NCBI RefSeq assembly: GCF_030295935.1 | Contig: NZ_AP027362.1 | Coordinates: 2,170,001-2,234,000 of the forward strand | Direction of reading: 5' to 3' | Origin: Thalassotalea piscium | GTDB taxonomy: Bacteria; Pseudomonadota; Gammaproteobacteria; Enterobacterales; Alteromonadaceae | DNA length: 64,000 bases | Part shown: piece by piece, positions 1 to 64,000 of the stretch | Layout of the letters: every line of letters starts with the position of its first letter | Position numbering within the stretch: position 1 is the stretch's first letter | The notes under the pieces: model-generated | What the model was told of the DNA's origin: nothing | Databases searched by the model: none | Seen by the model: only the letters and a program-made list of their open reading frames with translations | Position numbers and translations under genes: made by a program

Positions 1-353
1 AAGCTTTCGATACGCTCTATAGTACGAGTTACAGGGTGTAAGCCGCCCATATCGCTTGCTCTACCCGGTAAAGTCACATCGATAGATTCAGCAGCTAATT
101 GTTTTTTTACTACTTCAGCACGCAATAATTCACCACGAGCGGTTAACAATTTTTGCACTTGCTGCTTGGCAATATTAATCACTTGGCCAGCTTTTGGCTT
201 TTCTTCCTTAGGTAATTGGCTTAAGCCTTTCATTTGTTCTGTGAACAAACCTTTTTTACCTAAATAATTAATGCGAACTTGATCAAGCTCAGCAGGATCG
301 GTTGCAGCAGCTATGTCTTTTTCTGCCTGCAAAATTATATCGTCTAAATTCAT
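1..353 (-). CDS. pheS: Phenylalanine--tRNA ligase alpha subunit, N-terminal part (truncated by window edge)
   Basis: The complement of 353 to 1 encodes about 117 residues beginning MNLDDIILQAEKDIAAATDP and running on off the window edge, so the catalytic domain is missing. The visible part is the N-terminal tRNA-binding coiled-coil arm, with the family segment YLGKKGLFTEQMKGL and, near the edge, LPGRASDMGGLHPVTRTIE, which leads into the class II aminoacyl-tRNA synthetase core. The known enzyme is an alpha2beta2 tetramer that charges tRNA-Phe. A good GAGGAAC ribosome site lies just upstream of the ATG at 353. In E. coli pheS follows rplT directly; here purC lies between them. pheT is expected beyond the window edge. 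Confidence 0.95.
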   Translation of the reverse strand, partial: MNLDDIILQAEKDIAAATDPAELDQVRINYLGKKGLFTEQMKGLSQLPKEEKPKAGQVINIAKQQVQKLLTARGELLRAEVVKKQLAAESIDVTLPGRASDMGGLHPVTRTIERIES

Positions 354-661
354 GAGTTCCTCTGAAGCGATCGTTTATGTCAACGCTTTGGGTAGACTTA
401 TCTATCAACAAAAATGGACACTGATTCTACACAAAAACGAGGATAAAAAGTAGGGTTAAATTGCGATTTTTTAAGGGGTTAGTGCTATTAATACTACTGT
501 AAGTATCAATTTAGATGAAAGTAGGCGTACTTTGAACTTTTAAACCAATTTTACAAACAATGTAATATTAATATTACTCACTAGATGCTAATTTTTACTG
601 GCGAAGCGATGATCTACTACGTGATGAAATTACCGATTAACACTGGGGACCTTAACATAAC
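354..661. other. Intergenic region upstream of pheS, no gene seen
   Basis: This AT-rich stretch of about 300 bases lies between the purC terminator and the pheS start. It should hold the pheS promoter on the minus strand. I looked for a short phenylalanine-rich leader peptide like E. coli pheM with an attenuator and did not find a convincing one. No repeat of families A, B or C is present here. Confidence 0.4.
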
Positions 662-685
662 AAACCCCGCTTTTAAGCAGGGTTT
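662..685 (-). terminator. Probable rho-independent terminator of purC
   Basis: An inverted repeat AAACCCCGC / GCAGGGTTT with one internal mismatch surrounds a short TTTTAA loop, about 100 bases downstream of the purC stop codon. On the minus strand the stem ends in a short T-containing tract. It also isolates purC from pheS. Confidence 0.6.
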
Positions 686-787
686 ATTTGGGCAATATTA
701 GTTTTAAGGCTTATCTATTAGCCTTAAATACAACTGCTAAGCAAAAAATACAGTAAATAACCTAAAAATTAACTGTCGCTGTAATAT

Positions 788-1891
788 TTACTTTATTAAT
801 TGGAATTGTGTTTTAAGTATTTCTATAATTTCAGCTTTAGGGTTTTCGCTTAACACAATTTTTTCACCGGTAATTTTTTCCGCTATATTAATGTAAGTTT
901 TAGACACTTGCATTAATACTTCCGATGGCAATTCATTATTGGTAGCTAAGGCATTACGCTCATCCATTCTGTCTTTATTTAACAGAATATCTGGATCAGG
1001 AAAATGATTAAGTAATAACTGACGGAAACCTTCTTTAGAATTTTCTACAACGTTACCATTACGGTATTGTTCGCCGTCCCAAATACGCGATGAATCTGGC
1101 GTACCCACTTCATCCATATAAATAAGTTTGTCGTTTCCGGCTTTATCTTTTACGTAACCAAACTCAAACTTAGTATCAACAAAAATTTGATCTAACTGGT
1201 CCAGCGCATTAGCAATAACATTAAAGCCTTCTGTTAATAGCTTTTCATATAAGGCTATGTCGTCTTTTGCCTTAAAATTAAATGCTTGATAATTATCTTC
1301 TATGTTTTTACGAGTAATATTTACATCATCAACTGCTGGCACGCCAGGAATACCCTCTAAAATACCTTTAGTGGAAGGTGTTTGCAGTAATTGAGGCAAC
1401 TTACTATCTTTCTTAAGTCCTTCTGGTAACTCTATTCCACAAAAGTTTCTTTCACCTTTCACATAAGAACGCCACATTGATCCCGTAATATATTGCCGAC
1501 AAATTGCTTCGATCATTACCGGTTGAGCTTTTTGAACTATCCAAACAAATGGATGTGGGATGTCAAGAATATGACTATCAGCTAATCCTTGCGCTTTAAA
1601 GAGCTTAAACCAGTGGTTAGAAATAGCATTAAGTGCTGCCCCTTTCCCTGGCACACCACGCATACCGCCTTCGCCTTTCCAAATACAATCGAAAGCAGAA
1701 ATACGATCACTTATCACCATAATTGCTAATGGCGTGTTCGTAGGTACATTGTATTTTTTTTCTTCAATTAAGCGACGACTATCTTCTTCAGTTAGCCAAT
1801 AGACAGAGCGAACTTTACCACTGTGTACAGGTTTATTTGTACGGATTGGAAGATCATTATTTACTGCAAGCACTTTATCAGCAAGGCTCAT
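788..1891 (-). CDS. purC: Phosphoribosylaminoimidazole-succinocarboxamide synthase
   Basis: The 367-residue protein is the long form of SAICAR synthetase found in Vibrio, Shewanella and relatives, rather than the roughly 237-residue E. coli form. It catalyses ATP-dependent joining of CAIR and aspartate in cytosolic purine synthesis. Visible marks are the nucleotide-binding GKVRSVY at residues 25-31, the SAICAR signature [12 protein letters not shown] at 60-71 and the second signature [12 protein letters not shown] at 260-271. It is transcribed alone, with a repeat element upstream and a terminator downstream. Its place between rplT and pheS breaks the order usual in enteric bacteria. Confidence 0.96.
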
Positions 1892-1922
1892 AAGTTATAC
1901 TCTATAGTTAAGTTTATTATTT

Positions 1923-2152
1923 AACCTGAATTCTGGATAAGCTATACACGTCAATGTCACGATTTTTGCGCGTATCTGCGTTAAATTTGCTACTAATAGC
2001 TCGCTATTAGGTACGCAAACTTGCCTTGATTCACTCAAAACTTATAACATTGATATATAACTACATAAGCAATACGATTAATTTATAACAAGCAATTGAA
2101 AAATATAGTTTTTCCGGTGTTACTCGTACATCCGTTATCCAGAACTCAGGTT
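1923..2152. repeat. Family A terminal-inverted-repeat element, 230 bp copy
   Basis: The left end AACCTGAATTCTGGATAAGC is mirrored at 2131-2152, whose complement starts AACCTGAGTTCTGGATAA. The interior has no gene. Related ends are at 42529-42612 (an 84-bp version) and 10556-10575 (single end). The pattern is that of a non-autonomous miniature transposable element: inverted ends, no transposase and variable interior length. It separates purC from the terminator of the rplT operon, so it probably sits in or near the purC promoter region. Confidence 0.75.
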
Positions 2153-2200
2153 ATTTAACTAAAATCACTTTTTAAAGCGACTTTAATTAAAAATTAAAGC

Positions 2201-2228
2201 AGAAAAGGACGCCTAGGCGTCCTTTTCT
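2201..2228 (-). terminator. Terminator of the thrS-infC-rpmI-rplT cluster
   Basis: A perfect 28-base palindrome centred on GACGCCTAGGCGTC with flanking A and T runs lies 17 bases after the rplT stop codon. Its symmetry would let it work in either direction. Confidence 0.85.
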
Positions 2229-2244
2229 CAATTAGTCATCTCGA

Positions 2245-2601
2245 TTATGCTAAAGAAGCTTGCGCTTTTTCAACTAATACAGAGAAAGCTGCTTTATCAT
2301 ATACTGCGATATCAGCTAGGATCTTACGATCGATTTCAATAGAAGCCTTTTTAAGACCATTAATGAAACGGCTGTAAGATAAACCATTTTGACGAGCTGC
2401 CGCATTTATACGAGCAATCCAAAGTTGACGGAATTGACGCTTACGTTGACGACGGTCACGGTAAGCATATTGGCCAGCTTTAGTTACAGCTTGAAAAGCA
2501 ACGCGATAAACGCGACTACGGGCACCGTAGTAACCTTTAGCTTGCTTTAGAACTTTTTTATGACGTGCGCGTGCTACAACACCGCGTTTTACTCTTGCCA
2601 T
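2245..2601 (-). CDS. rplT: Large ribosomal subunit protein bL20
   Basis: The 118-residue, highly basic protein starts [20 protein letters not shown] and has the family core [16 protein letters not shown] and [20 protein letters not shown], the same length as in other bacteria. It binds 23S rRNA early in 50S assembly. In E. coli L20 also represses translation of rpmI-rplT by binding the leader mRNA; the 189-base gap between infC and rpmI leaves room for such a site here, but I did not model one. It lies 15 bases after rpmI and is followed by a strong terminator. Confidence 0.98.
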
Positions 2602-2616
2602 TGTATATCTCTCCTA

Positions 2617-2811
2617 TTAACCGTGACGTAAAAGTTTTTTAACTGACTTAATGTCAGCTGCGGCGATCATGCTTTTAGCACGAAGATGACGCTTAACTTT
2701 AGTACGGCGCTTAGTCAAAATATGACGAAGGCCAGCTTGTTTATATTTGTAGCCAGAGGCTGTCTTTTTAAAGCGCTTTGCAGCACCTTTGTTAGTTTTC
2801 ATTTTAGGCAT
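2617..2811 (-). CDS. rpmI: Large ribosomal subunit protein bL35
   Basis: A 64-residue basic protein starting [20 protein letters not shown], with the conserved [16 protein letters not shown] segment; the length and both ends match the bL35 family. It is a structural protein of the 50S subunit. It is transcribed with rplT 15 bases downstream, and upstream it is separated from infC by a 189-base spacer that may carry a leader regulatory structure. Confidence 0.98.
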
Positions 2812-2830
2812 TGAATATTACTCCACATTC

Positions 2831-2858
2831 ACACTTAACTAATAAATTAGTTGAGTGT
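2831..2858 (-). promoter_or_regulatory. Hairpin in the rpmI leader, possible regulatory structure
   Basis: The arms at 2831-2842 and 2847-2858 form a 12-base stem with one mismatch and a four-base loop, ending about 19 bases upstream of the rpmI start on the minus strand. The spot corresponds to the leader where E. coli L20 represses rpmI-rplT, but that control uses a long-range pseudoknot which I cannot demonstrate here. A simple stem blocking initiation is an alternative. Confidence 0.35.
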
Positions 2859-3000
2859 TGCCATTGAAATTTAGCAATTTAGGCGAAAATCAGCTTAATA
2901 ATAAAGAGATTTTACTTTCAAGCCTAAAATTACCGGTTAAAAACAATAATGGTGAGTTAACAGCCTAAGCTGTTAACTACTTGCATATACCAATTATTGA

Positions 3001-3549
3001 TTATTTTTTTGGCGCTAAAACCATCACCATTTGACGCCCTTCCGCTCTACGAGGGAAAAACTCAACTACTGTTAGTTCTTCTAAATCGTTTTTAACACGA
3101 GTCAAAAGCTCTAAACCGAGTTCTTGGTGGGCCATTTCGCGACCACGGAAGCGTAAAGTCACTTTAACTTTATCGCCATCCTCTAAAAAGCGTTTCAAGC
3201 TACGTAATTTCACTTGATAATCGCCTTCATCTGTACCAGGACGGAATTTTATTTCCTTGACCTGTATTTGTTTCTGCTTTTTGCGTTGTTCTTTTTGTTC
3301 TTTACTTTTTTCGTAAAGAAACTTGCCATAGTCCATAACACGACAAACAGGAGGCTTAGCTGTTGGGCTAATTTCTACAAGATCAACTCCTGCTTCCTCT
3401 GCTTGGTCCATAGCTTCATTTAATGTAACTACACCACCTGGTTCGCCGTCAAACTTAATTAAACGTACTTCGTTACCAGGAATTCCTGTGATTAACTCAT
3501 TTAAACGATGTGCTGGCTCTGATTGCCCGCCTTTTTGACCATTCTTAAT
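3001..3549 (-). CDS. infC: Translation initiation factor IF-3, probably with an ATT start
   Basis: The 182-residue protein has the two IF-3 domains joined by a lysine-rich linker: an N-terminal domain including [20 protein letters not shown] and [12 protein letters not shown], and a C-terminal domain with [20 protein letters not shown] and [16 protein letters not shown]-3 binds the 30S subunit and discriminates against non-standard start codons. I place the start at ATT (3547-3549) because a strong GGAGGA lies 7 bases upstream; an in-frame TTG at 3564 overlaps that ribosome site and is unlikely to be used. E. coli infC also starts with ATT and uses it for autoregulation. thrS lies 54 bases upstream. 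Confidence 0.95.
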
Positions 3550-3603
3550 AGTCTGTTCCTCCAAAGAACTAAAATTACTAACGCCCGTTACTTGAACAAG
3601 AAC

Positions 3604-5514
3604 TTAGCTACGAGAGCTAACCTCTTCGCCTAATTTCGCGATAAAGTCTTCAACCGACATTTTACCTAAATCTTCACCACCGCGTGTGCGAACTGCAATT
3701 TCACCACTTTCCATTTCTTTGTCGCCTACAACTAACAAATATGGAACACGCTTTAATGTGTGCTCGCGGATTTTAAAGCCTATTTTCTCATTTCTCAAGT
3801 CTAGTTTTGCTCTAAATCCATTTTCTTTTAGTTTTTTAACAACTTTTTCACAATATTCACCCTGTTTATCAGTAATATTCATTACCGTTGCTTGAACTGG
3901 TGACAACCAAGTTGGAAATTTCCCTGAATATTCTTCAATCAAAATGCCGATAAAACGTTCAAGTGAACCTAAAATGGCTCTATGGATCATTACTGGAATG
4001 TAACGTTCGTTATCTTCACCAACATAAGTTGCACCTAAACGCTCTGGTAATGCAAAATCTAGTTGTACTGTACCACATTGCCACGCTCTTCCTAAACAAT
4101 CCATTAAAGTAAATTCAATTTTAGGACCATAGAAAGCGCCTTCACCTGGAAGATATTCAAATTTAATGTCGCTGTCAGTTAGCGCCTGAGCAAGCCCAGC
4201 TTCGGCTTTATCCCATATTTCGTCACTACCAATGCGATTTTCTGGGCGTGTTGAAAGCTTAACAATAATATCTTCAAAACCAAATGAGCCATATACGTCG
4301 TAAACCATTTCAATGCATTTGGTTACTTCCGCCTGCACTTGTGATTCCATGCAGAAAATATGTGCATCATCTTGGGTAAAACCACGTACACGCATTAAGC
4401 CATGTAATGAACCTGACGGCTCATTACGATGACAACAACCAAATTCAGCAATACGTAGGGGTAAATCGCGGTACGATTTTAAGCCTTGGTTAAATATTTG
4501 TACATGGCCTGGACAGTTCATTGGTTTTATTGCGTATTCACGCTTTTCAGATTCAGTGGTAAACATGCCGTCTGCATATTTGTCCCAATGTCCTGATTTT
4601 TCCCAAAGCGTTCTATCCATCATCATTGGCGCTTTAACTTCGTCGTAATCATATTCACGCAATTTTTCACGAACGAACTTTTCTAATTCAGTATAAATTG
4701 TCCAGCCATCGTTATGCCAAAACACCATACCGGGTGCTTCTTCTTGCCAATGAAACAAGTCTAATGTTTTTCCAATTTTACGATGATCGCGCTTTTCAGC
4801 TTCTGCTAAGCGAACGATATAGGCTTTAAGTTGCTTTTTATCAGCCCATGCTGTGCCGTAAATACGCTGCAACATTTTATTATCTGATTTACCACGCCAA
4901 TAAGCGCCAGCTACTTTCATTAATTTAAAATGGTGGCAATGTCTCATGCTCGGTACATGAGGCCCACGACACATATCAATATATTCTTGATGATGATACA
5001 ACGCTGGGGTATCAGATTTTTCTATGTTTTGGTCAAGAATCTCTAATTTGTAGGTTTCGCCACGTTCACTAAAAGCGTCGTAAGCATCTTGCCAAGAGCC
5101 TGTTTTCTTAACAACTTCGTATCCTGTACGTGCTAACTCTGTCATGCGTTTTTCAAGTTTAACTAAGTCATCTTCTGAAATAGCTTCGTCTAGATCAACG
5201 TCATAATAAAAACCATTTTCAATCGTTGGACCAATTGCCATTTTCACATTGGGGTAAAGTTGCTTAATCGCATGCCCTAATAAATGCGCACAAGAATGAC
5301 GAATAATTTCTAAGCCTTCACTGTCTTTACTTGTAATTAATTGCAAATTAGCATCAGCAGTGATTAGTTCACAGGCATCAACAAGCTCGCCATTAATACG
5401 ACCAGCGATGGTCGCCTTGGCTAAGCCTGGACCTATGTCTAGCGCAACATCCATCACAGAAATGGCATTTTCAAAAGAACGTTGACTTCCGTCAGGGAGA
5501 GTAATTACAGGCAT
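3604..5514 (-). CDS. thrS: Threonine--tRNA ligase
   Basis: A 636-residue class II synthetase that charges tRNA-Thr. Domains in order are the N-terminal TGS domain (about 1-61), the editing domain with the HxxxH pair at H73 and H77 ([15 protein letters not shown]) and MCRGPHVPS near 182, the catalytic core with the zinc cysteine in MNCPGHV near 336, motif 2 ([20 protein letters not shown]), motif 3 ([20 protein letters not shown]), and a C-terminal anticodon domain. It is the first gene of the thrS-infC-rpmI-rplT cluster. In E. coli ThrRS represses its own mRNA through a tRNA-like leader; I did not identify one in the roughly 200 bases upstream. Confidence 0.98.
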
Positions 5515-5711
5515 GATTTTTCCTTTAAACAGTGGCAGCGCATACCAAGCGACGCTTGTTATTTTTTCGTTTATTGAGTCAGATTTTAATAATGATTACT
5601 AAAGGGAAAACAAAGTAACTTATCAAATAATATAATGGCGAGAGAATATAGGGTAAAATCAGTAAAATTGCAATCAACTAACTTGCATTATTTATTATCA
5701 ACTAGAGAATT

Positions 5712-6590
5712 ATGACAACTATATTAGCATTAACTTTATCAGCTATTTTCTTTTCATTAATTTTAGGCGTGACCGCCAGTGCTAATGCTCAAACAGTAAC
5801 TGCTGAACAAGCATTAAAAGAAAAGCATTTGTATGAAAAATCTTTCAATCAAGCGCAATGGCAAACTTGGTATGAAACACCAACTATCAAAGTTAGCCAA
5901 CGACCTGCTATGTTTAAGGATTTATACCAATCTCACTAACTATGTGATCATTTCTACTGGTTAAAACAATCAACTACTGCGTTATTTATTTTATAATTAG
6001 AACAACTAGTTATAAAAATAAATGCCTTGTATTTGACTGTTTTCTCTGCGCATAAAATAGATCACTTAATTAATGAAACTGGTATTAATTGAGGTTAAAG
6101 CGGAAATTTCTGTTAACACAACCGATAAAGAGTTTTTAGCTTTTTTAAATGATACACAGCAGATGACGAGCTGGTTTGATAATACTCAGCAGATTAAACA
6201 GAGTACGAGTTCGAAAGGCGATGCTATTATTATGTTTCAGTTTAAATCAGTTTTTATTAGTAAAAGAAGACAAATGGTGGTTAAGTATAAAACAATAAAA
6301 CTAAATGCTGATAAAACACTGATCACCATTATTGATCAAGGAGAGCAACTTGACCCAACTTTATTGTTTTAAACACAACATTAATGAATGTACATAAAGC
6401 CCACTGGTTAATAGAGAATACTACCGACGATAATACCAACGATAAAATCAATGTGACTTATCAATTTGTTATTGATCCTAAAAGTCGTTTCCCTATGTGG
6501 TTAGCCAATAAATATTTATTAAAAAGCACGTTAAACACATTACAAAATATTAATGCTAAATTTTCGGGTGTCTTAGACAAACCACATTAA
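5712..6590 (+). pseudogene. START/SRPBCC-like exported protein, interrupted by a family B element and a frameshift
   Basis: Three coding pieces add up to one protein. The first (5712-5939) has a signal peptide and ends EQALKEKHLYEKSFNQ...FKDL before entering a repeat element. The second resumes in frame at about 6086 (IEVKAEISVNTTDKEFLAFL). The third (from 6369) continues NVHKAHWLIENTT to the stop at 6590. Removing the element 5927-6084 together with one copy of the flanking TTA restores GAT-TTA-ATT-GAG in frame. Adding one T to the T run at 6367-6370 joins pieces two and three. The pattern (signal peptide, MTSWFDNTQQIK, PMWLANKYLLKSTLNTLQNI) resembles START-domain lipid-binding proteins; that family call is moderate. 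The gene appears inactivated. Confidence 0.7.
5924..6085. repeat. Family B terminal-inverted-repeat element, 162 bp, inside a gene
   Basis: It starts ATACCAATCTCACTAACTAT and ends with the complement of ATACCAGTTTCATTAATTAA, giving inverted ends of about 30 bases with scattered mismatches that share GTGATC. TTA flanks the TACC...GGTA core on both sides, compatible with a short target duplication. It lacks the middle segment of the 212-bp copies. It supplies the stop codon of the first gene fragment and an ATG that falsely appears to start the second. Confidence 0.85.
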
Positions 6591-6616
6591 GCGTTATGCT
6601 GTTCTAGCAGTTTAGG

Positions 6617-7210
6617 TTAATTAGACCTATCGTCTTCACTAATACGACTTGCAACCGCTCCCATTTGTCCTTTGTATTTTGCGTCGTTACGTTTGTTATA
6701 TGGGCGTAAAGCACTTGAAGACATTGTTTCAAAGTTAAGCGCTGCTATTTTCATTTTAGGCCTTAGTGCAAGTGGTAATTTACCACTGTTATAAAATTCT
6801 AAAACAATTTGTCCTGACCAACCTGGATCTATTCTATGAGCGGTAACGTGTACCATTAAGCCTAAGCGCGCTAAAGATGAACGACCGTCTAACCAGCCAA
6901 CAATATCGTCGGGCAAAGTAACAGACTCATAAGTAACAGCTAATGCTAACTCCCCAGGGTGTAAAAAGAATGCTTCGCCATCAGGAATGACTATTTCATC
7001 ACTCATTACTGAGTCCATCGCTTTTTGCATCTCTTCTTTAGGGCCACTAAGATCTATATAGGGTGCTGTATGGTCTTGAAATACTCGAAATTCGTTACCT
7101 AAACGAATATCAACACTAACCCCTGAAATCATTGAGCTATCAGGCTTTGGGTCAATAATTATTTTACCCTGTTCAAGTAAACTCTCAATGTCTTTATCAC
7201 ACAATCTCAT
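6617..7210 (-). CDS. dcd: dCTP deaminase
   Basis: A 197-residue trimeric enzyme of the dUTPase superfamily that deaminates dCTP to dUTP, the main source of dUMP for thymidylate in gammaproteobacteria. Visible are the N-terminal [17 protein letters not shown], the [11 protein letters not shown] loop and the catalytic-site segment [20 protein letters not shown], followed by the C-terminal Y-rich tail [16 protein letters not shown] that closes over the nucleotide. The length matches E. coli Dcd (193). It lies 70 bases downstream of mrp in the same direction, an arrangement also seen in E. coli relatives, but it could have its own promoter. Confidence 0.97.
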
Positions 7211-7280
7211 TGTTGTTCTTCTTATCTCATTATTACTAATAACTTTTTTAATAAAGTTATTGCTAAAACAGTCCTAGCGA

Positions 7281-8381
7281 CTAATCGACAGTTTTTATCA
7301 ATATTTCACTGGTTAAAGGGCTGCGTTTATCAAACTGATGAAATAACCCCGAGGCTACTTTTGCAGCTATTCTACGGTATTGAAGTGCTACTTCGCCAGT
7401 GCTATTTTCTAGTACTTGTGAATTGCCCTGCTCCGCGCTCTCGCAAATACTAATATCGAGCGGTAACTGTCCTAGTAACTGACTGTTAAATTGATTTGCA
7501 ATTTTTTCACCGCCATTTTGGCCAAATAAATGGCTTTTATCTCCGCAATTTTTACAAATGTGATAGCTCATATTTTCAATAATACCTAATACAGGTACGT
7601 TAACTTCTTTAAACATGGCTAAGCCTTTTACTGCATCGTTTAATGCAATATCTTGCGGCGTAGTTATCACTATTGCTGCTGCAACAGGTACTTGTTGGGC
7701 TAAGGTTAATTGAATATCACCTGTGCCTGGAGGCATATCAACAATTAAATAATCAAGATCAGGCCATGCAGTTTCATTTAATAACTGTCCAAATGCACGA
7801 CTAGCCATAGGGCCTCGCCAAATGGTAGCGTCATTTTCATCGGTTAAAAAACCTATCGACATAGCCGCTAGGCCACCAGACTCAAGTGGTTGCATTTTTT
7901 TACCGTCGATTGATGATAGTCGCTGCCCTGCAAGACCAAGCATTTTAGGGATAGATGGGCCGTAAATATCGGCATCTAAAATACCAACATTCGCGCCTTC
8001 TTCTTGTAATGCATAAGCAAGATTAACCGCAGTTGTTGACTTGCCTACACCTCCTTTTCCAGAAGAAATAGCAATTATATTGGTAATACCTTCAATTGCA
8101 TGCTCTTTTACTTTTATCATTTTTACTTCTGCATCAATCAATACCGAGATTTCATGCTTTGCTAAAAGTTGCTCTGCAAAAATAGCTAACTCGCCCAAAC
8201 AAGGAAAAGGTACTGTAATTGATAAAACAATATTACTATTTTTAACGGATAATTTGGTTAATTCAGTTACTGCAGCAATACCCTTAGGAAAAATGTCGCT
8301 TTGATACGTTTGATAAAAGTCGCGAATTGTTTTGCTGTGCTCGTCAGATGGAGATTTACTTGAAAATAATTTGGAAAACAT
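7281..8381 (-). CDS. apbC: Iron-sulfur cluster carrier P-loop ATPase (Mrp/ApbC)
   Basis: The 366-residue protein has an N-terminal MIP18-like segment (about 1-90) and a P-loop NTPase domain with the deviant Walker A SSGKGGVGKSTTAVNLAYAL near residues 106-125, Walker B DYLIVDMPPGTGD and the CxxC of YHICKNCGDKSHLFG that holds a bridging Fe-S cluster in the family dimer. It is a cytosolic carrier that transfers Fe-S clusters to apoproteins. It is divergent from metG, with about 139 bases between the starts, an arrangement conserved in E. coli. Confidence 0.95.
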   Translation of the reverse strand: MFSKLFSSKSPSDEHSKTIRDFYQTYQSDIFPKGIAAVTELTKLSVKNSNIVLSITVPFPCLGELAIFAEQLLAKHEISVLIDAEVKMIKVKEHAIEGITNIIAISSGKGGVGKSTTAVNLAYALQEEGANVGILDADIYGPSIPKMLGLAGQRLSSIDGKKMQPLESGGLAAMSIGFLTDENDATIWRGPMASRAFGQLLNETAWPDLDYLIVDMPPGTGDIQLTLAQQVPVAAAIVITTPQDIALNDAVKGLAMFKEVNVPVLGIIENMSYHICKNCGDKSHLFGQNGGEKIANQFNSQLLGQLPLDISICESAEQGNSQVLENSTGEVALQYRRIAAKVASGLFHQFDKRSPLTSEILIKTVD

Positions 8382-8520
8382 AATTTTAAAACATCGGTTA
8401 TCGAGTTAAATTACTAATTGCCACTAAAAGCCAACAATTATTAATGAAAAGTTATCATAAATTCTGTACCATTCCCCCCATAATTACCACCTTAATTTTT
8501 AGTCAGCGTTAGAGACTTGT

Positions 8521-10557
8521 ATGCAATCAGTAGATAAACGTAAAATCTTAGTTACATGCGCCCTTCCTTATGCCAATGGTTCAATTCATTTGGGTCATTT
8601 ATTAGAGCATATTCAAACAGATATTTGGGTACGCTTTCAGCGAATGCGTGGCCATGAAACCTACTTCGTTTGTGCTGATGACGCACATGGCACGCCAATT
8701 ATGCTTAAAGCACAAGAGCTAGGTGTAACACCCGAAGATATGATCGCGGGTGTACGTGAAGAGCACATGGCTGACTTTAGTGACTTTCTCATCAGCTTTG
8801 ATAACTATCATTCTACACACAGCGAAGAGAACAAAGCGTTTTCAGAAGAGATATACAAGCGTTTACATGACAAAGGGCATATTAAAACACGTACCATTTC
8901 TCAGCTTTATGATCCTGAAAAAGGTATGTTTCTACCCGACCGCTTCGTAAAAGGCACTTGTCCAAAATGTAAAAGTGAAGACGAAAATGGTGATAGCTGT
9001 GACAATTGTGGTGCTACTTATTCGCCAACAGAAGTGATTAACCCTCGTTCAGTAGTTTCAGGTGCCACACCAATACTTAAAGATTCAGAGCATTACTTTT
9101 TTGACCTTCCGGCCTTTGAAGGCATGCTAAAAGACTGGATACGCAGTGGCGCATTACAAGAAGAAATGGCAAATAAGCTTTCAGAATGGTTTGAGCAAGG
9201 TTTAAAACAGTGGGATATTAGCCGAGACGCGCCTTATTTTGGTTTTGAAATTCCAGGTGCTCCTGGCAAATTTTTCTATGTTTGGTTAGATGCTCCTATT
9301 GGTTACATTGGTAGTTTTAAAAACCTATGCAATAAAAACAGTAGCATAGATTTTGACAGTTTTTGGAATGAAAACTCTGACGCTGAGCTTTATCACTTTA
9401 TTGGTAAAGACATTATTTATTTCCATAGCTTGTTTTGGCCAGCAGTGCTTGAAGGCGCAGGTTTTAGAAAACCAACATCTGTTTTCGCTCACGGCTTTGT
9501 TACCGTTAATGGTGCGAAAATGTCTAAGTCTAAAGGAACGTTTATAAAAGGGCGTACCTACTTAGATCATCTAAACCCTGAATATTTACGTTACTACTAC
9601 GCCGCTAAGTTAACAAGCCGTATTGACGATCTAGATTTAAACCTAGAGGATTTTGCGCAACGCGTAAACTCTGATCTTGTTGGTAAGGTTGTTAATATTG
9701 CTTCACGTTGTGCCAGTTTTATTACCAAACGTTTTGATGGCATGTTATCAACAACCATTGAAAATCAAGCATTAGCTGATGAAGTAATGAATGCGGGTGA
9801 CACCATTGCATCATATTACGAAGCCCGCGAGTTTTCTCGCGCAATGCGTGAAGTAATGGCGCTTGCTGATAAAGTAAATGAATACATTGCAGTGAAAGAA
9901 CCATGGCAATTAGTAAAAGATGAAACTAAGCAGCAAGAAGTACAAGATATTTGCTCTCTTGGTATTAATTTATTTCGTATAATCATGATTTACTTAAAGC
10001 CAGTTATTCCTCAGCTAGCAAAGAGTACAGAAGAATTTCTTAACGATGAGTTATTATGGGATGGCCATAAAACACTATTAACCAACCATAAAATTAATAA
10101 GTTTAAAGCATTATTACAACGAGTTGACATGGATAAAGTAAATGCGATGATCGAAGACTCAAAAGAAAACTTGTTAGAAACTGACAGTAAAACAGTCGCA
10201 ACAGGACCATTGGCTGACGATCCTATCAGCGAAGAAATTCAGTTTGATGATTTTGCTAAAATTGATTTACGCATTGCCAAAATCATTAATGCTGAGCATG
10301 TTGAAAAAGCCGACAAACTATTAAGACTTGAATTAGACCTTGGTGGAGAAACTCGCCAAGTATTTGCTGGTATAAAATCGGCCTATCAACCTGAAGACTT
10401 AATTGGTAAGCATACGGTAATGGTAGCTAACCTTGCCCCTCGTAAAATGCGCTTTGGTATGTCAGAAGGTATGGTATTAGCTGCTGGACCTGGCGGTAAA
10501 GACTTGTGGATACTCAATCCTGATGAAGGCGCACAGCCTGGTATGCGAGTTAAATAA
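8521..10557 (+). CDS. metG: Methionine--tRNA ligase
   Basis: The 678-residue class I synthetase has the HIGH-type motif in [18 protein letters not shown], a zinc knuckle CPKC...CDNC (about 147-163), the KMSKS loop in [11 protein letters not shown], an alpha-helical anticodon domain and a C-terminal Trbp111-like tRNA-binding domain (about 575-678, [20 protein letters not shown]). It charges elongator and initiator tRNA-Met. Length is normal (E. coli 677). The stop codon TAA at 10555-10557 overlaps the first two bases of a family A repeat end, so a repeat insertion or remnant now borders the coding region. It is divergent from apbC. Confidence 0.98.
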
Positions 10558-10575
10558 CCTGAATTCTGGTTAAGC
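10556..10575. repeat. Solo end of a family A element, overlapping the metG stop codon
   Basis: AACCTGAATTCTGGTTAAGC differs from the family A end at 1923 by a single base. No opposite end is found before the terminator at 10627. A short sequence resembling the end of family C (GGTCAACATGCCCTA, 10597-10611) follows, so this spacer looks like stacked remnants of two elements. Confidence 0.6.
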
Positions 10576-10626
10576 TTCATTATATTTAACGATTAGGGTC
10601 AACATGCCCTACTGTCATTAACAATT

Positions 10627-10657
10627 AAAAAAGGCAATGATATTCATTGCCTTTTTT
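10627..10657 (+). terminator. Rho-independent terminator of metG
   Basis: The stem AAAAAAGGCAATGA / TCATTGCCTTTTTT around a TAT loop is followed by a T-rich stretch, 70 bases after the metG stop. The A and T tails would also permit function on the other strand. Confidence 0.88.
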
Positions 10658-10685
10658 ATCTTAACAATAAGTTTGGTACTAATTA

Positions 10686-11090
10686 ATGATAATGTGCATC
10701 ACAAAGAAACTAACCATGATTGGGCTATTAATTTTAGCCATTAGTAGTTGTTCTCAAAATATAACCGTTAATAGCAATCTTGATCCTGAAAACTTTCGAG
10801 AGTATTTTTCAGTAGGTAAAGTTAGCATTATAAAAGATGAGTCTGAGTTGCCAAAGCCTTATAAATATATTGGTCTTGTTGAAGGTCAGTCTTGCCAACT
10901 AAAAGCTCACCATGAACTCCCTAATGAAATAGACGCGAGAACAGATACCAGAAAGAATGCTATAACAATGAATGCTAATGCCGTACTTTTCACTTCTTGC
11001 ACTTTGATCACCAATAACGAAGCAGATAAGCAATGTATCGCAACAAGAGTTTGTTATGCAAAAGCTTACATTATTCAACAGCCTAAGTAG
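10686..11090 (+). CDS. rcsF: Outer-membrane lipoprotein RcsF-like
   Basis: A 134-residue protein, the same length as E. coli RcsF, with a lipoprotein signal peptide whose cleavage Cys is in ILAISSC (about residue 22). The mature part keeps the RcsF layout: YKYIGLVEGQSCQ, then NAITMNANAVLFTSC, then CIATRVCYAKA, four cysteines that in E. coli RcsF form two non-consecutive disulfides. RcsF senses envelope stress and feeds the Rcs phosphorelay. The adjacent trmO gene matches the E. coli rcsF-trmO neighbourhood, which supports the call. No rcsB, rcsC or rcsD is in the window, so whether a Rcs pathway exists cannot be judged here. Confidence 0.88.
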   Translation: MIMCITKKLTMIGLLILAISSCSQNITVNSNLDPENFREYFSVGKVSIIKDESELPKPYKYIGLVEGQSCQLKAHHELPNEIDARTDTRKNAITMNANAVLFTSCTLITNNEADKQCIATRVCYAKAYIIQQPK

Positions 11091-11106
11091 TTAGTAGCAA
11101 CTGATA

Positions 11107-11826
11107 ATGACAGAGCCATCTTCTTTCAATTTTGCACCAATTGGATTAGTCAATTCACCCTATAAAGAAAAGTTTGCCATTCCTCGCCAGCCAGGGCTAG
11201 TAAGTGCTGCTCAAGGTACTATAACCTTACTCAACGATGCCAACCACCAAGACTTAGTGAGAGGTTTAGCGCAGTTTAGTCATATTTGGCTGATTTTCGT
11301 GTTTCACGGTACACAAACTCAAGGGTGGAAGCCCTTAGTTAGACCACCAAGGCTAGGCGGTAATAAAAAAATGGGGGTGTTGGCAACTCGATCCACCTTC
11401 AGGCCTAACCCTATTGGTATGTCGGTGGTTGCTTTAAACGAAATAACCGTTAAGCAGCAACAAGTAATACTACATATTTCGGGCTTAGACTTATTAGATC
11501 AAACACCAATACTCGATATAAAACCCTATATCCCCTACTCAGACGCTATAAGTTCAGCAGATGCTGGCTTTGCTCACACCGCGCCTACAGAGTTGTTAAA
11601 TGTACGCTTTAGCGAGCAAGCACAACAGGTAATTGAGCAACAGCAAAGCTTGTATCCTCAGCTTGAGCTGTTAATTAGCCAAGTGTTAGCTCAAGATCCT
11701 CGCCCAGCTTATAAAAAACAACAAATAGACAGTAAAGTGTATGGTATTGCACTGTATCAGTTTAATATTTTGTGGCATGTAGATTCTAACAACCAAATTC
11801 AAGTAACTGATATCATTCCAATCTAA
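11107..11826 (+). CDS. trmO: tRNA (N6-threonylcarbamoyladenosine(37)-N6)-methyltransferase TrmO
   Basis: A 239-residue protein of the TsaA/YaeB family, which uses S-adenosylmethionine to methylate t6A37 in tRNA-Thr. It shows the N-terminal FAPIGLVNSPYKEKFAIPRQP, the core VRPPRLGGNKKMGVLATRSTFRPNPIGMS that defines the family, and the C-terminal dimerisation part ending with VDSNNQIQVTDIIPI. It starts 17 bases after rcsF in the same direction, as in E. coli, and is probably co-transcribed. No clear terminator follows; a degenerate family B fragment lies just downstream. Confidence 0.93.
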   Translation: MTEPSSFNFAPIGLVNSPYKEKFAIPRQPGLVSAAQGTITLLNDANHQDLVRGLAQFSHIWLIFVFHGTQTQGWKPLVRPPRLGGNKKMGVLATRSTFRPNPIGMSVVALNEITVKQQQVILHISGLDLLDQTPILDIKPYIPYSDAISSADAGFAHTAPTELLNVRFSEQAQQVIEQQQSLYPQLELLISQVLAQDPRPAYKKQQIDSKVYGIALYQFNILWHVDSNNQIQVTDIIPI

Positions 11827-11838
11827 CAGGCTATATAG

Positions 11839-11876
11839 CTGCTTTTTCTGTGTATAAAATAGTTCATTTAATAAAG
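11839..11876. repeat. Degenerate fragment resembling one end of family B
   Basis: The segment containing TGTGTATAAAATAGTTCATT aligns by eye with the family B end TGCGTATAAAATAGATCACT. It lacks the conserved GGTAT terminus and an opposite end, so it is at best an old remnant. Confidence 0.3.
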
Positions 11877-11910
11877 CACATTAATAATGTACTAGTGGCA
11901 GTTAACAATA

Positions 11911-12213
11911 CTAAAAATGACCTTTTTCAACCACAGCTGTGGTCCAATATTTTAACCTCGCAGGTTGGCAAATAGGAGTAAGTAGCCTTTTTAATTCTGG
12001 TAATAGGTGACTAGGGAGCAAAACTTCAAATTGGCAAAATGAGCGAAAGCCTTCAACTTGCTCAGCAATATCAAACAGGCTATGTTTTTTACTATAGCCA
12101 TTAATTTCCTTCAAATTGAAGCCTGATATATCTGAAAAGCTCATAAGTATATCAATAACCTCATCTTCTAGGCTTTTAGGTGCATTAAGAAAAAAAATTA
12201 TATTATCTGGCAT
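11911..12213 (-). CDS. DUF3240 family protein
   Basis: This 100-residue soluble protein (start MPDNIIFFLNAPKSLEDEVI, then FDIAEQVEGFRSFCQFEVLL) matches the pattern of DUF3240, a small family commonly found beside CusA/CzcA-type pumps. Its fold is probably ferredoxin-like, as in metal-tolerance accessory proteins, but this is inference and its role is not established. Its ATG lies inside the 3' end of the pump gene (11-base overlap), so translation is likely coupled. It is the last gene of the three-gene adaptor-pump-DUF3240 operon. Confidence 0.75.
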   Translation of the reverse strand: MPDNIIFFLNAPKSLEDEVIDILMSFSDISGFNLKEINGYSKKHSLFDIAEQVEGFRSFCQFEVLLPSHLLPELKRLLTPICQPARLKYWTTAVVEKGHF

Positions 12214-15200
12214 TTCTTTGCTCCAACCAACAATAAAAAATTGGTAATAAGTACAGTGTGGTAAACGTAGAGGTGACTAAGCCACCGATCACAACAATGG
12301 CCAATGGCTTTTGAATTTCTGCACCTGGGCCAGTTGCAAAAACGAGAGGTAATAAGCCAAACATTGCAGTTGTGGCAGTCATCAGTACAGGCCTTAAGCG
12401 ACGTATGGCTCCATCAATTACTCGACGTGTAATGTCAGTGGCAAACATTTTAGTTTGTTCAAAGTAACTTATCATTACAATACCGTTAAGAACAGCAATT
12501 CCCAATAGCGCAATAAAACCAACAGAGGCAGGTACTGATAAATATTCATCTGTAATGTATAAACCAATAATACCGCCAACTAAAGCAAAAGGAATATTAG
12601 CTATAATCAAACCTGACTTAGCTATTGAATTGAAGGTAGTAAATAGAATAATAAAAATCAGCCCTAACGCGATAGGTATCAGTAATAATAGGTTATTAGT
12701 GGCTCTTTGCTGGCTTTCAAACTCTCCACCAAATGAAAGCGAATAACCGGTGGGTAAGTTAATTGTATTTTTAATTTGGTTACTAAGATCTTCAACGTAA
12801 CCCACCACGTCACGATTAATCACGTTAACACTCACGGAGGCGAATCTATTTCCTTTCTCTCGTTCTATTAATAAAGGCCCCGTTTGAAAGCTTACTTGTG
12901 CAACTTCTTCAAGTGGTATTAATTGATTGTTAGGCATTAAAATTAACTGCGACTTCAACGCATTTATAGAGTTAATTGTATTAGTATTTTCAGTACTCTG
13001 CTTAAGGCCATTGAACATAATAGGTATTGATTTATTGCCTTCGAGTAAGCTTGATACTTGTAACCCTTCAATTTGTGACGTTAAGTAATGACTTAATGTC
13101 TCGATAGTTAAACCAAATTGGCTAGCCACTTCCGGAATAAGCGTTATATTAACAAATTTACCGCCTTCAATAATTGCCATTTGTACATCAGTGCCGCCCC
13201 TAGTTTTTTCAGCTAGTGCTGACACCTTCTTCGCAAGGTCCGCTAGTACACTGATATCGTTACCGATAATTTTTATTGATATATCACCTGTACCTCCTGT
13301 TAGCATTTCAGAAACTCGCATCTGTATGGGTTGTGTAAAACCAACATTTATCCCTGGGAAGCGCTTTAAGGTTTGACGAATATCTTCAATTAACTCTGCT
13401 TTAGTATTAAATCGCCACTGCTCTTTCGGAGCGAGTTCCATAAAAACATCTGTTTCGTTTAATCCCATAGGGTCAAGTCCAAGTTCATCAGAACCCGTTC
13501 GTGCAACAATCTGAACAAGTTCTGGTGTTTGAGCTAATAAAGCTTTTTCAATTTGTTTATCGATATCGATAGATGCAGGCAATGAAATACTAGGTGACTT
13601 TTCAAGCTGCACAATAATATCGCCCTCATCTAGAACCGGCATGAAACTTTTGCCTAATTGCTGAACCAGAAAAATACTAACAACAAGAAACAAAACCCCA
13701 ACCATGATTAACATTTTAGGTTTTTGTATCGCACTTTCGAGCGTTTTACCGTAAATTTTCTGAAGAAATAGCACGAGTCGGGGCTGTGCTACCGGACCCG
13801 CTTTTAATAAAAATGAGGCGAGTATAGGTATAATTGTTAACGACAATAACAAAGCACTGATCATTGCAAAAACAATCGTTAATGCGACAGGGGTAAATAA
13901 TTTACCTTCTAAACCTGACAAGGTAAGTAAAGGAGAAAATACAATAATAATAATTAGCGTACCTGAAAATACAGGTGTAGCAACCTCTTTACAAGCACGA
14001 TAAATTACATGCAAACGAGGCGAATTTTGATTTAAGGCAAGTCGATTTAAAATATTTTCAACAATAACAACTGAAGCGTCAACTAACATACCTATTGCGA
14101 TAACTAAGCCTCCTAAACTCATTAAATTGGCTGACAGGTTAAAGTACTTCATCAAAATAAAAGTCAGTAGCGCTGACATAGGTAAAGACAGCGACACAAC
14201 AAGCGATGAACGAATATCTCCTAAAAATATTGCCAGTAAAACAATCACTAAAATTACCGCTTGTGCTAATGCACTAGTAATGGTTGTTATAGCAGTGTCA
14301 ATTAATGTTGAACGGTCATAAAATACATTGATAGTGGTACCCGCAGGTAAAGATAACTCAATTTCTTTTAATTTTACTTTTACATCGTCAATAACTTGAG
14401 CCGTATTACTGTTTTTAAGCGCAATAATAAGCCCTTGAGTTGCTTCTTCTGAGTTTTTAGTTACAGCGCCATAACGCGTTAAAGCACCAATACCTACAGA
14501 GGCAATATCTTTTAATTGTATGAACTTGCCATCAACGCTTTTAATAACGGTTTGCCCAATTGATTCTATGTTTTCAAACTTACCTTGAGTACGAAGTATC
14601 AAGGCATCATTACCTTTAATTAAGCGCCCTATCCCCCCATTTTTATTAGATTGAATAACCGCGGTCTCAATCTCTTCAAAACTAATTCCGTATTGTTGCA
14701 TTGCTAACACGTCAGGTTTTATCTCATACGTTTTCACAAAGCCACCTAAGCTATTAACGTCTGCAACGCCCTCAACAGTCCTTAATAATGGGCGAATATG
14801 CCAATCAAGTATTTCGCGCTTAGCTGTTAACGATAAATCATCGTTATCAACGGTAAACATAAATACTTCACTTAATGGCGTGCTCATAGGTGCGATTCCG
14901 CCACTGATATTCGCAGGTAAAAGTGGCATCACACTCATTAAACGTTCATTAACCTGTTGTCGAGCCCAATAAATATCAGTGCCTTCTTTAAAGTCAATGG
15001 TAATATCAGTAATCGAGTATTTTGTGGTAGAGCGCAGCATTTCCTGCGAGGGAATACCGAGTAGTTCGGTTTCTATAATTCTAGTAACTTGTGACTCTAT
15101 TTCTACCGCATTCATTCCGGGTAATTTCAGTACAATTTTAACCTGAGTAGGCGAAATTTCAGGAAATGCATCTACTGGAATACTCAACCATGCCTTAGCA

Positions 15201-15280
15201 CCAAAAAACAAAGCAATGAATAGAAATATGCTGACAAAAAGTCGCTGAGTAAGGGAGAACTTAATTAAGAGATTCAACAT
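12203..15280 (-). CDS. Efflux RND transporter, heavy-metal (CusA/CzcA) type inner-membrane pump
   Basis: The 1025-residue protein has the RND layout of 12 membrane helices with two large periplasmic loops. Its N-terminus is LTQRLFVSIFLFIALFFG followed by IPVDAFPEISPTQVKIVLKL. The fourth helix carries AIGMLVDASVVIVENIL, whose Asp and Glu match the proton-relay and metal-pathway signature of the HME subfamily; the AIG form is nearer the CusA-like monovalent-metal group than the DFG of CzcA, but the substrate cannot be fixed from this. It exports substrate using the proton gradient and normally needs an adaptor and a TolC-like channel. The adaptor stop codon abuts its ATG directly. No outer-membrane factor gene is nearby. 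Confidence 0.9.
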   Translation of the reverse strand: MLNLLIKFSLTQRLFVSIFLFIALFFGAKAWLSIPVDAFPEISPTQVKIVLKLPGMNAVEIESQVTRIIETELLGIPSQEMLRSTTKYSITDITIDFKEGTDIYWARQQVNERLMSVMPLLPANISGGIAPMSTPLSEVFMFTVDNDDLSLTAKREILDWHIRPLLRTVEGVADVNSLGGFVKTYEIKPDVLAMQQYGISFEEIETAVIQSNKNGGIGRLIKGNDALILRTQGKFENIESIGQTVIKSVDGKFIQLKDIASVGIGALTRYGAVTKNSEEATQGLIIALKNSNTAQVIDDVKVKLKEIELSLPAGTTINVFYDRSTLIDTAITTITSALAQAVILVIVLLAIFLGDIRSSLVVSLSLPMSALLTFILMKYFNLSANLMSLGGLVIAIGMLVDASVVIVENILNRLALNQNSPRLHVIYRACKEVATPVFSGTLIIIIVFSPLLTLSGLEGKLFTPVALTIVFAMISALLLSLTIIPILASFLLKAGPVAQPRLVLFLQKIYGKTLESAIQKPKMLIMVGVLFLVVSIFLVQQLGKSFMPVLDEGDIIVQLEKSPSISLPASIDIDKQIEKALLAQTPELVQIVARTGSDELGLDPMGLNETDVFMELAPKEQWRFNTKAELIEDIRQTLKRFPGINVGFTQPIQMRVSEMLTGGTGDISIKIIGNDISVLADLAKKVSALAEKTRGGTDVQMAIIEGGKFVNITLIPEVASQFGLTIETLSHYLTSQIEGLQVSSLLEGNKSIPIMFNGLKQSTENTNTINSINALKSQLILMPNNQLIPLEEVAQVSFQTGPLLIEREKGNRFASVSVNVINRDVVGYVEDLSNQIKNTINLPTGYSLSFGGEFESQQRATNNLLLLIPIALGLIFIILFTTFNSIAKSGLIIANIPFALVGGIIGLYITDEYLSVPASVGFIALLGIAVLNGIVMISYFEQTKMFATDITRRVIDGAIRRLRPVLMTATTAMFGLLPLVFATGPGAEIQKPLAIVVIGGLVTSTFTTLYLLPIFYCWLEQRNAR

Positions 15281-16402
15281 TTACTCTGCTCCTAACTTGA
15301 GCAAAATGCCCTGAACTATGCTTACTGAGCTTGCTAGCACTTCTTTATTGCTGATATCTTCATTAGTAATAATATACGTATTTTCTTGATCAGTGCTGGC
15401 AATAGTTAGTGGATAAAAGCGTAATTTGTCCACTATTTTTACCGCAATAAAATCACGGTTTTCAAACTCGAATATTGATGACGAAGGAACTTTGTATCCA
15501 GCAAAGTGATAGACGGGTGATACTGTAAGCGTTTGTCCTAACCTGAAATTACAGTTATTTGTTGCTGGGCTTGCCCATACCCTGCTGTGGTATTTATTGG
15601 CCAACATCTCAACGTTTTTAATCACTAATTGGCAATTTGAAGACACAACAAAATGCGAAAGGTTTTGTTGTTGGCTTATTGGGATAAGTATTTCTACCTT
15701 AACAGATTCAGGATTAATAATTTCAAATGCTAAATCATTTACAGACTTACTATTTTCTACATTTTTTAAACTAACAATGCCATTTTCAGGGCTAATAAAA
15801 TACACATTTTCATTTTCATCAACTGTTAAAAATGACAATTGATGGTTAAAGTGCTCTAGTTGGAGTTTAGCATCAAAGTAGCTTTGAGATATAGCTAGCC
15901 ATTCTGAACTTTTAAGAGTTTTATCATTAAAATGACGTTTATTCGTTAAATAATGCAACTCTGATGCTGAGAAGATAGCTTTAACAGATTCATATTCATC
16001 AAGGAAATGATGTACCTCATATCCTTCAATTTTGGCAATTTTTTCTCCTCTACCGACAGTTGAACCATTTTTTACTAAATAACTAATTTTTTGTATGCCA
16101 AAAGGAAGTGATACTGAATAATTTTCACCGGTTCTAAAAGTTACTTTTCCTGTTAAACTTTGACCGTTAAGAAAATTTGCAGGCTCAATAGTTGTAAACT
16201 CTGTTTGAAAGTCTCCAAGACTGGACAGAGAAACTGTAGGTATATTTTCGTTAGCTTTAACATTATGTACACTCAATAAAAGTGATAACACAATTAATAA
16301 AGCCGTATTGACAGTAGTGCTAAGAGTAGTAGTGACAAATTTCCAACTAAATATAAGATTTAACATAGTTAATACATCGATAACTTTTAACGGTAGATGC
16401 AT
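15281..16402 (-). CDS. RND efflux periplasmic adaptor (membrane fusion protein)
   Basis: The 373-residue exported protein has an N-terminal hydrophobic signal segment ending near HNVKA (about 46-50), a lipoyl/beta-barrel-type region (GEKIAKIEGYEVHHFL, SPENGIVSLKN), a short helical hairpin around 125-185 and a C-terminal domain. Similarity to HlyD/CusB adaptors is weak at sequence level; the main support is position, as its TAA is immediately followed by the pump ATG. It would link the inner-membrane pump to an outer-membrane channel. An internal ATG at residue 13 would give a more usual signal peptide; neither start has a strong ribosome site. It is divergent from the LuxR-type gene. Confidence 0.75.
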   Translation of the reverse strand: MHLPLKVIDVLTMLNLIFSWKFVTTTLSTTVNTALLIVLSLLLSVHNVKANENIPTVSLSSLGDFQTEFTTIEPANFLNGQSLTGKVTFRTGENYSVSLPFGIQKISYLVKNGSTVGRGEKIAKIEGYEVHHFLDEYESVKAIFSASELHYLTNKRHFNDKTLKSSEWLAISQSYFDAKLQLEHFNHQLSFLTVDENENVYFISPENGIVSLKNVENSKSVNDLAFEIINPESVKVEILIPISQQQNLSHFVVSSNCQLVIKNVEMLANKYHSRVWASPATNNCNFRLGQTLTVSPVYHFAGYKVPSSSIFEFENRDFIAVKIVDKLRFYPLTIASTDQENTYIITNEDISNKEVLASSVSIVQGILLKLGAE

Positions 16403-16507
16403 CCATCTTACCCTTTATTTTTGGTAATTCATCAGACATGTGTCAATATTTTTGCTATGGTACATTTGCCCATTGTAATTATAAGCATTTGAAATAAAGA
16501 GAATAAA

Positions 16508-17005
16508 ATGAACGACAGAGTAATCGCTGCCATATTAATGATAATTATGGTACTTAATTTTTTTGATGTATTAACAGATATATCATTAGGTGTTCCTGCC
16601 TGGCATATTTTTTCTGAAAGCTTGATTGTTATTGTCTCTGGTATTGGCGCTATCTTTTTAATTAAAGATATCTATGCAAAATCATCGAATGTTGCCAAAT
16701 TAAAAAATGAATTGATGATCTCAGACGACAAGCTTAAAAATATTTCAACAGAAATGATCAATGCACGTACTCAATATGCAGAAGTAATTCACTCGCAATT
16801 TGAACGTTGGGGATTAACTAAAAGCGAACAAGAAGTGGCTATGCTATTATTGAAAGGCTTAAGTTTTAAAGAAATAAGCGGTTTACGAAATACTAAAGAA
16901 AAAACAGTTCGCCAACAAGCTTCTCTTATTTACAGTAAAGCCAGTGTTCAAGGTCGTCATGAATTTGCAGCTTGGTTTTTAGAAGATTTTATGGTGACAA
17001 ATTAA
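16508..17005 (+). CDS. Membrane-anchored LuxR-type HTH regulator
   Basis: The 165-residue protein has two predicted N-terminal membrane helices (about 5-24 and 36-53), a helical linker rich in charged residues (60-95) and a C-terminal LuxR-like helix-turn-helix: LTKSEQEVAMLLLKGLSFKEISGLRNTKEKTVRQQASLIYSK at about 102-143, where the family's T-x-x-E-x-x-V and KEI spacing is preserved. There is no receiver or autoinducer domain. Divergent placement 105 bases from the RND adaptor suggests it controls that operon, perhaps sensing the membrane or envelope state; this is inference. Start has an AAGAGAAT ribosome site. Confidence 0.8.
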   Translation: MNDRVIAAILMIIMVLNFFDVLTDISLGVPAWHIFSESLIVIVSGIGAIFLIKDIYAKSSNVAKLKNELMISDDKLKNISTEMINARTQYAEVIHSQFERWGLTKSEQEVAMLLLKGLSFKEISGLRNTKEKTVRQQASLIYSKASVQGRHEFAAWFLEDFMVTN

Positions 17006-17060
17006 AGGGCAGCAAATAAAGCTTAGATAGTTTTTACTACCCTTTAAAGTCAAAGTAGAC

Positions 17061-18371
17061 TTATTTGCTCTTAATAACCTCACCAGCTTTCATTACAAAA
17101 TCAACATCAAGTAATTCTTCAATATTGTTAAGTGGGCTACCATGTGTGGCAATAATATCAGCCATTTTCCCTACCTCAAGTGTACCTAGGCTACTACTTC
17201 TATCGATTAAATCAGCAGCATTTACCGTCGCTGATTTAATAATATCGGCTGCCGGCATGCCAGCGTTAAACATCAGTACGGCTTCTTGTGCATTTGTGCC
17301 ATGTTGAGACACGCCACTGTCGGTGCCAAACGCTATTTTAACACCGGCTTTATATGCTTTAGCAAAGTTACCTTTCATATCCGTACCAACTTTAATCGCT
17401 TTTACTTTTTGTGACTCAGATAACACATTGGTATTTTTTGCCATTTGTAGCACTGTTTCGCCAGCAAGTAAGGTAGGAACAAGGTAGGCGCCTGTTTCTT
17501 TAAAAAGCTTATAGGCTTTTTTGCCAGCATAAGTGCCATGTTCAATGCTTGCTACACCTGCTTCAAGTGCTGCAATAATACCATCTTCCTGATGTGCATG
17601 ACTTGCAACCTTACTTCCCATGCGTTTAGCCGCTAAAACAACTTCTTTGAGCTCGTCCATTTCCATTTGCTGGCCCGTACCCGTTGCTCGATCTGTTAAT
17701 ACACCGCCAGTAGAAGTAATTTTAATTAAGTCTGCGCCATACTTAATTGAATGACGAGCGGCACGGCGACAATCAAAAGGCCCATTACAAATTGTTTTAT
17801 TACTTTCATCATGAAATTCCATCAACTCAGGGCTTACACCACTTACATCTGCATGGCCTCCCGTAATACCAACACCACCAGCTGCAATAATGGTTGGCCC
17901 TTGCATCCAACCATTATCTATTGCATCGCGCATAGCATACATTTCTTGAGGACTTGAACCAACATCACGTACCGTTGTAAAGCCCGCATTGAGTGTACGC
18001 ATAGCAAACATATGCGATCGCATTTGCATCAATTGCGATGACATTTTTAACGTTTCACTATCATTTCTTGGGCCAAGTTCACCTTGCAAATGCACATGCA
18101 TATCCATTAAGCCTGGCATAACAAAACTTGAAGATAAATCAATGAGTGTTGCATCTTCAGCTATTTCTTTCGGGTTAATAAAGCCTGACTTTACTTGTAA
18201 TATTTTTCCATCTTTTATCACTAATGTTTGCTTTGAGAGTGCCTTACTGCCGGGAACTGTTAGTAACTCCCCCGCATGAATCACTTTTGTATCAGCCCAC
18301 GCATTAACCGCTAACGCCATTAATGTTAACGCAGCTGAAATTTTTAATTTATTATTCTTTAGTAACTTCAT
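17061..18371 (-). CDS. Exported amidohydrolase-family protein
   Basis: A 436-residue protein with a signal peptide (ends about NAWA, residue 26) and an amidohydrolase TIM barrel. The metal-binding elements are present: HVH in GLMDMHVHLQG, the bridging-lysine region in GADLIKITSTGG, single histidines in ASHAHQEDG and IEHGTYAG, and the terminal Asp in IAFGTDSG. This layout matches the periplasmic imidazolonepropionase-like/Xaa-Pro dipeptidase-like amidohydrolases of marine bacteria, which hydrolyse cyclic amides or proline-containing dipeptides. The exact substrate cannot be read from sequence. It appears to be a single-gene unit, convergent with the LuxR-type gene. Confidence 0.88.
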   Translation of the reverse strand: MKLLKNNKLKISAALTLMALAVNAWADTKVIHAGELLTVPGSKALSKQTLVIKDGKILQVKSGFINPKEIAEDATLIDLSSSFVMPGLMDMHVHLQGELGPRNDSETLKMSSQLMQMRSHMFAMRTLNAGFTTVRDVGSSPQEMYAMRDAIDNGWMQGPTIIAAGGVGITGGHADVSGVSPELMEFHDESNKTICNGPFDCRRAARHSIKYGADLIKITSTGGVLTDRATGTGQQMEMDELKEVVLAAKRMGSKVASHAHQEDGIIAALEAGVASIEHGTYAGKKAYKLFKETGAYLVPTLLAGETVLQMAKNTNVLSESQKVKAIKVGTDMKGNFAKAYKAGVKIAFGTDSGVSQHGTNAQEAVLMFNAGMPAADIIKSATVNAADLIDRSSSLGTLEVGKMADIIATHGSPLNNIEELLDVDFVMKAGEVIKSK

Positions 18372-18526
18372 ATAACCTCACTTTTTATTATTAGGGTCTG
18401 TTGATCTGCACAGTATCGATTCCACTTACAATACAGTAGCAATTACTGATGCACTATCAAAGTTATTAAGCAATTGAAGATAAATTAACGGTAAAAGCTA
18501 TCGATTGAAGCAGATGCAGAAACAAA

Positions 18527-18550
18527 AAAGGCCAGTAAAAACTGGCCTTT
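18527..18550 (-). terminator. Terminator downstream of slyD, displaced by a repeat
   Basis: The perfect stem AAAGGCCAGT / ACTGGCCTTT with an AAAA loop is followed on the minus strand by TTTTGTTTC. It lies about 190 bases beyond the slyD stop because a 162-bp family B element sits between them, which suggests insertion between the gene and its terminator. Confidence 0.75.
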
Positions 18551-18563
18551 GAAAATAAGTGTT

Positions 18564-18725
18564 ATACCAGTTTCATTAAATAAGTGATCTATTTTATACG
18601 CAGTGAAAACAGTCAAATACAAGGCATTTATTTTCATAACTAGCTGCTCTAATTATAAAATAAATAACGCAGTAGTTGATTGTTTTAACCAGTAGAAATG
18701 ATCACATAATTAGTGAGATTGGTTT
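18564..18725. repeat. Family B element, 162 bp, between slyD and its terminator
   Basis: It starts ATACCAGTTTCATTAAATAA and ends with the complement of the ACCAATCTCACTAATTATGT end (last bases degenerate). Same length as the copy at 5924 but in the opposite orientation, and likewise lacking the middle segment of the long copies. Confidence 0.85.
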
Positions 18726-18740
18726 TACCACATAAAACTT

Positions 18741-19223
18741 TTAGTGATGATGACCACCAACGCCATGTGCGTGACCATGCTCTATTTCTTCTTCTGTGGC
18801 ATCTCTAACATCAACAACATCTAAGTCAAACGTTAACACTTTTCCTGCCAAAGGTGGGTTGATATCAACAGTTACCATAAAGCGTCCCGCTTTAATAATG
18901 GTTACTTGGCGCTGGCCTTGCTCTGTATTAATTACCGCAGTCATACCCGGTTTCCACTTAGTTGCGCCCATTAAATGTTTAACAGGTACACGTTGAACTG
19001 CATCTTCTTGGCGTTCACCATAAGCATCTTCAGGTTGTAATGTTACCGAAAATTTATCGCCGGCAGCTTTTTCTGCTAAGGCTTTTTCTACACCAACAAT
19101 CATATTTTTATGACCATGCAAATATGCTAATGGCTCACTTTCGTAGGAATTTTCTATTTCTGTACCTGCTTCATCTTTTAGCCTGTAATGAAATTGCACT
19201 ACTTTGTTATCTGTAATTTTCAT
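18741..19223 (-). CDS. slyD: FKBP-type peptidyl-prolyl isomerase SlyD
   Basis: The 160-residue protein begins MKITDNKVVQFHYRLKDEAG and contains the FKBP part split by an insert-in-flap domain (EDAYGERQEDAVQRVPVKHL) and ends with a short histidine-rich tail (HGHAHGVGGHHH). SlyD is a cytosolic prolyl isomerase and chaperone whose tail binds nickel, helping hydrogenase maturation in E. coli. The tail here is much shorter than in E. coli SlyD (196 residues) and has no cysteines, so metal storage capacity should be lower. A family B element lies 16 bases past its stop. Confidence 0.93.
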   Translation of the reverse strand: MKITDNKVVQFHYRLKDEAGTEIENSYESEPLAYLHGHKNMIVGVEKALAEKAAGDKFSVTLQPEDAYGERQEDAVQRVPVKHLMGATKWKPGMTAVINTEQGQRQVTIIKAGRFMVTVDINPPLAGKVLTFDLDVVDVRDATEEEIEHGHAHGVGGHHH

Positions 19224-19313
19224 TAAATATCCAATTTACTTGTCTATAAGTGGTTAATGCGGCAAGTTTAGCAAAGATGTTATCACTGCCAAAGTAATTA
19301 ATGGCTACTGTGC

Positions 19314-19429
19314 GTTTTTCTACGGCATTTTCACTTATTTATGGGGAATAACCCCATTACATAAGTTCAGCCTTGTATAATCACCCAATAAATCGCTGCA
19401 AAAACGTACAGAAAAGAACAACACGCCCT
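19314..19429. repeat. Truncated family C element (right part, about 116 bp)
   Basis: From TTTTTCTACGGCATTTTCAC to ACAACACGCCCT it matches 22736-22851 with only scattered differences. The left half and left inverted end are absent. It lies 13 bases before the end of the decayed EamA transporter gene. Confidence 0.8.
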
Positions 19430-19442
19430 AGTAGAATTACGC

Positions 19443-20358
19443 CTAAAGTAATAAAATAACGACACTCGCAATAATTAACGCCATACCTAACATATTCCAT
19501 CGCAGTAATTTTTTCTTTAAAAATTCGATCGGTTAAAAACAAGGTGAAAAAAACTCAATTTGACCAAGCGCTTTAACGCAAGCCGCATTTTGATAACTTG
19601 CCCCTGTAAACCAACCAATTGACCCCAGCACACTCGTAATACCAATAAATAAGCACAAACGCCAATGGATGAACATCAGTAATAATTGTTTTTTGTCTTG
19701 AAACCAAACATAAACCACTGAAATTAAAGATTGTACGGTGATCATAAAAACTAAAGTTACCGCAGCACTAACCATTAAGTCGATATTAAGCGCTAAGCTA
19801 GACTGTCGAATAAGCAATGTTGTTATTGCTAATGCTAAACCAGAGACTAAGCCAAAACCAGCACCTGGGTTTTGCAATAAATCTTTTGTAGTAAACTTGA
19901 CCTTTGATAAAATAATAACGCCGACAACGCCAATAACAACCGACAACCGACAACCAGCCTAAAAAGCTCATTGAAACTGAAAAAACTAAAGCCGCCACAA
20001 TTGCCACTTGAATTGCTTCTGTTTTCGCTAAACTTGTTGCCACCGCAAAGTTTCCATATTTAAACGCTGCCACTAAACACGCTATGCCTATAATCTGCAT
20101 AACACAGGCAATTAGCGCATATTGTAAAAATTGAGGATTAAGTTCAGGAATAGATTGTTGACGATACTCCAATAAAAATACTAAATAGAGCACTGCAAAA
20201 GGCAATGCATATAAATAACGTACGCCCGTTGTTGCCATGGCATTTAAATGCACTGATAACTTTTTTTGACCAGCGGTACGTACGGCCTGCATAAAAGCAG
20301 CAAGCAAGGTAAATCCAATCCAAATTTCCAATGAGCGTCTAGTATGTGCAGTTAACAT
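19443..20358 (-). pseudogene. EamA/DMT-family transporter, broken by three frameshifts
   Basis: Ten-helix drug/metabolite transporter remnants, N-terminal half from 20358 (LEIWIGFTLLAAFMQAVRTA...), C-terminal half in other frames. Lesion one is a perfect 7-bp tandem duplication (CGACAAC at 19941-19947 and 19948-19954): deleting one unit restores WLSVVIGVVGVIILSK. Lesion two is a missing base in the A7 run 19547-19553: with eight it reads QIEFFFTLFLTDRIFKEKIT. Lesion three is an extra base near 19488: without it the tail reads EYVGMALIIASVVILL, ending at the TAG 19443-19445. EamA proteins move small metabolites across the inner membrane; no function is expected here. Confidence 0.88.
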
Positions 20359-20449
20359 TAAACAGCTATTAAATAATAATGAGCCGATAGGGAATAATAT
20401 TTTAGTTTATTAACTGTGGGCTAAATAAACTACGCCCCAAATTTTTTGA

Positions 20450-21508
20450 TTATACTGTTTCATCTAAATGAGGACGTAATATTACTTTACCATCACTTTT
20501 GTGAACCGCGTAATGATCTATCGCTTTTGCAAAACCAGAAAAACCAACCGATGCATAAATATCAGTTTTAAACACGCCAGAAGCAAAGAGCTTTTGAACT
20601 TTATTGCTTAATGCTAGCACCTGCCAAGGTTTAGCTTTTCCTATGTATGTAGCTAACCAAAAACCTTCAATTTTAATATCTCTGAAAATAACATCTGCAA
20701 CCGAAAATCGACCACCGATAGGATCATGTGTATCGGTTAATCGACCATAAACTATTGCAGTTGAACCTTTTGGCATACCTTTTAACGTTCTTGGTGTATC
20801 GTCAGCTGCAACGGCATCAAGTAAAACAGTTGCATTAATCGCTGTTGCTAAGGCGTTAAGTTTTTCGTCGAAGTCTTCATCAACAGTATTTAACACATGA
20901 TCAGCACCAAGCTCCGTTAGTACATCAACATTAGTCTGGCTTCTTACTGTCGCAATTGTTTTTATCCCCACTAATTTTGCGTAACGAATAGCACCTTTAC
21001 CTACTTGGCTTGCTGCCGCATTTATAACAATAGACTTAGCGCCCAACGCTTGTGCTCGTTCAACCATACATACTGATGTACAAGGGTTTACAATTAAAGT
21101 TGCAGCTTGCTCATCAGAAATTTCTTTTCTCACTGGTAAACAAAAGTTAGCTTTTGTTATTGCATATTTTGCCCAGACACCATCTATACCTGGTTGTGCA
21201 GAAATGGCAACTCGCTTTCCTGTTAACCATTTACCATAAAAACCAGCATTAGCGTCAATAACAATTCCTACCCCTTCAAAGCCACAGTAAGCATTGTTTT
21301 GTGGAGCTAAACCATATTTACCTAATAAATAAACAAGATCCGAAGGGTTTACAGGGCTAGCTAACATTTTTATCAATACTTGGCCTATTTGTAATGGCGG
21401 TATTTCTTTCTCTATTAAATTAAGACGCTGCGAAGAGGTTAAACTTTCATCTTCACTAAGTACTAGCGCAAAGCCTTTATTGTTAACTGTCAATTGTTGT
21501 TGTGTCAT
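20450..21508 (-). CDS. Zinc-independent alcohol-dehydrogenase-like NADPH reductase (MDR superfamily)
   Basis: The 352-residue protein has the GroES-like N-terminal domain (LASPVNPSDLVYLLGKYGL, about 50-70) and a Rossmann domain with NAAASQVGKGAIRYAKLVGIKTIATVRS near 172-199. The structural and catalytic zinc cysteine clusters are absent. This places it with quinone reductases and mitochondrial-type enoyl-ACP/CoA reductases (MECR-like), which use NADPH to reduce activated double bonds. The exact substrate is unknown. It lies between the decayed transporter and fdhD, all on the minus strand, with about 90 bases on each side, so co-transcription is possible but not shown. Confidence 0.85.
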   Translation of the reverse strand: MTQQQLTVNNKGFALVLSEDESLTSSQRLNLIEKEIPPLQIGQVLIKMLASPVNPSDLVYLLGKYGLAPQNNAYCGFEGVGIVIDANAGFYGKWLTGKRVAISAQPGIDGVWAKYAITKANFCLPVRKEISDEQAATLIVNPCTSVCMVERAQALGAKSIVINAAASQVGKGAIRYAKLVGIKTIATVRSQTNVDVLTELGADHVLNTVDEDFDEKLNALATAINATVLLDAVAADDTPRTLKGMPKGSTAIVYGRLTDTHDPIGGRFSVADVIFRDIKIEGFWLATYIGKAKPWQVLALSNKVQKLFASGVFKTDIYASVGFSGFAKAIDHYAVHKSDGKVILRPHLDETV

Positions 21509-21597
21509 ATTATTTGGTCATATTATTGTTTTGTTGTATTGCTTGATAATGAATACAATAGCGGCTTATTTAGGTTTCATCGTGATAGCAGCAATAG

Positions 21598-22449
21598 TTA
21601 TTTATCGTCAGACTTTAGCCGCCACTCTCCATGGTAAACATTAAAACTATCAGCTTTTAAAAAAGCAATTAAGGTTAAATTGAAACGTTTGGCTGCTTTT
21701 ATTGCAAGCCCTGAAGGCGCACCTAAAGCCACAAGAACAGGAATACCCGCAACTAATACTTTTTGAATCATTTCAAAGCTTACTCTGCTTGAAATAACAA
21801 CGTAACTTTCACTGTAATTAAAAGCAGTATTGGTAAGTGCTATTTGGCCAATTAATTTATCTAATGCATTATGACGACCTATATCTTCTTTAATTTCAAT
21901 CATGTGGCCGTTTTGATCAAATAACGCGGCACTATGTGCTCCTCCAGTTATTTTTTGTAAATATTGCTCTTTTAGTAAAGCATTTTCAGCCGTAAATATA
22001 AATCGCTTATTAAGCCAATGTCTATTTGAAGGTAGTCGCGTTAGTACTTTCATTTCAAGTGATTGAAGCGATGTGTTACCACAGAGGCCACAACTACTAT
22101 ACGCTGGCTGGTATTTATTAATTGACTTTAAGCTTGCCTTGCGAGAGCTGTCTAATTCAACTTCCCAGCTATTGCTTTGATTGTTTTCATCATTCTCTGG
22201 CATTAACTTAATCATTTGAGTTGTATCTGTAATAACGCCATCTGCTAATAACAATCCGGTAATATGTGCTGATTCATCACCCGGCGTTCTCATTGTTACT
22301 GTATAAATTAAGGAGTCTAAAATGACTCCTTTAGATATAAATGTCAGTTTTATTTGCAAAGGTTGCTCACAGATCACCTTATCACTGTCTAAAGTGTTGG
22401 AATTTAGTGTGTGTACCTTTTTATTGACTTGCTCAATGTTTTTTTTCAA
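21598..22449 (-). CDS. fdhD: Formate dehydrogenase accessory sulfurtransferase FdhD
   Basis: The 283-residue cytosolic protein passes sulfur from IscS to the molybdenum cofactor of formate dehydrogenases. Visible are the CxxC in YSSCGLCGNTSL (about 116-119), the segment FTAENALLKEQYLQKITGGAHSAALF, the GRHNALDKLIG motif and the C-terminal SRVSFEMIQKVLVAGIPVLVALGAPSGLAI. All family landmarks are present. No formate dehydrogenase gene lies in the window; client enzymes must be elsewhere. A family C element sits directly upstream, between this gene and the small gene at 22918. Confidence 0.95.
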   Translation of the reverse strand: MKKNIEQVNKKVHTLNSNTLDSDKVICEQPLQIKLTFISKGVILDSLIYTVTMRTPGDESAHITGLLLADGVITDTTQMIKLMPENDENNQSNSWEVELDSSRKASLKSINKYQPAYSSCGLCGNTSLQSLEMKVLTRLPSNRHWLNKRFIFTAENALLKEQYLQKITGGAHSAALFDQNGHMIEIKEDIGRHNALDKLIGQIALTNTAFNYSESYVVISSRVSFEMIQKVLVAGIPVLVALGAPSGLAIKAAKRFNLTLIAFLKADSFNVYHGEWRLKSDDK

Positions 22450-22492
22450 AAAAGACTCTTTAAAGGGTTAAATAATTACATAAAAGTTAACT

Positions 22493-22851
22493 AGGGCGTG
22501 TTGATCTTTCGAGTACAAATTTTGTACGAATTAAACATGATTTAATTGAGGCGTAGCGAATAAAGTGTAGTATTCTACATAAATGAGCTAGACAGCTTCC
22601 GCGTCCTGCTCACGCTAAGTACCTACTTCCGTGTAGGCACAGCTTCCGCGTCCTGCTCACGCTAAGTACCTACTTCCGTGTAGGCAACGAAAAGTAAATC
22701 ATGTTTAAACGTATCCGTAGGACAGCTCCTCTTTGGTTTTTCTACGGCGTTTTCACTTATTTATGGGGAACAACCCCATTACATAAGTTCAGCCTTGTAT
22801 AAACACCAAATAAATCGCTGCAAAAATGTACAGCAAAGATCAACACGCCCT
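22493..22851. repeat. Family C terminal-inverted-repeat element, 359 bp, full copy
   Basis: The left end AGGGCGTGTTGATCTTTCG and the right end GCAAAGATCAACACGCCCT are near-perfect inverted repeats bounded by T and A. The interior has no open gene, includes a tandem 47-bp duplication (22592-22685) and a right part shared with 19314-19429. It occupies nearly all of the 468-base gap between fdhD and the next gene, leaving about 40 bases before the fdhD start. Confidence 0.85.
22592..22685. repeat. Perfect 47-bp tandem duplication inside the family C element
   Basis: Units 22592-22638 and 22639-22685 are identical. Each begins ACAGCTTCCGCGTCC and ends with the small palindrome CCTACTTCCGTGTAGG. 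They are GC-richer than the surroundings. Identity suggests a recent duplication by slippage or recombination. Confidence 0.9.
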
Positions 22852-22917
22852 AACTATTTATATTAATTTCGACTTTGCGCTATAATAACAACCAATAGTA
22901 AGCGCAAGGAAGCTATC

Positions 22918-23103
22918 ATGAAAAACATTCCAACCTCATTAATCAATACTTGGTTATTTCTCATTAAAAGTGAAGACCCCAAATTAACTAAGTCAAAAGC
23001 ACTCGCTGCTAAGCATATTAAACAAAACTTTGGCAATAGTGAATTAGCTCATTTATATATTGAGCAGTTAAAAGACAAAACGATAGAAATTATTCTTATC
23101 TAG
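22918..23103 (+). CDS. Small hypothetical protein, 61 residues
   Basis: Not recognised. A well-placed AAGGAAG ribosome site lies 6 bases before the ATG, and the predicted protein (starts MKNIPTSLINTWLFLIKSED, ends IEIILI) is a small, mixed-charge helical protein with no signal peptide, cysteines or clear membrane helix. It is the only gene between the family C element and the GST gene 48 bases downstream, with which it may be co-transcribed. The good start site is the main support that it is real. Confidence 0.55.
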   Translation: MKNIPTSLINTWLFLIKSEDPKLTKSKALAAKHIKQNFGNSELAHLYIEQLKDKTIEIILI

Positions 23104-23151
23104 CGTTATTTTATGGCATAATCGTGTTATATTTTATCTCTACTTAGCAAA

Positions 23152-23940
23152 ATGCTTACTTTATTTACACATTTTAATGCCGTTTGTGGTCAAAAAGTAC
23201 AATTGATGCTCGATGAGTTGTCATTAGCATATACGGTTTACCCAGTTAACTTAAGAGACAGTGAACAACATAGCGCTTGGTTTTTAAAGCTCAATCCTAA
23301 TGGTCAAGTTCCTGTGCTACTAGATGGCGATCTTCCAATATGTGAATCAACAGAAATTTGCACATACCTAGATAGTAAATTTAACAATAGGACACATTTC
23401 TCTGATCTCGAGCACCAAAGCGACACAGCTAAAGAGTGGTTGCATTTTATTGACCATGAAATACACACCGCATGCAGTTTACTCAGTTGGTGTATTGCAA
23501 TTCGCCCTGAAATGTTGAAGAAAACTGAACTTCAGATAAAGCAGCATTTAAATGCAATTCCTTGTGAGAAACAACAGCACGATAGAACAAAAGCCCTTAA
23601 ACTTGGTTTGAACTTACCCGAACTTTCGTCTGCACTATCAACCTTTAAAGTACTTTTAACTAAAATGGCTCGTCTTCTAGCGCAGAATAATTATATATTG
23701 AGTGATAACGTTAGTATCTTAGATATTGTTACTCTCCCTTACATTGAGCGTTTAACTTTACTATCTTTTACGCCAATGTGGCAGGAATATCCCGAAATTT
23801 GCCAATGGCATCAAAGAATGACAAAACTCAAAGGCTATCAAATTTGCTTTCATGAAAGCTATCCTCCTGGCTTTAAGCAACGCTGGTTAGGTTATGGTGA
23901 AATAGCCAAAGAAAAACTACTCAACTTAAAACGCAGTTAA
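23152..23940 (+). CDS. Glutathione S-transferase family protein
   Basis: The 262-residue protein has an N-terminal thioredoxin-like GST domain (TLFTHFNAVCGQKVQLML, then the cis-proline loop NPNGQVPVLLDG and the glutathione-binding ESTEICTYLD at about 66-75) and an all-helical C-terminal domain (about 95-240). It probably conjugates or reduces small electrophiles with glutathione in the cytosol. It is somewhat longer than usual bacterial GSTs (about 210), with extra C-terminal residues ending GYGEIAKEKLLNLKRS. The next-but-one gene product, GFA-like, belongs to a family also linked to glutathione chemistry. Confidence 0.85.
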   Translation: MLTLFTHFNAVCGQKVQLMLDELSLAYTVYPVNLRDSEQHSAWFLKLNPNGQVPVLLDGDLPICESTEICTYLDSKFNNRTHFSDLEHQSDTAKEWLHFIDHEIHTACSLLSWCIAIRPEMLKKTELQIKQHLNAIPCEKQQHDRTKALKLGLNLPELSSALSTFKVLLTKMARLLAQNNYILSDNVSILDIVTLPYIERLTLLSFTPMWQEYPEICQWHQRMTKLKGYQICFHESYPPGFKQRWLGYGEIAKEKLLNLKRS

Positions 23941-24107
23941 TTTAATATTAAAACAACAAATCCCTCTAAAACCTAAATATTAACCACAAAGATAAAACTA
24001 AACACGTGCATAAAGAGCATATTCAGAATATAATTCACACAGTTCAACTCGGTGTTACTTAAAGCATTGTTAGCATTACACCATATAAAATAGGGTTACT
24101 TAGCGTT

Positions 24108-24515
24108 ATGTACCATGGCAAATGTTTGTGTGGCGAAGTTAACGTCATCATCAAAGGTAAGATCAGTGATATTATTCACTGTCATTGTTCGCTATGTAGA
24201 AAAAATAGCGGTACTGCTTTTGCTACAAATGGTTTCATCAATACCGCTGACTTTACTATTGTCTCAGGCAAGGATAATTTAACGACATTTTCTTTCAAAC
24301 CTGGTCGAAATAGACACTTTTGTCGTACATGTGGCTCTCCTATTTATAGTTCGAATGACCAAGACCCCACCCGCCTAAGAATTAGGTTAGGCGTAATTGA
24401 TTCAAAGATTAGTGAGCGTCCGCTTTCTCATAATTTTGTCGCATCGAAAGCGACTTGGGAAGACTTAGATGCAAACTTACCAAAGTATGATACCTTTGAA
24501 CCGAGTCGAAAGTAA
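24108..24515 (+). CDS. GFA family (glutathione-dependent formaldehyde-activating-like) zinc protein
   Basis: The 135-residue protein has the family zinc-ligand layout: CLCG at 6-9, HCHCSLCRK near 24-32 with C-x-x-C, and HFCRTCGSPIYS near 70-80. GFA-like proteins fold as a small mss4-like domain binding structural zinc. Despite the family name most members have no proven formaldehyde activity. It stands alone, with 167 bases to the GST gene and 70 to the next gene; no promoter or terminator is obvious. Confidence 0.88.
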   Translation: MYHGKCLCGEVNVIIKGKISDIIHCHCSLCRKNSGTAFATNGFINTADFTIVSGKDNLTTFSFKPGRNRHFCRTCGSPIYSSNDQDPTRLRIRLGVIDSKISERPLSHNFVASKATWEDLDANLPKYDTFEPSRK

Positions 24516-24585
24516 GCATTTATACTGCTCAATAAATTAACAAAGCAACTGTTAAAACACTTAGCGATACATTAGTTAATTATAT

Positions 24586-25116
24586 ATGTCTGATTTTTTA
24601 ATATCTCAAATTTTAGTTACCATAACTCTTATTATAGAGTTCTTTGCAATGCAGTTAAAAAATAAAAATTATATTTTGGCAGCACTCTCTGTTAGTTGTT
24701 TTTTTAATGGAATTCATTATTTATTGCTTGACCAACCTACTGCAGGTCTTATTTTTTTATTTTCGAGTATTCGCTTTTTAGTATCTATTAAGTGGAAGTT
24801 TCAATGGGTATCTATAGCATCGCTATGTATTAGCTTAGTTATTACTATTACAACCTATATTGGCCTTTTAAGCATTATCGGCTTTGTTGCAACCGTTTTT
24901 GTTACTGTTGGATCTTTTAGCCATAACGATAAATTTTTGCGTTTAATGATGATAGCTGGGGGTACATTATGGTTTGTCCACAACCTTATATTGTGGACAC
25001 CTGTTGGTATATTAGTTGAGGCTATTTTTGTCAGTAGTAGCTTTATTGGTTACTATCGCTACTATTTAACGAACAAGCCAATTAAGCCTTTGCCTCCAAC
25101 CTATAAAGATAATTAA
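24586..25116 (+). CDS. YgjV-like inner-membrane protein
   Basis: The 176-residue protein has about five to six hydrophobic helices and matches the YgjV family pattern: an N-terminal IIEFFAMQLKNKNYILAALS, LLLDQPTAGLIFLFSSIRFLVS, and a C-terminal GTLWFVHNLILWTPVGILVE. YgjV proteins are small inner-membrane proteins without a known role. It lies between the GFA gene and a family B element in the spacer before pgi. Confidence 0.75.
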   Translation: MSDFLISQILVTITLIIEFFAMQLKNKNYILAALSVSCFFNGIHYLLLDQPTAGLIFLFSSIRFLVSIKWKFQWVSIASLCISLVITITTYIGLLSIIGFVATVFVTVGSFSHNDKFLRLMMIAGGTLWFVHNLILWTPVGILVEAIFVSSSFIGYYRYYLTNKPIKPLPPTYKDN

Positions 25117-25284
25117 ACTAAATACAGTAATTATTTTAAAATAGAGTTTCAGACACCTCATTATTTGACTGTTTATGCTAATTACGAGCATTTATAACTA
25201 ATTTGTTCTTTGCAAATCAGAGTAAAATATGAGTATAGTTGTTTTATTATCAACACCTTGTAAAAGCTACGGCGCAAGGTAGTA

Positions 25285-25492
25285 ATTCCCGTTTCATTAA
25301 CTAGGTGATCTATTTTATAGGCAAGAAGAACAGTCAAATACAAGGTGTTTTTATAACGAGTTATTCAGGGCAGTTATGCTCCAGCGTTGTCCACATAGGC
25401 TGCATCCTTGTAGCGATAATTATTAAATAAAATACGCAGTAGTTGGTTGTTTTAGCTAGTAAGAATGATCACATAGTGAGTGAGATTGGTAT
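25285..25492. repeat. Family B element, 208 bp, upstream of pgi
   Basis: It runs from a degenerate left end (ATTCCCGTTTCATTAACTAG) to the conserved right end GAGTGAGATTGGTAT. It contains the middle segment of the long type with GCTCCAGCGTTGTCCACATA and a hairpin-prone CTGCATCCTTGTAGC. It is the most diverged of the long copies. It ends 28 bases before the pgi ATG, so the pgi promoter must lie within or before it. Confidence 0.8.
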
Positions 25493-25519
25493 GAATTAGC
25501 ATAGGAAATAGGGTTAACT

Positions 25520-27163
25520 ATGACATCCAGAACCACACTTTCTAGTTGGCATGCATTAATTGAACACGCCAAAGAAATGAAAAAACAACATATGAACGAC
25601 TTGTTTGCCGCAGACAAGCATCGTTTTGATAAATTTTCGATAACGCTGCCTGCTTTTTTACTCGACTATTCTAAAAACTTAATCACCGAAGAAACCTTTA
25701 ATAAATTAATTACGCTTGCGAAAGATTGTGAGCTTGAGCAATGGCGAGAGAAAATGCTTCGCGGTGAACATATTAATAGAACTGAAGATAGAGCCGTACT
25801 TCATACTGCGTTAAGAAATCGTAGCTTAACCACTATGGTAGTTGAAGGCAAAAATGTGACTGAGCAAGTAGAAAGCGCACTGATAAAGATGAAAGCCTTT
25901 AGTGAACAAGTTCGACAAGGACAATGGTTAGGCTATTCAGGCAAGCGTATTACCGATATTGTTAGTATTGGTGTTGGTGGTTCGAATTTAGGCCCGCAAA
26001 TGGTCACAGAAGCGTTAAAACAGTACAGTGATCAAAGCTTAAATGTGCATTACGTATCAAATGTTGATGGTACACAAATAGCGAATGTACTCCGCCCATT
26101 AAACCCCGAAAATGTCATGTTTATTATTTCAAGTAAAACATTTACAACAACTGAAACAATGACCAACGCTAGAACAGCCGTAAAATGGCTAACTTCTGCA
26201 TCGTTTGACGATAAAGCAATCGCTAAACATTTTGTAGCCGTTAGCGCTAACAAAGAAAATGCGATGGCATTTGGTATTGATGAAGAAAACATCTTCGATA
26301 TGTGGGACTGGGTTGGAGGACGTTTTTCTTTATGGTCTGCTATAGGCTTACCAATTGCCTTAGACCTAGGCTTCGAGAAGTTTATTGAGCTGCTTGAAGG
26401 TGCACACGAAATGGATATGCATTTTACTAATACGCCGCTTGAAGATAATGCACCAGTAATTTTAGCGCTACTTAGCGTTTGGAACTGCACTTTTTTAGGT
26501 GCGCAATCACAAGCAATTTTACCTTACGATCAATCGTTGCATATGCTGTCAGCCTATATGCAACAAGCCGAAATGGAAAGCAACGGTAAATCAGTATCGT
26601 GGGATGGTATTGAAATTGACTACCCTACTGTACCTACAATTTGGGGTGAGGTTGGAATAAATGGCCAGCATGCATTTTATCAATACTTACACCAAAGTAA
26701 TAATGTGGTACCTGCCGACTTTATCGGCTCAGTAGAAAGTGTAACGCCGGTACAAGGGCATCATCAAACATTAATTGCCAACTACTTTGCTCAAACCCAA
26801 GCATTAATGCAAGGGGTAAATGAAGAACAAGTACGAGCAGATCTAAAAGCAAAAGGACGTCAACCAGATTATATTGATAATGTTGCCCCCCATAAGGTAC
26901 ATAAGGGTAACCGTCCGACCAACAGTATTTTAATGAAACGTATTTCACCTCGCTCTATCGGTAGTTTAATTGCCCTTTATGAGCACAAAATATTTGTGCA
27001 AGGCATTATTTTGCAGATCTGTTCGTTTGATCAATGGGGAGTTGAACTAGGTAAAAGCCTAGCCCATGATATTGAAAAAGAATTAGAATCTACTGAAACT
27101 AATCCCTCATTAGATAGCTCTACAGCTGGATTAATTAATTTTTATAAAGCAAATTTAAGTTAA
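25520..27163 (+). CDS. pgi: Glucose-6-phosphate isomerase
   Basis: A 547-residue cytosolic enzyme (E. coli 549) converting glucose 6-phosphate to fructose 6-phosphate. It has the two sugar-isomerase domains, the signature IVSIGVGGSNLGPQMVTEAL near 150-169, SSKTFTTTETMTN, the DWVGGRFSLWSAIGLP signature near 263-278, the catalytic Glu in AQQ...EMESNGKSV and the His of GQHAFYQYLHQ. It is a single gene, with a family B element ending 28 bases upstream and the hydroxyproline operon convergent downstream. Confidence 0.98.
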   Translation: MTSRTTLSSWHALIEHAKEMKKQHMNDLFAADKHRFDKFSITLPAFLLDYSKNLITEETFNKLITLAKDCELEQWREKMLRGEHINRTEDRAVLHTALRNRSLTTMVVEGKNVTEQVESALIKMKAFSEQVRQGQWLGYSGKRITDIVSIGVGGSNLGPQMVTEALKQYSDQSLNVHYVSNVDGTQIANVLRPLNPENVMFIISSKTFTTTETMTNARTAVKWLTSASFDDKAIAKHFVAVSANKENAMAFGIDEENIFDMWDWVGGRFSLWSAIGLPIALDLGFEKFIELLEGAHEMDMHFTNTPLEDNAPVILALLSVWNCTFLGAQSQAILPYDQSLHMLSAYMQQAEMESNGKSVSWDGIEIDYPTVPTIWGEVGINGQHAFYQYLHQSNNVVPADFIGSVESVTPVQGHHQTLIANYFAQTQALMQGVNEEQVRADLKAKGRQPDYIDNVAPHKVHKGNRPTNSILMKRISPRSIGSLIALYEHKIFVQGIILQICSFDQWGVELGKSLAHDIEKELESTETNPSLDSSTAGLINFYKANLS

Positions 27164-27281
27164 TAAGCTGTCATTAATTGTTATGCATTATTCGCTGTAT
27201 TAGGTTAGGTTACTAATACAGCGAAGCACGAACACTGCAACTTGTACTTCGCTTTAGTATCAACTAGCTTAGCCAAGCGTT

Positions 27282-28229
27282 TTAGCTTACTTTTTGATAA
27301 ACCAGATAAGCAGCAATTAAATCACTCACCGCAGTACCAACCGACTTAAATAACGTTATTTCTTCGGCTGATTGTCTCAGAACATTTGGTTTTTTACACA
27401 TATCGGCTAACTCTCCCTGAATACTTTCAGCCTTAAAAGTGCCTTCGGAAATAGGTATAAGCAACTCACCTGCTTCATGTAAAGTATTGGTTAAGCTGTC
27501 AACATAAACCCGCGCCTTTATCATTAATTTACTATCAACTTCCCTAGCCTCAGCGAGGTGATTGCCTAAACAATCAATATGTGAGCCTTTGGCAACTAAT
27601 TCACCATCAAACAGTGGCGTTTTTGAACCTGTCGCACAACAAATAATATCTACATAGGGCACTTCTTGTTCAACATCTAAGCTAGTATGAAAACTAATAT
27701 TTGGATATAACAGGCTAAATTCGTTAATGAGCTTTTGTACTTTATTCGCACTTCTGCCCCAGATAGTAATTTTTTTAAGATCACGAACACTGATATGCGC
27801 ATGCAGTAAATAAGCAGCTAAATTACCAGTTCCAAATAACATAAAGTGTTGAGAGTTTTCTCGAGACAATAATTGGCTAGCTAAAGCTGAAATCGCCGCA
27901 GTACGCCAATAAGTTACACTGGTACCGTCGACCAGTGCTAATGGCTCACCAGTTTCACGACGAAATAGCATAATTTTCGAGAATAAACCGGGAATGTCAT
28001 GCTTGGCATTATTATTTGGGAAATAAGTAAACATCTTATTGCCAATAACGTCCTCATTCCACGACGGCAGTAAAGCAAAGCCATCATGATTGTTTTGATC
28101 TTCAGGATCCAACAAATAAACTTGTCTTTGCGGCATATGAAATGGCTTACTAAAGCTTTGCTTAAGTAGCGGGATCAACTCAGCAAAGTTTAAACTTTGT
28201 TGTACTTGCTCTGTACTAATAACTTTCAT
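27282..28229 (-). CDS. Ornithine cyclodeaminase-family protein, probable pyrroline-2-carboxylate reductase
   Basis: The 315-residue protein has the ornithine cyclodeaminase/mu-crystallin fold with a Rossmann motif FGTGNLAAYLLHAHISVRDL (about 129-148) and the substrate-side LVDGTSVTYWRTAAISALAS. Members of this family include ornithine cyclodeaminase, alanine dehydrogenase and NAD(P)H-dependent delta1-pyrroline-2-carboxylate reductase. The last is favoured here because a trans-3-hydroxy-L-proline dehydratase, which makes delta1-pyrroline-2-carboxylate, is two genes upstream in the same operon. Start codon ATG at 28229; last gene of the operon. The assignment to reductase is inference from context. 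Confidence 0.8.
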   Translation of the reverse strand: MKVISTEQVQQSLNFAELIPLLKQSFSKPFHMPQRQVYLLDPEDQNNHDGFALLPSWNEDVIGNKMFTYFPNNNAKHDIPGLFSKIMLFRRETGEPLALVDGTSVTYWRTAAISALASQLLSRENSQHFMLFGTGNLAAYLLHAHISVRDLKKITIWGRSANKVQKLINEFSLLYPNISFHTSLDVEQEVPYVDIICCATGSKTPLFDGELVAKGSHIDCLGNHLAEAREVDSKLMIKARVYVDSLTNTLHEAGELLIPISEGTFKAESIQGELADMCKKPNVLRQSAEEITLFKSVGTAVSDLIAAYLVYQKVS

Positions 28230-28265
28230 TTTTTACTCATTTTAAAATTAGGCATTTATCAGCGC

Positions 28266-29348
28266 TTAAAGTTCCTGTAATTGTTTTGGTGCTTGTGTAA
28301 TTATTTCTAGGCCTTGTTCAGTTAAGACCACGTCATCTTCAATACGAACACCGCCCCAATTAGGTATATAAATTCCTGGTTCAATGGTAATAACACAGCC
28401 CTGCTCGATTTTTATAGTGCAATCAGGTCCAAGAAAAGGTTGTTCGTGCAACTGTAAGCCAACGCCATGACCTAAGCCCTCGCCTGCATAATCTTTATAT
28501 TCACTGCGGGCTAATACGTTGTCAGATTCTTCGTATAGTGCTTTCCCACTAACACCCGGTATTATTTTATCAAGTGCTGCTTGTTGAGCCGTTTGCACTA
28601 ATTGATATATCTGTTTCTGTTTATTATCAGCCTTACCAAAAATAAAGGTTCGGGTCATATCAGAGCGATACCCATTAATCACAGCACCAAAGTCTATTAA
28701 AATGATATCTCCTCTTTTAAGTTGTCTATTCGAGGGTATACCATGAGGAAGTGCACTACGCTCGCCAAAAAGTAAAATAGTCGCAAAAGAGACTTCCTCT
28801 GAGCCCAATACTGACATTTGATAGTCTAGCTCGATAGCCAATTCACGCTCAGTAATACCTTCTTTCACCAATGGAAGGATATTTGCTAAAGCTTGGTCTG
28901 CAATTTTGGCTGCTTGTTTTATAAAGGATAATTCATCAGCACTTTTGATCATGCGCAATTTTTCAATCACACCAACGACAGCATTAATGGCTAATACTTT
29001 CGTTTGTTGCATTATCTGTGCATTCATACCTTGCCACTGTTCGACATTAATGTGGGCACTTTCAAAAAGTAATGTTTGGCACTTATTCTGATTTAATAAT
29101 TCGATAATTAGGGCTGTAAGTGTTTGGTTTGCACGGTCACGACAAATAACACTAAAGCCAACAGCCTCCTGCTTTGCTTGTTCGAAATAGCGATAATCAG
29201 TAATTAAATAATTTGTATCTTCAGTGATTAATAGTGTTGCAGCATGCCCAGAAAACCCAGAGATATAGCGAATATTAATTTCACTAAATATAAGTACTCC
29301 ACACTGTGGAGCGGTTAACAATTGCTGGCGTAACTTTTTAATTTTCAT
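28266..29348 (-). CDS. Xaa-Pro peptidase (M24 family)
   Basis: The 360-residue protein has an N-terminal creatinase-like domain (1-about 130) and a C-terminal pita-bread metallopeptidase domain with all five dinuclear metal ligands visible: Asp in ILIDFGAVINGYRSD (two), His in GEGLGHGVGLQLHE, Glu in VITIEPGIY and Glu in GVRIEDDVVL. Such enzymes remove an N-terminal residue before proline or split Xaa-Pro dipeptides. In this operon it would release proline or hydroxyproline from imported peptides. It lies 36 bases upstream of the reductase gene and 78 after the dehydratase gene. Confidence 0.9.
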   Translation of the reverse strand: MKIKKLRQQLLTAPQCGVLIFSEINIRYISGFSGHAATLLITEDTNYLITDYRYFEQAKQEAVGFSVICRDRANQTLTALIIELLNQNKCQTLLFESAHINVEQWQGMNAQIMQQTKVLAINAVVGVIEKLRMIKSADELSFIKQAAKIADQALANILPLVKEGITERELAIELDYQMSVLGSEEVSFATILLFGERSALPHGIPSNRQLKRGDIILIDFGAVINGYRSDMTRTFIFGKADNKQKQIYQLVQTAQQAALDKIIPGVSGKALYEESDNVLARSEYKDYAGEGLGHGVGLQLHEQPFLGPDCTIKIEQGCVITIEPGIYIPNWGGVRIEDDVVLTEQGLEIITQAPKQLQEL

Positions 29349-29426
29349 GTGTAGATCTCATTTGTTATGTACTGCTATTTAATAGCCTTAATCTGGTTTT
29401 AACTGTATGAATAGACCGGTGTGTAT

Positions 29427-30530
29427 TTAGCGCAATAAAAAACCATTTTTAAGCGGATCTTTGGGGTCAAAAAGCCATTGTGCTTTTCCACTTACAAAGG
29501 CTTCGCCTGTTACATTTGCAATCACTGCATCATAATAATGTTCATTATTGCCATAACTAATACTTTCAATGGCTTTAACAACAAACTGACTACCCAAAAT
29601 ACTCTCAATAATAATGTTTTGCTGTAATGGTACTTCGCCTTTAGCAACATGCAACGCAATACGGCCGCTAACACCACTACCTGTAGGGCTTCTATCTAGC
29701 TCACCATCAGCAAATACACATACATTGCGGCTATGCACTGTATTATTATCAAACGTATTATCTTCATTATTTTGAACAAAAATAATACCATATAAAAAGC
29801 TTAAATCGGGTTCAAACGGATGTTTTACGGCAACTTTGTCGATAATCGCTTTTTTAATTCTTTTTCCATAGTCAGTAATTTTCCCTTGATGCTCTGGTGT
29901 TAAAATTAACCCTAAGCTTTGTGCTTGAACATACGCATAAAAAGCACCACCAAAAGCAATATCAAACTCAACTTTACCGATCCCCTCAACATCAACGCAT
30001 TGACCTTTTGCAAAAACAAATGAAGGAACTGAATTAAAACTCACTTGGGTAATAGTTGTATCTTGTGGATAGCCTTGAGCATGAGCCTCTGCATGTATTT
30101 GGCCACAAGGCACATCAATGATAACTTTTGTGGTGTTACCTGTCTGTATTACTGCACCCGACTCTACCGCGCATTTAGCTAATGCAATTACGGCATGACC
30201 ACACATGGTGCTATAACCTTCATTATGGATAAAAATTGCACCAAGATGACTATTTTCTCGCTCAGCTTTGGTAATAATCGCGCCATACATATCAGCATGG
30301 CCTCGAGGTTCAAACATTAATGCGCAACGTAAATCATCATAATTTTTTTGGCAGTCTCTTCTCATGGCTAAAATAGTATCGCCTTTAAGCAAAGGAAAGC
30401 CGCTAGTAATAATTCTTAACGGTTCACCACCGGTATGACACTCAAGGGTGTTGATTGTTAAAAAATCGTTATTGCTTGCCTTAGGCTGCCATTGTTCTAG
30501 CGTTTTTAATACATTGTTAATTCTATTCAT
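29427..30530 (-). CDS. trans-3-hydroxy-L-proline dehydratase (proline racemase superfamily)
   Basis: The 367-residue protein has the proline racemase fold. The first catalytic cysteine is present, Cys110 in STMCGHAVIAL. The second position is Thr283 in DRSPTGSGVSGR, where proline racemase and 4-hydroxyproline epimerase have Cys. A Cys/Thr pair is the known mark of trans-3-hydroxy-L-proline dehydratase, which removes water to give delta1-pyrroline-2-carboxylate. The reductase gene in the same operon would then make L-proline. Start MNRINNVLKTLEQ is 14 bases after the transporter stop. Substrate preference is inferred from the residue pair and neighbours. Confidence 0.85.
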   Translation of the reverse strand: MNRINNVLKTLEQWQPKASNNDFLTINTLECHTGGEPLRIITSGFPLLKGDTILAMRRDCQKNYDDLRCALMFEPRGHADMYGAIITKAERENSHLGAIFIHNEGYSTMCGHAVIALAKCAVESGAVIQTGNTTKVIIDVPCGQIHAEAHAQGYPQDTTITQVSFNSVPSFVFAKGQCVDVEGIGKVEFDIAFGGAFYAYVQAQSLGLILTPEHQGKITDYGKRIKKAIIDKVAVKHPFEPDLSFLYGIIFVQNNEDNTFDNNTVHSRNVCVFADGELDRSPTGSGVSGRIALHVAKGEVPLQQNIIIESILGSQFVVKAIESISYGNNEHYYDAVIANVTGEAFVSGKAQWLFDPKDPLKNGFLLR

Positions 30531-30544
30531 AAGGAAAACTCTAA

Positions 30545-32323
30545 TTACTCATTACTTTGGGCTGATTGAAAGTCTTGTTGTTTCTCAATGTCATTGACCA
30601 GTGTTCGGTTAAAAATATACAAGGCAATACAAGTTAAAAAACCTAGTAAAGCGATAATAAACCACATTAATAACGGGTTTGATAAATCTACCGCAAGAGA
30701 CTGATATAACCAACCAGATAACAAGCCACCAAAGAGATTACCCAATGCCATTGAAACAAAGTAATAGCCCATAAACATGGCGGCTTTATCTGGTGGAGCA
30801 AAAGAGGCAACATACTCTTGGCTTTTAGGCGAAGCTGTCATTTCTCCAACTGCAAATATAACGATCGACACGGCTATCATTAAGCCACCAAAAACAACTC
30901 CACTCGCTAGGCCACCTACAAACATGGCTATTGATAAAATGGCTGTGCCTGCTATTAATGTTGGCAGCGCTTTATACCTTTGAATAAAGCGACTGATCAC
31001 TATTTGAAAAAGAATAATCATTAAGAAGTCAATACTTAAAATAGTAGCAGGGTTGATCTGACGGTAATTTTCAGACCACTTTATTGCAAATTCAGTACTG
31101 TTTTGACCTAATTGGTCACCTGATTGTGCTAACACCGCAAAGGCATGAACAAGTTCGTTGTTAGGCACACGCACATCTAGCGAAGCTAATGTTGCCGATA
31201 TCTCTTTTAAGCTAATTGCGTTTTTATTTAAGTCTATATGCGTAAAATTAGTACTCAAACGTACTATTTCGCTGGTTAAGCTATCAATATTAACCGTGGT
31301 TAACATATCGTGTAACCAAGGGCTAAGACGATATAACAAACGCACTAGATCTGAAGTATCAACAAAATCGCGAATGAACACAGGTAAAGTAATAAATATT
31401 TGTAAATAAACAACCCAAAAACCAGTAAGAATTAACAAATAAACCATAAAGGCTTTATTACCAACCTGCATAGTTTGTTTATACCAAGGTATTTGAGTAT
31501 TGCTTGTATTGTTATTTTGGCGTGAAGCTTTAGTAGCCCATAAATCCCAAAAAATAGAAAGAGTAATTAAAGCAACGGCTATCAAACTCGTCACTTGACC
31601 ACTTTGGACAATACCTGCATAAAAAGAAACTAACAGTATTAGTAACGGCACTACTAAAAGCGCTAAACGGGTATTCCCTAAAACCTCCTGCATTTCTTTA
31701 AAAACCTGCTTCATGCCACCTGTTTTTGCATGGCGCTTAGGCTCTTTATAAAAAAGTAATAAAGGAATAAAGTTAACTGAAATCCAAAGAGCTGCAAAGG
31801 TAAAAACCCATTCCCAACCATAATTTTTCTGAATAATAGGTGCGAGTAATGGACCTAAAAAACCACCTATATTAACCATCATATAGAAAATACCAAAACC
31901 TAAACCGCGGTTGGAATTATCAGTACTACGACTAATTGTAGCGATAACTACAGGTTTAAATATGCCAGCTCCTAAGGCGATCAACATGAATATACCAATA
32001 AAACTAGTCAGACTTTCTGCATAACCTAAGAAGTAATAGCTAGGAGCCATTAAAACGAAAGAAAGCATAAACATTTTTCGGTAGCCAAACCTATCCGCCA
32101 ATGCACCTGAAACAACTGGAAATAGGTAAAGAAAAAATGGAACTATGCCCATGATCAAGCCACGCTCACTATTACCCAAACCTAAGCCACCTTGAGCACT
32201 TGGCGTCATAATATAGCTAGCAAGTAATGTATACATGCCATACCAAGCTAAGCGCTCAAAAATTTCCATTGTATTGGCAACATAAAAAGCTGCGGGAAAG
32301 GGTGTAATACTATTTTTATTCAT
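30545..32323 (-). CDS. POT/PTR-family proton-coupled peptide transporter
   Basis: A 592-residue inner-membrane protein of the major facilitator superfamily with about 12-14 helices. The POT signature ExxER is at residues 20-24 (EIFERLAWYG), and FYMMVNIGGFLGP matches the second family motif. It differs from typical bacterial POT transporters in a long hydrophilic insertion in the middle (about 320-420, LLYRLSPWLHDMLTTVNIDS...). It probably imports di- or tripeptides with protons. It is first in the operon with the hydroxyproline dehydratase, M24 peptidase and reductase, suggesting a role in proline-peptide uptake. Confidence 0.85.
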   Translation of the reverse strand: MNKNSITPFPAAFYVANTMEIFERLAWYGMYTLLASYIMTPSAQGGLGLGNSERGLIMGIVPFFLYLFPVVSGALADRFGYRKMFMLSFVLMAPSYYFLGYAESLTSFIGIFMLIALGAGIFKPVVIATISRSTDNSNRGLGFGIFYMMVNIGGFLGPLLAPIIQKNYGWEWVFTFAALWISVNFIPLLLFYKEPKRHAKTGGMKQVFKEMQEVLGNTRLALLVVPLLILLVSFYAGIVQSGQVTSLIAVALITLSIFWDLWATKASRQNNNTSNTQIPWYKQTMQVGNKAFMVYLLILTGFWVVYLQIFITLPVFIRDFVDTSDLVRLLYRLSPWLHDMLTTVNIDSLTSEIVRLSTNFTHIDLNKNAISLKEISATLASLDVRVPNNELVHAFAVLAQSGDQLGQNSTEFAIKWSENYRQINPATILSIDFLMIILFQIVISRFIQRYKALPTLIAGTAILSIAMFVGGLASGVVFGGLMIAVSIVIFAVGEMTASPKSQEYVASFAPPDKAAMFMGYYFVSMALGNLFGGLLSGWLYQSLAVDLSNPLLMWFIIALLGFLTCIALYIFNRTLVNDIEKQQDFQSAQSNE

Positions 32324-32365
32324 CAGTGCCTGCTGTTTATTTTTATTTTAACTGAACAATTATTG

Positions 32366-32388
32366 ACTATTGTATACAGTATATCTGA
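32366..32388. promoter_or_regulatory. Palindromic operator-like site upstream of the peptide/hydroxyproline operon
   Basis: The segment ATTGTATACAGTATATC contains the 8-base palindrome TGTATACA (32371-32378) and an overlapping TATAC-T-GTATA on the other strand, about 45 bases before the transporter start. Such GT/AC half-sites resemble those bound by GntR-type regulators that often govern hydroxyproline genes. No regulator gene is adjacent, so this is a weak, inferential call. Confidence 0.3.
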
Positions 32389-32515
32389 CAATCACAAGTT
32401 ACGAAAACTTAGGTATTGAAGAGAGGTTTAGCCATTTTAGATGAGTGAAAAATAACGGTATTGTAGAAAATTGCTGTATAGAATAGGAAAATGTTATTAC
32501 GAGAATTAGATAGAT

Positions 32516-32636
32516 GCTCTCAGCATGCGTTAATACACATTAGTGCTATATATTTCAGACTATGTTGGCTTTATAGTAGTCACAGTAGCTACTATAACGG
32601 ATGGCATTATAAGTTGTACAATAATGTGCTGAGAGC
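32516..32636. repeat. Isolated 121-bp inverted-repeat structure with nested stems
   Basis: GCTCTCAGCA (32516-32525) pairs with TGCTGAGAGC (32627-32636); CACATTA (32536-32542) pairs with TAATGTG (32622-32628), offset and overlapping; TTATAGTAG (32571-32579) pairs with CTACTATAA (32589-32597). No gene lies inside. It could be a miniature element unrelated to families A-C, or a structured RNA. The remainder of the 546-base gap (32324-32869) holds the operon promoter on the left and the chemotaxis gene promoter on the right, with no other gene seen. Confidence 0.6.
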
Positions 32637-32869
32637 CTGTCAAGCCAAGTAATTCATTCATAAGCTTAAGTCTGAATACAACACCCCAATAAAGTTAAGG
32701 GTCTCATACTAAAAGCCTTTATATGATAATTTATCAACTTTTGAAATAAATGATAAATAAATCAGCAACATGTCTAAATAACACACAATGAAAGGTGTTT
32801 TATATCTGGCATTATCACAAAGGAAAACTATATTAAATATTAAATAGATACTTAGGATCAAAAATTTAA

Positions 32870-34813
32870 ATGATTAACTTAGCCAAACTACAAATTAAAA
32901 CCGCTGTTGCCGGTACCATGGTCTTAGCTCTATTTTTTACCACCTTATTTTCGTCAATGATTAATATCAATCAATTTTCGTCGATGTTTTATGATGTAAC
33001 AGAGAACGAACATCTCCCTAATGTGGTAAGTCGTGCAAAAGAGCAAATTCGTGCCGAACTACAAGTACCTATCACTCTGTCACAAGGAATTGCCCAAAAT
33101 ACACTTTTGCAAAGTTGGCTACAAAATGGCGAGAGTACTGAGCAACTGAACGATATAACGGGTTATTTTAACCGTTTCATCCAAGAGAATGGGGCTTTAC
33201 AAGTATTTTGGGTGTCATCAAAAACCAATAAGTACTATACCGAAGCTGGCTTATTTAAAACAGTTTCAACCAGCGTGCCAAGAGATGACTGGTTTTTCGA
33301 TATATTAGCAAAAAAACAAGATCTTGGACTGTCTATCGATGTTGATGAAAAAAGTGGTAAATTAACATTATTTGTTAATGTAATAGCTAAAACACTTGCC
33401 GGTGAACCATTAGGAGTGGCCGGCCTTGGCTACGATGTATCAACGATTACCGAGCTGGTTAAAAGTACTAAAGTCGGTGAAACTGGTTATATGTTTTTAG
33501 TCGGCAATGAAGGCAATATCACTGCTCACCATGATAGCAGTTTAATTGATAAGCAGATGAGCAGCATTTCAATTTATCAAAATATTCTTCAACAAGTTAT
33601 CTCTGCCAAAGGTGATTTTAACTTGATAGAAAGTAAAATAGAAAATAAGGATATGTATGTAGCTGTCACCGAATTATCTGAAATGGATTGGAAACTAGTG
33701 GCTATTTTACCTAAAGCTGAAATTGACAATAAAGTGAGTAGTGTAGTTTGGCTATCAATAGGTGTAAGCCTTTTAATTGCAGTGATATTTATTGGGCTTT
33801 CTTTTATGGTGGCTAAACAAGTAAGTCGCTCAGTACAAGATGTTGGGGATAAATTATTAACTATGTCTGGTAATGGCGGCGACTTAACAAGCCGACTCGA
33901 TGACAGCTACAACAACGAAGTTGGCCATTTAGCTACAGGGTTTAATGCGATTATGTCTCGTTTTGCTGATTTGGTAGTTGAAATTAAAACTGCTGAACAA
34001 GCAATTAATCAGGGCGTAATACAATTAAATGGTTTTTCGGGTAAATCAGTAGAATATGCACAAAACCAACGTGGACAAACTGAACAAGTTGCTACTGCGA
34101 TGACTGAAATGGGGCATACAATAAGCGAAGTGTCTTCCGTTGCTCATAAAACTGCAACAGATACCGAGTCAGCTATGGCCGACACTCACGAAACTAATGA
34201 AGTTATTGATCAGGTTTCAACCACCATGGGGATACTTGCCAGCTCTATGGGACAAACAGAACAAGCTATCGCAGACTTAGCCAGCCAGGCCGAGTCCATC
34301 AACTCTGTTGTTGAAGCTATTAGTAGTATTTCTCAACAAACAAACTTATTAGCACTTAATGCCGCTATTGAAGCAGCTCGTGCTGGAGAGCAAGGTCGTG
34401 GCTTTGCAGTTGTAGCAGATGAAGTTCGAACCCTTGCTAGCAGAACACAAGACTCCACAACAGAGATCAGAAGCCAAATTGAGCAATTACAAGAAGCCGC
34501 TTCTCAGTCACTAAATGCTATTCGCGAAGGCGCAAAAAGTAGTACGGAGCTTGCTAAAAGAGCACAAGACGCGACACAAGCATTAGCATCGATTAGAGCT
34601 AAGTTTGATAGCATTAGTGATGGTAATCATCAGGTAGCATCTGCAACCGAAGAACAATCTTCTGTTGTAGAGCATATTAATCAATCTGCTCAAAGTATTG
34701 CTGATACCGCAGCAATGGTACATACCAATGCCGAAAACGAAAAACAAGAAATCTTGAATCTACAAGAGCAAGCTGAACATATGAAACAGATCGTCAGCCA
34801 ATTTAAAGTTTGA
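32870..34813 (+). CDS. Methyl-accepting chemotaxis protein with dCache-type sensor
   Basis: The 647-residue receptor has a first membrane helix (about 12-32), a periplasmic double-Cache-like domain (about 35-285, including [14 protein letters not shown] and [20 protein letters not shown]), a second helix (about 290-312), a HAMP domain (about 313-366) and a cytoplasmic signalling domain whose tip is [20 protein letters not shown] followed by [19 protein letters not shown]. It should sense a small ligand and control CheA. The ligand is unknown. Its nearness to the peptide/hydroxyproline operon, divergently placed 546 bases away, invites but does not prove an amino acid or peptide ligand. Confidence 0.93.
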
Positions 34814-34849
34814 TAGACCAGGTTTGCTCTACAATAAAGTAATTTATAT

Positions 34850-34884
34850 TAAAAAGACCAATAGCTTCACTACTGGTCTTTTTT
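34850..34884 (+). terminator. Terminator of the chemotaxis gene
   Basis: The stem AAAAAGACCA / TGGTCTTTTT, extended by a few further pairs, surrounds a loop of about 12 bases and is followed by TTATTATT, 37 bases after the stop codon. Confidence 0.8.
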
Positions 34885-35080
34885 ATTATTAAGTACAAAG
34901 TTGATTAAATAGACTCGGTTAGGCATAAGCAATGCTTCTAAGCAAGCTACTGTATTCCTACTTTCGCTGGCTACTACCATCAGTTATTGAAACTATTGAT
35001 CCACTTTGGTGTTAACACTTAACGGCTAATACCAAAATGACAGTTAACTTGTAATCCGTCGTATTTTACTTTAACAAGTT

Positions 35081-35113
35081 ATACCAATCTCACTAACTAT
35101 GTGAGATTAGTAT
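35081..35113. repeat. Solo family B palindrome, 33 bp (ends fused)
   Basis: ATACCAATCTCACTAACTAT matches the family B end, but the sequence turns straight back as GTGAGATTAGTAT, giving a 33-base near-perfect palindrome without any interior. It lies in the 412-base gap between the chemotaxis gene and tRNA-Leu; the remainder of that gap holds two terminators and unremarkable AT-rich sequence. Confidence 0.7.
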
Positions 35114-35186
35114 AATTCCCTCTTCCAATGGCACATTGCATTCAACTATTTGAAATTTACATTCAAAAATAATTGGAGCCACAAGC

Positions 35187-35220
35187 AAAAAAAAGGCTTA
35201 CCTCACTGTAAGCCTTTTTT
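35187..35220 (-). terminator. Terminator after tRNA-Leu
   Basis: A strong stem AAAGGCTTAC / GTAAGCCTTT with a short loop, flanked by A and T runs, lies 6 bases beyond the 3' end of the tRNA gene on the minus strand. It would end the secG to tRNA transcript. Confidence 0.9.
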
Positions 35221-35225
35221 GTATG

Positions 35226-35310
35226 TGGTGCAGATAGAGAGACTCGAACTCTCACGTCCTAAGACACTACCCCCTCAAGGTAGCGCGTCTACCAATTCCG
35301 CCATATCTGC
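35226..35310 (-). tRNA. tRNA-Leu (GAG anticodon)
   Basis: The complement folds as an 85-base class II tRNA: acceptor GCAGATA / TATCTGC with discriminator A and encoded CCA, D-arm with GGCGGAATTGGTAGACGC, anticodon stem CTACC / GGTAG around TTGAGGG (anticodon GAG), a variable arm and the T-loop GTTCGAGTC. It reads CUC and CUU leucine codons. It follows secG, just as leuU (also GAG) follows secG in E. coli, so it may be processed from the secG transcript. Confidence 0.97.
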
Positions 35311-35327
35311 AAATTAATTGTTAACGA

Positions 35328-35720
35328 CTAATCAGGTATATCGTTATCTTTTTTCTTATCTGCTGCATTTAGTGTAGCTGCTGGAACATCTGTGTTTTCT
35401 ACTTGTGGCTCTAAGCTAGGGATACCGTCAACTGTTTGTTCTACAGCAGGGTTAGCAAGATCATCCCATTCATCTGTCGCTTTTACTCTGTTAGCTGTTA
35501 AGTTACCTAACACTAAACTAATAATGAAGAATGCTACGGCTAACCATGTAGTTGTTTTTGTTAAAAAGTTACCTGAACCACTTGATCCAAAAATAGTGGC
35601 TGATGAACCAGCACCAAAAGATGCGCCCATATCAGCGCCTTTACCTTGTTGGATTAGAACTAAGCCAATTAAGCAAAGTGCAACGATTAGATAAACTACG
35701 ATCAAAATTTGATACAACAT
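35328..35720 (-). CDS. secG: Preprotein translocase subunit SecG
   Basis: The 130-residue inner-membrane protein has two helices (LIVVYLIVALCLIGLVLIQQ at about 5-24 and LAVAFFIISLVLGNL near 59-73) flanking the conserved glycine/serine-rich GADMGASFGAGSSATIFGSSG, then an acidic C-terminal tail. It assists SecYEG in protein export. It is one base from tpiA upstream and 17 from the tRNA-Leu gene downstream, so the three are likely one transcript. Confidence 0.95.
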   Translation of the reverse strand: MLYQILIVVYLIVALCLIGLVLIQQGKGADMGASFGAGSSATIFGSSGSGNFLTKTTTWLAVAFFIISLVLGNLTANRVKATDEWDDLANPAVEQTVDGIPSLEPQVENTDVPAATLNAADKKKDNDIPD

Positions 35721-35721
35721 G

Positions 35722-36492
35722 TTATTGTCCTTTAGCTGCCGAGCAAATTACACTGAATTCGTCGACGTTTAAACTAGCGCCACCAATAAGACCACCGTCA
35801 ATATCAGTTTGTGCAAATAATTGTTCAAAATTCCCTCTGTTTACACTACCACCGTATAACAAAGGTACTTTTTGTGCGATTTTTTGGCTTTCATTCGCTA
35901 GATATTGACGAATAAAAGCATGTGTTTCTTGTGCCATTTCTGGCGAAGCTGTTTTTCCGGTGCCTATTGCCCATACAGGTTCATAAGCTATAACAACTCC
36001 TGAAAATTTTTCTATACCGATTGCATCAATAACAGGCTGAATTTGTGATGCTAAAACTGTTTCAGTTTGATCTGAGATTCGTTCTTCTTCACTTTCACCT
36101 ATACATAATATAGGTATTAAGCCTGCTTCAAGTGCTTTAGTCACTTTACTTGCTACTAGAGTACTTGATTCTTTGTATAACGTTCTGCGTTCAGAATGCC
36201 CTAAAATAACATATTTTGCCGATACTTCGGTAAGCATTTCTGAAGAAACTTCACCTGTAAAGGCACCACTTTGTTGTTCACTCATATTTTGAGCCCCCAA
36301 ACAAATGGTTGCAGATAAGCTCTGCTCTGCACTTTCAGCAGAAAATGCCGCTAAATAAGGAAAGCTAGGACAAACTACAACATTTACGTTTGAGGCAAGT
36401 GTAACTTGCTTTAATCCGCTAACCATTTCTTTTACCAAAGAAAGGTTGCCATTCATTTTCCAATTGGCTGCTACAATTGCTTGTCTTGTCAT
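35722..36492 (-). CDS. tpiA: Triosephosphate isomerase
   Basis: The 256-residue TIM barrel interconverts dihydroxyacetone phosphate and glyceraldehyde 3-phosphate. It has the substrate Asn/Lys in AANWKMNG, the catalytic His in ILGHSERR, the catalytic Glu in AYEPVWAIGTG and the phosphate loop GGSVN. In E. coli tpiA is elsewhere; here it sits between glmM and secG, 125 bases after glmM and directly before secG. Confidence 0.98.
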   Translation of the reverse strand: MTRQAIVAANWKMNGNLSLVKEMVSGLKQVTLASNVNVVVCPSFPYLAAFSAESAEQSLSATICLGAQNMSEQQSGAFTGEVSSEMLTEVSAKYVILGHSERRTLYKESSTLVASKVTKALEAGLIPILCIGESEEERISDQTETVLASQIQPVIDAIGIEKFSGVVIAYEPVWAIGTGKTASPEMAQETHAFIRQYLANESQKIAQKVPLLYGGSVNRGNFEQLFAQTDIDGGLIGGASLNVDEFSVICSAAKGQ

Positions 36493-36617
36493 TTATCTTT
36501 CCTAATTTTAAGCGGCGAGATATTAACTAACCTCGCCTCAAGATACAAGCTTTTAGCTTAATATCTTGTTCATTTGCTCATAATTCAACCCATTAGCCTA
36601 ATTAATACGCCTTAGCA

Positions 36618-37955
36618 TTAACATGCTTTTTTAACAGCGTCGGCAATTTCATTTGCTAGTTGAGTAACTTCATCATGATCAGGCCCTTCAACCATTACTC
36701 TTATAAGCGGCTCTGTACCGGACTTTCTTAATAATACACGTCCTCGGCCAGTGAGTTTTTCATTTACTGTATGGACCGCACTCATTACACCATCAGCAGT
36801 AAGCGGGTCGTTATCTCCCACAAAGCGAACATTCACTAAAACCTGTGGTAACTTTGTCATTCCTTGGCGTAATTCATAAAGCGACTTTTTGCTATTACAT
36901 ATTGCTGTTAATACGTTAAGTGCTGCAATGATACCATCACCCGTGGAAGTATGTTTTAAATTAATAACATGACCTGAATTTTCAGCACCAAGTTGCCAAC
37001 CGTTTTCTTTTAACATTTCCATAACGTGGCGGTCACCAACATTACTACGCGCAAAGGGAACTCCCATTTCAGCTAATGCTAACTCTAAGCCCATATTGCT
37101 CATCAAAGTTCCGACAACACCACCTTGAATACTGCCTGATTTTAAATCATTACACGCAATAACAAATACAGACTCATCTCCATCAACAACATAACCAGTA
37201 TGATCTACCATCATTAAGCGGTCACCATCACCGTCTAATGCTATTCCTAAGTCAGCTTTATGCTCTACTACCGCGGCACTAATTGCATCCATTGACGTTG
37301 CACCACAGCCGTCATTAATATTAATACCATTAGGTGTTGCACCAATAACAACGACTTCTGCTCCAAGTTCTCTAAATACATTTGGCGCAATATGATAGGT
37401 AGCTCCATTGGCACAATCTACTACAATTTTCATACCTGAAAGTGAATAGTGACTAGGGAAATTGCTTTTACAAAACTCAATATAACGCCCTGCAGCATCA
37501 TCAATTCGATTAGCTTTACCCAAATGGCTAGATTCAACACACACCATAGCTTTATCAAGTTCGGCTTCAATGGCTAATTCAACTTCATCAGGAAGTTTTT
37601 GTCCATCTTGAGAGAAAAACTTAATGCCGTTATCGTAAAATGGATTATGTGAGGCACTGATCACTATACCTGCTTCTGCACGAAAAGTTTTCGTTAGATA
37701 CGCTATGCCTGGTGTAGGCATAGGACCTAATAAACCAATATCTACGCCTGCTGCAGAAAATCCTGCTTCTAAAGCTGACTCAAGCATATATCCTGAAATG
37801 CGGGTATCTTTTCCAATTAATACTTTTTTAGTGCCTTGCGCCGCCATAACTTTACCTGCAGCATAACCAAGCTTCATAACAAATTCAGGTGTAATAGGAT
37901 ATTGTCCAACTAGCCCTCTGATCCCATCGGTCCCAAAATATTTTCTTTCTGACAT
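36618..37955 (-). CDS. glmM: Phosphoglucosamine mutase
   Basis: The 445-residue enzyme isomerises glucosamine 6-phosphate to glucosamine 1-phosphate for peptidoglycan and LPS. It has the N-terminal [10 protein letters not shown], the phosphoserine loop [19 protein letters not shown], the metal-binding DGDGDRL and the C-terminal phosphate-binding [16 protein letters not shown] choose the ATG at 37955 because GGAG is placed properly before it and the resulting length equals E. coli GlmM; an in-frame start 18 bases upstream overlaps the folP stop. It forms a translationally linked pair with folP, as in E. coli. Confidence 0.97.
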
Positions 37956-37972
37956 ACTTGTCTCCTGTGTCA

Positions 37973-38821
37973 TTATTTGTTGTCTTGTGCTGCGGCTAAT
38001 ACAAGTAATGTATCAACGGTTTCTTTTACATCATGCACACGAATAATATTAGCGCCGTTCTGCGCGGCTAAAAGCGCGGTAGCTAAACTACCCGCTAGTC
38101 TTTGTTGGGGTGAGCAATTCAATAAAGTGCCGATCATAGACTTTCTTGACGTTCCCGACAATATGGGTAAATCAAAACAAGTAAATTCTTCCAGATTTGC
38201 TAACAGTTTATAATTTTGTTCAAGTGTTTTACCAAAACCAAAACCAGGATCTATAATTATTCGCTCTCTGTTTATGCCCGCTTGCTCACATTGTGTGATT
38301 CGATGTGTAAAGAAGGCTTTAATATCATCAATAACATTGTTGTAATTAGGAGCTGACTGCATCGTTATTGGTTTGCCCTGCATATGCATTAAGCAAACAG
38401 GAATATCAGACTGTGCGGCAACTTCAATACAACCTTTATTCTGTAAGGCTCTAACATCGTTGATGATGTCCACACCATAAGTTAACGCCTCTGCCATAAC
38501 ACTTGCTTTACTCGTATCAATTGACACTAAAATATTGAAGCGTGACTTGATTGCTTTTAGTAATGGAATAGTCCGTTGTAACTCATCTTGTTCGTTAACT
38601 TCTTCGGCACCAGGTCTGGTTGACTCACCACCAACATCTATAATTTTAGCACCAGCTTCAACCATTTTCTCTACTTGATTTAAGGCAAGATCGATACGGT
38701 TAAATAAGCCACCATCAGAGAAAGAATCGGGTGTAACGTTAACAATCCCCATCACCTGTGGTTGAGCAAGGTTAAGCTGAAAAGTTGAACACGTTAGTAC
38801 TTTAGTTTGGGAAAATGTCAT
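37973..38821 (-). CDS. folP: Dihydropteroate synthase
   Basis: The 282-residue TIM-barrel enzyme joins p-aminobenzoate to dihydropterin pyrophosphate in folate synthesis and is the sulfonamide target. Visible are [15 protein letters not shown], the pterin-binding [12 protein letters not shown] and the [15 protein letters not shown] and SRKSMIG segments. Its stop region is adjacent to glmM, and ftsH lies 116 bases upstream with a hairpin terminator between, so folP-glmM probably has its own promoter as well as read-through. Confidence 0.97.
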
Positions 38822-38893
38822 AGCGTTTGGTTGTTTGTATTTTTGTGATTTTTTTGATTTTGAATAGTAAGGCTAGTGTATTAGTTTTAATAA

Positions 38894-38922
38894 AACAAAG
38901 CCTCGAAATTCGAGGCTTTGTT
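38894..38922 (-). terminator. Hairpin terminator between ftsH and folP
   Basis: The stem AACAAAGCCTCGAA / TTCGAGGCTTTGTT is a long perfect inverted repeat followed on the minus strand by TTATTAAAAC. The T run is broken, so it may be a partial terminator that tunes read-through into folP. Confidence 0.7.
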
Positions 38923-38936
38923 AATACTAATTGCGT

Positions 38937-40853
38937 TTAGCTAGGAGCGTCTGACGGGGTATTTAAGTCAGGTTGAACCTTGCTTTTAGCTACCGGCGGC
39001 TCATCAGAGTCTGAATGGTCATCCCACTCGGCTGCGGGTTTACGCACTTCACGGCGTTCCATCAAGTCATCTATTTGACCTGCATCAATGGTTTCATAAT
39101 GCATTAAGGCATCTTTCATCGCATGTAGAATATCGATGTTTTCTTTAAGTACTTTTTCTGCACGGGCATAGTTACGATTAACGAAATCTTTAATTTCTGC
39201 ATCAATCGCTTTTGCTGTTTCATCTGACATATGTAATGACTTAGCAGAAGTACGACCTAAGAAAACTTCACCTTCTTCTTCAGCAAATAACATCGGACCC
39301 ATTTTTTCTGAAAAGCCCCATTGAGTTACCATTTTACGCGCTAACTGAGTTGCTCGCTCAATATCATTTGAAGCGCCAGTCGATACTTTGTCAAAACCGT
39401 AAATCATTTCTTCAGCGATACGGCCACCATATAAAGAAGAAATATTACTTTCTAAATGTTGCTTGCTGTGGCTGAAACGATCTTGCTCAGGTAAATACAT
39501 AGTTACACCTAACGCACGGCCACGTGGAATAATACTTACTTTGTAAACAGGGTCATGATCAGGCATTAATCGACCAACAATAGCGTGCCCTGCTTCATGG
39601 TAAGCTGTCATTTCTTTTTCACTTTCAGACATCACCATCGAACGGCGCTCTGCACCCATTAATATTTTATCTTTTGCTTTTTCAAACTCATCCATTGACA
39701 CTGTACGACGGTCTGAGCGTGCTGCAAATAGCGCGGCTTCATTAACTAAGTTAGCTAAGTCCGCACCAGAGAAACCAGGTGTACCACGAGCAATAACCGA
39801 GGCTTTTACATCGTCACCTAATGGTACTTTGCGCATATGTACTTTTAATATTTGTTCACGGCCACGAATATCTGGTAAACCTACCGTAACTTGACGGTCA
39901 AAACGACCTGGTCTAAGTAATGCAGGGTCTAATACGTCAGGACGGTTAGTTGCCGCAATAACGATTACACCTTCATTACCTTCAAAGCCATCCATTTCTA
40001 CCAGCATTTGGTTAAGCGTTTGCTCTCGTTCATCGTGTCCACCGCCCATACCTGCGCCACGTTGGCGACCTACAGCATCGATTTCATCGATAAAGATAAT
40101 ACAAGGTGCCGATTTTTTCGCTTGTTCAAACATATCTCGAACACGCGATGCACCAACACCAACAAACATTTCAACAAAGTCTGAGCCTGAAATAGTAAAG
40201 AATGGTACTTTTGCTTCACCCGCTATTGCTTTCGCTAACAACGTTTTACCTGTACCAGGTTGACCAACCATTAAAACACCTGAAGGAATACGTCCACCTA
40301 GCTTTTGGAATCTTGTTGGTTCTCTTAAGTAATCAACTAACTCTGACACTTCTTCTTTAGCTTCGTCACAACCAGCAACATCAGCAAATGTAGTTTTTAT
40401 TTGATCTTCACTCAGTAAACGCGCCTTGCTTTTACCAAAAGACATGGCACCTTTACCACCACCGCCTTGCATTTGACGCATGAAGAATATCCAAACACCA
40501 ATTAGCAGGATCATTGGAAACCACGAAATAAAGATAGTGGTTAACATACTTGGTTCTTCAGGTAATTCACCTGACGCATTAACACCTTGCTTAACTAGGT
40601 CATTAATTAAGTCTCGGTCGTAACCACCAGGAATTACGGTAACGAAATTTTCACCGCTACGTTTAACTCCTTTAACAACACCGTTTCTATCGACACTTGC
40701 TTCACGTACTTGCCCTTGACGAACATCTTGCACAAAGCGGGTGTAGTCAATTTGTGCGTCGTTTCCACTATTAGGCGTGAAACTCTGAAACACCGACATT
40801 AATACAACGGCTATTACTAACCACAAAATAAGATTTTTTGCCATATCGCTCAA
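38937..40853 (-). CDS. ftsH: ATP-dependent zinc metalloprotease FtsH
   Basis: The 638-residue membrane protease has helices at about 5-24 and 104-125 around a periplasmic domain, an AAA domain with Walker A GQPGTGKT at 197-204, Walker B IIFIDEID and the second region of homology (RPGRFDRQV), and a peptidase domain with the zinc site HEAGH. It degrades misfolded membrane proteins and short-lived regulators such as LpxC. The start is a TTG (M-S-D-M-A-K) placed 8 bases after AAGAGG, as in E. coli; an ATG follows three codons later. It is cotranscribed with rlmE, 80 bases upstream. Confidence 0.97.
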
Positions 40854-40933
40854 CTTAATGACCTCTTGATAAAATTAACATCAGTATTCTAACTGATGTA
40901 ACTACATAATTCAGAAAAATTCAGAATAATTTA

Positions 40934-41563
40934 CTACAATTTAAACCCTGTCGCCACAATATATACCTCACGAGAGCGAGCTCTGGACGAATCAGGTTTA
41001 CGAGTTTTAACTGTATTAAAGACATTTTTAACTTCTTTCATAAACTGTTCAAAGCCTTGGCCTTGAAATACTTTAACTACAAAAGCGCCATTTTTCTTTA
41101 ATACTTGGTGACACATATCTAACGCAAGCTCTACTAAATACATACTTCTTGCTGCATCTGCTGCGTCATTACCAGTAAAATTAGCGGCCATATCAGACAT
41201 TACAACATCGATATTTTTACCATTAATTTTTGTTAACAATGCATCTAATACCACTTCTTCACGAAAGTCACCTTGAAGAAAGTCTACACCAGCAATGGGG
41301 TCAATCGGTAAAATATCACAAGCAACTACCTGCCCCGAATCTCCAACTGCTTTAACAGCATATTCCGACCAACCACCAGGAGCTGCGCCAAGATCCACCA
41401 CTTTCATACTAGGCTTGATCAGCTTATCCTTGCTATTAATTTCTTCAATTTTAAAATATGCTCGAGAGCGCAGCCCTAACTTTTGCGCTTTCTTTACATA
41501 TTCGTCATCAAAATGTTCTTGCATCCAACGTTGGCTGCTATTGGTTAATTTTTTCTTACTCAT
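40934..41563 (-). CDS. rlmE: 23S rRNA (uridine2552-2'-O)-methyltransferase
   Basis: The 209-residue FtsJ-family enzyme methylates U2552 in the 50S A-loop, a late assembly step. It has [11 protein letters not shown] (catalytic Lys), the SAM motif [20 protein letters not shown], the catalytic Asp in [11 protein letters not shown], Lys in FVVKVFQG and Glu in RSREVYIVA. It precedes ftsH as in E. coli and is divergent from yhbY, with 160 bases between that hold a possible family C end remnant at about 41649-41666. Confidence 0.97.
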
Positions 41564-41723
41564 TTAACTCTCAAATAAATATTTTATCAGTCTAAAACTG
41601 TTTAATTGATCAGGCTAATAAAACTCACACACTTTATTGAAGTAATATAAGGACGTGTTGACCTAGTATTACAAACTAGATGAGGGTAAAATAGCTTTAA
41701 TTCAAGCTAACTTGTAACGAAAA

Positions 41724-42023
41724 TTGTTAATGAGCCTAAATAATAAACAAATTCAACATTTAAAAGGTTTAGCGCATTCGCTAAAACCAGTCGTTTTACT
41801 CGGTAATAACGGTCTTACCGAAGCTGTTGTTGCAGAAATCGACTACGCGCTAAATCACCATGAATTGATTAAAATTAAAATTCCAACGGATGATCGCGAA
41901 AATAAGTCATTAATTATTGATGCTATTGTACGTGAAACCAAAGGCACTAAGGTACAAGTAATTGGTAAAACACTGATACTTTACCGCGAATCTCCAGAAA
42001 AGAAAATTCGCTTACCTAAATAA
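41724..42023 (+). CDS. yhbY: YhbY, CRM-domain ribosome assembly protein
   Basis: A 99-residue single CRM (KH-like) RNA-binding domain: start MSLNNKQIQHLKGLAHSLKP, then the GNNGLTEAVVAEIDYALNHHELIKIKI core. E. coli YhbY associates with pre-50S particles. The divergent arrangement with rlmE-ftsH is conserved in enteric bacteria. A preceding in-frame residue (ML-MSLNN) could extend the start by two codons; ATG at 41730 is the likelier start. Confidence 0.93.
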   Translation: MLMSLNNKQIQHLKGLAHSLKPVVLLGNNGLTEAVVAEIDYALNHHELIKIKIPTDDRENKSLIIDAIVRETKGTKVQVIGKTLILYRESPEKKIRLPK

Positions 42024-42165
42024 TTATAATTTTATAGCCGTTGCTGTTATCACCTCTGTTTAACACTGCGGCTATATTATCTATTCCTCTCTTAAATAAA
42101 AACTATTTGCTTAGTATATTAGTAAACATTAATATAAAAAGATCATTTACTAATGGTTATCTATT

Positions 42166-42519
42166 ATGATCTCCCCTATTACCGAACTTGTAAAAGAAGC
42201 AAAAAAGAACATCGATATTATTTCAGTAGCGCAAGCAAAGCAATTAATGGAAGAAACTCCATGTTTACTGTTAGATGTACGCGAGGCATCTGAAGTTGCG
42301 AGCAGTGCTGTCAGCGACTCACTAGCAATACCTCGTGGTGTGCTAGAAATGCAAATCACTTCAAAATGCAATGATCCTCAAATGCAAATTTTAGTGCATT
42401 GTCAATCAGGTGGCCGTGCTTGCTTAGCTGCAGAGCAATTATTAAAGATGGGATATAAAAACGTTAAAGCAATAACTGCCACTCATCAAGAAATGTGTGA
42501 ACATTTTAACCAGTGCTAA
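42166..42519 (+). CDS. Single-domain rhodanese-like protein
   Basis: A 117-residue rhodanese fold with the substrate-loop segment LLLDVREASEVA and the active-site loop VHCQSGGRACLAA (catalytic Cys about residue 82). Such proteins carry sulfane sulfur in the cytosol, for example between sulfur donors or in cyanide/thiosulfate handling; the partner is unknown. It follows yhbY by 142 bases. Downstream come a family A element, a terminator and a family B element. Confidence 0.9.
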   Translation: MISPITELVKEAKKNIDIISVAQAKQLMEETPCLLLDVREASEVASSAVSDSLAIPRGVLEMQITSKCNDPQMQILVHCQSGGRACLAAEQLLKMGYKNVKAITATHQEMCEHFNQC

Positions 42520-42528
42520 CACCTAGTT

Positions 42529-42612
42529 AATCTGAATTCTGGATAAGCTAATACCCCAAAGCTGCGATTTTTATATGCTTTAAACGCACATCCATTATCC
42601 CGAGTTCAGGTT
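42529..42612. repeat. Family A terminal-inverted-repeat element, 84 bp short copy
   Basis: The left end AATCTGAATTCTGGATAAGC and the right end complement AACCTGAACTCGGGATAATG are the same inverted ends as at 1923-2152, but the interior is only about 40 bases. It lies 10 bases after the rhodanese stop codon. Confidence 0.75.
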
Positions 42613-42653
42613 AGCTTTATTATTAGTCGTTATATACTGTGCTATAAATAATA

Positions 42654-42681
42654 AAAAGCCCTTTAATATTAAAGGGCTTTT
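42654..42681 (+). terminator. Terminator of the rhodanese gene
   Basis: A perfect palindrome AAAAGCCCTTTAAT / ATTAAAGGGCTTTT, displaced about 135 bases from its gene by the family A element. It could work on both strands and so might also end greA transcription. Confidence 0.8.
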
Positions 42682-42712
42682 AAATATAGGTTAATTTGAA
42701 TTAATTCAAATT

Positions 42713-42924
42713 ATACCAGTTTCATTAATTAAGTGATTTATTTTATACGCAGTGAAAACAGCCAAATATAAGGCGTTTATTTTCATAACTAGTTGTTCAG
42801 CGTAATGATGCTCCAGCATTGCCCACATAAGCTACATCCTTGTAGCGATAATTATAAAATAAATAACGCAGTAGTTGACTGTTTTAGCCAGTAGAAATGA
42901 TCACATAGTTAGTGAGATTGGTAT
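42713..42924. repeat. Family B element, 212 bp, ending on the greA stop codon
   Basis: It runs from ATACCAGTTTCATTAATTAA to TTAGTGAGATTGGTAT and includes the long-type middle with GCTCCAGCATTGCCCACATA and the hairpin GCTACATCCTTGTAGC. The flanks are TTA on both sides of the TACC...GGTA core. The greA stop codon (complement of 42924-42926) uses the last T of the element plus the flanking TA, so the insertion lies exactly at the end of the gene. Confidence 0.88.
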
Positions 42925-43400
42925 TATATATGCTCAACCGCAATTATTTCATATTCAACTACACCGCCTGGTGTTGTTATCTCTATTTCAGAGTCAACTT
43001 CTTTACCAATTAGTCCTCTAGCAATTGGTGAGCTAATAGAGATTCGATTATTTTTGATATCTGCTTCATCATCACCAACAATTTGATATTTTACTTCTTC
43101 ATCCGTCGCAATATTTAATAAGGTAACCGTCACACCAAATATTACTTTACCGCGGTTAGGTATAGAAGCAACATCTATAATTTGAGCATTACTAAGTTTA
43201 CCTTCAATCTCTTGAATACGTCCTTCACAGAAACCTTGCTCTTCACGTGCTGCGTGGTACTCAGCATTCTCTTTTAAATCGCCATGTTCACGAGCATCTG
43301 CAATATCACTTACTATTCTTGGGCGCTTAACTGTTTTAAGGTGGTTAAGTTCTTCACGAAGCGCATCTGCACCTTGCACTGTCATTGGGTATTGGGTCAT
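42924..43400 (-). CDS. greA: Transcription elongation factor GreA
   Basis: The 158-residue protein begins [20 protein letters not shown] and has an N-terminal antiparallel coiled coil with the acidic tip ([23 protein letters not shown]) that reaches the RNA polymerase active site, and a C-terminal FKBP-like domain (VTVTLLN...[13 protein letters not shown]). It rescues backtracked polymerase by stimulating RNA cleavage. Length is identical to E. coli. A family B element abuts its stop codon. It lies downstream of carB, separated by a terminator. Confidence 0.97.
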
Positions 43401-43445
43401 TCTTTATCTTCTTATTTCAATGAATTTTTCATATACGTTAATTAA

Positions 43446-43477
43446 AAAGTGGTTTTTTCAAGCGAAAAAACCACTTT
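43446..43477 (-). terminator. Terminator of carAB
   Basis: The stem AAAGTGGTTTTTTC / GAAAAAACCACTTT with an AAGC loop is followed on the minus strand by TTTTTAATT, about 40 bases after the carB stop codon and before the greA start. Confidence 0.85.
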
Positions 43478-43515
43478 ATGCATAGAGTGTGTTGATCTAA
43501 ATACTCTATTGTAAC

Positions 43516-46500
43516 TTAACTACATAGTTTGTGAAGCTCTTGAATAGAGGTTACTGTATTTCTATCATCAGCTGAATGCGCTTGGCAAACAGCAAATGCG
43601 CCGTTCATAGTGGTAGTGTAAGCAACTTTATAACGTAATGCTCCACCTCTTAACACTTTTGAGTCTTCAATAGCTTTGCGACCTTCGGTAGTGTTTATAA
43701 TGTAACTATATTCACTATTTTTAATTCTATCAAGAATGTGTGGTCGCCCTTCATGTACCTTATTTACTCTACGTACTGGCACACCGCCTTCGCGTAAAAT
43801 AATTTCAGTACCATGAGTAGCATCAAGTTCGTACCCTAATGCAACCATTTTCTTAGCTAGCTCTAGCACTCGTACTTTATCGCTATTTCGAACAGAAATA
43901 AGTGCCCTACCTGACTTAGGTACAGATACGCCAGCACCTAAACTCGCTTTAGCATAAGCTTCTTCGAATGTTTTACCTACTCCCATTACTTCACCAGTAG
44001 AGCGCATTTCAGGGCCAACCAGCGGGTCACTTCCATGAAACTTATTAAAAGGAATAACCACTTCTTTAACTGAGAAATAAGGAGGAATAATTTCTTTAGT
44101 AATACCAAGTTCAGCTAACGTTTTTCCTGCCATTACGCGTGCCCCAACTTTAGCTAATTGAACACCTGTTGCTTTTGAAACAAACGGAACTGTACGCGCT
44201 GCTCTTGGGTTCACTTCTATTAAATACACTTTGCCATCTTTCACTGCCATTTGTGTATTCATCAAACCTACAACTCCTAGCTCAAACGCTAAGTCTGTTA
44301 CTTGCTGACGTATAACATCTTGTACACTTTGGCTCAAGCTATAAGCGGGTAATGAGCACGCAGAGTCACCAGAGTGAACACCTGCTTGCTCGATATGTTG
44401 CATTATGCCACCAACAACTACATCAGTACCGTCACAAACAACATCGATGTCTACTTCAATAGCATCATCTAAGAAGTGATCAAGTAATACTGGTGAGTCA
44501 TTCGATACACTAACAGCTTCTGTCATGTAACGACGTAAGTCTTCCAAATCATATACAATTTCCATTGCGCGACCGCCAAGTACATAAGAGGGTCGTACTA
44601 CCAATGGAAAACCAATAGCTTCGGCTTTTGCCATCGCTTCATCTAACGAAGTTACCGTGGCATTTTCTGGTTGTAATAAACCTAAACGCTCTACTGCTTG
44701 TTGAAAACGCTCTCTGTCTTCTGCACGATCAATAGCGTCTGGTGATGTACCTATAATCGGTACGCCAGCCGCTTCTAGAGCACGCGCTAACTTAAGAGGT
44801 GTTTGACCACCGTATTGCACAATAACACCCTTAGGCTTCTCAATTCGGACAATTTCAAGTACGTCTTCAAAGGTAATTGATTCAAAATATAAACGATCAG
44901 AGGTATCGTAATCTGTTGACACAGTTTCTGGATTACAGTTAACCATGATGGTTTCATAGCCATCTTCACGTAATGCTAACGCGGCATGTACACAACAATA
45001 ATCAAATTCAATCCCTTGGCCAATACGGTTTGGACCGCCACCTAAGATCATTATTTTATCGTTTGCAGTGGGGTTAGCTTCACACTCTTCATCGTAAGTT
45101 GAGTACATATAAGCCGTATCAGAACTAAATTCTGCCGCACAAGTATCAACACGTTTAAATACAGGAAAAATTTCAGCATTATGGCGTTTTTTACGAATTT
45201 CAGTCTCAGATACACCAATAACATCGGCTAAACGTGCGTCAGAAAAACCTTTACGCTTTAATTGTCTGAGGTAATCAGGGGTTAAACTTGCCATACCGCC
45301 ATCGGAAACCGTTTTTTCTTCTTTAACCAAGTCTTCAATTTGTACTAAAAACCAACGGTCAATTTTGGTTGCATTAAATACATCATCAAGTGTTAAACCT
45401 AATCGAAACGCATCAGCTACATACCAAATACGCTCTGCACCAGCTTCTTGTAACTCATGCATAATGGTTGTTTTAGCACCTGGTTTAGTCACATCAACTT
45501 TAGGGTCGAAACCATTCACGCCAACTTCTAAACCACGTAACGCTTTTTGCATAGATTCTTGTTGATTACGACCAATAGCCATCACTTCACCAACAGATTT
45601 CATTTGTGTCGTTAAGCGATCCTCTGAACCGGCAAATTTTTCAAAGTTAAAACGTGGGATTTTTGTAACTACATAATCAATAGTTGGTTCAAACGATGCA
45701 GGAGTAGCACCACCAGTAATATCATTGCTTAATTCATCGAGTGTATAACCTACAGCAAGCTTTGCTGCAATTTTAGCAATAGGGAAACCCGTTGCTTTTG
45801 ATGCTAAAGCTGAAGAACGTGACACTCGTGGGTTCATTTCGATAATAACCATACGGCCTGTATTCGGGCAAATACCAAACTGAACATTTGAACCACCCGT
45901 TTCAACACCTATTTCACGCAATACGGCAATCGATGCATTACGCATCATTTGATATTCTTTATCGGTCAGTGTTTGTGCAGGAGCAACAGTGATAGAGTCT
46001 CCCGTATGAATCCCCATAGGGTCGAAGTTCTCAATTGAACAAATGATAATACAGTTGTCATTTTTATCACGAACAACTTCCATTTCGTATTCTTTCCAAC
46101 CGATTAATGATTCATCAATCAATAACTCTGAAGTTGGAGAAAGATCTAAACCGCGTGTGCAAATTTCATCAAATTCTTCAATGTTGTATGCAATACCACC
46201 ACCAGAGCCACCCATTGTAAAAGATGGTCGGATGATACATGGAAAGCCTAAACTTTTACTTGCAGCGTGCGCTTCTTCAATAGTGTGTACAATTTCTGCT
46301 CGTGGACATTCAAGCCCAATATTTTTCATTGCTTGGTCGAAACGCTCACGGTTTTCAGCTTTATCGATTGCATCAGCCGTTGCGCCAATCATTTCCACAT
46401 TAAACTCTTTTAAAACGCCTTTAGCTTCAAGTTCTAAAGCACAGTTCAATGCAGTTTGACCACCCATTGTTGGCAATACAGCACAAGGGCGTTCTTTTTC

Positions 46501-46734
46501 TATAATTTTACGTACAACTTCCCAGTGAATTGGCTCAATATACGTTGCATCGGCCATTTCAGGGTCAGTCATAATTGTTGCGGGGTTTGAGTTAACTAAT
46601 ATAACTCGATAACCTTCTTCGCGTAATGCTTTACAGGCTTGTGCACCCGAATAATCAAACTCACAAGCTTGACCAATAACGATTGGGCCGGCGCCTAAGA
46701 TCAAGATACTTTTTAAATCGGAACGTTTTGGCAT
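43516..46734 (-). CDS. carB: Carbamoyl-phosphate synthase large subunit
   Basis: The 1072-residue protein has the duplicated ATP-grasp layout: a carboxyphosphate half (about 1-400, [19 protein letters not shown]), an oligomerisation part, a carbamate half (about 555-935, [19 protein letters not shown]) and a C-terminal MGS-like allosteric domain. It makes carbamoyl phosphate for pyrimidine and arginine synthesis with the ammonia from CarA. It follows carA by 28 bases in one operon. Confidence 0.98.
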
Positions 46735-46762
46735 TTTTTCAATTCTCTCTCTTATCTAGTGC

Positions 46763-47908
46763 TTAAGCTTTTGCGGCTTTTATTAAATCAATGAAATGGT
46801 CAAACAATGGCGCTGCATCATGTGGACCTGGACTTGCTTCTGGGTGGCCTTGAAAACTAAATGCAGGCTTATCAGTGCGGTGAATACCTTGAAGTGAACC
46901 ATCAAATAATGATTTATGCGTAACCTTTAAATTATTCGGCAAATCAGTTTCATCTACTGCAAAACCATGGTTTTGTGAAGTAATCATCACAACATTACGA
47001 TCAAAGTCTTTGACTGGGTGGTTAGCACCATGATGACCAAACTTCATTTTCACTGTTTTAGCGCCACTGGCTAAACCGAGTAATTGATGGCCCAAACAAA
47101 TACCAAAAACAGGTATCTCTGTAGTTAAAAATTCTTTAATTGCATTTATAGCATAGTCGCATGGTTCAGGGTCACCTGGGCCATTTGATAAAAATATACC
47201 ATCAGGATTCATGGCTAATACTTCTGCTGCTGAAGTTTGAGCTGGCACTACCGTTAACTTACAACCACGGTCAACTAACATACGTAAAATATTACGTTTG
47301 GCACCAAAATCATAGGCGACCACATGAAACTCAGACGTTGTAGGTGTTACATGGCCTTTACCAAGCTCCCAACTACCTTCAGTCCACTGATAGCTTTCTT
47401 TCGTTGATACAACTTTAGCTAGATCCATTCCTTTTAAGCCAGGAAACGCTTTTGCTTGTCCTAATGCTGCCGTTTCATCATCACTTGTACCTTCAAGTGC
47501 TTTTCCGGCCAAAATACAACCGTTTTGACTGCCCTTTTCGCTCAATATTCGTGTTAATTTACGCGTATCAATATCTGCAATTCCTAAGATATTCTTACTT
47601 TTTAAATAATCACTTAAACTTTGTTCATTGCGAAAGTTACTTGCTAATAAAGGTAAATCACGAATAACTAAACCTTTTGCCCAAACAGTTGACGATTCTT
47701 CGTCTTCACTGTTTGTTCCTGTATTACCTATATGAGGATAAGTAAGGGTTACTATTTGTTCTGCATAAGAAGGATCTGTAAGAATTTCTTGGTAACCTGT
47801 CATGGCAGTATTAAACACTACCTCACCAACAGCCGCCCCTTCTGCACCAATAGCGGTGCCCTTAAATACAGTGCCGTCTTCAAGCACTAAAATGGCAGAT
47901 TTAGTCAA
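46763..47908 (-). CDS. carA: Carbamoyl-phosphate synthase small subunit (glutaminase), TTG start
   Basis: The 381-residue protein has an N-terminal CPSase_S domain ([17 protein letters not shown]...) and a class I glutaminase domain with catalytic Cys in [14 protein letters not shown] and the His/Glu in [11 protein letters not shown]. It supplies ammonia from glutamine to CarB. I choose a TTG start (47906-47908) because GGAGG is 5 bases upstream and the length matches the family; the open frame extends 42 codons further without family similarity. It lies after dapB as in E. coli, with a leader of about 240 bases that includes a run of seven G on the coding strand. Confidence 0.93.
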
Positions 47909-48148
47909 TTTAACCTCCGGTAAAGAAGAAAGAAACAAAGTAAAGGAACAACTAACCCCCCCACCCAGTACAAAAGCTTTCGATAAAAGCGCATAAAAAA
48001 TGCCAAAAACAACCACTTGGTAAATTTTTGACAAAATCCACTTATTCTACGCTAAAGCGGCTCTTTCGTCTAGTATAAAATGTAAAAAGCGTTGTAATAT
48101 CAACCTTAAAAAAAGCTGATAAAAAGTAATTTTGTTATATTTCCAGTA

Positions 48149-48955
48149 CTAGTTTTTTAACCCTAGTACGTCTTGCATATCGTAGTATCCATTGGGCGCA
48201 TTATTTAACCAAAATGCTGCCCGCATTGCGCCTAAAGCAAAAGTCATACGCGAACTGGCCTTATGTGTTATTTCTAACCGTTCACCAATATCTGCAAAAA
48301 ATGCAGTGTGCTCGCCAACAATATCGCCAGCTCGAACTGTTGCAAAGCCAATGGTGTCTTTATCTCGTTCATCCGTTATACCCTCTCGGCCATAAACAGC
48401 ACATGTTGCAAGGTCTCTACCAAGGGTATCAGCAATTACCTGTCCCATTTTAACCGCAGTACCCGAAGGAGCATCTTTTTTGAATCGATGATGAGCCTCA
48501 AAAATTTCTATATCGGTATGCTCGCCAATTGCTTTTGCAGTTATTTCCAATAACTTAAAGAGTAAATTAACCCCAACACTAGTATTAGGCGCTAATAGTA
48601 CCGGCATTTTTTTACCCGCACTTTCTATCGTAGCAACCTGTTCATCGTTAAAACCTGTTGTGCCAATAACTAACGCCTTATTATGTGTTTGGCACCAAAT
48701 TAAATTTTCAAGCGTAGTTTCTATTGAGGTAAAGTCAATAAACACATCAGCATCAGTTAATTGCTCATTATCTGTTACCGCTTTTATTCCAATACCACCA
48801 ATACCAGCAAGTTCGCCCAGGTCAAAACCAGCAAACGAGGAGGTATTTCGCACACTACCTCCAACGAGTTCAATTGATTCATGCTCATGTGCCGCTTGTA
48901 TTAAGTTGCGCCCCATGCGGCCACTGCAACCGAGTATTGCTACTTTTACTTTCAT
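48149..48955 (-). CDS. dapB: 4-hydroxy-tetrahydrodipicolinate reductase
   Basis: The 268-residue enzyme reduces the DapA product with NAD(P)H in lysine and diaminopimelate synthesis. It has the nucleotide motif [32 protein letters not shown] and the catalytic [15 protein letters not shown] with His and Lys. One base separates it from the upstream small gene, implying co-translation, and about 240 bases lie between it and carA. Confidence 0.97.
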
Positions 48956-48956
48956 G

Positions 48957-49421
48957 TTATTGGTTACTCTTGTTCAAATTTAACGGATTATTCTGTTCTT
49001 CGGATAACGTTAGCTTTTCAGCAAAAGTTACGCTGTTTTCAACTTCATGTGACATTACATTGACTATTTTAAAGCTGTTGTTTTCTGCGAGTATATGATA
49101 ACAAGCAAAAAATGCTGCAAACACCTCTTGTTGGTCATTTATAAAAGTCCATTGCCCACCTACTACAGTTAGCGCATTATTAACCTCGGTATAGGTAATT
49201 TGGCTAAAATTGAAGTCATTGGTATTAGCATTCTTTAACTGCATGAATATTTCAGAGAACTCTTGCATAAACGCTTCAGTAGATTGAACTAGTATTAACT
49301 TGTCTGGCGTACTTAAGGTACAAGGTAATTGATAATATTTTTTAAGGTTATCGATATCATAATCTTTAAAGCAGGTAATATAACCCTGAAAAAACACCGC
49401 TAACTTCTCTTCAATGTTCAC
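48957..49421 (-). CDS. Small NTF2/SnoaL-like hypothetical protein
   Basis: About 154 residues starting at GTG 49421 ([20 protein letters not shown]). An in-frame start further upstream at 49514 would lie across the fklB terminator, so I reject it. The pattern (helical [27 protein letters not shown], then beta-rich [26 protein letters not shown] and FKIVNVMSH) resembles the NTF2/SnoaL-like fold that includes many small enzymes and binding proteins. No catalytic residues can be named. It lies one base before dapB and is probably in the same transcript. Confidence 0.65.
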
Positions 49422-49487
49422 TTGTAATATCTCATTAGGTTTCACTACTAGAATCGATATTGTGTTAAAACAAATACATCCGCGTAT

Positions 49488-49512
49488 AAAAAAGCCCTCA
49501 ATAGAGGGCTTC
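49488..49512 (-). terminator. Terminator of the FKBP gene
   Basis: The stem AAGCCCTC / GAGGGCTT with an AATA loop is followed on the minus strand by TTTTTT, 16 bases after the stop codon of the gene at 49528. Confidence 0.9.
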
Positions 49513-49527
49513 AAATATATTCAACAA

Positions 49528-50151
49528 TTAGCTGACGACGGCTAATAGCTCAACGTCAAATACTAAGGTTGCATAAGGAGGAATAGCACCTTGTGAACCG
49601 CGCTCACCGTAAGCTAAGTTATAAGGTACGTATAAACGCCACTTTGAACCTTCAGTCATTAATTGTAATGCTTCAGTCCAACCAGCAATAACACCACCAA
49701 CAGGGAATTCGGCTGGTTGACCGCGATCATAAGAGCTATCAAATACATCGCCGTTAATGAAAGTACCGTGGTAATGCGTACGTACTGTGCTTTGCGCAGT
49801 AGGAGTTGCACCTTCACCCGTTGCTAGTACTTCATATTGTAAACCTGATTCAGTTACAGTAACTTCATCACGTTTTGCATTTTCTGCAAGGAAAGCTTCG
49901 CCTTCAGCTGATTTTTCTTTAGCTGCTGCTTGTTCTAATTCTTGAAGCTTCTGAGAAACAACAGAAAAAGCTTCATTTAAATCTTCGTCTGAAACTTGAC
50001 TAGCAACATTTGCAATAGCATCTGCTAGGCCAGCTTGTACTGCTGATACGTCAAAGTCTTTAAAAGGGTTATTACGTAATTGGTCACCTAGTTGGCGACC
50101 TACGCCGTAACTTACGCGTTGTTCAATAGTTTCGAATGTATTTTCAGACAT
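49528..50151 (-). CDS. fklB: FKBP-type peptidyl-prolyl cis-trans isomerase (FklB/FkpA type)
   Basis: About 207 residues starting MSENTFETIEQRVSYGVGRQ; the in-frame GTG three codons upstream is less likely. It has an N-terminal helical dimerisation domain (1-90) and a C-terminal FKBP domain (VRTHYHGTFINGDVFDSSYDRG, then YGERGSQGAIPPYATLVFDVELL). No signal peptide is present, so it should act in the cytosol like FklB rather than in the periplasm like FkpA. It assists protein folding. It is transcribed alone with a terminator downstream. Confidence 0.9.
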   Translation of the reverse strand: MSENTFETIEQRVSYGVGRQLGDQLRNNPFKDFDVSAVQAGLADAIANVASQVSDEDLNEAFSVVSQKLQELEQAAAKEKSAEGEAFLAENAKRDEVTVTESGLQYEVLATGEGATPTAQSTVRTHYHGTFINGDVFDSSYDRGQPAEFPVGGVIAGWTEALQLMTEGSKWRLYVPYNLAYGERGSQGAIPPYATLVFDVELLAVVS

Positions 50152-50257
50152 GTAATTCACTTTTGTTTGAGTTTGCGATAAAAAATTCGCGAAATAGTAA
50201 CATAAAGTTCAGCTATTCTGTAGGGTGAAACAAACGTTTTACTGTTTAATTTAGGAA

Positions 50258-51223
50258 TTATTTATAATTATTGTAACCCGCGTTTACTTTTACCGCCAAA
50301 CAGCTATAACACCAAGTTAAAATCGGGCTACTGAGTTTATGTTTTTCCGACAAGTGAAAGGCACTAGCAACTAAAGTGTCAAACTCAGTTGCTCTACCTT
50401 GCTCTACATCGTTTTGCATAGATGTTGTACTTTCAGGGGGCAAGTGTTCAAGTCCTTTCTTAATATTTTCAAGCAAACGTGGCGCTACAGTAACACCATC
50501 GGCTTTAGCAATTAATACATATTCATCTAACAACTGTTGTAAAAGTAAATAACATTGGGGATTTGATCTAATTTGACTTAACGGTTGCTCTACTAAACTA
50601 GAGATAGCAGCCCAAGGAGAAACAAACAAATATTTTGCCCAAACAGCATCGCTTATATCGTCTTTAATACTCACATTGACTTGTGCACGTTTTAAATCTT
50701 GTGCAACGTTTTCAATGATAGGAGTCAACCGATTAATCGCTTGTTGATTGTGAAGACCTTTTTTAACACCAAGCGTAATATGAGGATCACCACCAATATG
50801 TTCAATTATACCGTAATCATTTACGTTACAAATAATATTGGCAAAACCATTAACAATTTGCTTCGACGTTAAACCATAGGCAATTAACTTATTGTCAATA
50901 TCTATACCATTAAGTAACGGAATAACCACTGTCTTTTTACCGCATGCACGTATAATTTCTGCAACAGCCTGTTTTAGCTGATATGACTTAACAGCGATAA
51001 AAATAACATCGTACTGTATGTTGTCGTTTATTTTTTCACTAACGTTAATAGTACTTAATAATGTATTGCCATTAATACTTTTCAGCGCAAGTCCATTACT
51101 CTTAATTGCTGACAGTTGTTTTCCCCTAGCAATAAAATCTACCTGTTGATGCGTTTTATGTTGAAGTAAACGACCACCAAAATAACCACCAATAGCACCG
51201 GTTCCAAATATTAAATAACGCAC
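50258..51223 (-). CDS. Ketopantoate reductase family protein (2-dehydropantoate 2-reductase)
   Basis: The 321-residue protein has an N-terminal Rossmann motif MRYLIFGTGAIGGYFGGRLL, FIAVKSYQLKQAV, IPLLNGIDIDN and a helical C-terminal domain with AKYLFVSPWAAISSL (Lys) and STTSMQNDVEQGRATEFDTL, which carries the family Ser and Glu. These match PanE, which reduces ketopantoate to pantoate with NADPH in pantothenate synthesis. Many genomes have several paralogues with other substrates, so PanE function is likely but not certain. It is a single gene, divergent from the NhaC-family gene. Confidence 0.8.
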   Translation of the reverse strand: MRYLIFGTGAIGGYFGGRLLQHKTHQQVDFIARGKQLSAIKSNGLALKSINGNTLLSTINVSEKINDNIQYDVIFIAVKSYQLKQAVAEIIRACGKKTVVIPLLNGIDIDNKLIAYGLTSKQIVNGFANIICNVNDYGIIEHIGGDPHITLGVKKGLHNQQAINRLTPIIENVAQDLKRAQVNVSIKDDISDAVWAKYLFVSPWAAISSLVEQPLSQIRSNPQCYLLLQQLLDEYVLIAKADGVTVAPRLLENIKKGLEHLPPESTTSMQNDVEQGRATEFDTLVASAFHLSEKHKLSSPILTWCYSCLAVKVNAGYNNYK

Positions 51224-51315
51224 AAGAATCCCTTAATTCCAAACAACTAATACAAAATTAGCCGATCAATTAAATTTTTTGTTATAGTCTGCTGTCTAAA
51301 AATAACAATACCAAG

Positions 51316-52683
51316 ATGAGACCCTTAATGGCTAGTGAAGACGCTGAAAATATCGCAATTACCCCTCTTATTGAAAAACGTTTAACCAGTTTACTTCCGT
51401 TTGTACTTTTTCTGCTTTTATTCTTAGGTACTGGCATTGTTTTAACATTACAAGGTGAAGAGTTTGCCTTTTATCAATTACCCGCCAGTATTGCGATAAT
51501 TCCTGCGGTATTGTTCGCAATATATTTAGGTAAAGAAAGTTTAAATGACAAGGTTGCGCAGTTCATTGAAGGTGCTGGTCATCAAAACATTATAACCATG
51601 TGTATTATCTATTTATTGGCAGGGGCATTTGCTACGGTTGCTAAGGCTACTGGTAGCGTTGATGCGAGTGTTCAACTTGGCTTGTCTATTTTTCCAGATT
51701 ATTTACTTTTACCTGGCTTATTTATTGTGGCTGCATTTTTATCAACGGCGATGGGCACCTCAATGGGTACCATTGCAGCAATTGCCCCTATTGCTTTGGG
51801 CTTTATCGAAAGTGCGAATTTAGATGCAAGTATAGTTGCAGGCTGTATAATTTCTGGCGCTATATTTGGCGATAACTTATCGTTTATTTCAGACACCACC
51901 ATTGCCTCTACCCGCAGTCAAGGTGCGCAAATGAAGGATAAATTTAAAGTTAACTTCAAATTTGCTATTCCTGCAGCACTTATTTGTATTGTAATTTATG
52001 GGTTGATTGGCACTAGCATTCCTCACCAATTAAGCGCTGATGTATCCGTGGTTGGCTTGATCCCATACGTTACAATATTAGTATTGGCGCTTATGGGAGT
52101 GAATGTATTTGTGGTATTAATTGTTGGTATTATACTTGCCGCTTTTATTGGTATGCTAGCGAACGGTTATCAATTAGGTGCTTGGGTGAATGATATTAAC
52201 CAAGGCTTTGCTAATATGCAGGACATATTTATTCTTGCATTATTTATTGGTGGTTTAAGTGAATTAGCACGGCGTCAAGGAGGTCTTGCAGCACTTACAG
52301 ATCTGGTAAAACGACTAGCTAAAAAGCTTAGCCCTAACAACAATAAACGTGCCTCTGGAATAGGCATAGCCGCCCTTGCTTTTAGCTGTAACTTTTTTAC
52401 TGCTAACAATACTGTTTCAATTATTATTACTGGTGATACTGCTAAAGATTTAGCAACCGATGGTGACATAACACCCGCTCAATCAGCAAGTTTACTTGAT
52501 ATTTTTGCTTGTATTAACCAAGGTTTATTACCCTATGGCGCGCAAGCTTTGTTACTTGGCGCTACATTAGGGTTATCACCTGTAGAAGTAGTGGTAAGTG
52601 CTTTTTACCCGATGATCCTACTTTTCGTTGCTTCATTTACATTCTGGCGATTAACAAAAAAACCTAAAAAAGCCATGATATAA
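51316..52683 (+). CDS. NhaC-family Na+/H+ antiporter
   Basis: The 455-residue inner-membrane protein has about 11-12 helices and the ion-transporter pattern of the NhaC family, including LPGLFIVAAFLSTAMGTSMGTIAAIAPIALG, IISGAIFGDNLSFISDTTIAS (with conserved Asp residues) and FSCNFFTANNTVSIIITGD. It should exchange sodium for protons, useful for a marine bacterium, though NhaC relatives also exchange organic acids or amines. An ATG 12 bases downstream (MASEDAEN) is an alternative start. It is convergent with the M48 protease gene, with 11 bases between stops. Confidence 0.88.
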   Translation: MRPLMASEDAENIAITPLIEKRLTSLLPFVLFLLLFLGTGIVLTLQGEEFAFYQLPASIAIIPAVLFAIYLGKESLNDKVAQFIEGAGHQNIITMCIIYLLAGAFATVAKATGSVDASVQLGLSIFPDYLLLPGLFIVAAFLSTAMGTSMGTIAAIAPIALGFIESANLDASIVAGCIISGAIFGDNLSFISDTTIASTRSQGAQMKDKFKVNFKFAIPAALICIVIYGLIGTSIPHQLSADVSVVGLIPYVTILVLALMGVNVFVVLIVGIILAAFIGMLANGYQLGAWVNDINQGFANMQDIFILALFIGGLSELARRQGGLAALTDLVKRLAKKLSPNNNKRASGIGIAALAFSCNFFTANNTVSIIITGDTAKDLATDGDITPAQSASLLDIFACINQGLLPYGAQALLLGATLGLSPVEVVVSAFYPMILLFVASFTFWRLTKKPKKAMI

Positions 52684-52694
52684 AAATCAAACGC

Positions 52695-53489
52695 CTACTT
52701 GTTAGGCTTAACACAATTTGGCGTATTGCTAGACGAATAATATTGTTGAGCCTTAGGTAAGTTACGCGTTAAGTCAGAAATTCTAGTTGAATTTGATGGG
52801 TGAGTAGACAGAAATTCAGGCGGTGCACCTTTACTTACTTTCGCCATATTTTCCCACAGAGTAATAGCTCCTTTAGGTAAAAAGCCTGATTTAGCCATAA
52901 GGTTTTGTCCAATAATATCAGCTTCACTTTCATGTGAACGGCTATAAGGCATAATCAAACCATATTGTACACCCAAGCCTAAACCTGCCATCCATAAGCC
53001 TTTATTCTCAACATTATTGGCGGCTAATAAAACCTGTGCACTCGATACTGCAATCTGACTTGCAAAATTTGCCGACATTCGTTCATTCGAGTGATGTTCA
53101 ATAACATGCCCAACTTCATGACCAATAATTGCGGCTAATTGATGTTGATTTTCAGCAACATTCAAAATACCCGTATAAACACCAATTTTACCGCCAGGTA
53201 GAGCAAATGCATTCACCTGTTTAGAATCAAAAACGATAACTTCCCAAGCCCCTTTGTGTACATCGGCTGGAACATTAGCGGTAATTTTATCCGCAACACA
53301 ATACACATAGTTATTCAGTAAAGTATCTTGCGATATTTTCTGACTTTGCTTCATTTCATCAAAAGACTGTGCGCCCATTTTATTGAGCTCGTTGTCAGAG
53401 AAAAGCATAATTTGATTGCGACCAGTTGACGACTTTGTGCATGCAGAAAGTGTTAATACAGCCAAACAACATAATAGTTTAATTTTCAC
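52695..53489 (-). CDS. M48-family lipoprotein metalloprotease
   Basis: The 264-residue protein has a lipoprotein signal with cleavage Cys in LTLSAC (residue 17) and an M48 peptidase domain with the zinc motif HEVGHVIEHH and third ligand in SRSHESEAD. It resembles E. coli LoiP/YcaL, periplasmic proteases anchored to the outer membrane that degrade misassembled envelope proteins. It is a single gene; a weak hairpin GCCTA-CTTGT-TAGGC overlaps its stop and may serve as a terminator shared with the convergent antiporter gene. Confidence 0.9.
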   Translation of the reverse strand: MKIKLLCCLAVLTLSACTKSSTGRNQIMLFSDNELNKMGAQSFDEMKQSQKISQDTLLNNYVYCVADKITANVPADVHKGAWEVIVFDSKQVNAFALPGGKIGVYTGILNVAENQHQLAAIIGHEVGHVIEHHSNERMSANFASQIAVSSAQVLLAANNVENKGLWMAGLGLGVQYGLIMPYSRSHESEADIIGQNLMAKSGFLPKGAITLWENMAKVSKGAPPEFLSTHPSNSTRISDLTRNLPKAQQYYSSSNTPNCVKPNK

Positions 53490-53683
53490 AAGGCATCCTT
53501 TAAAGCTTATATGTCTTAGAGAGAGTAGTTTGATAGCTTATGTACAATTAAGATTAAACATGACTAAAGTATCAAAGCAATAAGTTTCGTACTTATAAAA
53601 ATAAGGGCAAAAGTCTATTAAATCAACGGTTGCAATTTAAAAGACTGATGCCACTTTACTTAAGACGAAGACTGGTTGATGAA

Positions 53684-55612
53684 TTATTGCTTTATTTTGA
53701 ACTCAGCTACAACAGTATTAAGCCCTTGAGCTGCACTATTCAATGTAGATGCTTCATTAGCTAACTCTTCCGCTTGTGTTGCTGAACGATTCATTAATTC
53801 GGTAATTGAAATTAAATTATGGCTAATTTCTTCAGTAGTAGTCGTTTGCTGCCCTGTCGCTGAAGCTATTTGGTTATTTTGCTGCTTCACATTGTTAATT
53901 GCGGTACTAATATCAGCTAATGCATTTTGCATAGTTTGAGCACGTTCAGTACTAGTTTGTGTTTGTGCTTGCCCTTTTTGCATGCTCGCTTCAGCTTCAC
54001 GCGCGATAAGTTGTAATTTTTCAACCATGTCTCGAATATCTTTAGTACTATCTTGAGTTCTAGCAGCTAAAGATCGCACTTCATCTGCAACTACCGCAAA
54101 GCCTCGCCCTTGTTCACCAGCACGAGCCGCTTCTATTGCAGCATTCAGTGCAAGAAAATTGGTTTGGTCTGCAATTGCTTTAATCACATCAACAACAGCG
54201 CCTATATTCTCTGACTCCTTTGCCAAACCCACTACAACAGAAAGTGCTTGTTCCATATTATCAGCGAGCAACTGCATATCGTTTAACCCATCTACTGATA
54301 ACTTTTGACCATGCAAAGCGTGTTCTTCAGCATCATTAGCTGCACTACTTGCATGAGCAGCATTATTACTAATTTCTTGAGTAGTGGCTGTCATTTCATG
54401 TACTGCCGAAGATACATTCTCTAATTGAACATTCCCTTGTTGAATTTCTTCGTTGGTTGACTCGGTAATACTTGATAATGTTTCACTGCTATTATTAACA
54501 GAATGCGCTTGCTCTGATATTTGTAAAAACAAATGTCGAAGCTTAGCTGTAAACTGGTTAAAGTATTGAGCTAGAGCGCCTACTTCGTCTTGGCTGTCTA
54601 TATGTATTTCTTGAGTTAGGTCACCATTACCGCTAGCGATGTCGCGCATGCGATTTATTAGTTGCTGTAGTGGCTGAATGATCATTGCAGTCATTAACCA
54701 TACAACAAGTAAAATAATGGCTAAAATAATAACAGTTAATGCCACAGCCCAATTTACCGCGCTTTGTACCGGCCCATCGATTAATTCAACCGGTACTAAC
54801 AATGCCACTAACCAATTCATCTGAGGGAATTCTAAACTAACAGGTTGTGTATAGGCGTAATAAACGTCGCCATTTAGGTGAACTTCTATACGTTGTGCTT
54901 GGTTAGACTTTGCCGCTTCAGCAAGCTCTGCAAACCCTTTGTTACCATCGCTCGCATTATCAAAATTTGTTAACGGATCATTCGGCACGTACGCCAAACC
55001 CGCTTGACTAGAAAAGTGAACAATATTGCCTTGTTCATCTAATAAAACCGGCAGACCTTGGCCTTGATAGCGTATAGTTTCAATTTTATCCCCTACTTTA
55101 TTGATGTGTAAATCAATCCCACCTATTCCTAATAAACTTCCGTCAGAGGTATAAATTGGACTTTGCACAACAGTTGAAATAATGCCTGTATTTAAATCTG
55201 CAGACGGAGAGTTTACAAAATAACGATTTTTCTTTAAAGCAGCGTTATACCAAGGGCGCTTAGTGGCAAAATAACCTTTATCAACAACACCAGCATCAGC
55301 CCCTGAGGTATCAACACCGGTACGGCCATTCTCTTTAAAGTACTCTCCTGTACGATTTAAAGCGAAAAACGCTGAAAGAATATTAGGATCACGGCTACTC
55401 ACAGTGACCAAACTATTATTAACGGCGTTATAACCTTCAATTTGCTGTAAGTTTGCCCCTCGACTTGGATATTTTTCAAACCACTCAATAAAGTAAGGTG
55501 TTTCTAGAAATGTTCGAGCAACCTGAGCGTACTGCACAAAAAAACTACTGACACCCTGAGCTTCTTGTTGCATTAACGATGCAACATTATTATTGACCTC
55601 ATTTTGAGTCAA
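53684..55612 (-). CDS. Methyl-accepting chemotaxis protein, lacking its N-terminal anchor because of a frameshift
   Basis: The 642-residue open frame (TTG at 55612) has a dCache sensor domain (about 10-275, [40 protein letters not shown]), a membrane helix (about 285-310), HAMP, and the signalling domain with [20 protein letters not shown]. It lacks the first membrane helix expected before the sensor. That helix is encoded just upstream in another frame (55609-55725). One missing A in the A6 run (revcomp of 55611-55618) separates the two, so the intact gene would be 53684-55725. As it stands the sensor would be stranded in the cytosol. Sequencing error is possible. Confidence 0.8.
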
Positions 55613-55725
55613 TTTTTTAAATGATTAACAACTAAGAGCGACGTTAAGAGTAGAAGTATTGCTACTGCTCCGCCTATACTGATGAGTAGCTTCTGTCTAA
55701 TGGTTGCTTGTTTAAAAAAGCGCAT
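55609..55725 (-). pseudogene. Split-off N-terminal anchor of the chemotaxis receptor
   Basis: From ATG 55725 the frame reads MRFFKQATIRQKLLISIGGA and then a leucine-rich hydrophobic helix ending VVNHLKN before TGA at 55609-55611. This is a typical receptor signal-anchor: basic start, then a single helix. An AGCGGAGAAT ribosome site precedes the ATG. The next codons after a one-base insertion would read [12 protein letters not shown], joining smoothly onto the receptor. Confidence 0.75.
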
Positions 55726-56225
55726 CTTAATTCTCCGCTGTTTAACGCTGTTATCAATATAAAAAGCGTTATTTATTATTATTAGGCTGAGCGTTAATAG
55801 CTTAGTAAGCTAAATTCGCAACTAGCAAGTTGAAAATAGTATTATGGCGTTAAATTACTTTCAATAACAATTGTAAAAAGCCACCCAGCTAATACTTGTA
55901 ATTACTAGGCTGTCCAGTTACATGCAGTGCAACTAAATTCTTTTTTAACAATACGTTATAATTTCACTCTATTCAGTAAACATACGACAAAAATGATTTT
56001 AAGTACGATAAAACACATAAAAAGTATAACTAGAGAGTAAAATAGTGACTAACCTGTATTAAAATCGCTACAAACTGTATAAATAACACACTAGACTGCA
56101 GTGAATTAATCGTATTAATTCAATAATTTTTTGAATTTGTAAACATTAGTTAAGATTAGTAAATAGCACTTACTTCTACAGCATAGCCTTAATAATTAAG
56201 CGTATTTACAGTCATTATTGATACT
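55726..56225. other. AT-rich intergenic region, no gene seen
   Basis: Upstream of the chemotaxis gene lie about 500 bases with stops in all frames. It should contain that gene's promoter on the minus strand. I see no strong hairpin, tRNA or repeat until the family B element at 56226. Confidence 0.4.
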
Positions 56226-56437
56226 ATACCAATCTCACTAACTATGTGATCATTTCTACTGGCTAAAACAGTCAACTACTGCGTTATTTATTTTATAATT
56301 ATCGCTACAAGGATGTAGCTTATGTGGGCAATGCTGGAGCATAATTGCCCTGAACAACTAGTTATGAAAATAAACGCCTTGTATTTGGCTGTTTTTACTG
56401 CGTATAAAATAGATCACTTAATTAATGAAACTGGTAT
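56226..56437. repeat. Family B element, 212 bp
   Basis: From ATACCAATCTCACTAACTAT to AATTAATGAAACTGGTAT; inverted relative to the copy at 42713 and nearly identical to it, including the middle GCTACAAGGATGTAGC hairpin and GTGGGCAATGCTGGAGC. It lies 35 bases past the end of the 2H-phosphoesterase-like gene. Confidence 0.88.
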
Positions 56438-56472
56438 TACTCAATGTACGCTAGGTTAAACAGTCCGTTTTA

Positions 56473-57099
56473 TCACTTTATTAAGGTATTTATGTCTTTG
56501 CTTTCACTATAGATATCCGAAGGTTTAAAACCTAAAGTAATATGAAAATCTTTTTGCTTTAATAGAAATCCTTGCCTAAAACGTTGACCCTGTTCAGAGC
56601 TAGCCACAACAAAATAAGTTGCGCTTTTATCTTTCTCTACTCGCCCAAGACCGTGCAAGTTCACAGTAAAGCGTTGATCTAACACTAGCTGTTCCTTATT
56701 AATATTTTGATATTCATAAGGGTTGATTAAGGTTAAATGTAGTTTACCATGATCTCTTAACATTTGATTTTGACGATAATGAACAAACTCGTCATTTAAT
56801 ACGTTTTTTAATTGTGCTAAATAAATAGCTACTGTGGCTTTATTAACAACTCCGCCAAGATAAACTAAACCTTGATTATCAGTTAATTCAACTACTGATA
56901 TTTCTATCGTTTTAGATAGGCTATCGCTAGGAACAATTTGCTTAAGGGCTTTTGCTTGATGTGGCAGTATTTTAGGGTTTTTTGAGGTATTCATGACAGA
57001 CTCGGCAAAAGTTGGTGTTATGCTTTTAGCAAGTAAAGCTTCGAGTGGTAATACACACAACCCGAACATTATACCCATGTAAAAAAATGTAAATTTCAA
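56473..57099 (-). CDS. Secreted 2H phosphoesterase-like protein
   Basis: About 208 residues from a TTG start at 57099, chosen because AAGGAAC precedes it and it gives a normal signal peptide (MKFTFFYMGIMFGLCVLP, then EALLAKS). A longer open frame extends upstream but overlaps the divergent gene and lacks signal-like character. Two short motifs, HLTLIN and HITLGF, are spaced about 65 residues apart as in the 2H phosphoesterase superfamily, whose paired H-x-T/S residues open cyclic nucleotide phosphates or RNA ends. An exported member is unusual; its substrate is unknown. It is divergent from the membrane protein at 57206. Confidence 0.6.
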   Translation of the reverse strand: MKFTFFYMGIMFGLCVLPLEALLAKSITPTFAESVMNTSKNPKILPHQAKALKQIVPSDSLSKTIEISVVELTDNQGLVYLGGVVNKATVAIYLAQLKNVLNDEFVHYRQNQMLRDHGKLHLTLINPYEYQNINKEQLVLDQRFTVNLHGLGRVEKDKSATYFVVASSEQGQRFRQGFLLKQKDFHITLGFKPSDIYSESKDINTLIK

Positions 57100-57205
57100 T
57101 TTAATATAGTTCCTTTCTAGTGATTTAAAACAGCAAATGTTGCCAAAGCTATAGCATGTTTGTGTGTTATTATGCATTTTATTACTAAAGACATACATTG
57201 TACTT

Positions 57206-57568
57206 ATGAAATTTATTATTACGCCTGAGTTATTTAATAACCTTGCTATCACCTTATTTGATTTTCGCTGGCGAATTTTAATTTGGGGCATTTGCTCCTT
57301 TATTTTATCTTTTGTGCTGCAACAGCAACTGCACTCAAAAGCACCATTGTCTTTACTATTTATAACATTATTTTTATTGTTTTTAGCTTTACAGTCTTTA
57401 GTGATTTCTGCCTTTATCTTCTTTTTTCATCGATTACCTTCAAACATAAATCAAAATAATAGTTTACATCGATTTTACCGAATAATTGAATGGTGTGAGG
57501 CGCTACTTTTTGCACTATTGTTACCTCTGCCATTACTCCTCTTTATCTACGCATTATGGGTTATATAA
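57206..57568 (+). CDS. Small hydrophobic membrane protein, unknown
   Basis: About 120 residues from ATG 57206 (MKFIITPELFNNLAITLFDF) with three hydrophobic helices at about 22-38, 45-68 and 98-118. A GTG 42 bases upstream is possible but less likely. No family is recognised. Its TAA is followed after one base by the ATG of the NAD(P)-binding protein, so the two are very likely translated together. Confidence 0.65.
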   Translation: MKFIITPELFNNLAITLFDFRWRILIWGICSFILSFVLQQQLHSKAPLSLLFITLFLLFLALQSLVISAFIFFFHRLPSNINQNNSLHRFYRIIEWCEALLFALLLPLPLLLFIYALWVI

Positions 57569-57569
57569 T

Positions 57570-58274
57570 ATGACAGCATTGGTAGCAGAATTCACCCCAT
57601 TAAAAAAAGTATTAATTATTGGTGCTAGTGGTTTAACTGGCCAAGCATTACTTAAAGAGCTGTCTGTAGATCAAACAAATACAGAAATACACTTACTGCT
57701 TCGACAAAAGCTTCCAACACTAACTGCCGATAATATTTATCAACATATTATCGACTTTAATAATATCCAAATATTTGAATACTTGTTTCAATGTGATGTG
57801 GTATTTTGCTGCTTAGGCACAACCCTTCGCAAAGCGAAAACTAAGGAAAACTTCAAAGCGATAGATATCGATCTTGTAAAAAAATGTGCGCAATTAGCAA
57901 GTGGTAATAGCAGTAAGTTAATTGTAGTTAGCGCTTTAGGTGCCAATAGTAATTCTTGGTTTTTTTATAATAAGTGTAAGGGTGAAATGCAAAACAAAGT
58001 AATAGAAGTTTGCGCTTCAAACCAGACGCAAGTATTATTTTGTCAGCCTAGTCTGCTAACAGGTGAGCGGCAAGAAAAGCGAACTGCAGAATCATTTAGC
58101 GCTCAAATAAGTCAGTTGTTAAGTTTTGTTTGGTATGGTTTTATGAAACGCTTTAAGCCGATCTCTGCACAACAGTTAGCTAAAGGGATGATAGTGCTTG
58201 CACAAAGGCAAACAAGCGATAAGGTTATGTTTATTAACAACCAAACTTTGCATCATTTAAGTAAAAAACATTAA
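57570..58274 (+). CDS. NAD(P)-binding atypical short-chain dehydrogenase-like protein
   Basis: The 234-residue protein has the Rossmann glycine motif VLIIGASGLTGQALLKEL near 14-31, VVFCCLGTTLRKAKT and IVVSALGANSNSWFFYNKCKGEMQ, which places the active-site Tyr/Lys in a YNKCK context. It matches the HTATIP2/YbjT-like NAD(P)-binding group of uncertain function. The start at 57570 is chosen because the membrane-protein stop immediately precedes it. It overlaps the convergent DUF3392 gene by 4 bases at the stop codons. Confidence 0.75.
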   Translation: MTALVAEFTPLKKVLIIGASGLTGQALLKELSVDQTNTEIHLLLRQKLPTLTADNIYQHIIDFNNIQIFEYLFQCDVVFCCLGTTLRKAKTKENFKAIDIDLVKKCAQLASGNSSKLIVVSALGANSNSWFFYNKCKGEMQNKVIEVCASNQTQVLFCQPSLLTGERQEKRTAESFSAQISQLLSFVWYGFMKRFKPISAQQLAKGMIVLAQRQTSDKVMFINNQTLHHLSKKH

Positions 58275-58593
58275 ATATGGCGTTGTTTTTGAGCGTACAT
58301 TCCTAACAATAAAAATATACTTATAACACTAGGTACAATATACAAACTCGGAATTTTATTTAGCTGCTGATTTAACAAACTGGTTAAGTAAACCGTTAAT
58401 AAGCCGTAACCAAAAGCACACACCACAACAAAAATTAAGCTTCGCACAATAAAATGTTGATTCCTTACTAGTTGTCGCAGGGCATTATTAATATCGTTAC
58501 CAAAAATCACCAATAGCGTTGCAATAATTGCCAACGCTGTTTGATATTGGTACTGACGGAACCCTTGCCCTAACTCAATTAACCATTCACTCA

Positions 58594-58594
<1 letters not shown>
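58271..58594 (-). CDS. DUF3392 family membrane protein
   Basis: The 107-residue inner-membrane protein has three hydrophobic helices (about 18-34, 48-70, 82-98) with the family pattern ALAIIATLLVIFGNDINNALR and LIFVVVCAFGYGLLTVYL. Function is unknown. Its ATG overlaps the ligA stop codon by one base (TAATG), so translation is coupled to DNA ligase, and it is the last gene of the smc-zipA-ligA group. Confidence 0.8.
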
Positions 58595-60651
<2,057 letters not shown>

Positions 60652-60721
60652 TTAGCTTTTAATTAGTAGTGTAAGGCGTAAGTTATCTCAAAATAACTCA
60701 CGCTTTATAAGGGAGTTGTAG

Positions 60722-61891
60722 TTACGCCTGTGCAATTCGGCTTTTACGTTCAAACTCTCGGATCTTACTCGTGTAATGTTGTTCAGTTTGTTTAGTCATA
60801 ACACTGCGCTTATCATCAAGCAATTGTCCGTTAAATTCCATTGCGAGCTGTTTTGCTGCAGACATCATTTGTTCAAATACTTCAAATGGATCCCCGGCAT
60901 TAGGCAGTGTCATGAATAAGCTAATGCCTTGTGTAGTAAAGCTCTCTATTTCATCTAAGTTAAATGTACCTGGATTCATCATATTAGCTAAACTAAAAGT
61001 AACCTTACCATTACCGGCATTATCTTGATGGCGATGAAATATATCCATATCACCATATCGCAACCCTAATGTTAATAAAGCAGGTAGTAAAGCGGCACCG
61101 CTTATTGTGTTGTCTTCATTCATAACAACAGAAACAACGATCACTTCTGGCGTAATTTCAACGTTTGCTTTTCTCTGTGCGTTAAGATCAGCATTATCAG
61201 TTGTAGATACACTTGGTACCGGTTCATTATTTGGCTCTACAGGCAATTCATCACCAAAGTTTATTTCCATTTGATTACGCTTAATTGCAGCTTTGCGCTC
61301 TGACCGTTTTTTTGGCTCTTCATTTCTAATTGTTGTTTGCTTGGGTTGTGAAACAGGCGCTTGATAAACAGGCTTAGCAGCTTGTACATGATCTTGAACT
61401 TTTTCATCAAGCACTGAATGTGTCGATACATTATCTCTTTGCATTGAGGCCGTTGATAAAGATATTTCTTCGACATTGCACGATTCAGTATGCATTTGAG
61501 CTGGCGGAGGCGTATTTTGTGGAGGAGTCCCCGTAATATCTGATAAGTCACCCAATGTTGGTTCGAGTGTTGGTTTATTATGTGAACGTTTTTCTATGTC
61601 TTGCGGAAGAGGCTCTTCATCATAAGTAGGTGCTGGTGCTGCTTCTTGTGGTATTTCATTTTGATTTAATACGGTTTCACCAACAACACGCACACGACCT
61701 ATGCCATCTTGATCAAAACCTGCACCATCAAAACCACGCTCGGCTGACTCAAACTTTTCACCCTTTGCCACTTTTGCTTTGAGCTTATAAGGATTTTTGT
61801 TCTTTCTAATGGTCCAAAATCCATGAATAAAAATAGCTGCTATGATGACAGCACTAAGAATAATTAATACGTTTCTGAAATTATCTTCCAT
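60722..61891 (-). CDS. zipA: Cell division protein ZipA
   Basis: The 389-residue protein has an N-terminal membrane helix (NVLIILSAVIIAAIFIHGFW, about 7-26), a long proline/glutamine-rich flexible linker (about 30-245) and a C-terminal FtsZ-binding domain (EVIVVSVVMNEDNTISGAAL to the end, with LFMTLPNAGDPFEVFEQMM). It anchors FtsZ to the inner membrane at the division ring and is limited to gammaproteobacteria, which supports the organism class. It sits between smc and ligA. Confidence 0.93.
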   Translation of the reverse strand: MEDNFRNVLIILSAVIIAAIFIHGFWTIRKNKNPYKLKAKVAKGEKFESAERGFDGAGFDQDGIGRVRVVGETVLNQNEIPQEAAPAPTYDEEPLPQDIEKRSHNKPTLEPTLGDLSDITGTPPQNTPPPAQMHTESCNVEEISLSTASMQRDNVSTHSVLDEKVQDHVQAAKPVYQAPVSQPKQTTIRNEEPKKRSERKAAIKRNQMEINFGDELPVEPNNEPVPSVSTTDNADLNAQRKANVEITPEVIVVSVVMNEDNTISGAALLPALLTLGLRYGDMDIFHRHQDNAGNGKVTFSLANMMNPGTFNLDEIESFTTQGISLFMTLPNAGDPFEVFEQMMSAAKQLAMEFNGQLLDDKRSVMTKQTEQHYTSKIREFERKSRIAQA

Positions 61892-61920
61892 TACCTAGCC
61901 TATGATTATAATATTTTTTG

Positions 61921-64000
61921 CTATGATACTTCTGCCATTGCAATAGCTTCGTCTATGTCCACCGACACTATTCGCGATACACCCGCTTCAAACATAGTAA
62001 CGCCAGTTAAGTGACTCGCCATTTCCATCGCAATCTTATTATGACTAATATAAACAAATTGTACTGTTTGTGACATTTCTCTTACTAGATTACAAAACCG
62101 TCCCACATTTGCATCATCGAGTGGTGCATCAACTTCATCTAACATGCAAAAGGGCGCAGGGTTTAAACGAAATATTGCAAACACCAATGATAAAGCGGTT
62201 AACGCTTTTTCTCCACCAGATAATAAATGAATTGTACTATTTTTTTTACCCGGAGGTCTTGCCATTATTGTTACACCTGTTTCTAGTAAGTCTTCTCCGG
62301 TGAGGGTTAAATATGCTTGCCCTCCTCCAAACACCTTAGGAAACAATTGCTGTAAGTCTATGTTTACTTGATCGAAGGTTGCTTTAAACTTCTGACGGCT
62401 TTCTCGATCAATTTTTGCTATCGCTGATTCTAACGTTGAAATGGCAAGATTTAAATCCTCATCTTGCTGATCTAAGTAATTTTTGCGTGTTAGTTGGCTA
62501 TTATATTCATCAATTGCTGCTAAATTAATCGGTCCTAGTTGCCCTATATCTTTTGCTAAGCGAATAATTTGTGCCTGCCATTGACTTTCTGTAGCATTTT
62601 GCGGAATATTCTGTTTTACACTCTCTAAATGCTGACCCATTTCTATTATTTGCTCGTGTGCATTTTCAGCTTTTAATCGAGCACTTTCATGATTTAAGTT
62701 CAATTGATTTAATGCTACATTCAATTGCTCTAGTTGCTTTAACTTTTGTTGTTGTAGCTGTTCATTCTGCTCCAGTTGCTGCTCTAACGTTATCACTTGT
62801 TGATGCAGTGCCGTTATCTTTTCTTCAACGCTTCCTAGTTCTGTTAACCAAGATTGCAATTGATGTTCATCTTCAATAAATGGCGCTGTATTATCTTCTA
62901 ATAACTGATGATTAGCTTGCTGTTGCTCAGTAAGCTGATTAATAGTGTCGTGGTAGCGTTCAACGTTAATTTGACCATGTTGATACTGTTGCTTAGATTG
63001 TTCTATTAACAGCTCTAATGCGTGTTTTTTTTGTTGAAACAACTGCACAGTTTGCTGCAACTCTTTTACTTGTATTTGTAACTGCTCATTTTTTTCTGCA
63101 AGTGCTTTATCGTCAGTTAATCTTTCGTCGTATTTAGCGTTATTAAATTGATCACTCTGGCTTTGTTCTTGTAAATGTTCTGCTAATAGCTGTTGTTCTT
63201 TATTTAAGAGTAACGTTAAAGATAAACGCTCTTGTATTAACTCATCTTGTTGTTTGCTTACTTGTTGTTGACGCTGAAGTGTTAACGCCTGCTGCTGCTC
63301 TTGATCTGTAATTTGTTGTTGTAAAGATTTTAGTTTTACTTCATCTTTCGTAATTGTCGATTTCGTTTGGGTGATAGTATCTGTTTGTACTTGCTGTATT
63401 AACAATAGTCCTTCAAGCGACGACTCTTGCTCTGACAGCTTCTTTTTAAGTTGTAAAAGCTTTTCTTGCTGTTGAAAGAAGCCCTGCTCTGTTGAGAGCG
63501 CTCCTTTGTATAAAAAGTCGTGTCCTATCCAAGTACCATCTGAACAAACAACACTTTGGTGCGGTTTCAAGCTTGCTATACGTTCTTTTGCTTCACTATA
63601 ATTTTCTGCTAAATAGACCTGACTCAGAATTGAATAAAGAACGGAATTATCTTCGTTTTTAAGGCTAACTTTCGTCGCAAGTGTATTACCAACATCACTA
63701 TTAGTTTTACTTTCATTTTTTGGTTCAGCGTACTTAATTAACCTAATAATCTCAGGGGTGCTTTCTGTATTCTCGGTAACCAAGCTAATTGGCCATTCAT
63801 TGAGGTTGCCAATCAACATATCGGCCTTTAACGCTTCAGCTAACACTGTTTCAACCGCGTGTTCCCAACCCGCTGTTACACTAATACGACTACTCAATGA
63901 CTGTTGCCCTTGCTGTAACGCTTGCAACCAATCCTGTTGTATTTTTTGCCATTGTTGTTTATGGGCTTGTTGAACTTCAAGTTCGTTAATATTCTGTTTA
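61921..64000 (-). CDS. smc: Chromosome segregation protein SMC, C-terminal part (truncated by window edge)
   Basis: The frame is open to the window edge; about 693 residues are visible. It covers the hinge region (about 35-165, [17 protein letters not shown] to [15 protein letters not shown]), a glutamine-rich coiled coil (to about 470) and the C-terminal ATPase head with the ABC signature [22 protein letters not shown], Walker [21 protein letters not shown] and the terminal YISHNK. SMC compacts and organises the chromosome; the N-terminal Walker A half lies outside the window. The visible M at 63927 is internal. zipA follows at 29 bases. Most gammaproteobacteria in this group have SMC rather than MukB. 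Confidence 0.96.

Follow-up and report, generated by a model that had tools for sequence, protein, structure and literature searches.

A START-domain gene of Thalassotalea piscium has been broken, and the explanation in which we place considerable confidence is that a MITE-type insertion did so, that the inserted element is mobilised in trans and that its conserved core acts for the element itself. The locus was studied within a stretch of 64,000 nucleotides (the window), and the features discussed here are collected in Table 1. A non-autonomous element of 160 bp inserted into the gene beside thrS in cut-and-paste fashion and inactivated it, duplicating the target TTA as it did so, and a further frame change would have completed the decay, with either order of the two lesions being conceivable. 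The element probably spreads with the help of a transposase supplied in trans, which would recognise the TACCA termini together with TWA targets. Its interior is more than filler, being a conserved hairpin that is maintained by compensatory changes and common to elements with different termini, and the core would most likely serve the element as a folded single strand, either as ssDNA at transposition or as RNA.

Table 1. Positions in the window of the interrupted gene, the inserted element and related elements and cores.
Feature	Position	Strand	Basis or remark
START-like gene, 5' part (hydrophobic N-terminus, W..W region), including the first TTA	5712..5924	+	ORF 5712-5939; joined product matches homologues
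Target duplication TTA, left copy	5922..5924	.	Flank comparison
160-bp hairpin element (v1 vehicle), termini TACCA/TGGTA	5925..6084	- (hairpin sense strand)	Copy alignments, folds, flanks
Structured core of the window element	5965..6042	-	R2, E 6.4e-18
Target duplication TTA, right copy	6085..6087	.	Flank comparison
START-like gene, middle part	6085..6372	+	ORF list; homologue matches
Frame-change stretch, both frames open	6354..6372	+	Stop positions of middle and 3' frames
START-like gene, 3' part, different frame (ORF 6384-6590)	6372..6590	+	Matches 12/15 homologue loci, <=46% identity
Core in third context, upstream of ORF 788-1891 (purC-like by eye)	1964..2041	-	R2, E 1.4e-6
Second 160-bp copy in the window	18565..18724	+	Core 18607-18684
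v2-type element, remnant	19311..19431	-	Core 19311-19388
v2-type element, other termini (CTAGGGCGTGTTGATCTTT...)	22491..22853	-	Core 22733-22810
Diverged longer copy, related termini	25286..25491	+	No R2 match at E<=1
210-bp form, stems as in the 160-bp form, other apical part	42714..42923	+	Core 42756-42883
210-bp form	56227..56436	-	Core 56267-56394

The stretch 5712-6590 is confirmed as a decayed START-domain gene. Three ORFs are listed there, 5712-5939 (75 aa), 6073-6372 (99 aa) and 6384-6590 (68 aa), flanked by the minus-strand genes thrS and dcd, with the START-like gene head-to-head with thrS. The ATG of the middle ORF (6073) is supplied by the right end of the 160-bp element. Joining 5712-5924 to 6088-6372 by script gave 166 codons with zero internal stops, and the product matched every one of the 15 ORFs of the homologues, with E values from 1.5e-15 to 2.2e-6, the longest alignments spanning the junction at residue 71. 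An earlier note on this DNA had read the three fragments as one exported protein whose frame returns once the element and one TTA are removed; the single protein and the open joined flanks stand, while the element itself has to be drawn at 5925-6084 and not at 5927-6084. The last ORF lies in a different frame from the middle one. Its frame is closed as far as a stop at 6351-6353 and the middle frame ends in its own stop at 6370-6372, and because of these two stops the frame shift is placed between them. A second lesion had been proposed at the T run 6367-6370, which is compatible with a change within about 6354-6372, although no single base can be assigned; the change may be a real lesion or a sequencing error.

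The homologues come from a search with the middle piece in 98 genomes, the own genome apart and with no other member of the genus among them, in which 15 were found. All 15 are single ORFs of 203-290 aa, measured from stop to stop, and 13 lie head-to-head with thrS. The earlier note had considered that relatives might keep the fragments as conserved separate genes, or hold an intact homologue that includes the element; what was found is one intact ORF beside thrS at those 13 loci and, in eight of eight aligned homologues, an uninterrupted LIEIKA-like sequence at the insertion site with no insert. Its proposal of a once-intact START-like exported gene interrupted by an insertion is borne out by these homologues and by 40 copies of the element in the own genome. 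The thrS-dcd synteny that it had meant to use in relatives proved special to the window genome, dcd not being found in the flanks of relatives that were examined.

The START profile (PF01852) matched five of the eight intact homologues, and a profile built from all eight had a match at 2.9e-27 to the STAR-related lipid transfer protein PDB 3qsz. The broken gene resembles bacterial START-domain proteins in that its homologues match both of these references, and differs from them in being a pseudogene. The fragments in the window reach no Pfam cut-off by themselves (sub-threshold names in that scan being chance), and a scan of the named genomes with the middle fragment gave no close homologue. 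The eight-homologue profile found a match in 179 of 295 genomes sampled from the family, the own genome counted. Four element-bearing relatives (G008, G025, G038 and G056) gave no match to this profile, and no homologue was found in the stretches examined upstream of their thrS, the G038 stretch ending 2.7 kb upstream; the START-like gene is accordingly dispensable. The breakage of a gene by a MITE is an ordinary and routine event. Elsewhere in the window, a membrane-transporter-like gene (by eye) at 19533-20358 on the minus strand is split into two overlapping frames, so that either decay in this region has affected more than the START gene or the assembly contains frame errors.

The inserted element is short and gene-free, has terminal inverted repeats and lies within a target-site duplication, as is characteristic of MITEs. 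At least 40 near-full-length copies with 95-100% identity to the window element are present in the own genome, and the layout of the flanks was compared in 40 of these and in 20 copies from other genomes. TACCA/TGGTA ends were found in 40/40 own copies. Identical 3-bp flanks border 38 of them (19 TTA, 18 TAA and 1 TGA, hence 37 TWA), the remaining two have flanks that differ in one outer base, and the middle base agrees in all 40. The TTA on both sides of the window copy, which had been raised as a possible target duplication, is upheld by this regularity. A target duplication was also seen in 13 of the 20 copies from other genomes, three of those 20 being without clear termini, and, among the 55 named-genome copies whose termini are good, in 40. 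In the own genome each strand holds 109 occurrences of a 15-base terminus pattern and none of its reversed control. Order-wide, a covariance model of the 160-bp element found a match in 106 of 295 genomes, and the matches listed span all 160 positions.

The family is also variable in length, with forms of 46, 91, 160-161 and 209-210 bp, most length variants having TTA or TAA flanks. At least five copies of the 210-bp form are flanked by TTA or TAA, which indicates that this form moved as such. In both 210-bp forms of the window the apical part is replaced by about 50 nt, a terminal-domain swap, and the replacement can, by eye, make two extra small hairpins. A 31-bp mini-palindrome at 35082-35112 is built from the left terminus alone. 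At another locus of the own genome (L311, G000:C1:56625-57110) a 160-bp copy, bordered on each side by TTA, seems to have inserted into another member of its family.

The clear polarity that had been attributed to the element holds true in that the minus strand gives a far better fold of the hairpin (-56.7 kcal/mol, z -11.0) than the plus strand does (-37.5 kcal/mol, z -5.6), and the minus strand is the better-folding one in 40/40 own and 18/20 foreign copies. The hairpin consists of an outer stem, a purine-purine mismatch, an asymmetric loop AAGGC/AACGC, an inner stem and a UURUU loop, this terminal loop being present in the core alignment A4 and in most rows of alignment A2. The latter comprises 21 copies from 14 genomes, selected by whole-element similarity, and shows a compensatory change at 21 of 46 consensus pairs, with the caveat that quasi-palindrome correction can also yield compensatory changes. 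Double-change cells in A2 number 98, compared with 26.4 in shuffles and 11-23 when the structure is slid; as A2 itself is the source of the consensus structure, that structure is favoured over the slid versions, chiefly for the share of cells paired. In the outer stem of 83 distinct cores, 484 of 581 cells are paired (shuffle maximum 337), and the tenth pair of this stem is G-C in 25, A-T in 24, T-A in 22 and C-G in 7. A 34-sequence core alignment gave 217 double-change cells compared with 79.2 when shuffled and 47-74 when slid; further pair types in this alignment are not above the shuffles, 83 of 500 of which reach the count.

Three core anchors in alignments A3 and A4 were set by the search pattern, and invariance there is partly ascertainment; since the pattern fixed them, the constancy of the anchors in pattern-chosen cores is no evidence. 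The anchors are mostly near-invariant in A2, an alignment that was not pattern-chosen. G-U cells exceed A-C cells by 69 to 10 in A2 and by 79 to 21 in the named outer stems, and more weakly in v2 (18 versus 11) and in the inner stem (13 versus 8). As the G-U excess is strong in the former and weak in the latter, we regard a folded single strand, whether RNA or ssDNA, as likely in the TACCA form; in the other forms it is unproven. Rfam 15 gave no match at E<=1 over window positions 5700-6600, and at the gathering threshold the window and 12 named loci gave nothing but tRNAs.

The interior of the hairpin is shared among different vehicles, the window element being one form of a structured element that is spread over many Proteobacteria. 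R2, a covariance model of the 78-nt core built partly from the window copy, finds seven cores in three contexts in the window, and the same core lies within elements whose ends are different (GGGCCTGTTGA and GGAAGCTCTGA among them). An anchor-pattern scan of the named genomes returned at least 120 stretches. Among the matches listed, core stretches occur in Shewanella, Pseudoalteromonas, Vibrio, Aliivibrio, Colwellia, Thalassotalea, Thalassomonas, Psychromonas, Alishewanella, Alkalimonas, Aliidiomarina, Parashewanella and Acinetobacter. A simple classifier divided the 108 contexts among the matches listed into 58 with TACCA-type ends, 31 with a TAGGGYCTGTTGATC-type start and 19 others, most of which resemble one of these two types by eye. 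The ends of the TAGGGYCTGTTGATC-type (v2) elements are the inverted repeats TAGGGCCTGTTGATCTTT...AAAGATCAACAGGCCCTA, and the arms are wholly different in G+C-rich genomes. In sampled genomes R2 found a match in 53 of 369 from the class and in 54 of 398 from the phylum, 26 of the latter being outside the class and 25 of these in one family. Four Acinetobacter loci (L265, L203, L207 and L228) carry the v2 form. Acinetobacter belongs to another order by common taxonomy, and the presence of the v2 form in it suggests wide or lateral spread. Within the window, the core at 1964-2041 sits directly upstream of its purC-like ORF in a context unlike those of the v1 and v2 vehicles, and the v2-type element at 22491-22853 contains a perfect 47-bp tandem duplication (22592-22685).

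Termini were sought in 23 loci, of which L330 was dropped as its anchor was unmatched and L327, at a contig end, gave none; L335, L340 and L341, where the sequence is unrelated, had been set aside. A candidate inverted terminal pair of one of several types was seen in 21 of the 23, some of them doubtful; examples are CTAG|GGCCTGTTAACAC (L337), TTAA|GGAAGCTCTGATC (L332), TTAG|GGAACCTCTGAA (L333) and TTA|TACCAAT (L195, L197). Flanks of 4 bp, CTAG, TTAA or TTAG, border L328, L329, L332, L333 and L337, the remaining loci being mixed, so that across the 23 the flank repeats are of 3 or 4 bp in some and only TA or nothing in others. Insertion of the IS5 type produces a 4-bp YTAR duplication. Nine core pairs were found in 34 loci, all nine inverted and with the cores 26-30 nt apart, which makes the arrangement end-core-core-end a frequent larger vehicle; the 160-bp form holds one core.

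Several other explanations bear on these observations. The core might be kept since its RNA serves host genes, through mRNA stability, processing by RNase III or RNase E, or termination, in the manner of ERIC and NEMIS. One strand does fold much better, G-U exceeds A-C in the A2 and v1 stems, and the available text of PMC2229807 describes RNA effects of ERIC, yet co-directional neighbours of the 40 own copies (500-bp flanks) are split 8 versus 9 by element orientation, and convergent sites are favoured over divergent ones by 8 versus 2, neighbouring genes in both counts being called crudely as stop-free stretches. Such a preference is expected of any repeat that avoids promoters, as for the P. 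fluorescens repeats in the accessible part of PMC2718517. A role for the host is unlikely in our estimation, and because of the even split and the convergent preference we think it more probable that the core serves the element. It is also conceivable, if somewhat unlikely, that this is a plain MITE whose hairpin stems from an ancestral inverted duplication and whose pairing is refreshed by quasi-palindrome correction, the interior being functionless. Typical termini, a duplication, high copy number and the 46-, 91- and 210-bp variants, most of them in TTA or TAA flanks, are all in keeping with such an origin, but correction would erase the mismatched internal loops, which occur at the same place across families, and the core is also found inside elements with unrelated termini and arms.

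A different doubt concerns the gene, as the three fragments could be separate working genes, or the frame change a sequencing error that leaves the element as the sole interruption. No genus mate was among the relatives searched, and the middle fragment does possess an ATG from the element; against this, homologues are single ORFs, the eight aligned run on over the site, and the 5' fragment alone would be a 75-aa stub. We judge this decidedly improbable. Beyond the reading of a gene broken by a MITE with a core that works for the element, there is a broader proposal, which we offer tentatively and as a fair possibility short of a favoured one: the core may be one structured nucleic-acid module, outside Rfam 15, that several kinds of small mobile element with different termini have captured in Gammaproteobacteria and at least one other class of the phylum for a benefit it brings them, namely a signal in ssDNA or RNA that some widespread factor of the host or of transposons recognises. 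Otherwise unrelated MITEs would then have a mobility or survival signal in common. The recurrence of the folded core hints at a common mobility or RNA signal. For the deletion derivative of an IS it is unexpected that a core should keep its pairing while arms and element ends are replaced, and this raises the question of which factor reads the hairpin and whether that factor explains how certain MITE families reach about 100 copies per chromosome with no visible parent.

Known repeats share some of these properties. REP units are short, carry a GTAG-type tetranucleotide, leave no duplication and are mobilised by RAYT. REP and BIME repeats resemble the present elements in being abundant and chromosomal and in forming mosaics of paired inverted hairpin units, and, going by these features, differ from them in that the vehicles here end in inverted repeats and make duplications of 3 or 4 bp. 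ERIC (IRU, RU-1) of Enterobacterales and Vibrionaceae, 127 bp long with a TA duplication according to the available portions of PMC2759123 and PMC2229807, is likewise a gene-free imperfect palindrome with many chromosomal copies, wide taxonomic spread and a hairpin in the transcript of one strand; compared by description, the present element differs in its 3-bp TWA duplication, length of 160 bp, TACCA termini and a core common to other element types. YPAL (RU-2) of Yersinia, at about 168 bp, is similar in size, palindromic and predicted to fold, but in the available text (PMC2229807) it is described as not A+T-rich, with no TA at its ends and duplications of 3-26 bp, whereas here a constant 3-bp TWA and TACCA termini are found; by eye, TACCA termini are absent from the RU-2 sequence as printed in the accessible part of PMC2759123. 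CIR repeats of Caulobacter and other Alphaproteobacteria, of about 110 bp and with a GANTC methylation site in the loop (PMC2229807, available part), consist of two long stem-loops and a linker conserved across genera, reminiscent of the dual-core form, and by description differ from the hairpin here, which has a UURUU loop and AAGGC/AACGC internal loops and no GANTC terminal loop. Identity with ERIC, YPAL or CIR was rejected on these features as published in the available texts, duplication, size or loop being different. SonMITE_1 is named as a MITE of Shewanella oneidensis in the accessible part of PMC10969869, and resembles the v2 form in being a Shewanella MITE. Our literature search found no description of the element; subscription papers, including that of SonMITE_1, were outside its scope, so an earlier description of a vehicle is possible.

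The termini, the duplication and the copy number lead us to propose that a DDE-type transposase acts in trans. Non-exhaustive searches for transposases and terminal pairs found no autonomous element with TACCA termini; to our knowledge, many accepted MITE families are likewise without a known parent. DDE_Tnp_1 loci had no TACCA-type termini, DDE_Tnp_4 gave no match in six genomes, and in the loci examined no two termini bordered by a duplication were found at a spacing of 0.6-3.5 kb. Plasmids and phages were rejected as carriers: three Pseudoalteromonas plasmid records match the window element, for which phages gave none, and two v2-type elements gave one and four weakly covered plasmid records. 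In the own genome an IS4-family transposase of about 470 aa is present in nine copies with equal scores (L134 and L152, for example), a recent IS burst. These copies were dismissed as the parent, since within the 1.5-kb flanks the transposase is not bounded by TACCA-type termini. A two-core element lies beside one of them (L152), and no core pair beside the other eight.

Locus L128 has the look of an autonomous parent, a transposase lying between two cores and TACCA termini, in that R2 matches stand on both sides of a 392-aa IS4-family transposase. We give this reading next to no credence, for the transposase has termini of its own (CTGA..GATCCCCA-like, 1277 bp) flanked by a 9-bp CCCTTCGGG repeat, the host element without it is 267 bp with two cores, and zero cores were found in 30 loci of related transposases. 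The candidate is thereby refuted as a nested insertion, which we take to be IS10-like from the resemblance of its termini. This insertion (L128:989-2541) sits in the linker of the two-core element, and the linker CCCTTCGGG is itself near-palindromic.

Follow-up and report, generated by a model that had tools for sequence, protein, structure and literature searches.

Four genes on the minus strand of the Thalassotalea piscium genome very probably form a HypR-type-regulated operon that salvages hydroxyproline and proline peptides, mainly from collagen. They lie within a window of 64,000 nucleotides (the whole stretch of DNA analysed), whose first letter is position 1 in what follows. The features, in order of transcription from the predicted operator, are:

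32369..32380: palindromic operator, predicted; ATTGTATACAGT, reading ACTGTATACAAT on the minus strand; 45 bp upstream of the transporter start
30545..32323, minus strand: POT-like MFS transporter, 592 aa; first gene of the operon
29427..30530, minus strand: proline-racemase-family enzyme with Cys110/Thr283, 367 aa; PF05544, 326 bits
28266..29348, minus strand: predicted M24B Xaa-Pro peptidase (YpdF/PepQ-like), 360 aa; Creatinase_N and Peptidase_M24
27282..28229, minus strand: predicted Delta1-pyrroline-2-carboxylate reductase, 315 aa; OCD_Mu_crystall

In the proposed pathway, the POT-like symporter would import small peptides into the cytoplasm, where the M24 enzyme would cleave Xaa-Pro and Xaa-Hyp bonds, one of the products being trans-3-hydroxy-L-proline. 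The Cys/Thr enzyme of the racemase family would dehydrate this amino acid, and the product would tautomerise to Delta1-pyrroline-2-carboxylate. The OCD-family reductase would then use NAD(P)H to convert this compound to L-proline, which PutA, encoded elsewhere, would oxidise. A first-pass annotation of this DNA had proposed such a route from peptide to L-proline; family models, catalytic residues, a phylogenetic tree, conserved synteny, and a common operator all support it. The operon's substrates, the direction in which the transporter works, the regulator's identity, and the inducer are inferred.

The enzymes

The racemase-family enzyme is most likely a trans-3-hydroxy-L-proline dehydratase, to judge from its sequence. 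The Cys110/Thr283 pair, already noticed in the first-pass annotation, does occupy the catalytic positions. Its top match among solved structures is 6r76 from T. litoralis (E 4.6e-110), followed by the human T3HypD, 7qpo; we take 6r76 to be the T3LHypD of Thermococcus litoralis. The C/T pair is kept without exception in the 86 matches of at least 42% identity. Among more distant paralogues the pair is C/C in every case where both positions align, except for four lower-identity C/T matches, and the 4-hydroxyproline epimerase paralogues likewise carry C/C. In the tree, a branch with support 100/99 sets the C/T proteins, including 6r76 and 7qpo (the latter a long branch of unsure placement), apart from the 4HypE proteins and one proline racemase; the enzyme does not group with the genome's own 4-hydroxyproline epimerase. 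The NCBIfam T3HypD equivalog is the best-scoring model, yet its 353.9 bits lie below the cut-off of 540. Residues and tree are therefore the grounds for the assignment, hence the wording "most likely".

The last gene product belongs, as proposed earlier, to the ornithine cyclodeaminase (OCD) family. It scores 399.6 bits, above the curated cut-off of 322, with NF004793, a model that covers Delta1-pyrroline-2-carboxylate/Delta1-piperideine-2-carboxylate reductase; it scores far below the other family models compared. Its solved matches include 6t3e, a Delta1-pyrroline-2-carboxylate reductase.

These assignments compete with a reading of the operon as general proline-peptide salvage, in which the racemase-family enzyme would racemise proline or epimerise 4-hydroxyproline, and the OCD protein would be an ornithine cyclodeaminase or P5C reductase. 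Such names have a precedent, since the reductase of a related Colwellia cluster was labelled P5C reductase/ornithine cyclodeaminase and a single epimerase was named (PMC7883544). Nevertheless, we consider this reading improbable: the catalytic pair is Cys/Thr, not the Cys/Cys of racemases and epimerases; the enzyme groups with T3HypDs, away from 4HypE and ProR; the OCD protein passes the Pyr2C/Pip2C reductase cut-off and stands far below other models; and the genome has, at another place, a bona fide 4HypE (577 bits, against a cut-off of 376).

The third enzyme was previously called an M24 Xaa-Pro peptidase, and this name agrees with its Creatinase_N domain (67 bits), its M24 domain (PF00557, 229 bits), and its five D-D-H-E-E metal ligands (D219, D230, H294, E323, and E337). 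The best solved match is the proline dipeptidase 3q6d, and the protein resembles both Xaa-Pro dipeptidases and YpdF. A strict specialisation of this gene for 3-hydroxyproline was considered, and was weakened by the finding of M24 orthologues in genomes (G018, G041, and G062) whose racemase-family enzymes are of the C/C type only. For this reason we do not tie the peptidase to 3-hydroxyproline.

The transporter

The transporter is probably a divergent proline/hydroxyproline di-/tripeptide:H+ symporter, similar to "PdtP". It passes the PF00854 cut-off of 27 with 56.3 bits, and matches MFS_1 better, at 145 bits. With the oligopeptide:H+ symporter model TIGR00924 it reaches 115.1 bits, below the cut-off of 130.2, and so is named only "POT-like" here. 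Residues E20xxE23R24, K123, and E494 are invariant in 12 homologues; they correspond to the TM1 ExxER, TM4 Lys, and TM10 Glu, which we take to be POT signature residues. An AlphaFold (AF2) model, built with 12 homologues, has a pLDDT of 73.9, and POT structures head its Foldseek list; a second structural alignment ranked several other MFS folds level with POT. The model also contains an unusual helical insert of about 100 residues between the presumed TM7 and TM8. The earlier label of "POT transporter" stands in part: motif residues, PF00854, and the top Foldseek matches speak for it, whereas the higher score of MFS_1 over PTR2 and the missed TIGR00924 cut-off speak against it. Its main grounds are the motif residues and the fold as ranked by Foldseek.

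Could the transporter instead take up free hydroxyproline or proline, or export something unrelated, with the peptidase a housekeeping enzyme and the pathway reduced to dehydratase and reductase? The higher generic MFS score would fit, as would the 38 Burkholderiales dehydratase loci, which carry the dehydratase-reductase pair alone and hold neither such a transporter nor an M24 gene. Against it stand the invariant POT residues, the POT structures at the head of the Foldseek list, the strict synteny, and a palindrome common to collagenase and exopeptidase genes. We judge this reduced pathway slightly less probable even than salvage through a racemase or epimerase.

Gene order and conservation

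The arrangement described in the first-pass annotation, four genes in one direction separated by 14, 78, and 36 bp, was exact when checked against the open reading frames, all of which are on the minus strand. Along the operon, the Pfam domains are MFS/PTR2; Pro_racemase; Creatinase_N plus Peptidase_M24; and OCD_Mu_crystall. A survey of gene neighbourhoods, which the annotation had suggested, found the order transporter-dehydratase-M24-reductase in 22 further loci, nearly all of them from the Colwelliaceae (Colwellia, Litorilituus, Thalassomonas, and other genomes of the same family). Genes flanking the operon vary among these loci while the internal order is kept, so the four genes are more than chance neighbours. 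A divergently oriented chemoreceptor gene (32870-34813), considered as a member of the system, was dropped because relatives have different flanking genes.

Across 79 genomes of the family, orthologues of the transporter are confined to genomes with a racemase-family gene (10/10), and so are those of the M24 peptidase (10/10); each distribution has p ~9e-6, with kinship ignored. The pairing of transporter and peptidase with the two enzymes had been thought less common. That seems to hold overall, given the Burkholderiales loci, but the pairing is typical of dehydratase-bearing Colwelliaceae. Peptidases and a proline peptide permease had also already been predicted in HypR regulons (PMC5343134), so the pairing is not rare there.

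M9-like genes lie close to the operon in about ten relatives. In one relative, an M9 collagenase gene in the same orientation comes about 50 bp downstream of the reductase gene (L036:5467-7356).

A predicted operator

The predicted operator overlaps a putative -10 element (TACAAT). The palindrome has the consensus ATTGTATACAAT and, among the surveyed loci, is placed mainly at the heads of clusters. It precedes the transporter in 11 of 23 loci and 10 leading dehydratases, and no dehydratase that sits behind the transporter. In relatives, it also precedes the second M24 gene (8/10), M9 genes (4/13), and the D-amino-acid oxidase gene (9/14), as well as the 4HypE/D-amino-acid-oxidase pair when that pair leads its cluster. 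Internal M24 genes (0/23) and internal OCD genes (0/27) do not have it, and other open reading frames do in 9 of 203 cases. The dehydratase-led clusters with an upstream palindrome include those of Oceanospirillaceae and an Osedax symbiont.

A scan for sigma-70 promoters found 17, against 21.2 expected from shuffled sequence, and thus no excess. The same scan returned one terminator-like site, inside a gene. That the four genes are expressed independently and share a direction by chance, a reading to which the 78-bp gap and this promoter scan lend themselves, is extremely improbable, as their order is kept in the other loci despite changing flanks and the operator stands before the first gene only.

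In the window genome, surveyed by genome searches and retrieved regions, the palindrome lies no more than about 110 bp upstream of several other genes: the sole M9 collagenase; two S9 peptidases and a DPP4-like S9; the second M24, an M20, and an M61 peptidase; a DHDPS-family gene; and a TonB receptor. It also occurs within the 4HypE/D-amino-acid-oxidase intergenic region. Allowing one mismatch, the palindrome is not rare: it is found at 21 places in the genome, versus 12 for a reversed control. Recognised peptidase or hydroxyproline targets account for 10 of the 21 places and none of the 12 (Fisher p 0.004), with target classes set after the genes had been seen and control targets judged from their first residues only. 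PutA was considered as a regulon member, but no palindrome place was found in the region retrieved around its gene.

The sites listed for HypR follow the FadR-subfamily consensus, with a 2-nt GT-AC spacing (PMC4494728). The operator ACTGTATACAAT fits this HypR (GntR) site type: it is a FadR-subfamily palindrome, and TTGTATACAA of the window operon has the same 2-nt GT-AC spacing. A gene for a GntR-FCD regulator (G000:C1:1004349-1005014) adjoins 4HypE in this genome. A HypR-type regulator would be a plausible reader of the palindrome. Collagen-degradation genes in this genome are scattered, yet probably united by one operator.

Relation to known systems

The operon falls within a collagen/hydroxyproline regulon that has been recognised before, and is well explained as a system of known kind. 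The collagen system is not new, since HypR regulons of the Alteromonadales were predicted in 2016 by comparative genomics (PMC5343134), and in 2021 a gene cluster for collagen utilisation was reported from Colwellia BB5, C. piezophila, and C. psychrerythraea GAB14E (PMC7883544).

The predicted regulons hold collagenases, YpdF, and other proline peptidases, as well as PdtP, a permease for proline di/tripeptides; a TonB receptor and a COG2423 enzyme are also among their members (PMC5343134). The likeness to the present system extends to the GntR-type regulator, hydroxyproline genes, collagenases, YpdF, PdtP, TonB-dependent receptor, and COG2423. The difference lies in the reading of two enzymes: there, COG2423 is an ornithine cyclodeaminase and hypY an alternative 4-hydroxyproline epimerase, whereas the two enzymes here are assigned to trans-3-hydroxyproline. 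A further difference is that PutA has no site in this genome. Our guess is that hypY is the same dehydratase as 29427..30530.

The Colwellia cluster likewise contains an MFS transporter, a YpdF-like aminopeptidase, an OCD-family reductase, a hydroxyproline dipeptidase, 4-hydroxyproline genes, and an M9 collagenase (PMC7883544). Two loci of our survey, L059 and L062, are those of C. piezophila ATCC BAA-637 and GAB14E. In contrast to that cluster, the parts are scattered in the window genome and joined by the common palindrome. The text of PMC7883544 mentions neither dehydratase nor racemase nor 3-hydroxyproline; a 3-hydroxyproline dehydratase is assigned neither there nor in PMC5343134, and a search of one article library found no paper on 3-hydroxyproline use by Colwellia.

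Two further systems are related through their enzymes. Bacterial neighbourhoods of t3HypD and Pyr2C reductase (eLife 2014) contain TRAP and ABC transporters, with peptidase families nearby in Bacilli (PMC4113996). They share with this operon the dehydratase, the OCD-family proline-ketimine reductase, and peptidases close by, and differ from it in transporter type (POT-like here) and in enzyme lineage (Colwelliaceae here). From the T3LHypD/Pyr2C reductase cluster of Thermococcus litoralis come 6r76, the solved dehydratase nearest to this one, and 6t3e, a related reductase; the cluster is archaeal, and includes proline dehydrogenases and a ProR-like gene (PMC4364671). The word "peptidase" is absent from the text of that paper.

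Collagen as the probable source

The earlier suggestion of collagen use gains from the presence of the same palindrome at the sole M9 collagenase and from the M9-like genes near the operon in relatives. The collagen reading is well supported, because the operator is common to the M9 collagenase, peptidases, a TonB receptor, and 4-hydroxyproline genes. However, 3-hydroxyproline makes up only a small part of collagen; the main cargo may therefore be peptides of ordinary proline and 4-hydroxyproline.

In vertebrate collagen, 3-hydroxyproline sits in Gly-3Hyp-4Hyp. Both Gly-3Hyp-4Hyp and Gly-3Hyp withstand plasma peptidases, and mouse plasma leaves the Gly-3Hyp bond uncut (PMC9166765). This resistance makes a peptide importer and an imidopeptidase sensible partners for the dehydratase. 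It could even be that the operon is dedicated to Gly-3Hyp-4Hyp: the tripeptide would be imported whole; the M24 enzyme would have evolved to cut Gly-3Hyp; and 3Hyp would pass to the dehydratase, 4Hyp to the 4HypE pathway. This we regard as unlikely. M24 orthologues are present also where C/C-type enzymes are the only ones, and a peptidase specialised for Gly-3Hyp, though possible, is therefore not favoured.

What is added here to the salvage of collagen peptides is the assignment of two enzymes to 3-hydroxyproline, rather than to 4-hydroxyproline epimerisation and ornithine cyclodeamination, and a scattered but probably co-regulated arrangement in the window genome. As a proposed correction of earlier annotations, a 3-hydroxyproline branch is the better reading for the "ornithine cyclodeaminase" of marine collagen clusters, and probably for an "epimerase" too. 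If the peptidase does cut Gly-3Hyp, a collagen fragment that withstands the peptidases of mammalian plasma could be removed by this route.

Two side features of the locus:

transporter (window 30545-32323), residues about 322-424: mostly helical insert of ~100 residues, presumed TM7/TM8 interval
window 32870-34813, plus strand: dCache_1-HAMP-MCP chemoreceptor

The transporter insert was found in 12/12 homologues compared. In Colwellia maritima, two ORFs occupy the place of the single transporter gene (locus L047:6181-7995), reflecting either a frameshift or a sequencing error.

The chemoreceptor gene is transcribed divergently from the operon, 546 bp away, and its product conceivably senses a peptide or amino acid; the pairing is not kept in relatives' loci.

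Elsewhere in the Thalassotalea piscium genome (G000, contig C1) lies a second OCD-family paralogue (27% identity; G000:C1:2559268-2560029, L038). A possible additional target is an oxaloacetate decarboxylase operon of the oadGAB type, preceded at a distance of ~190 bp by a perfect ATTGTATACAAT palindrome, the putative HypR-type operator (G000:C1:1090962, L141).
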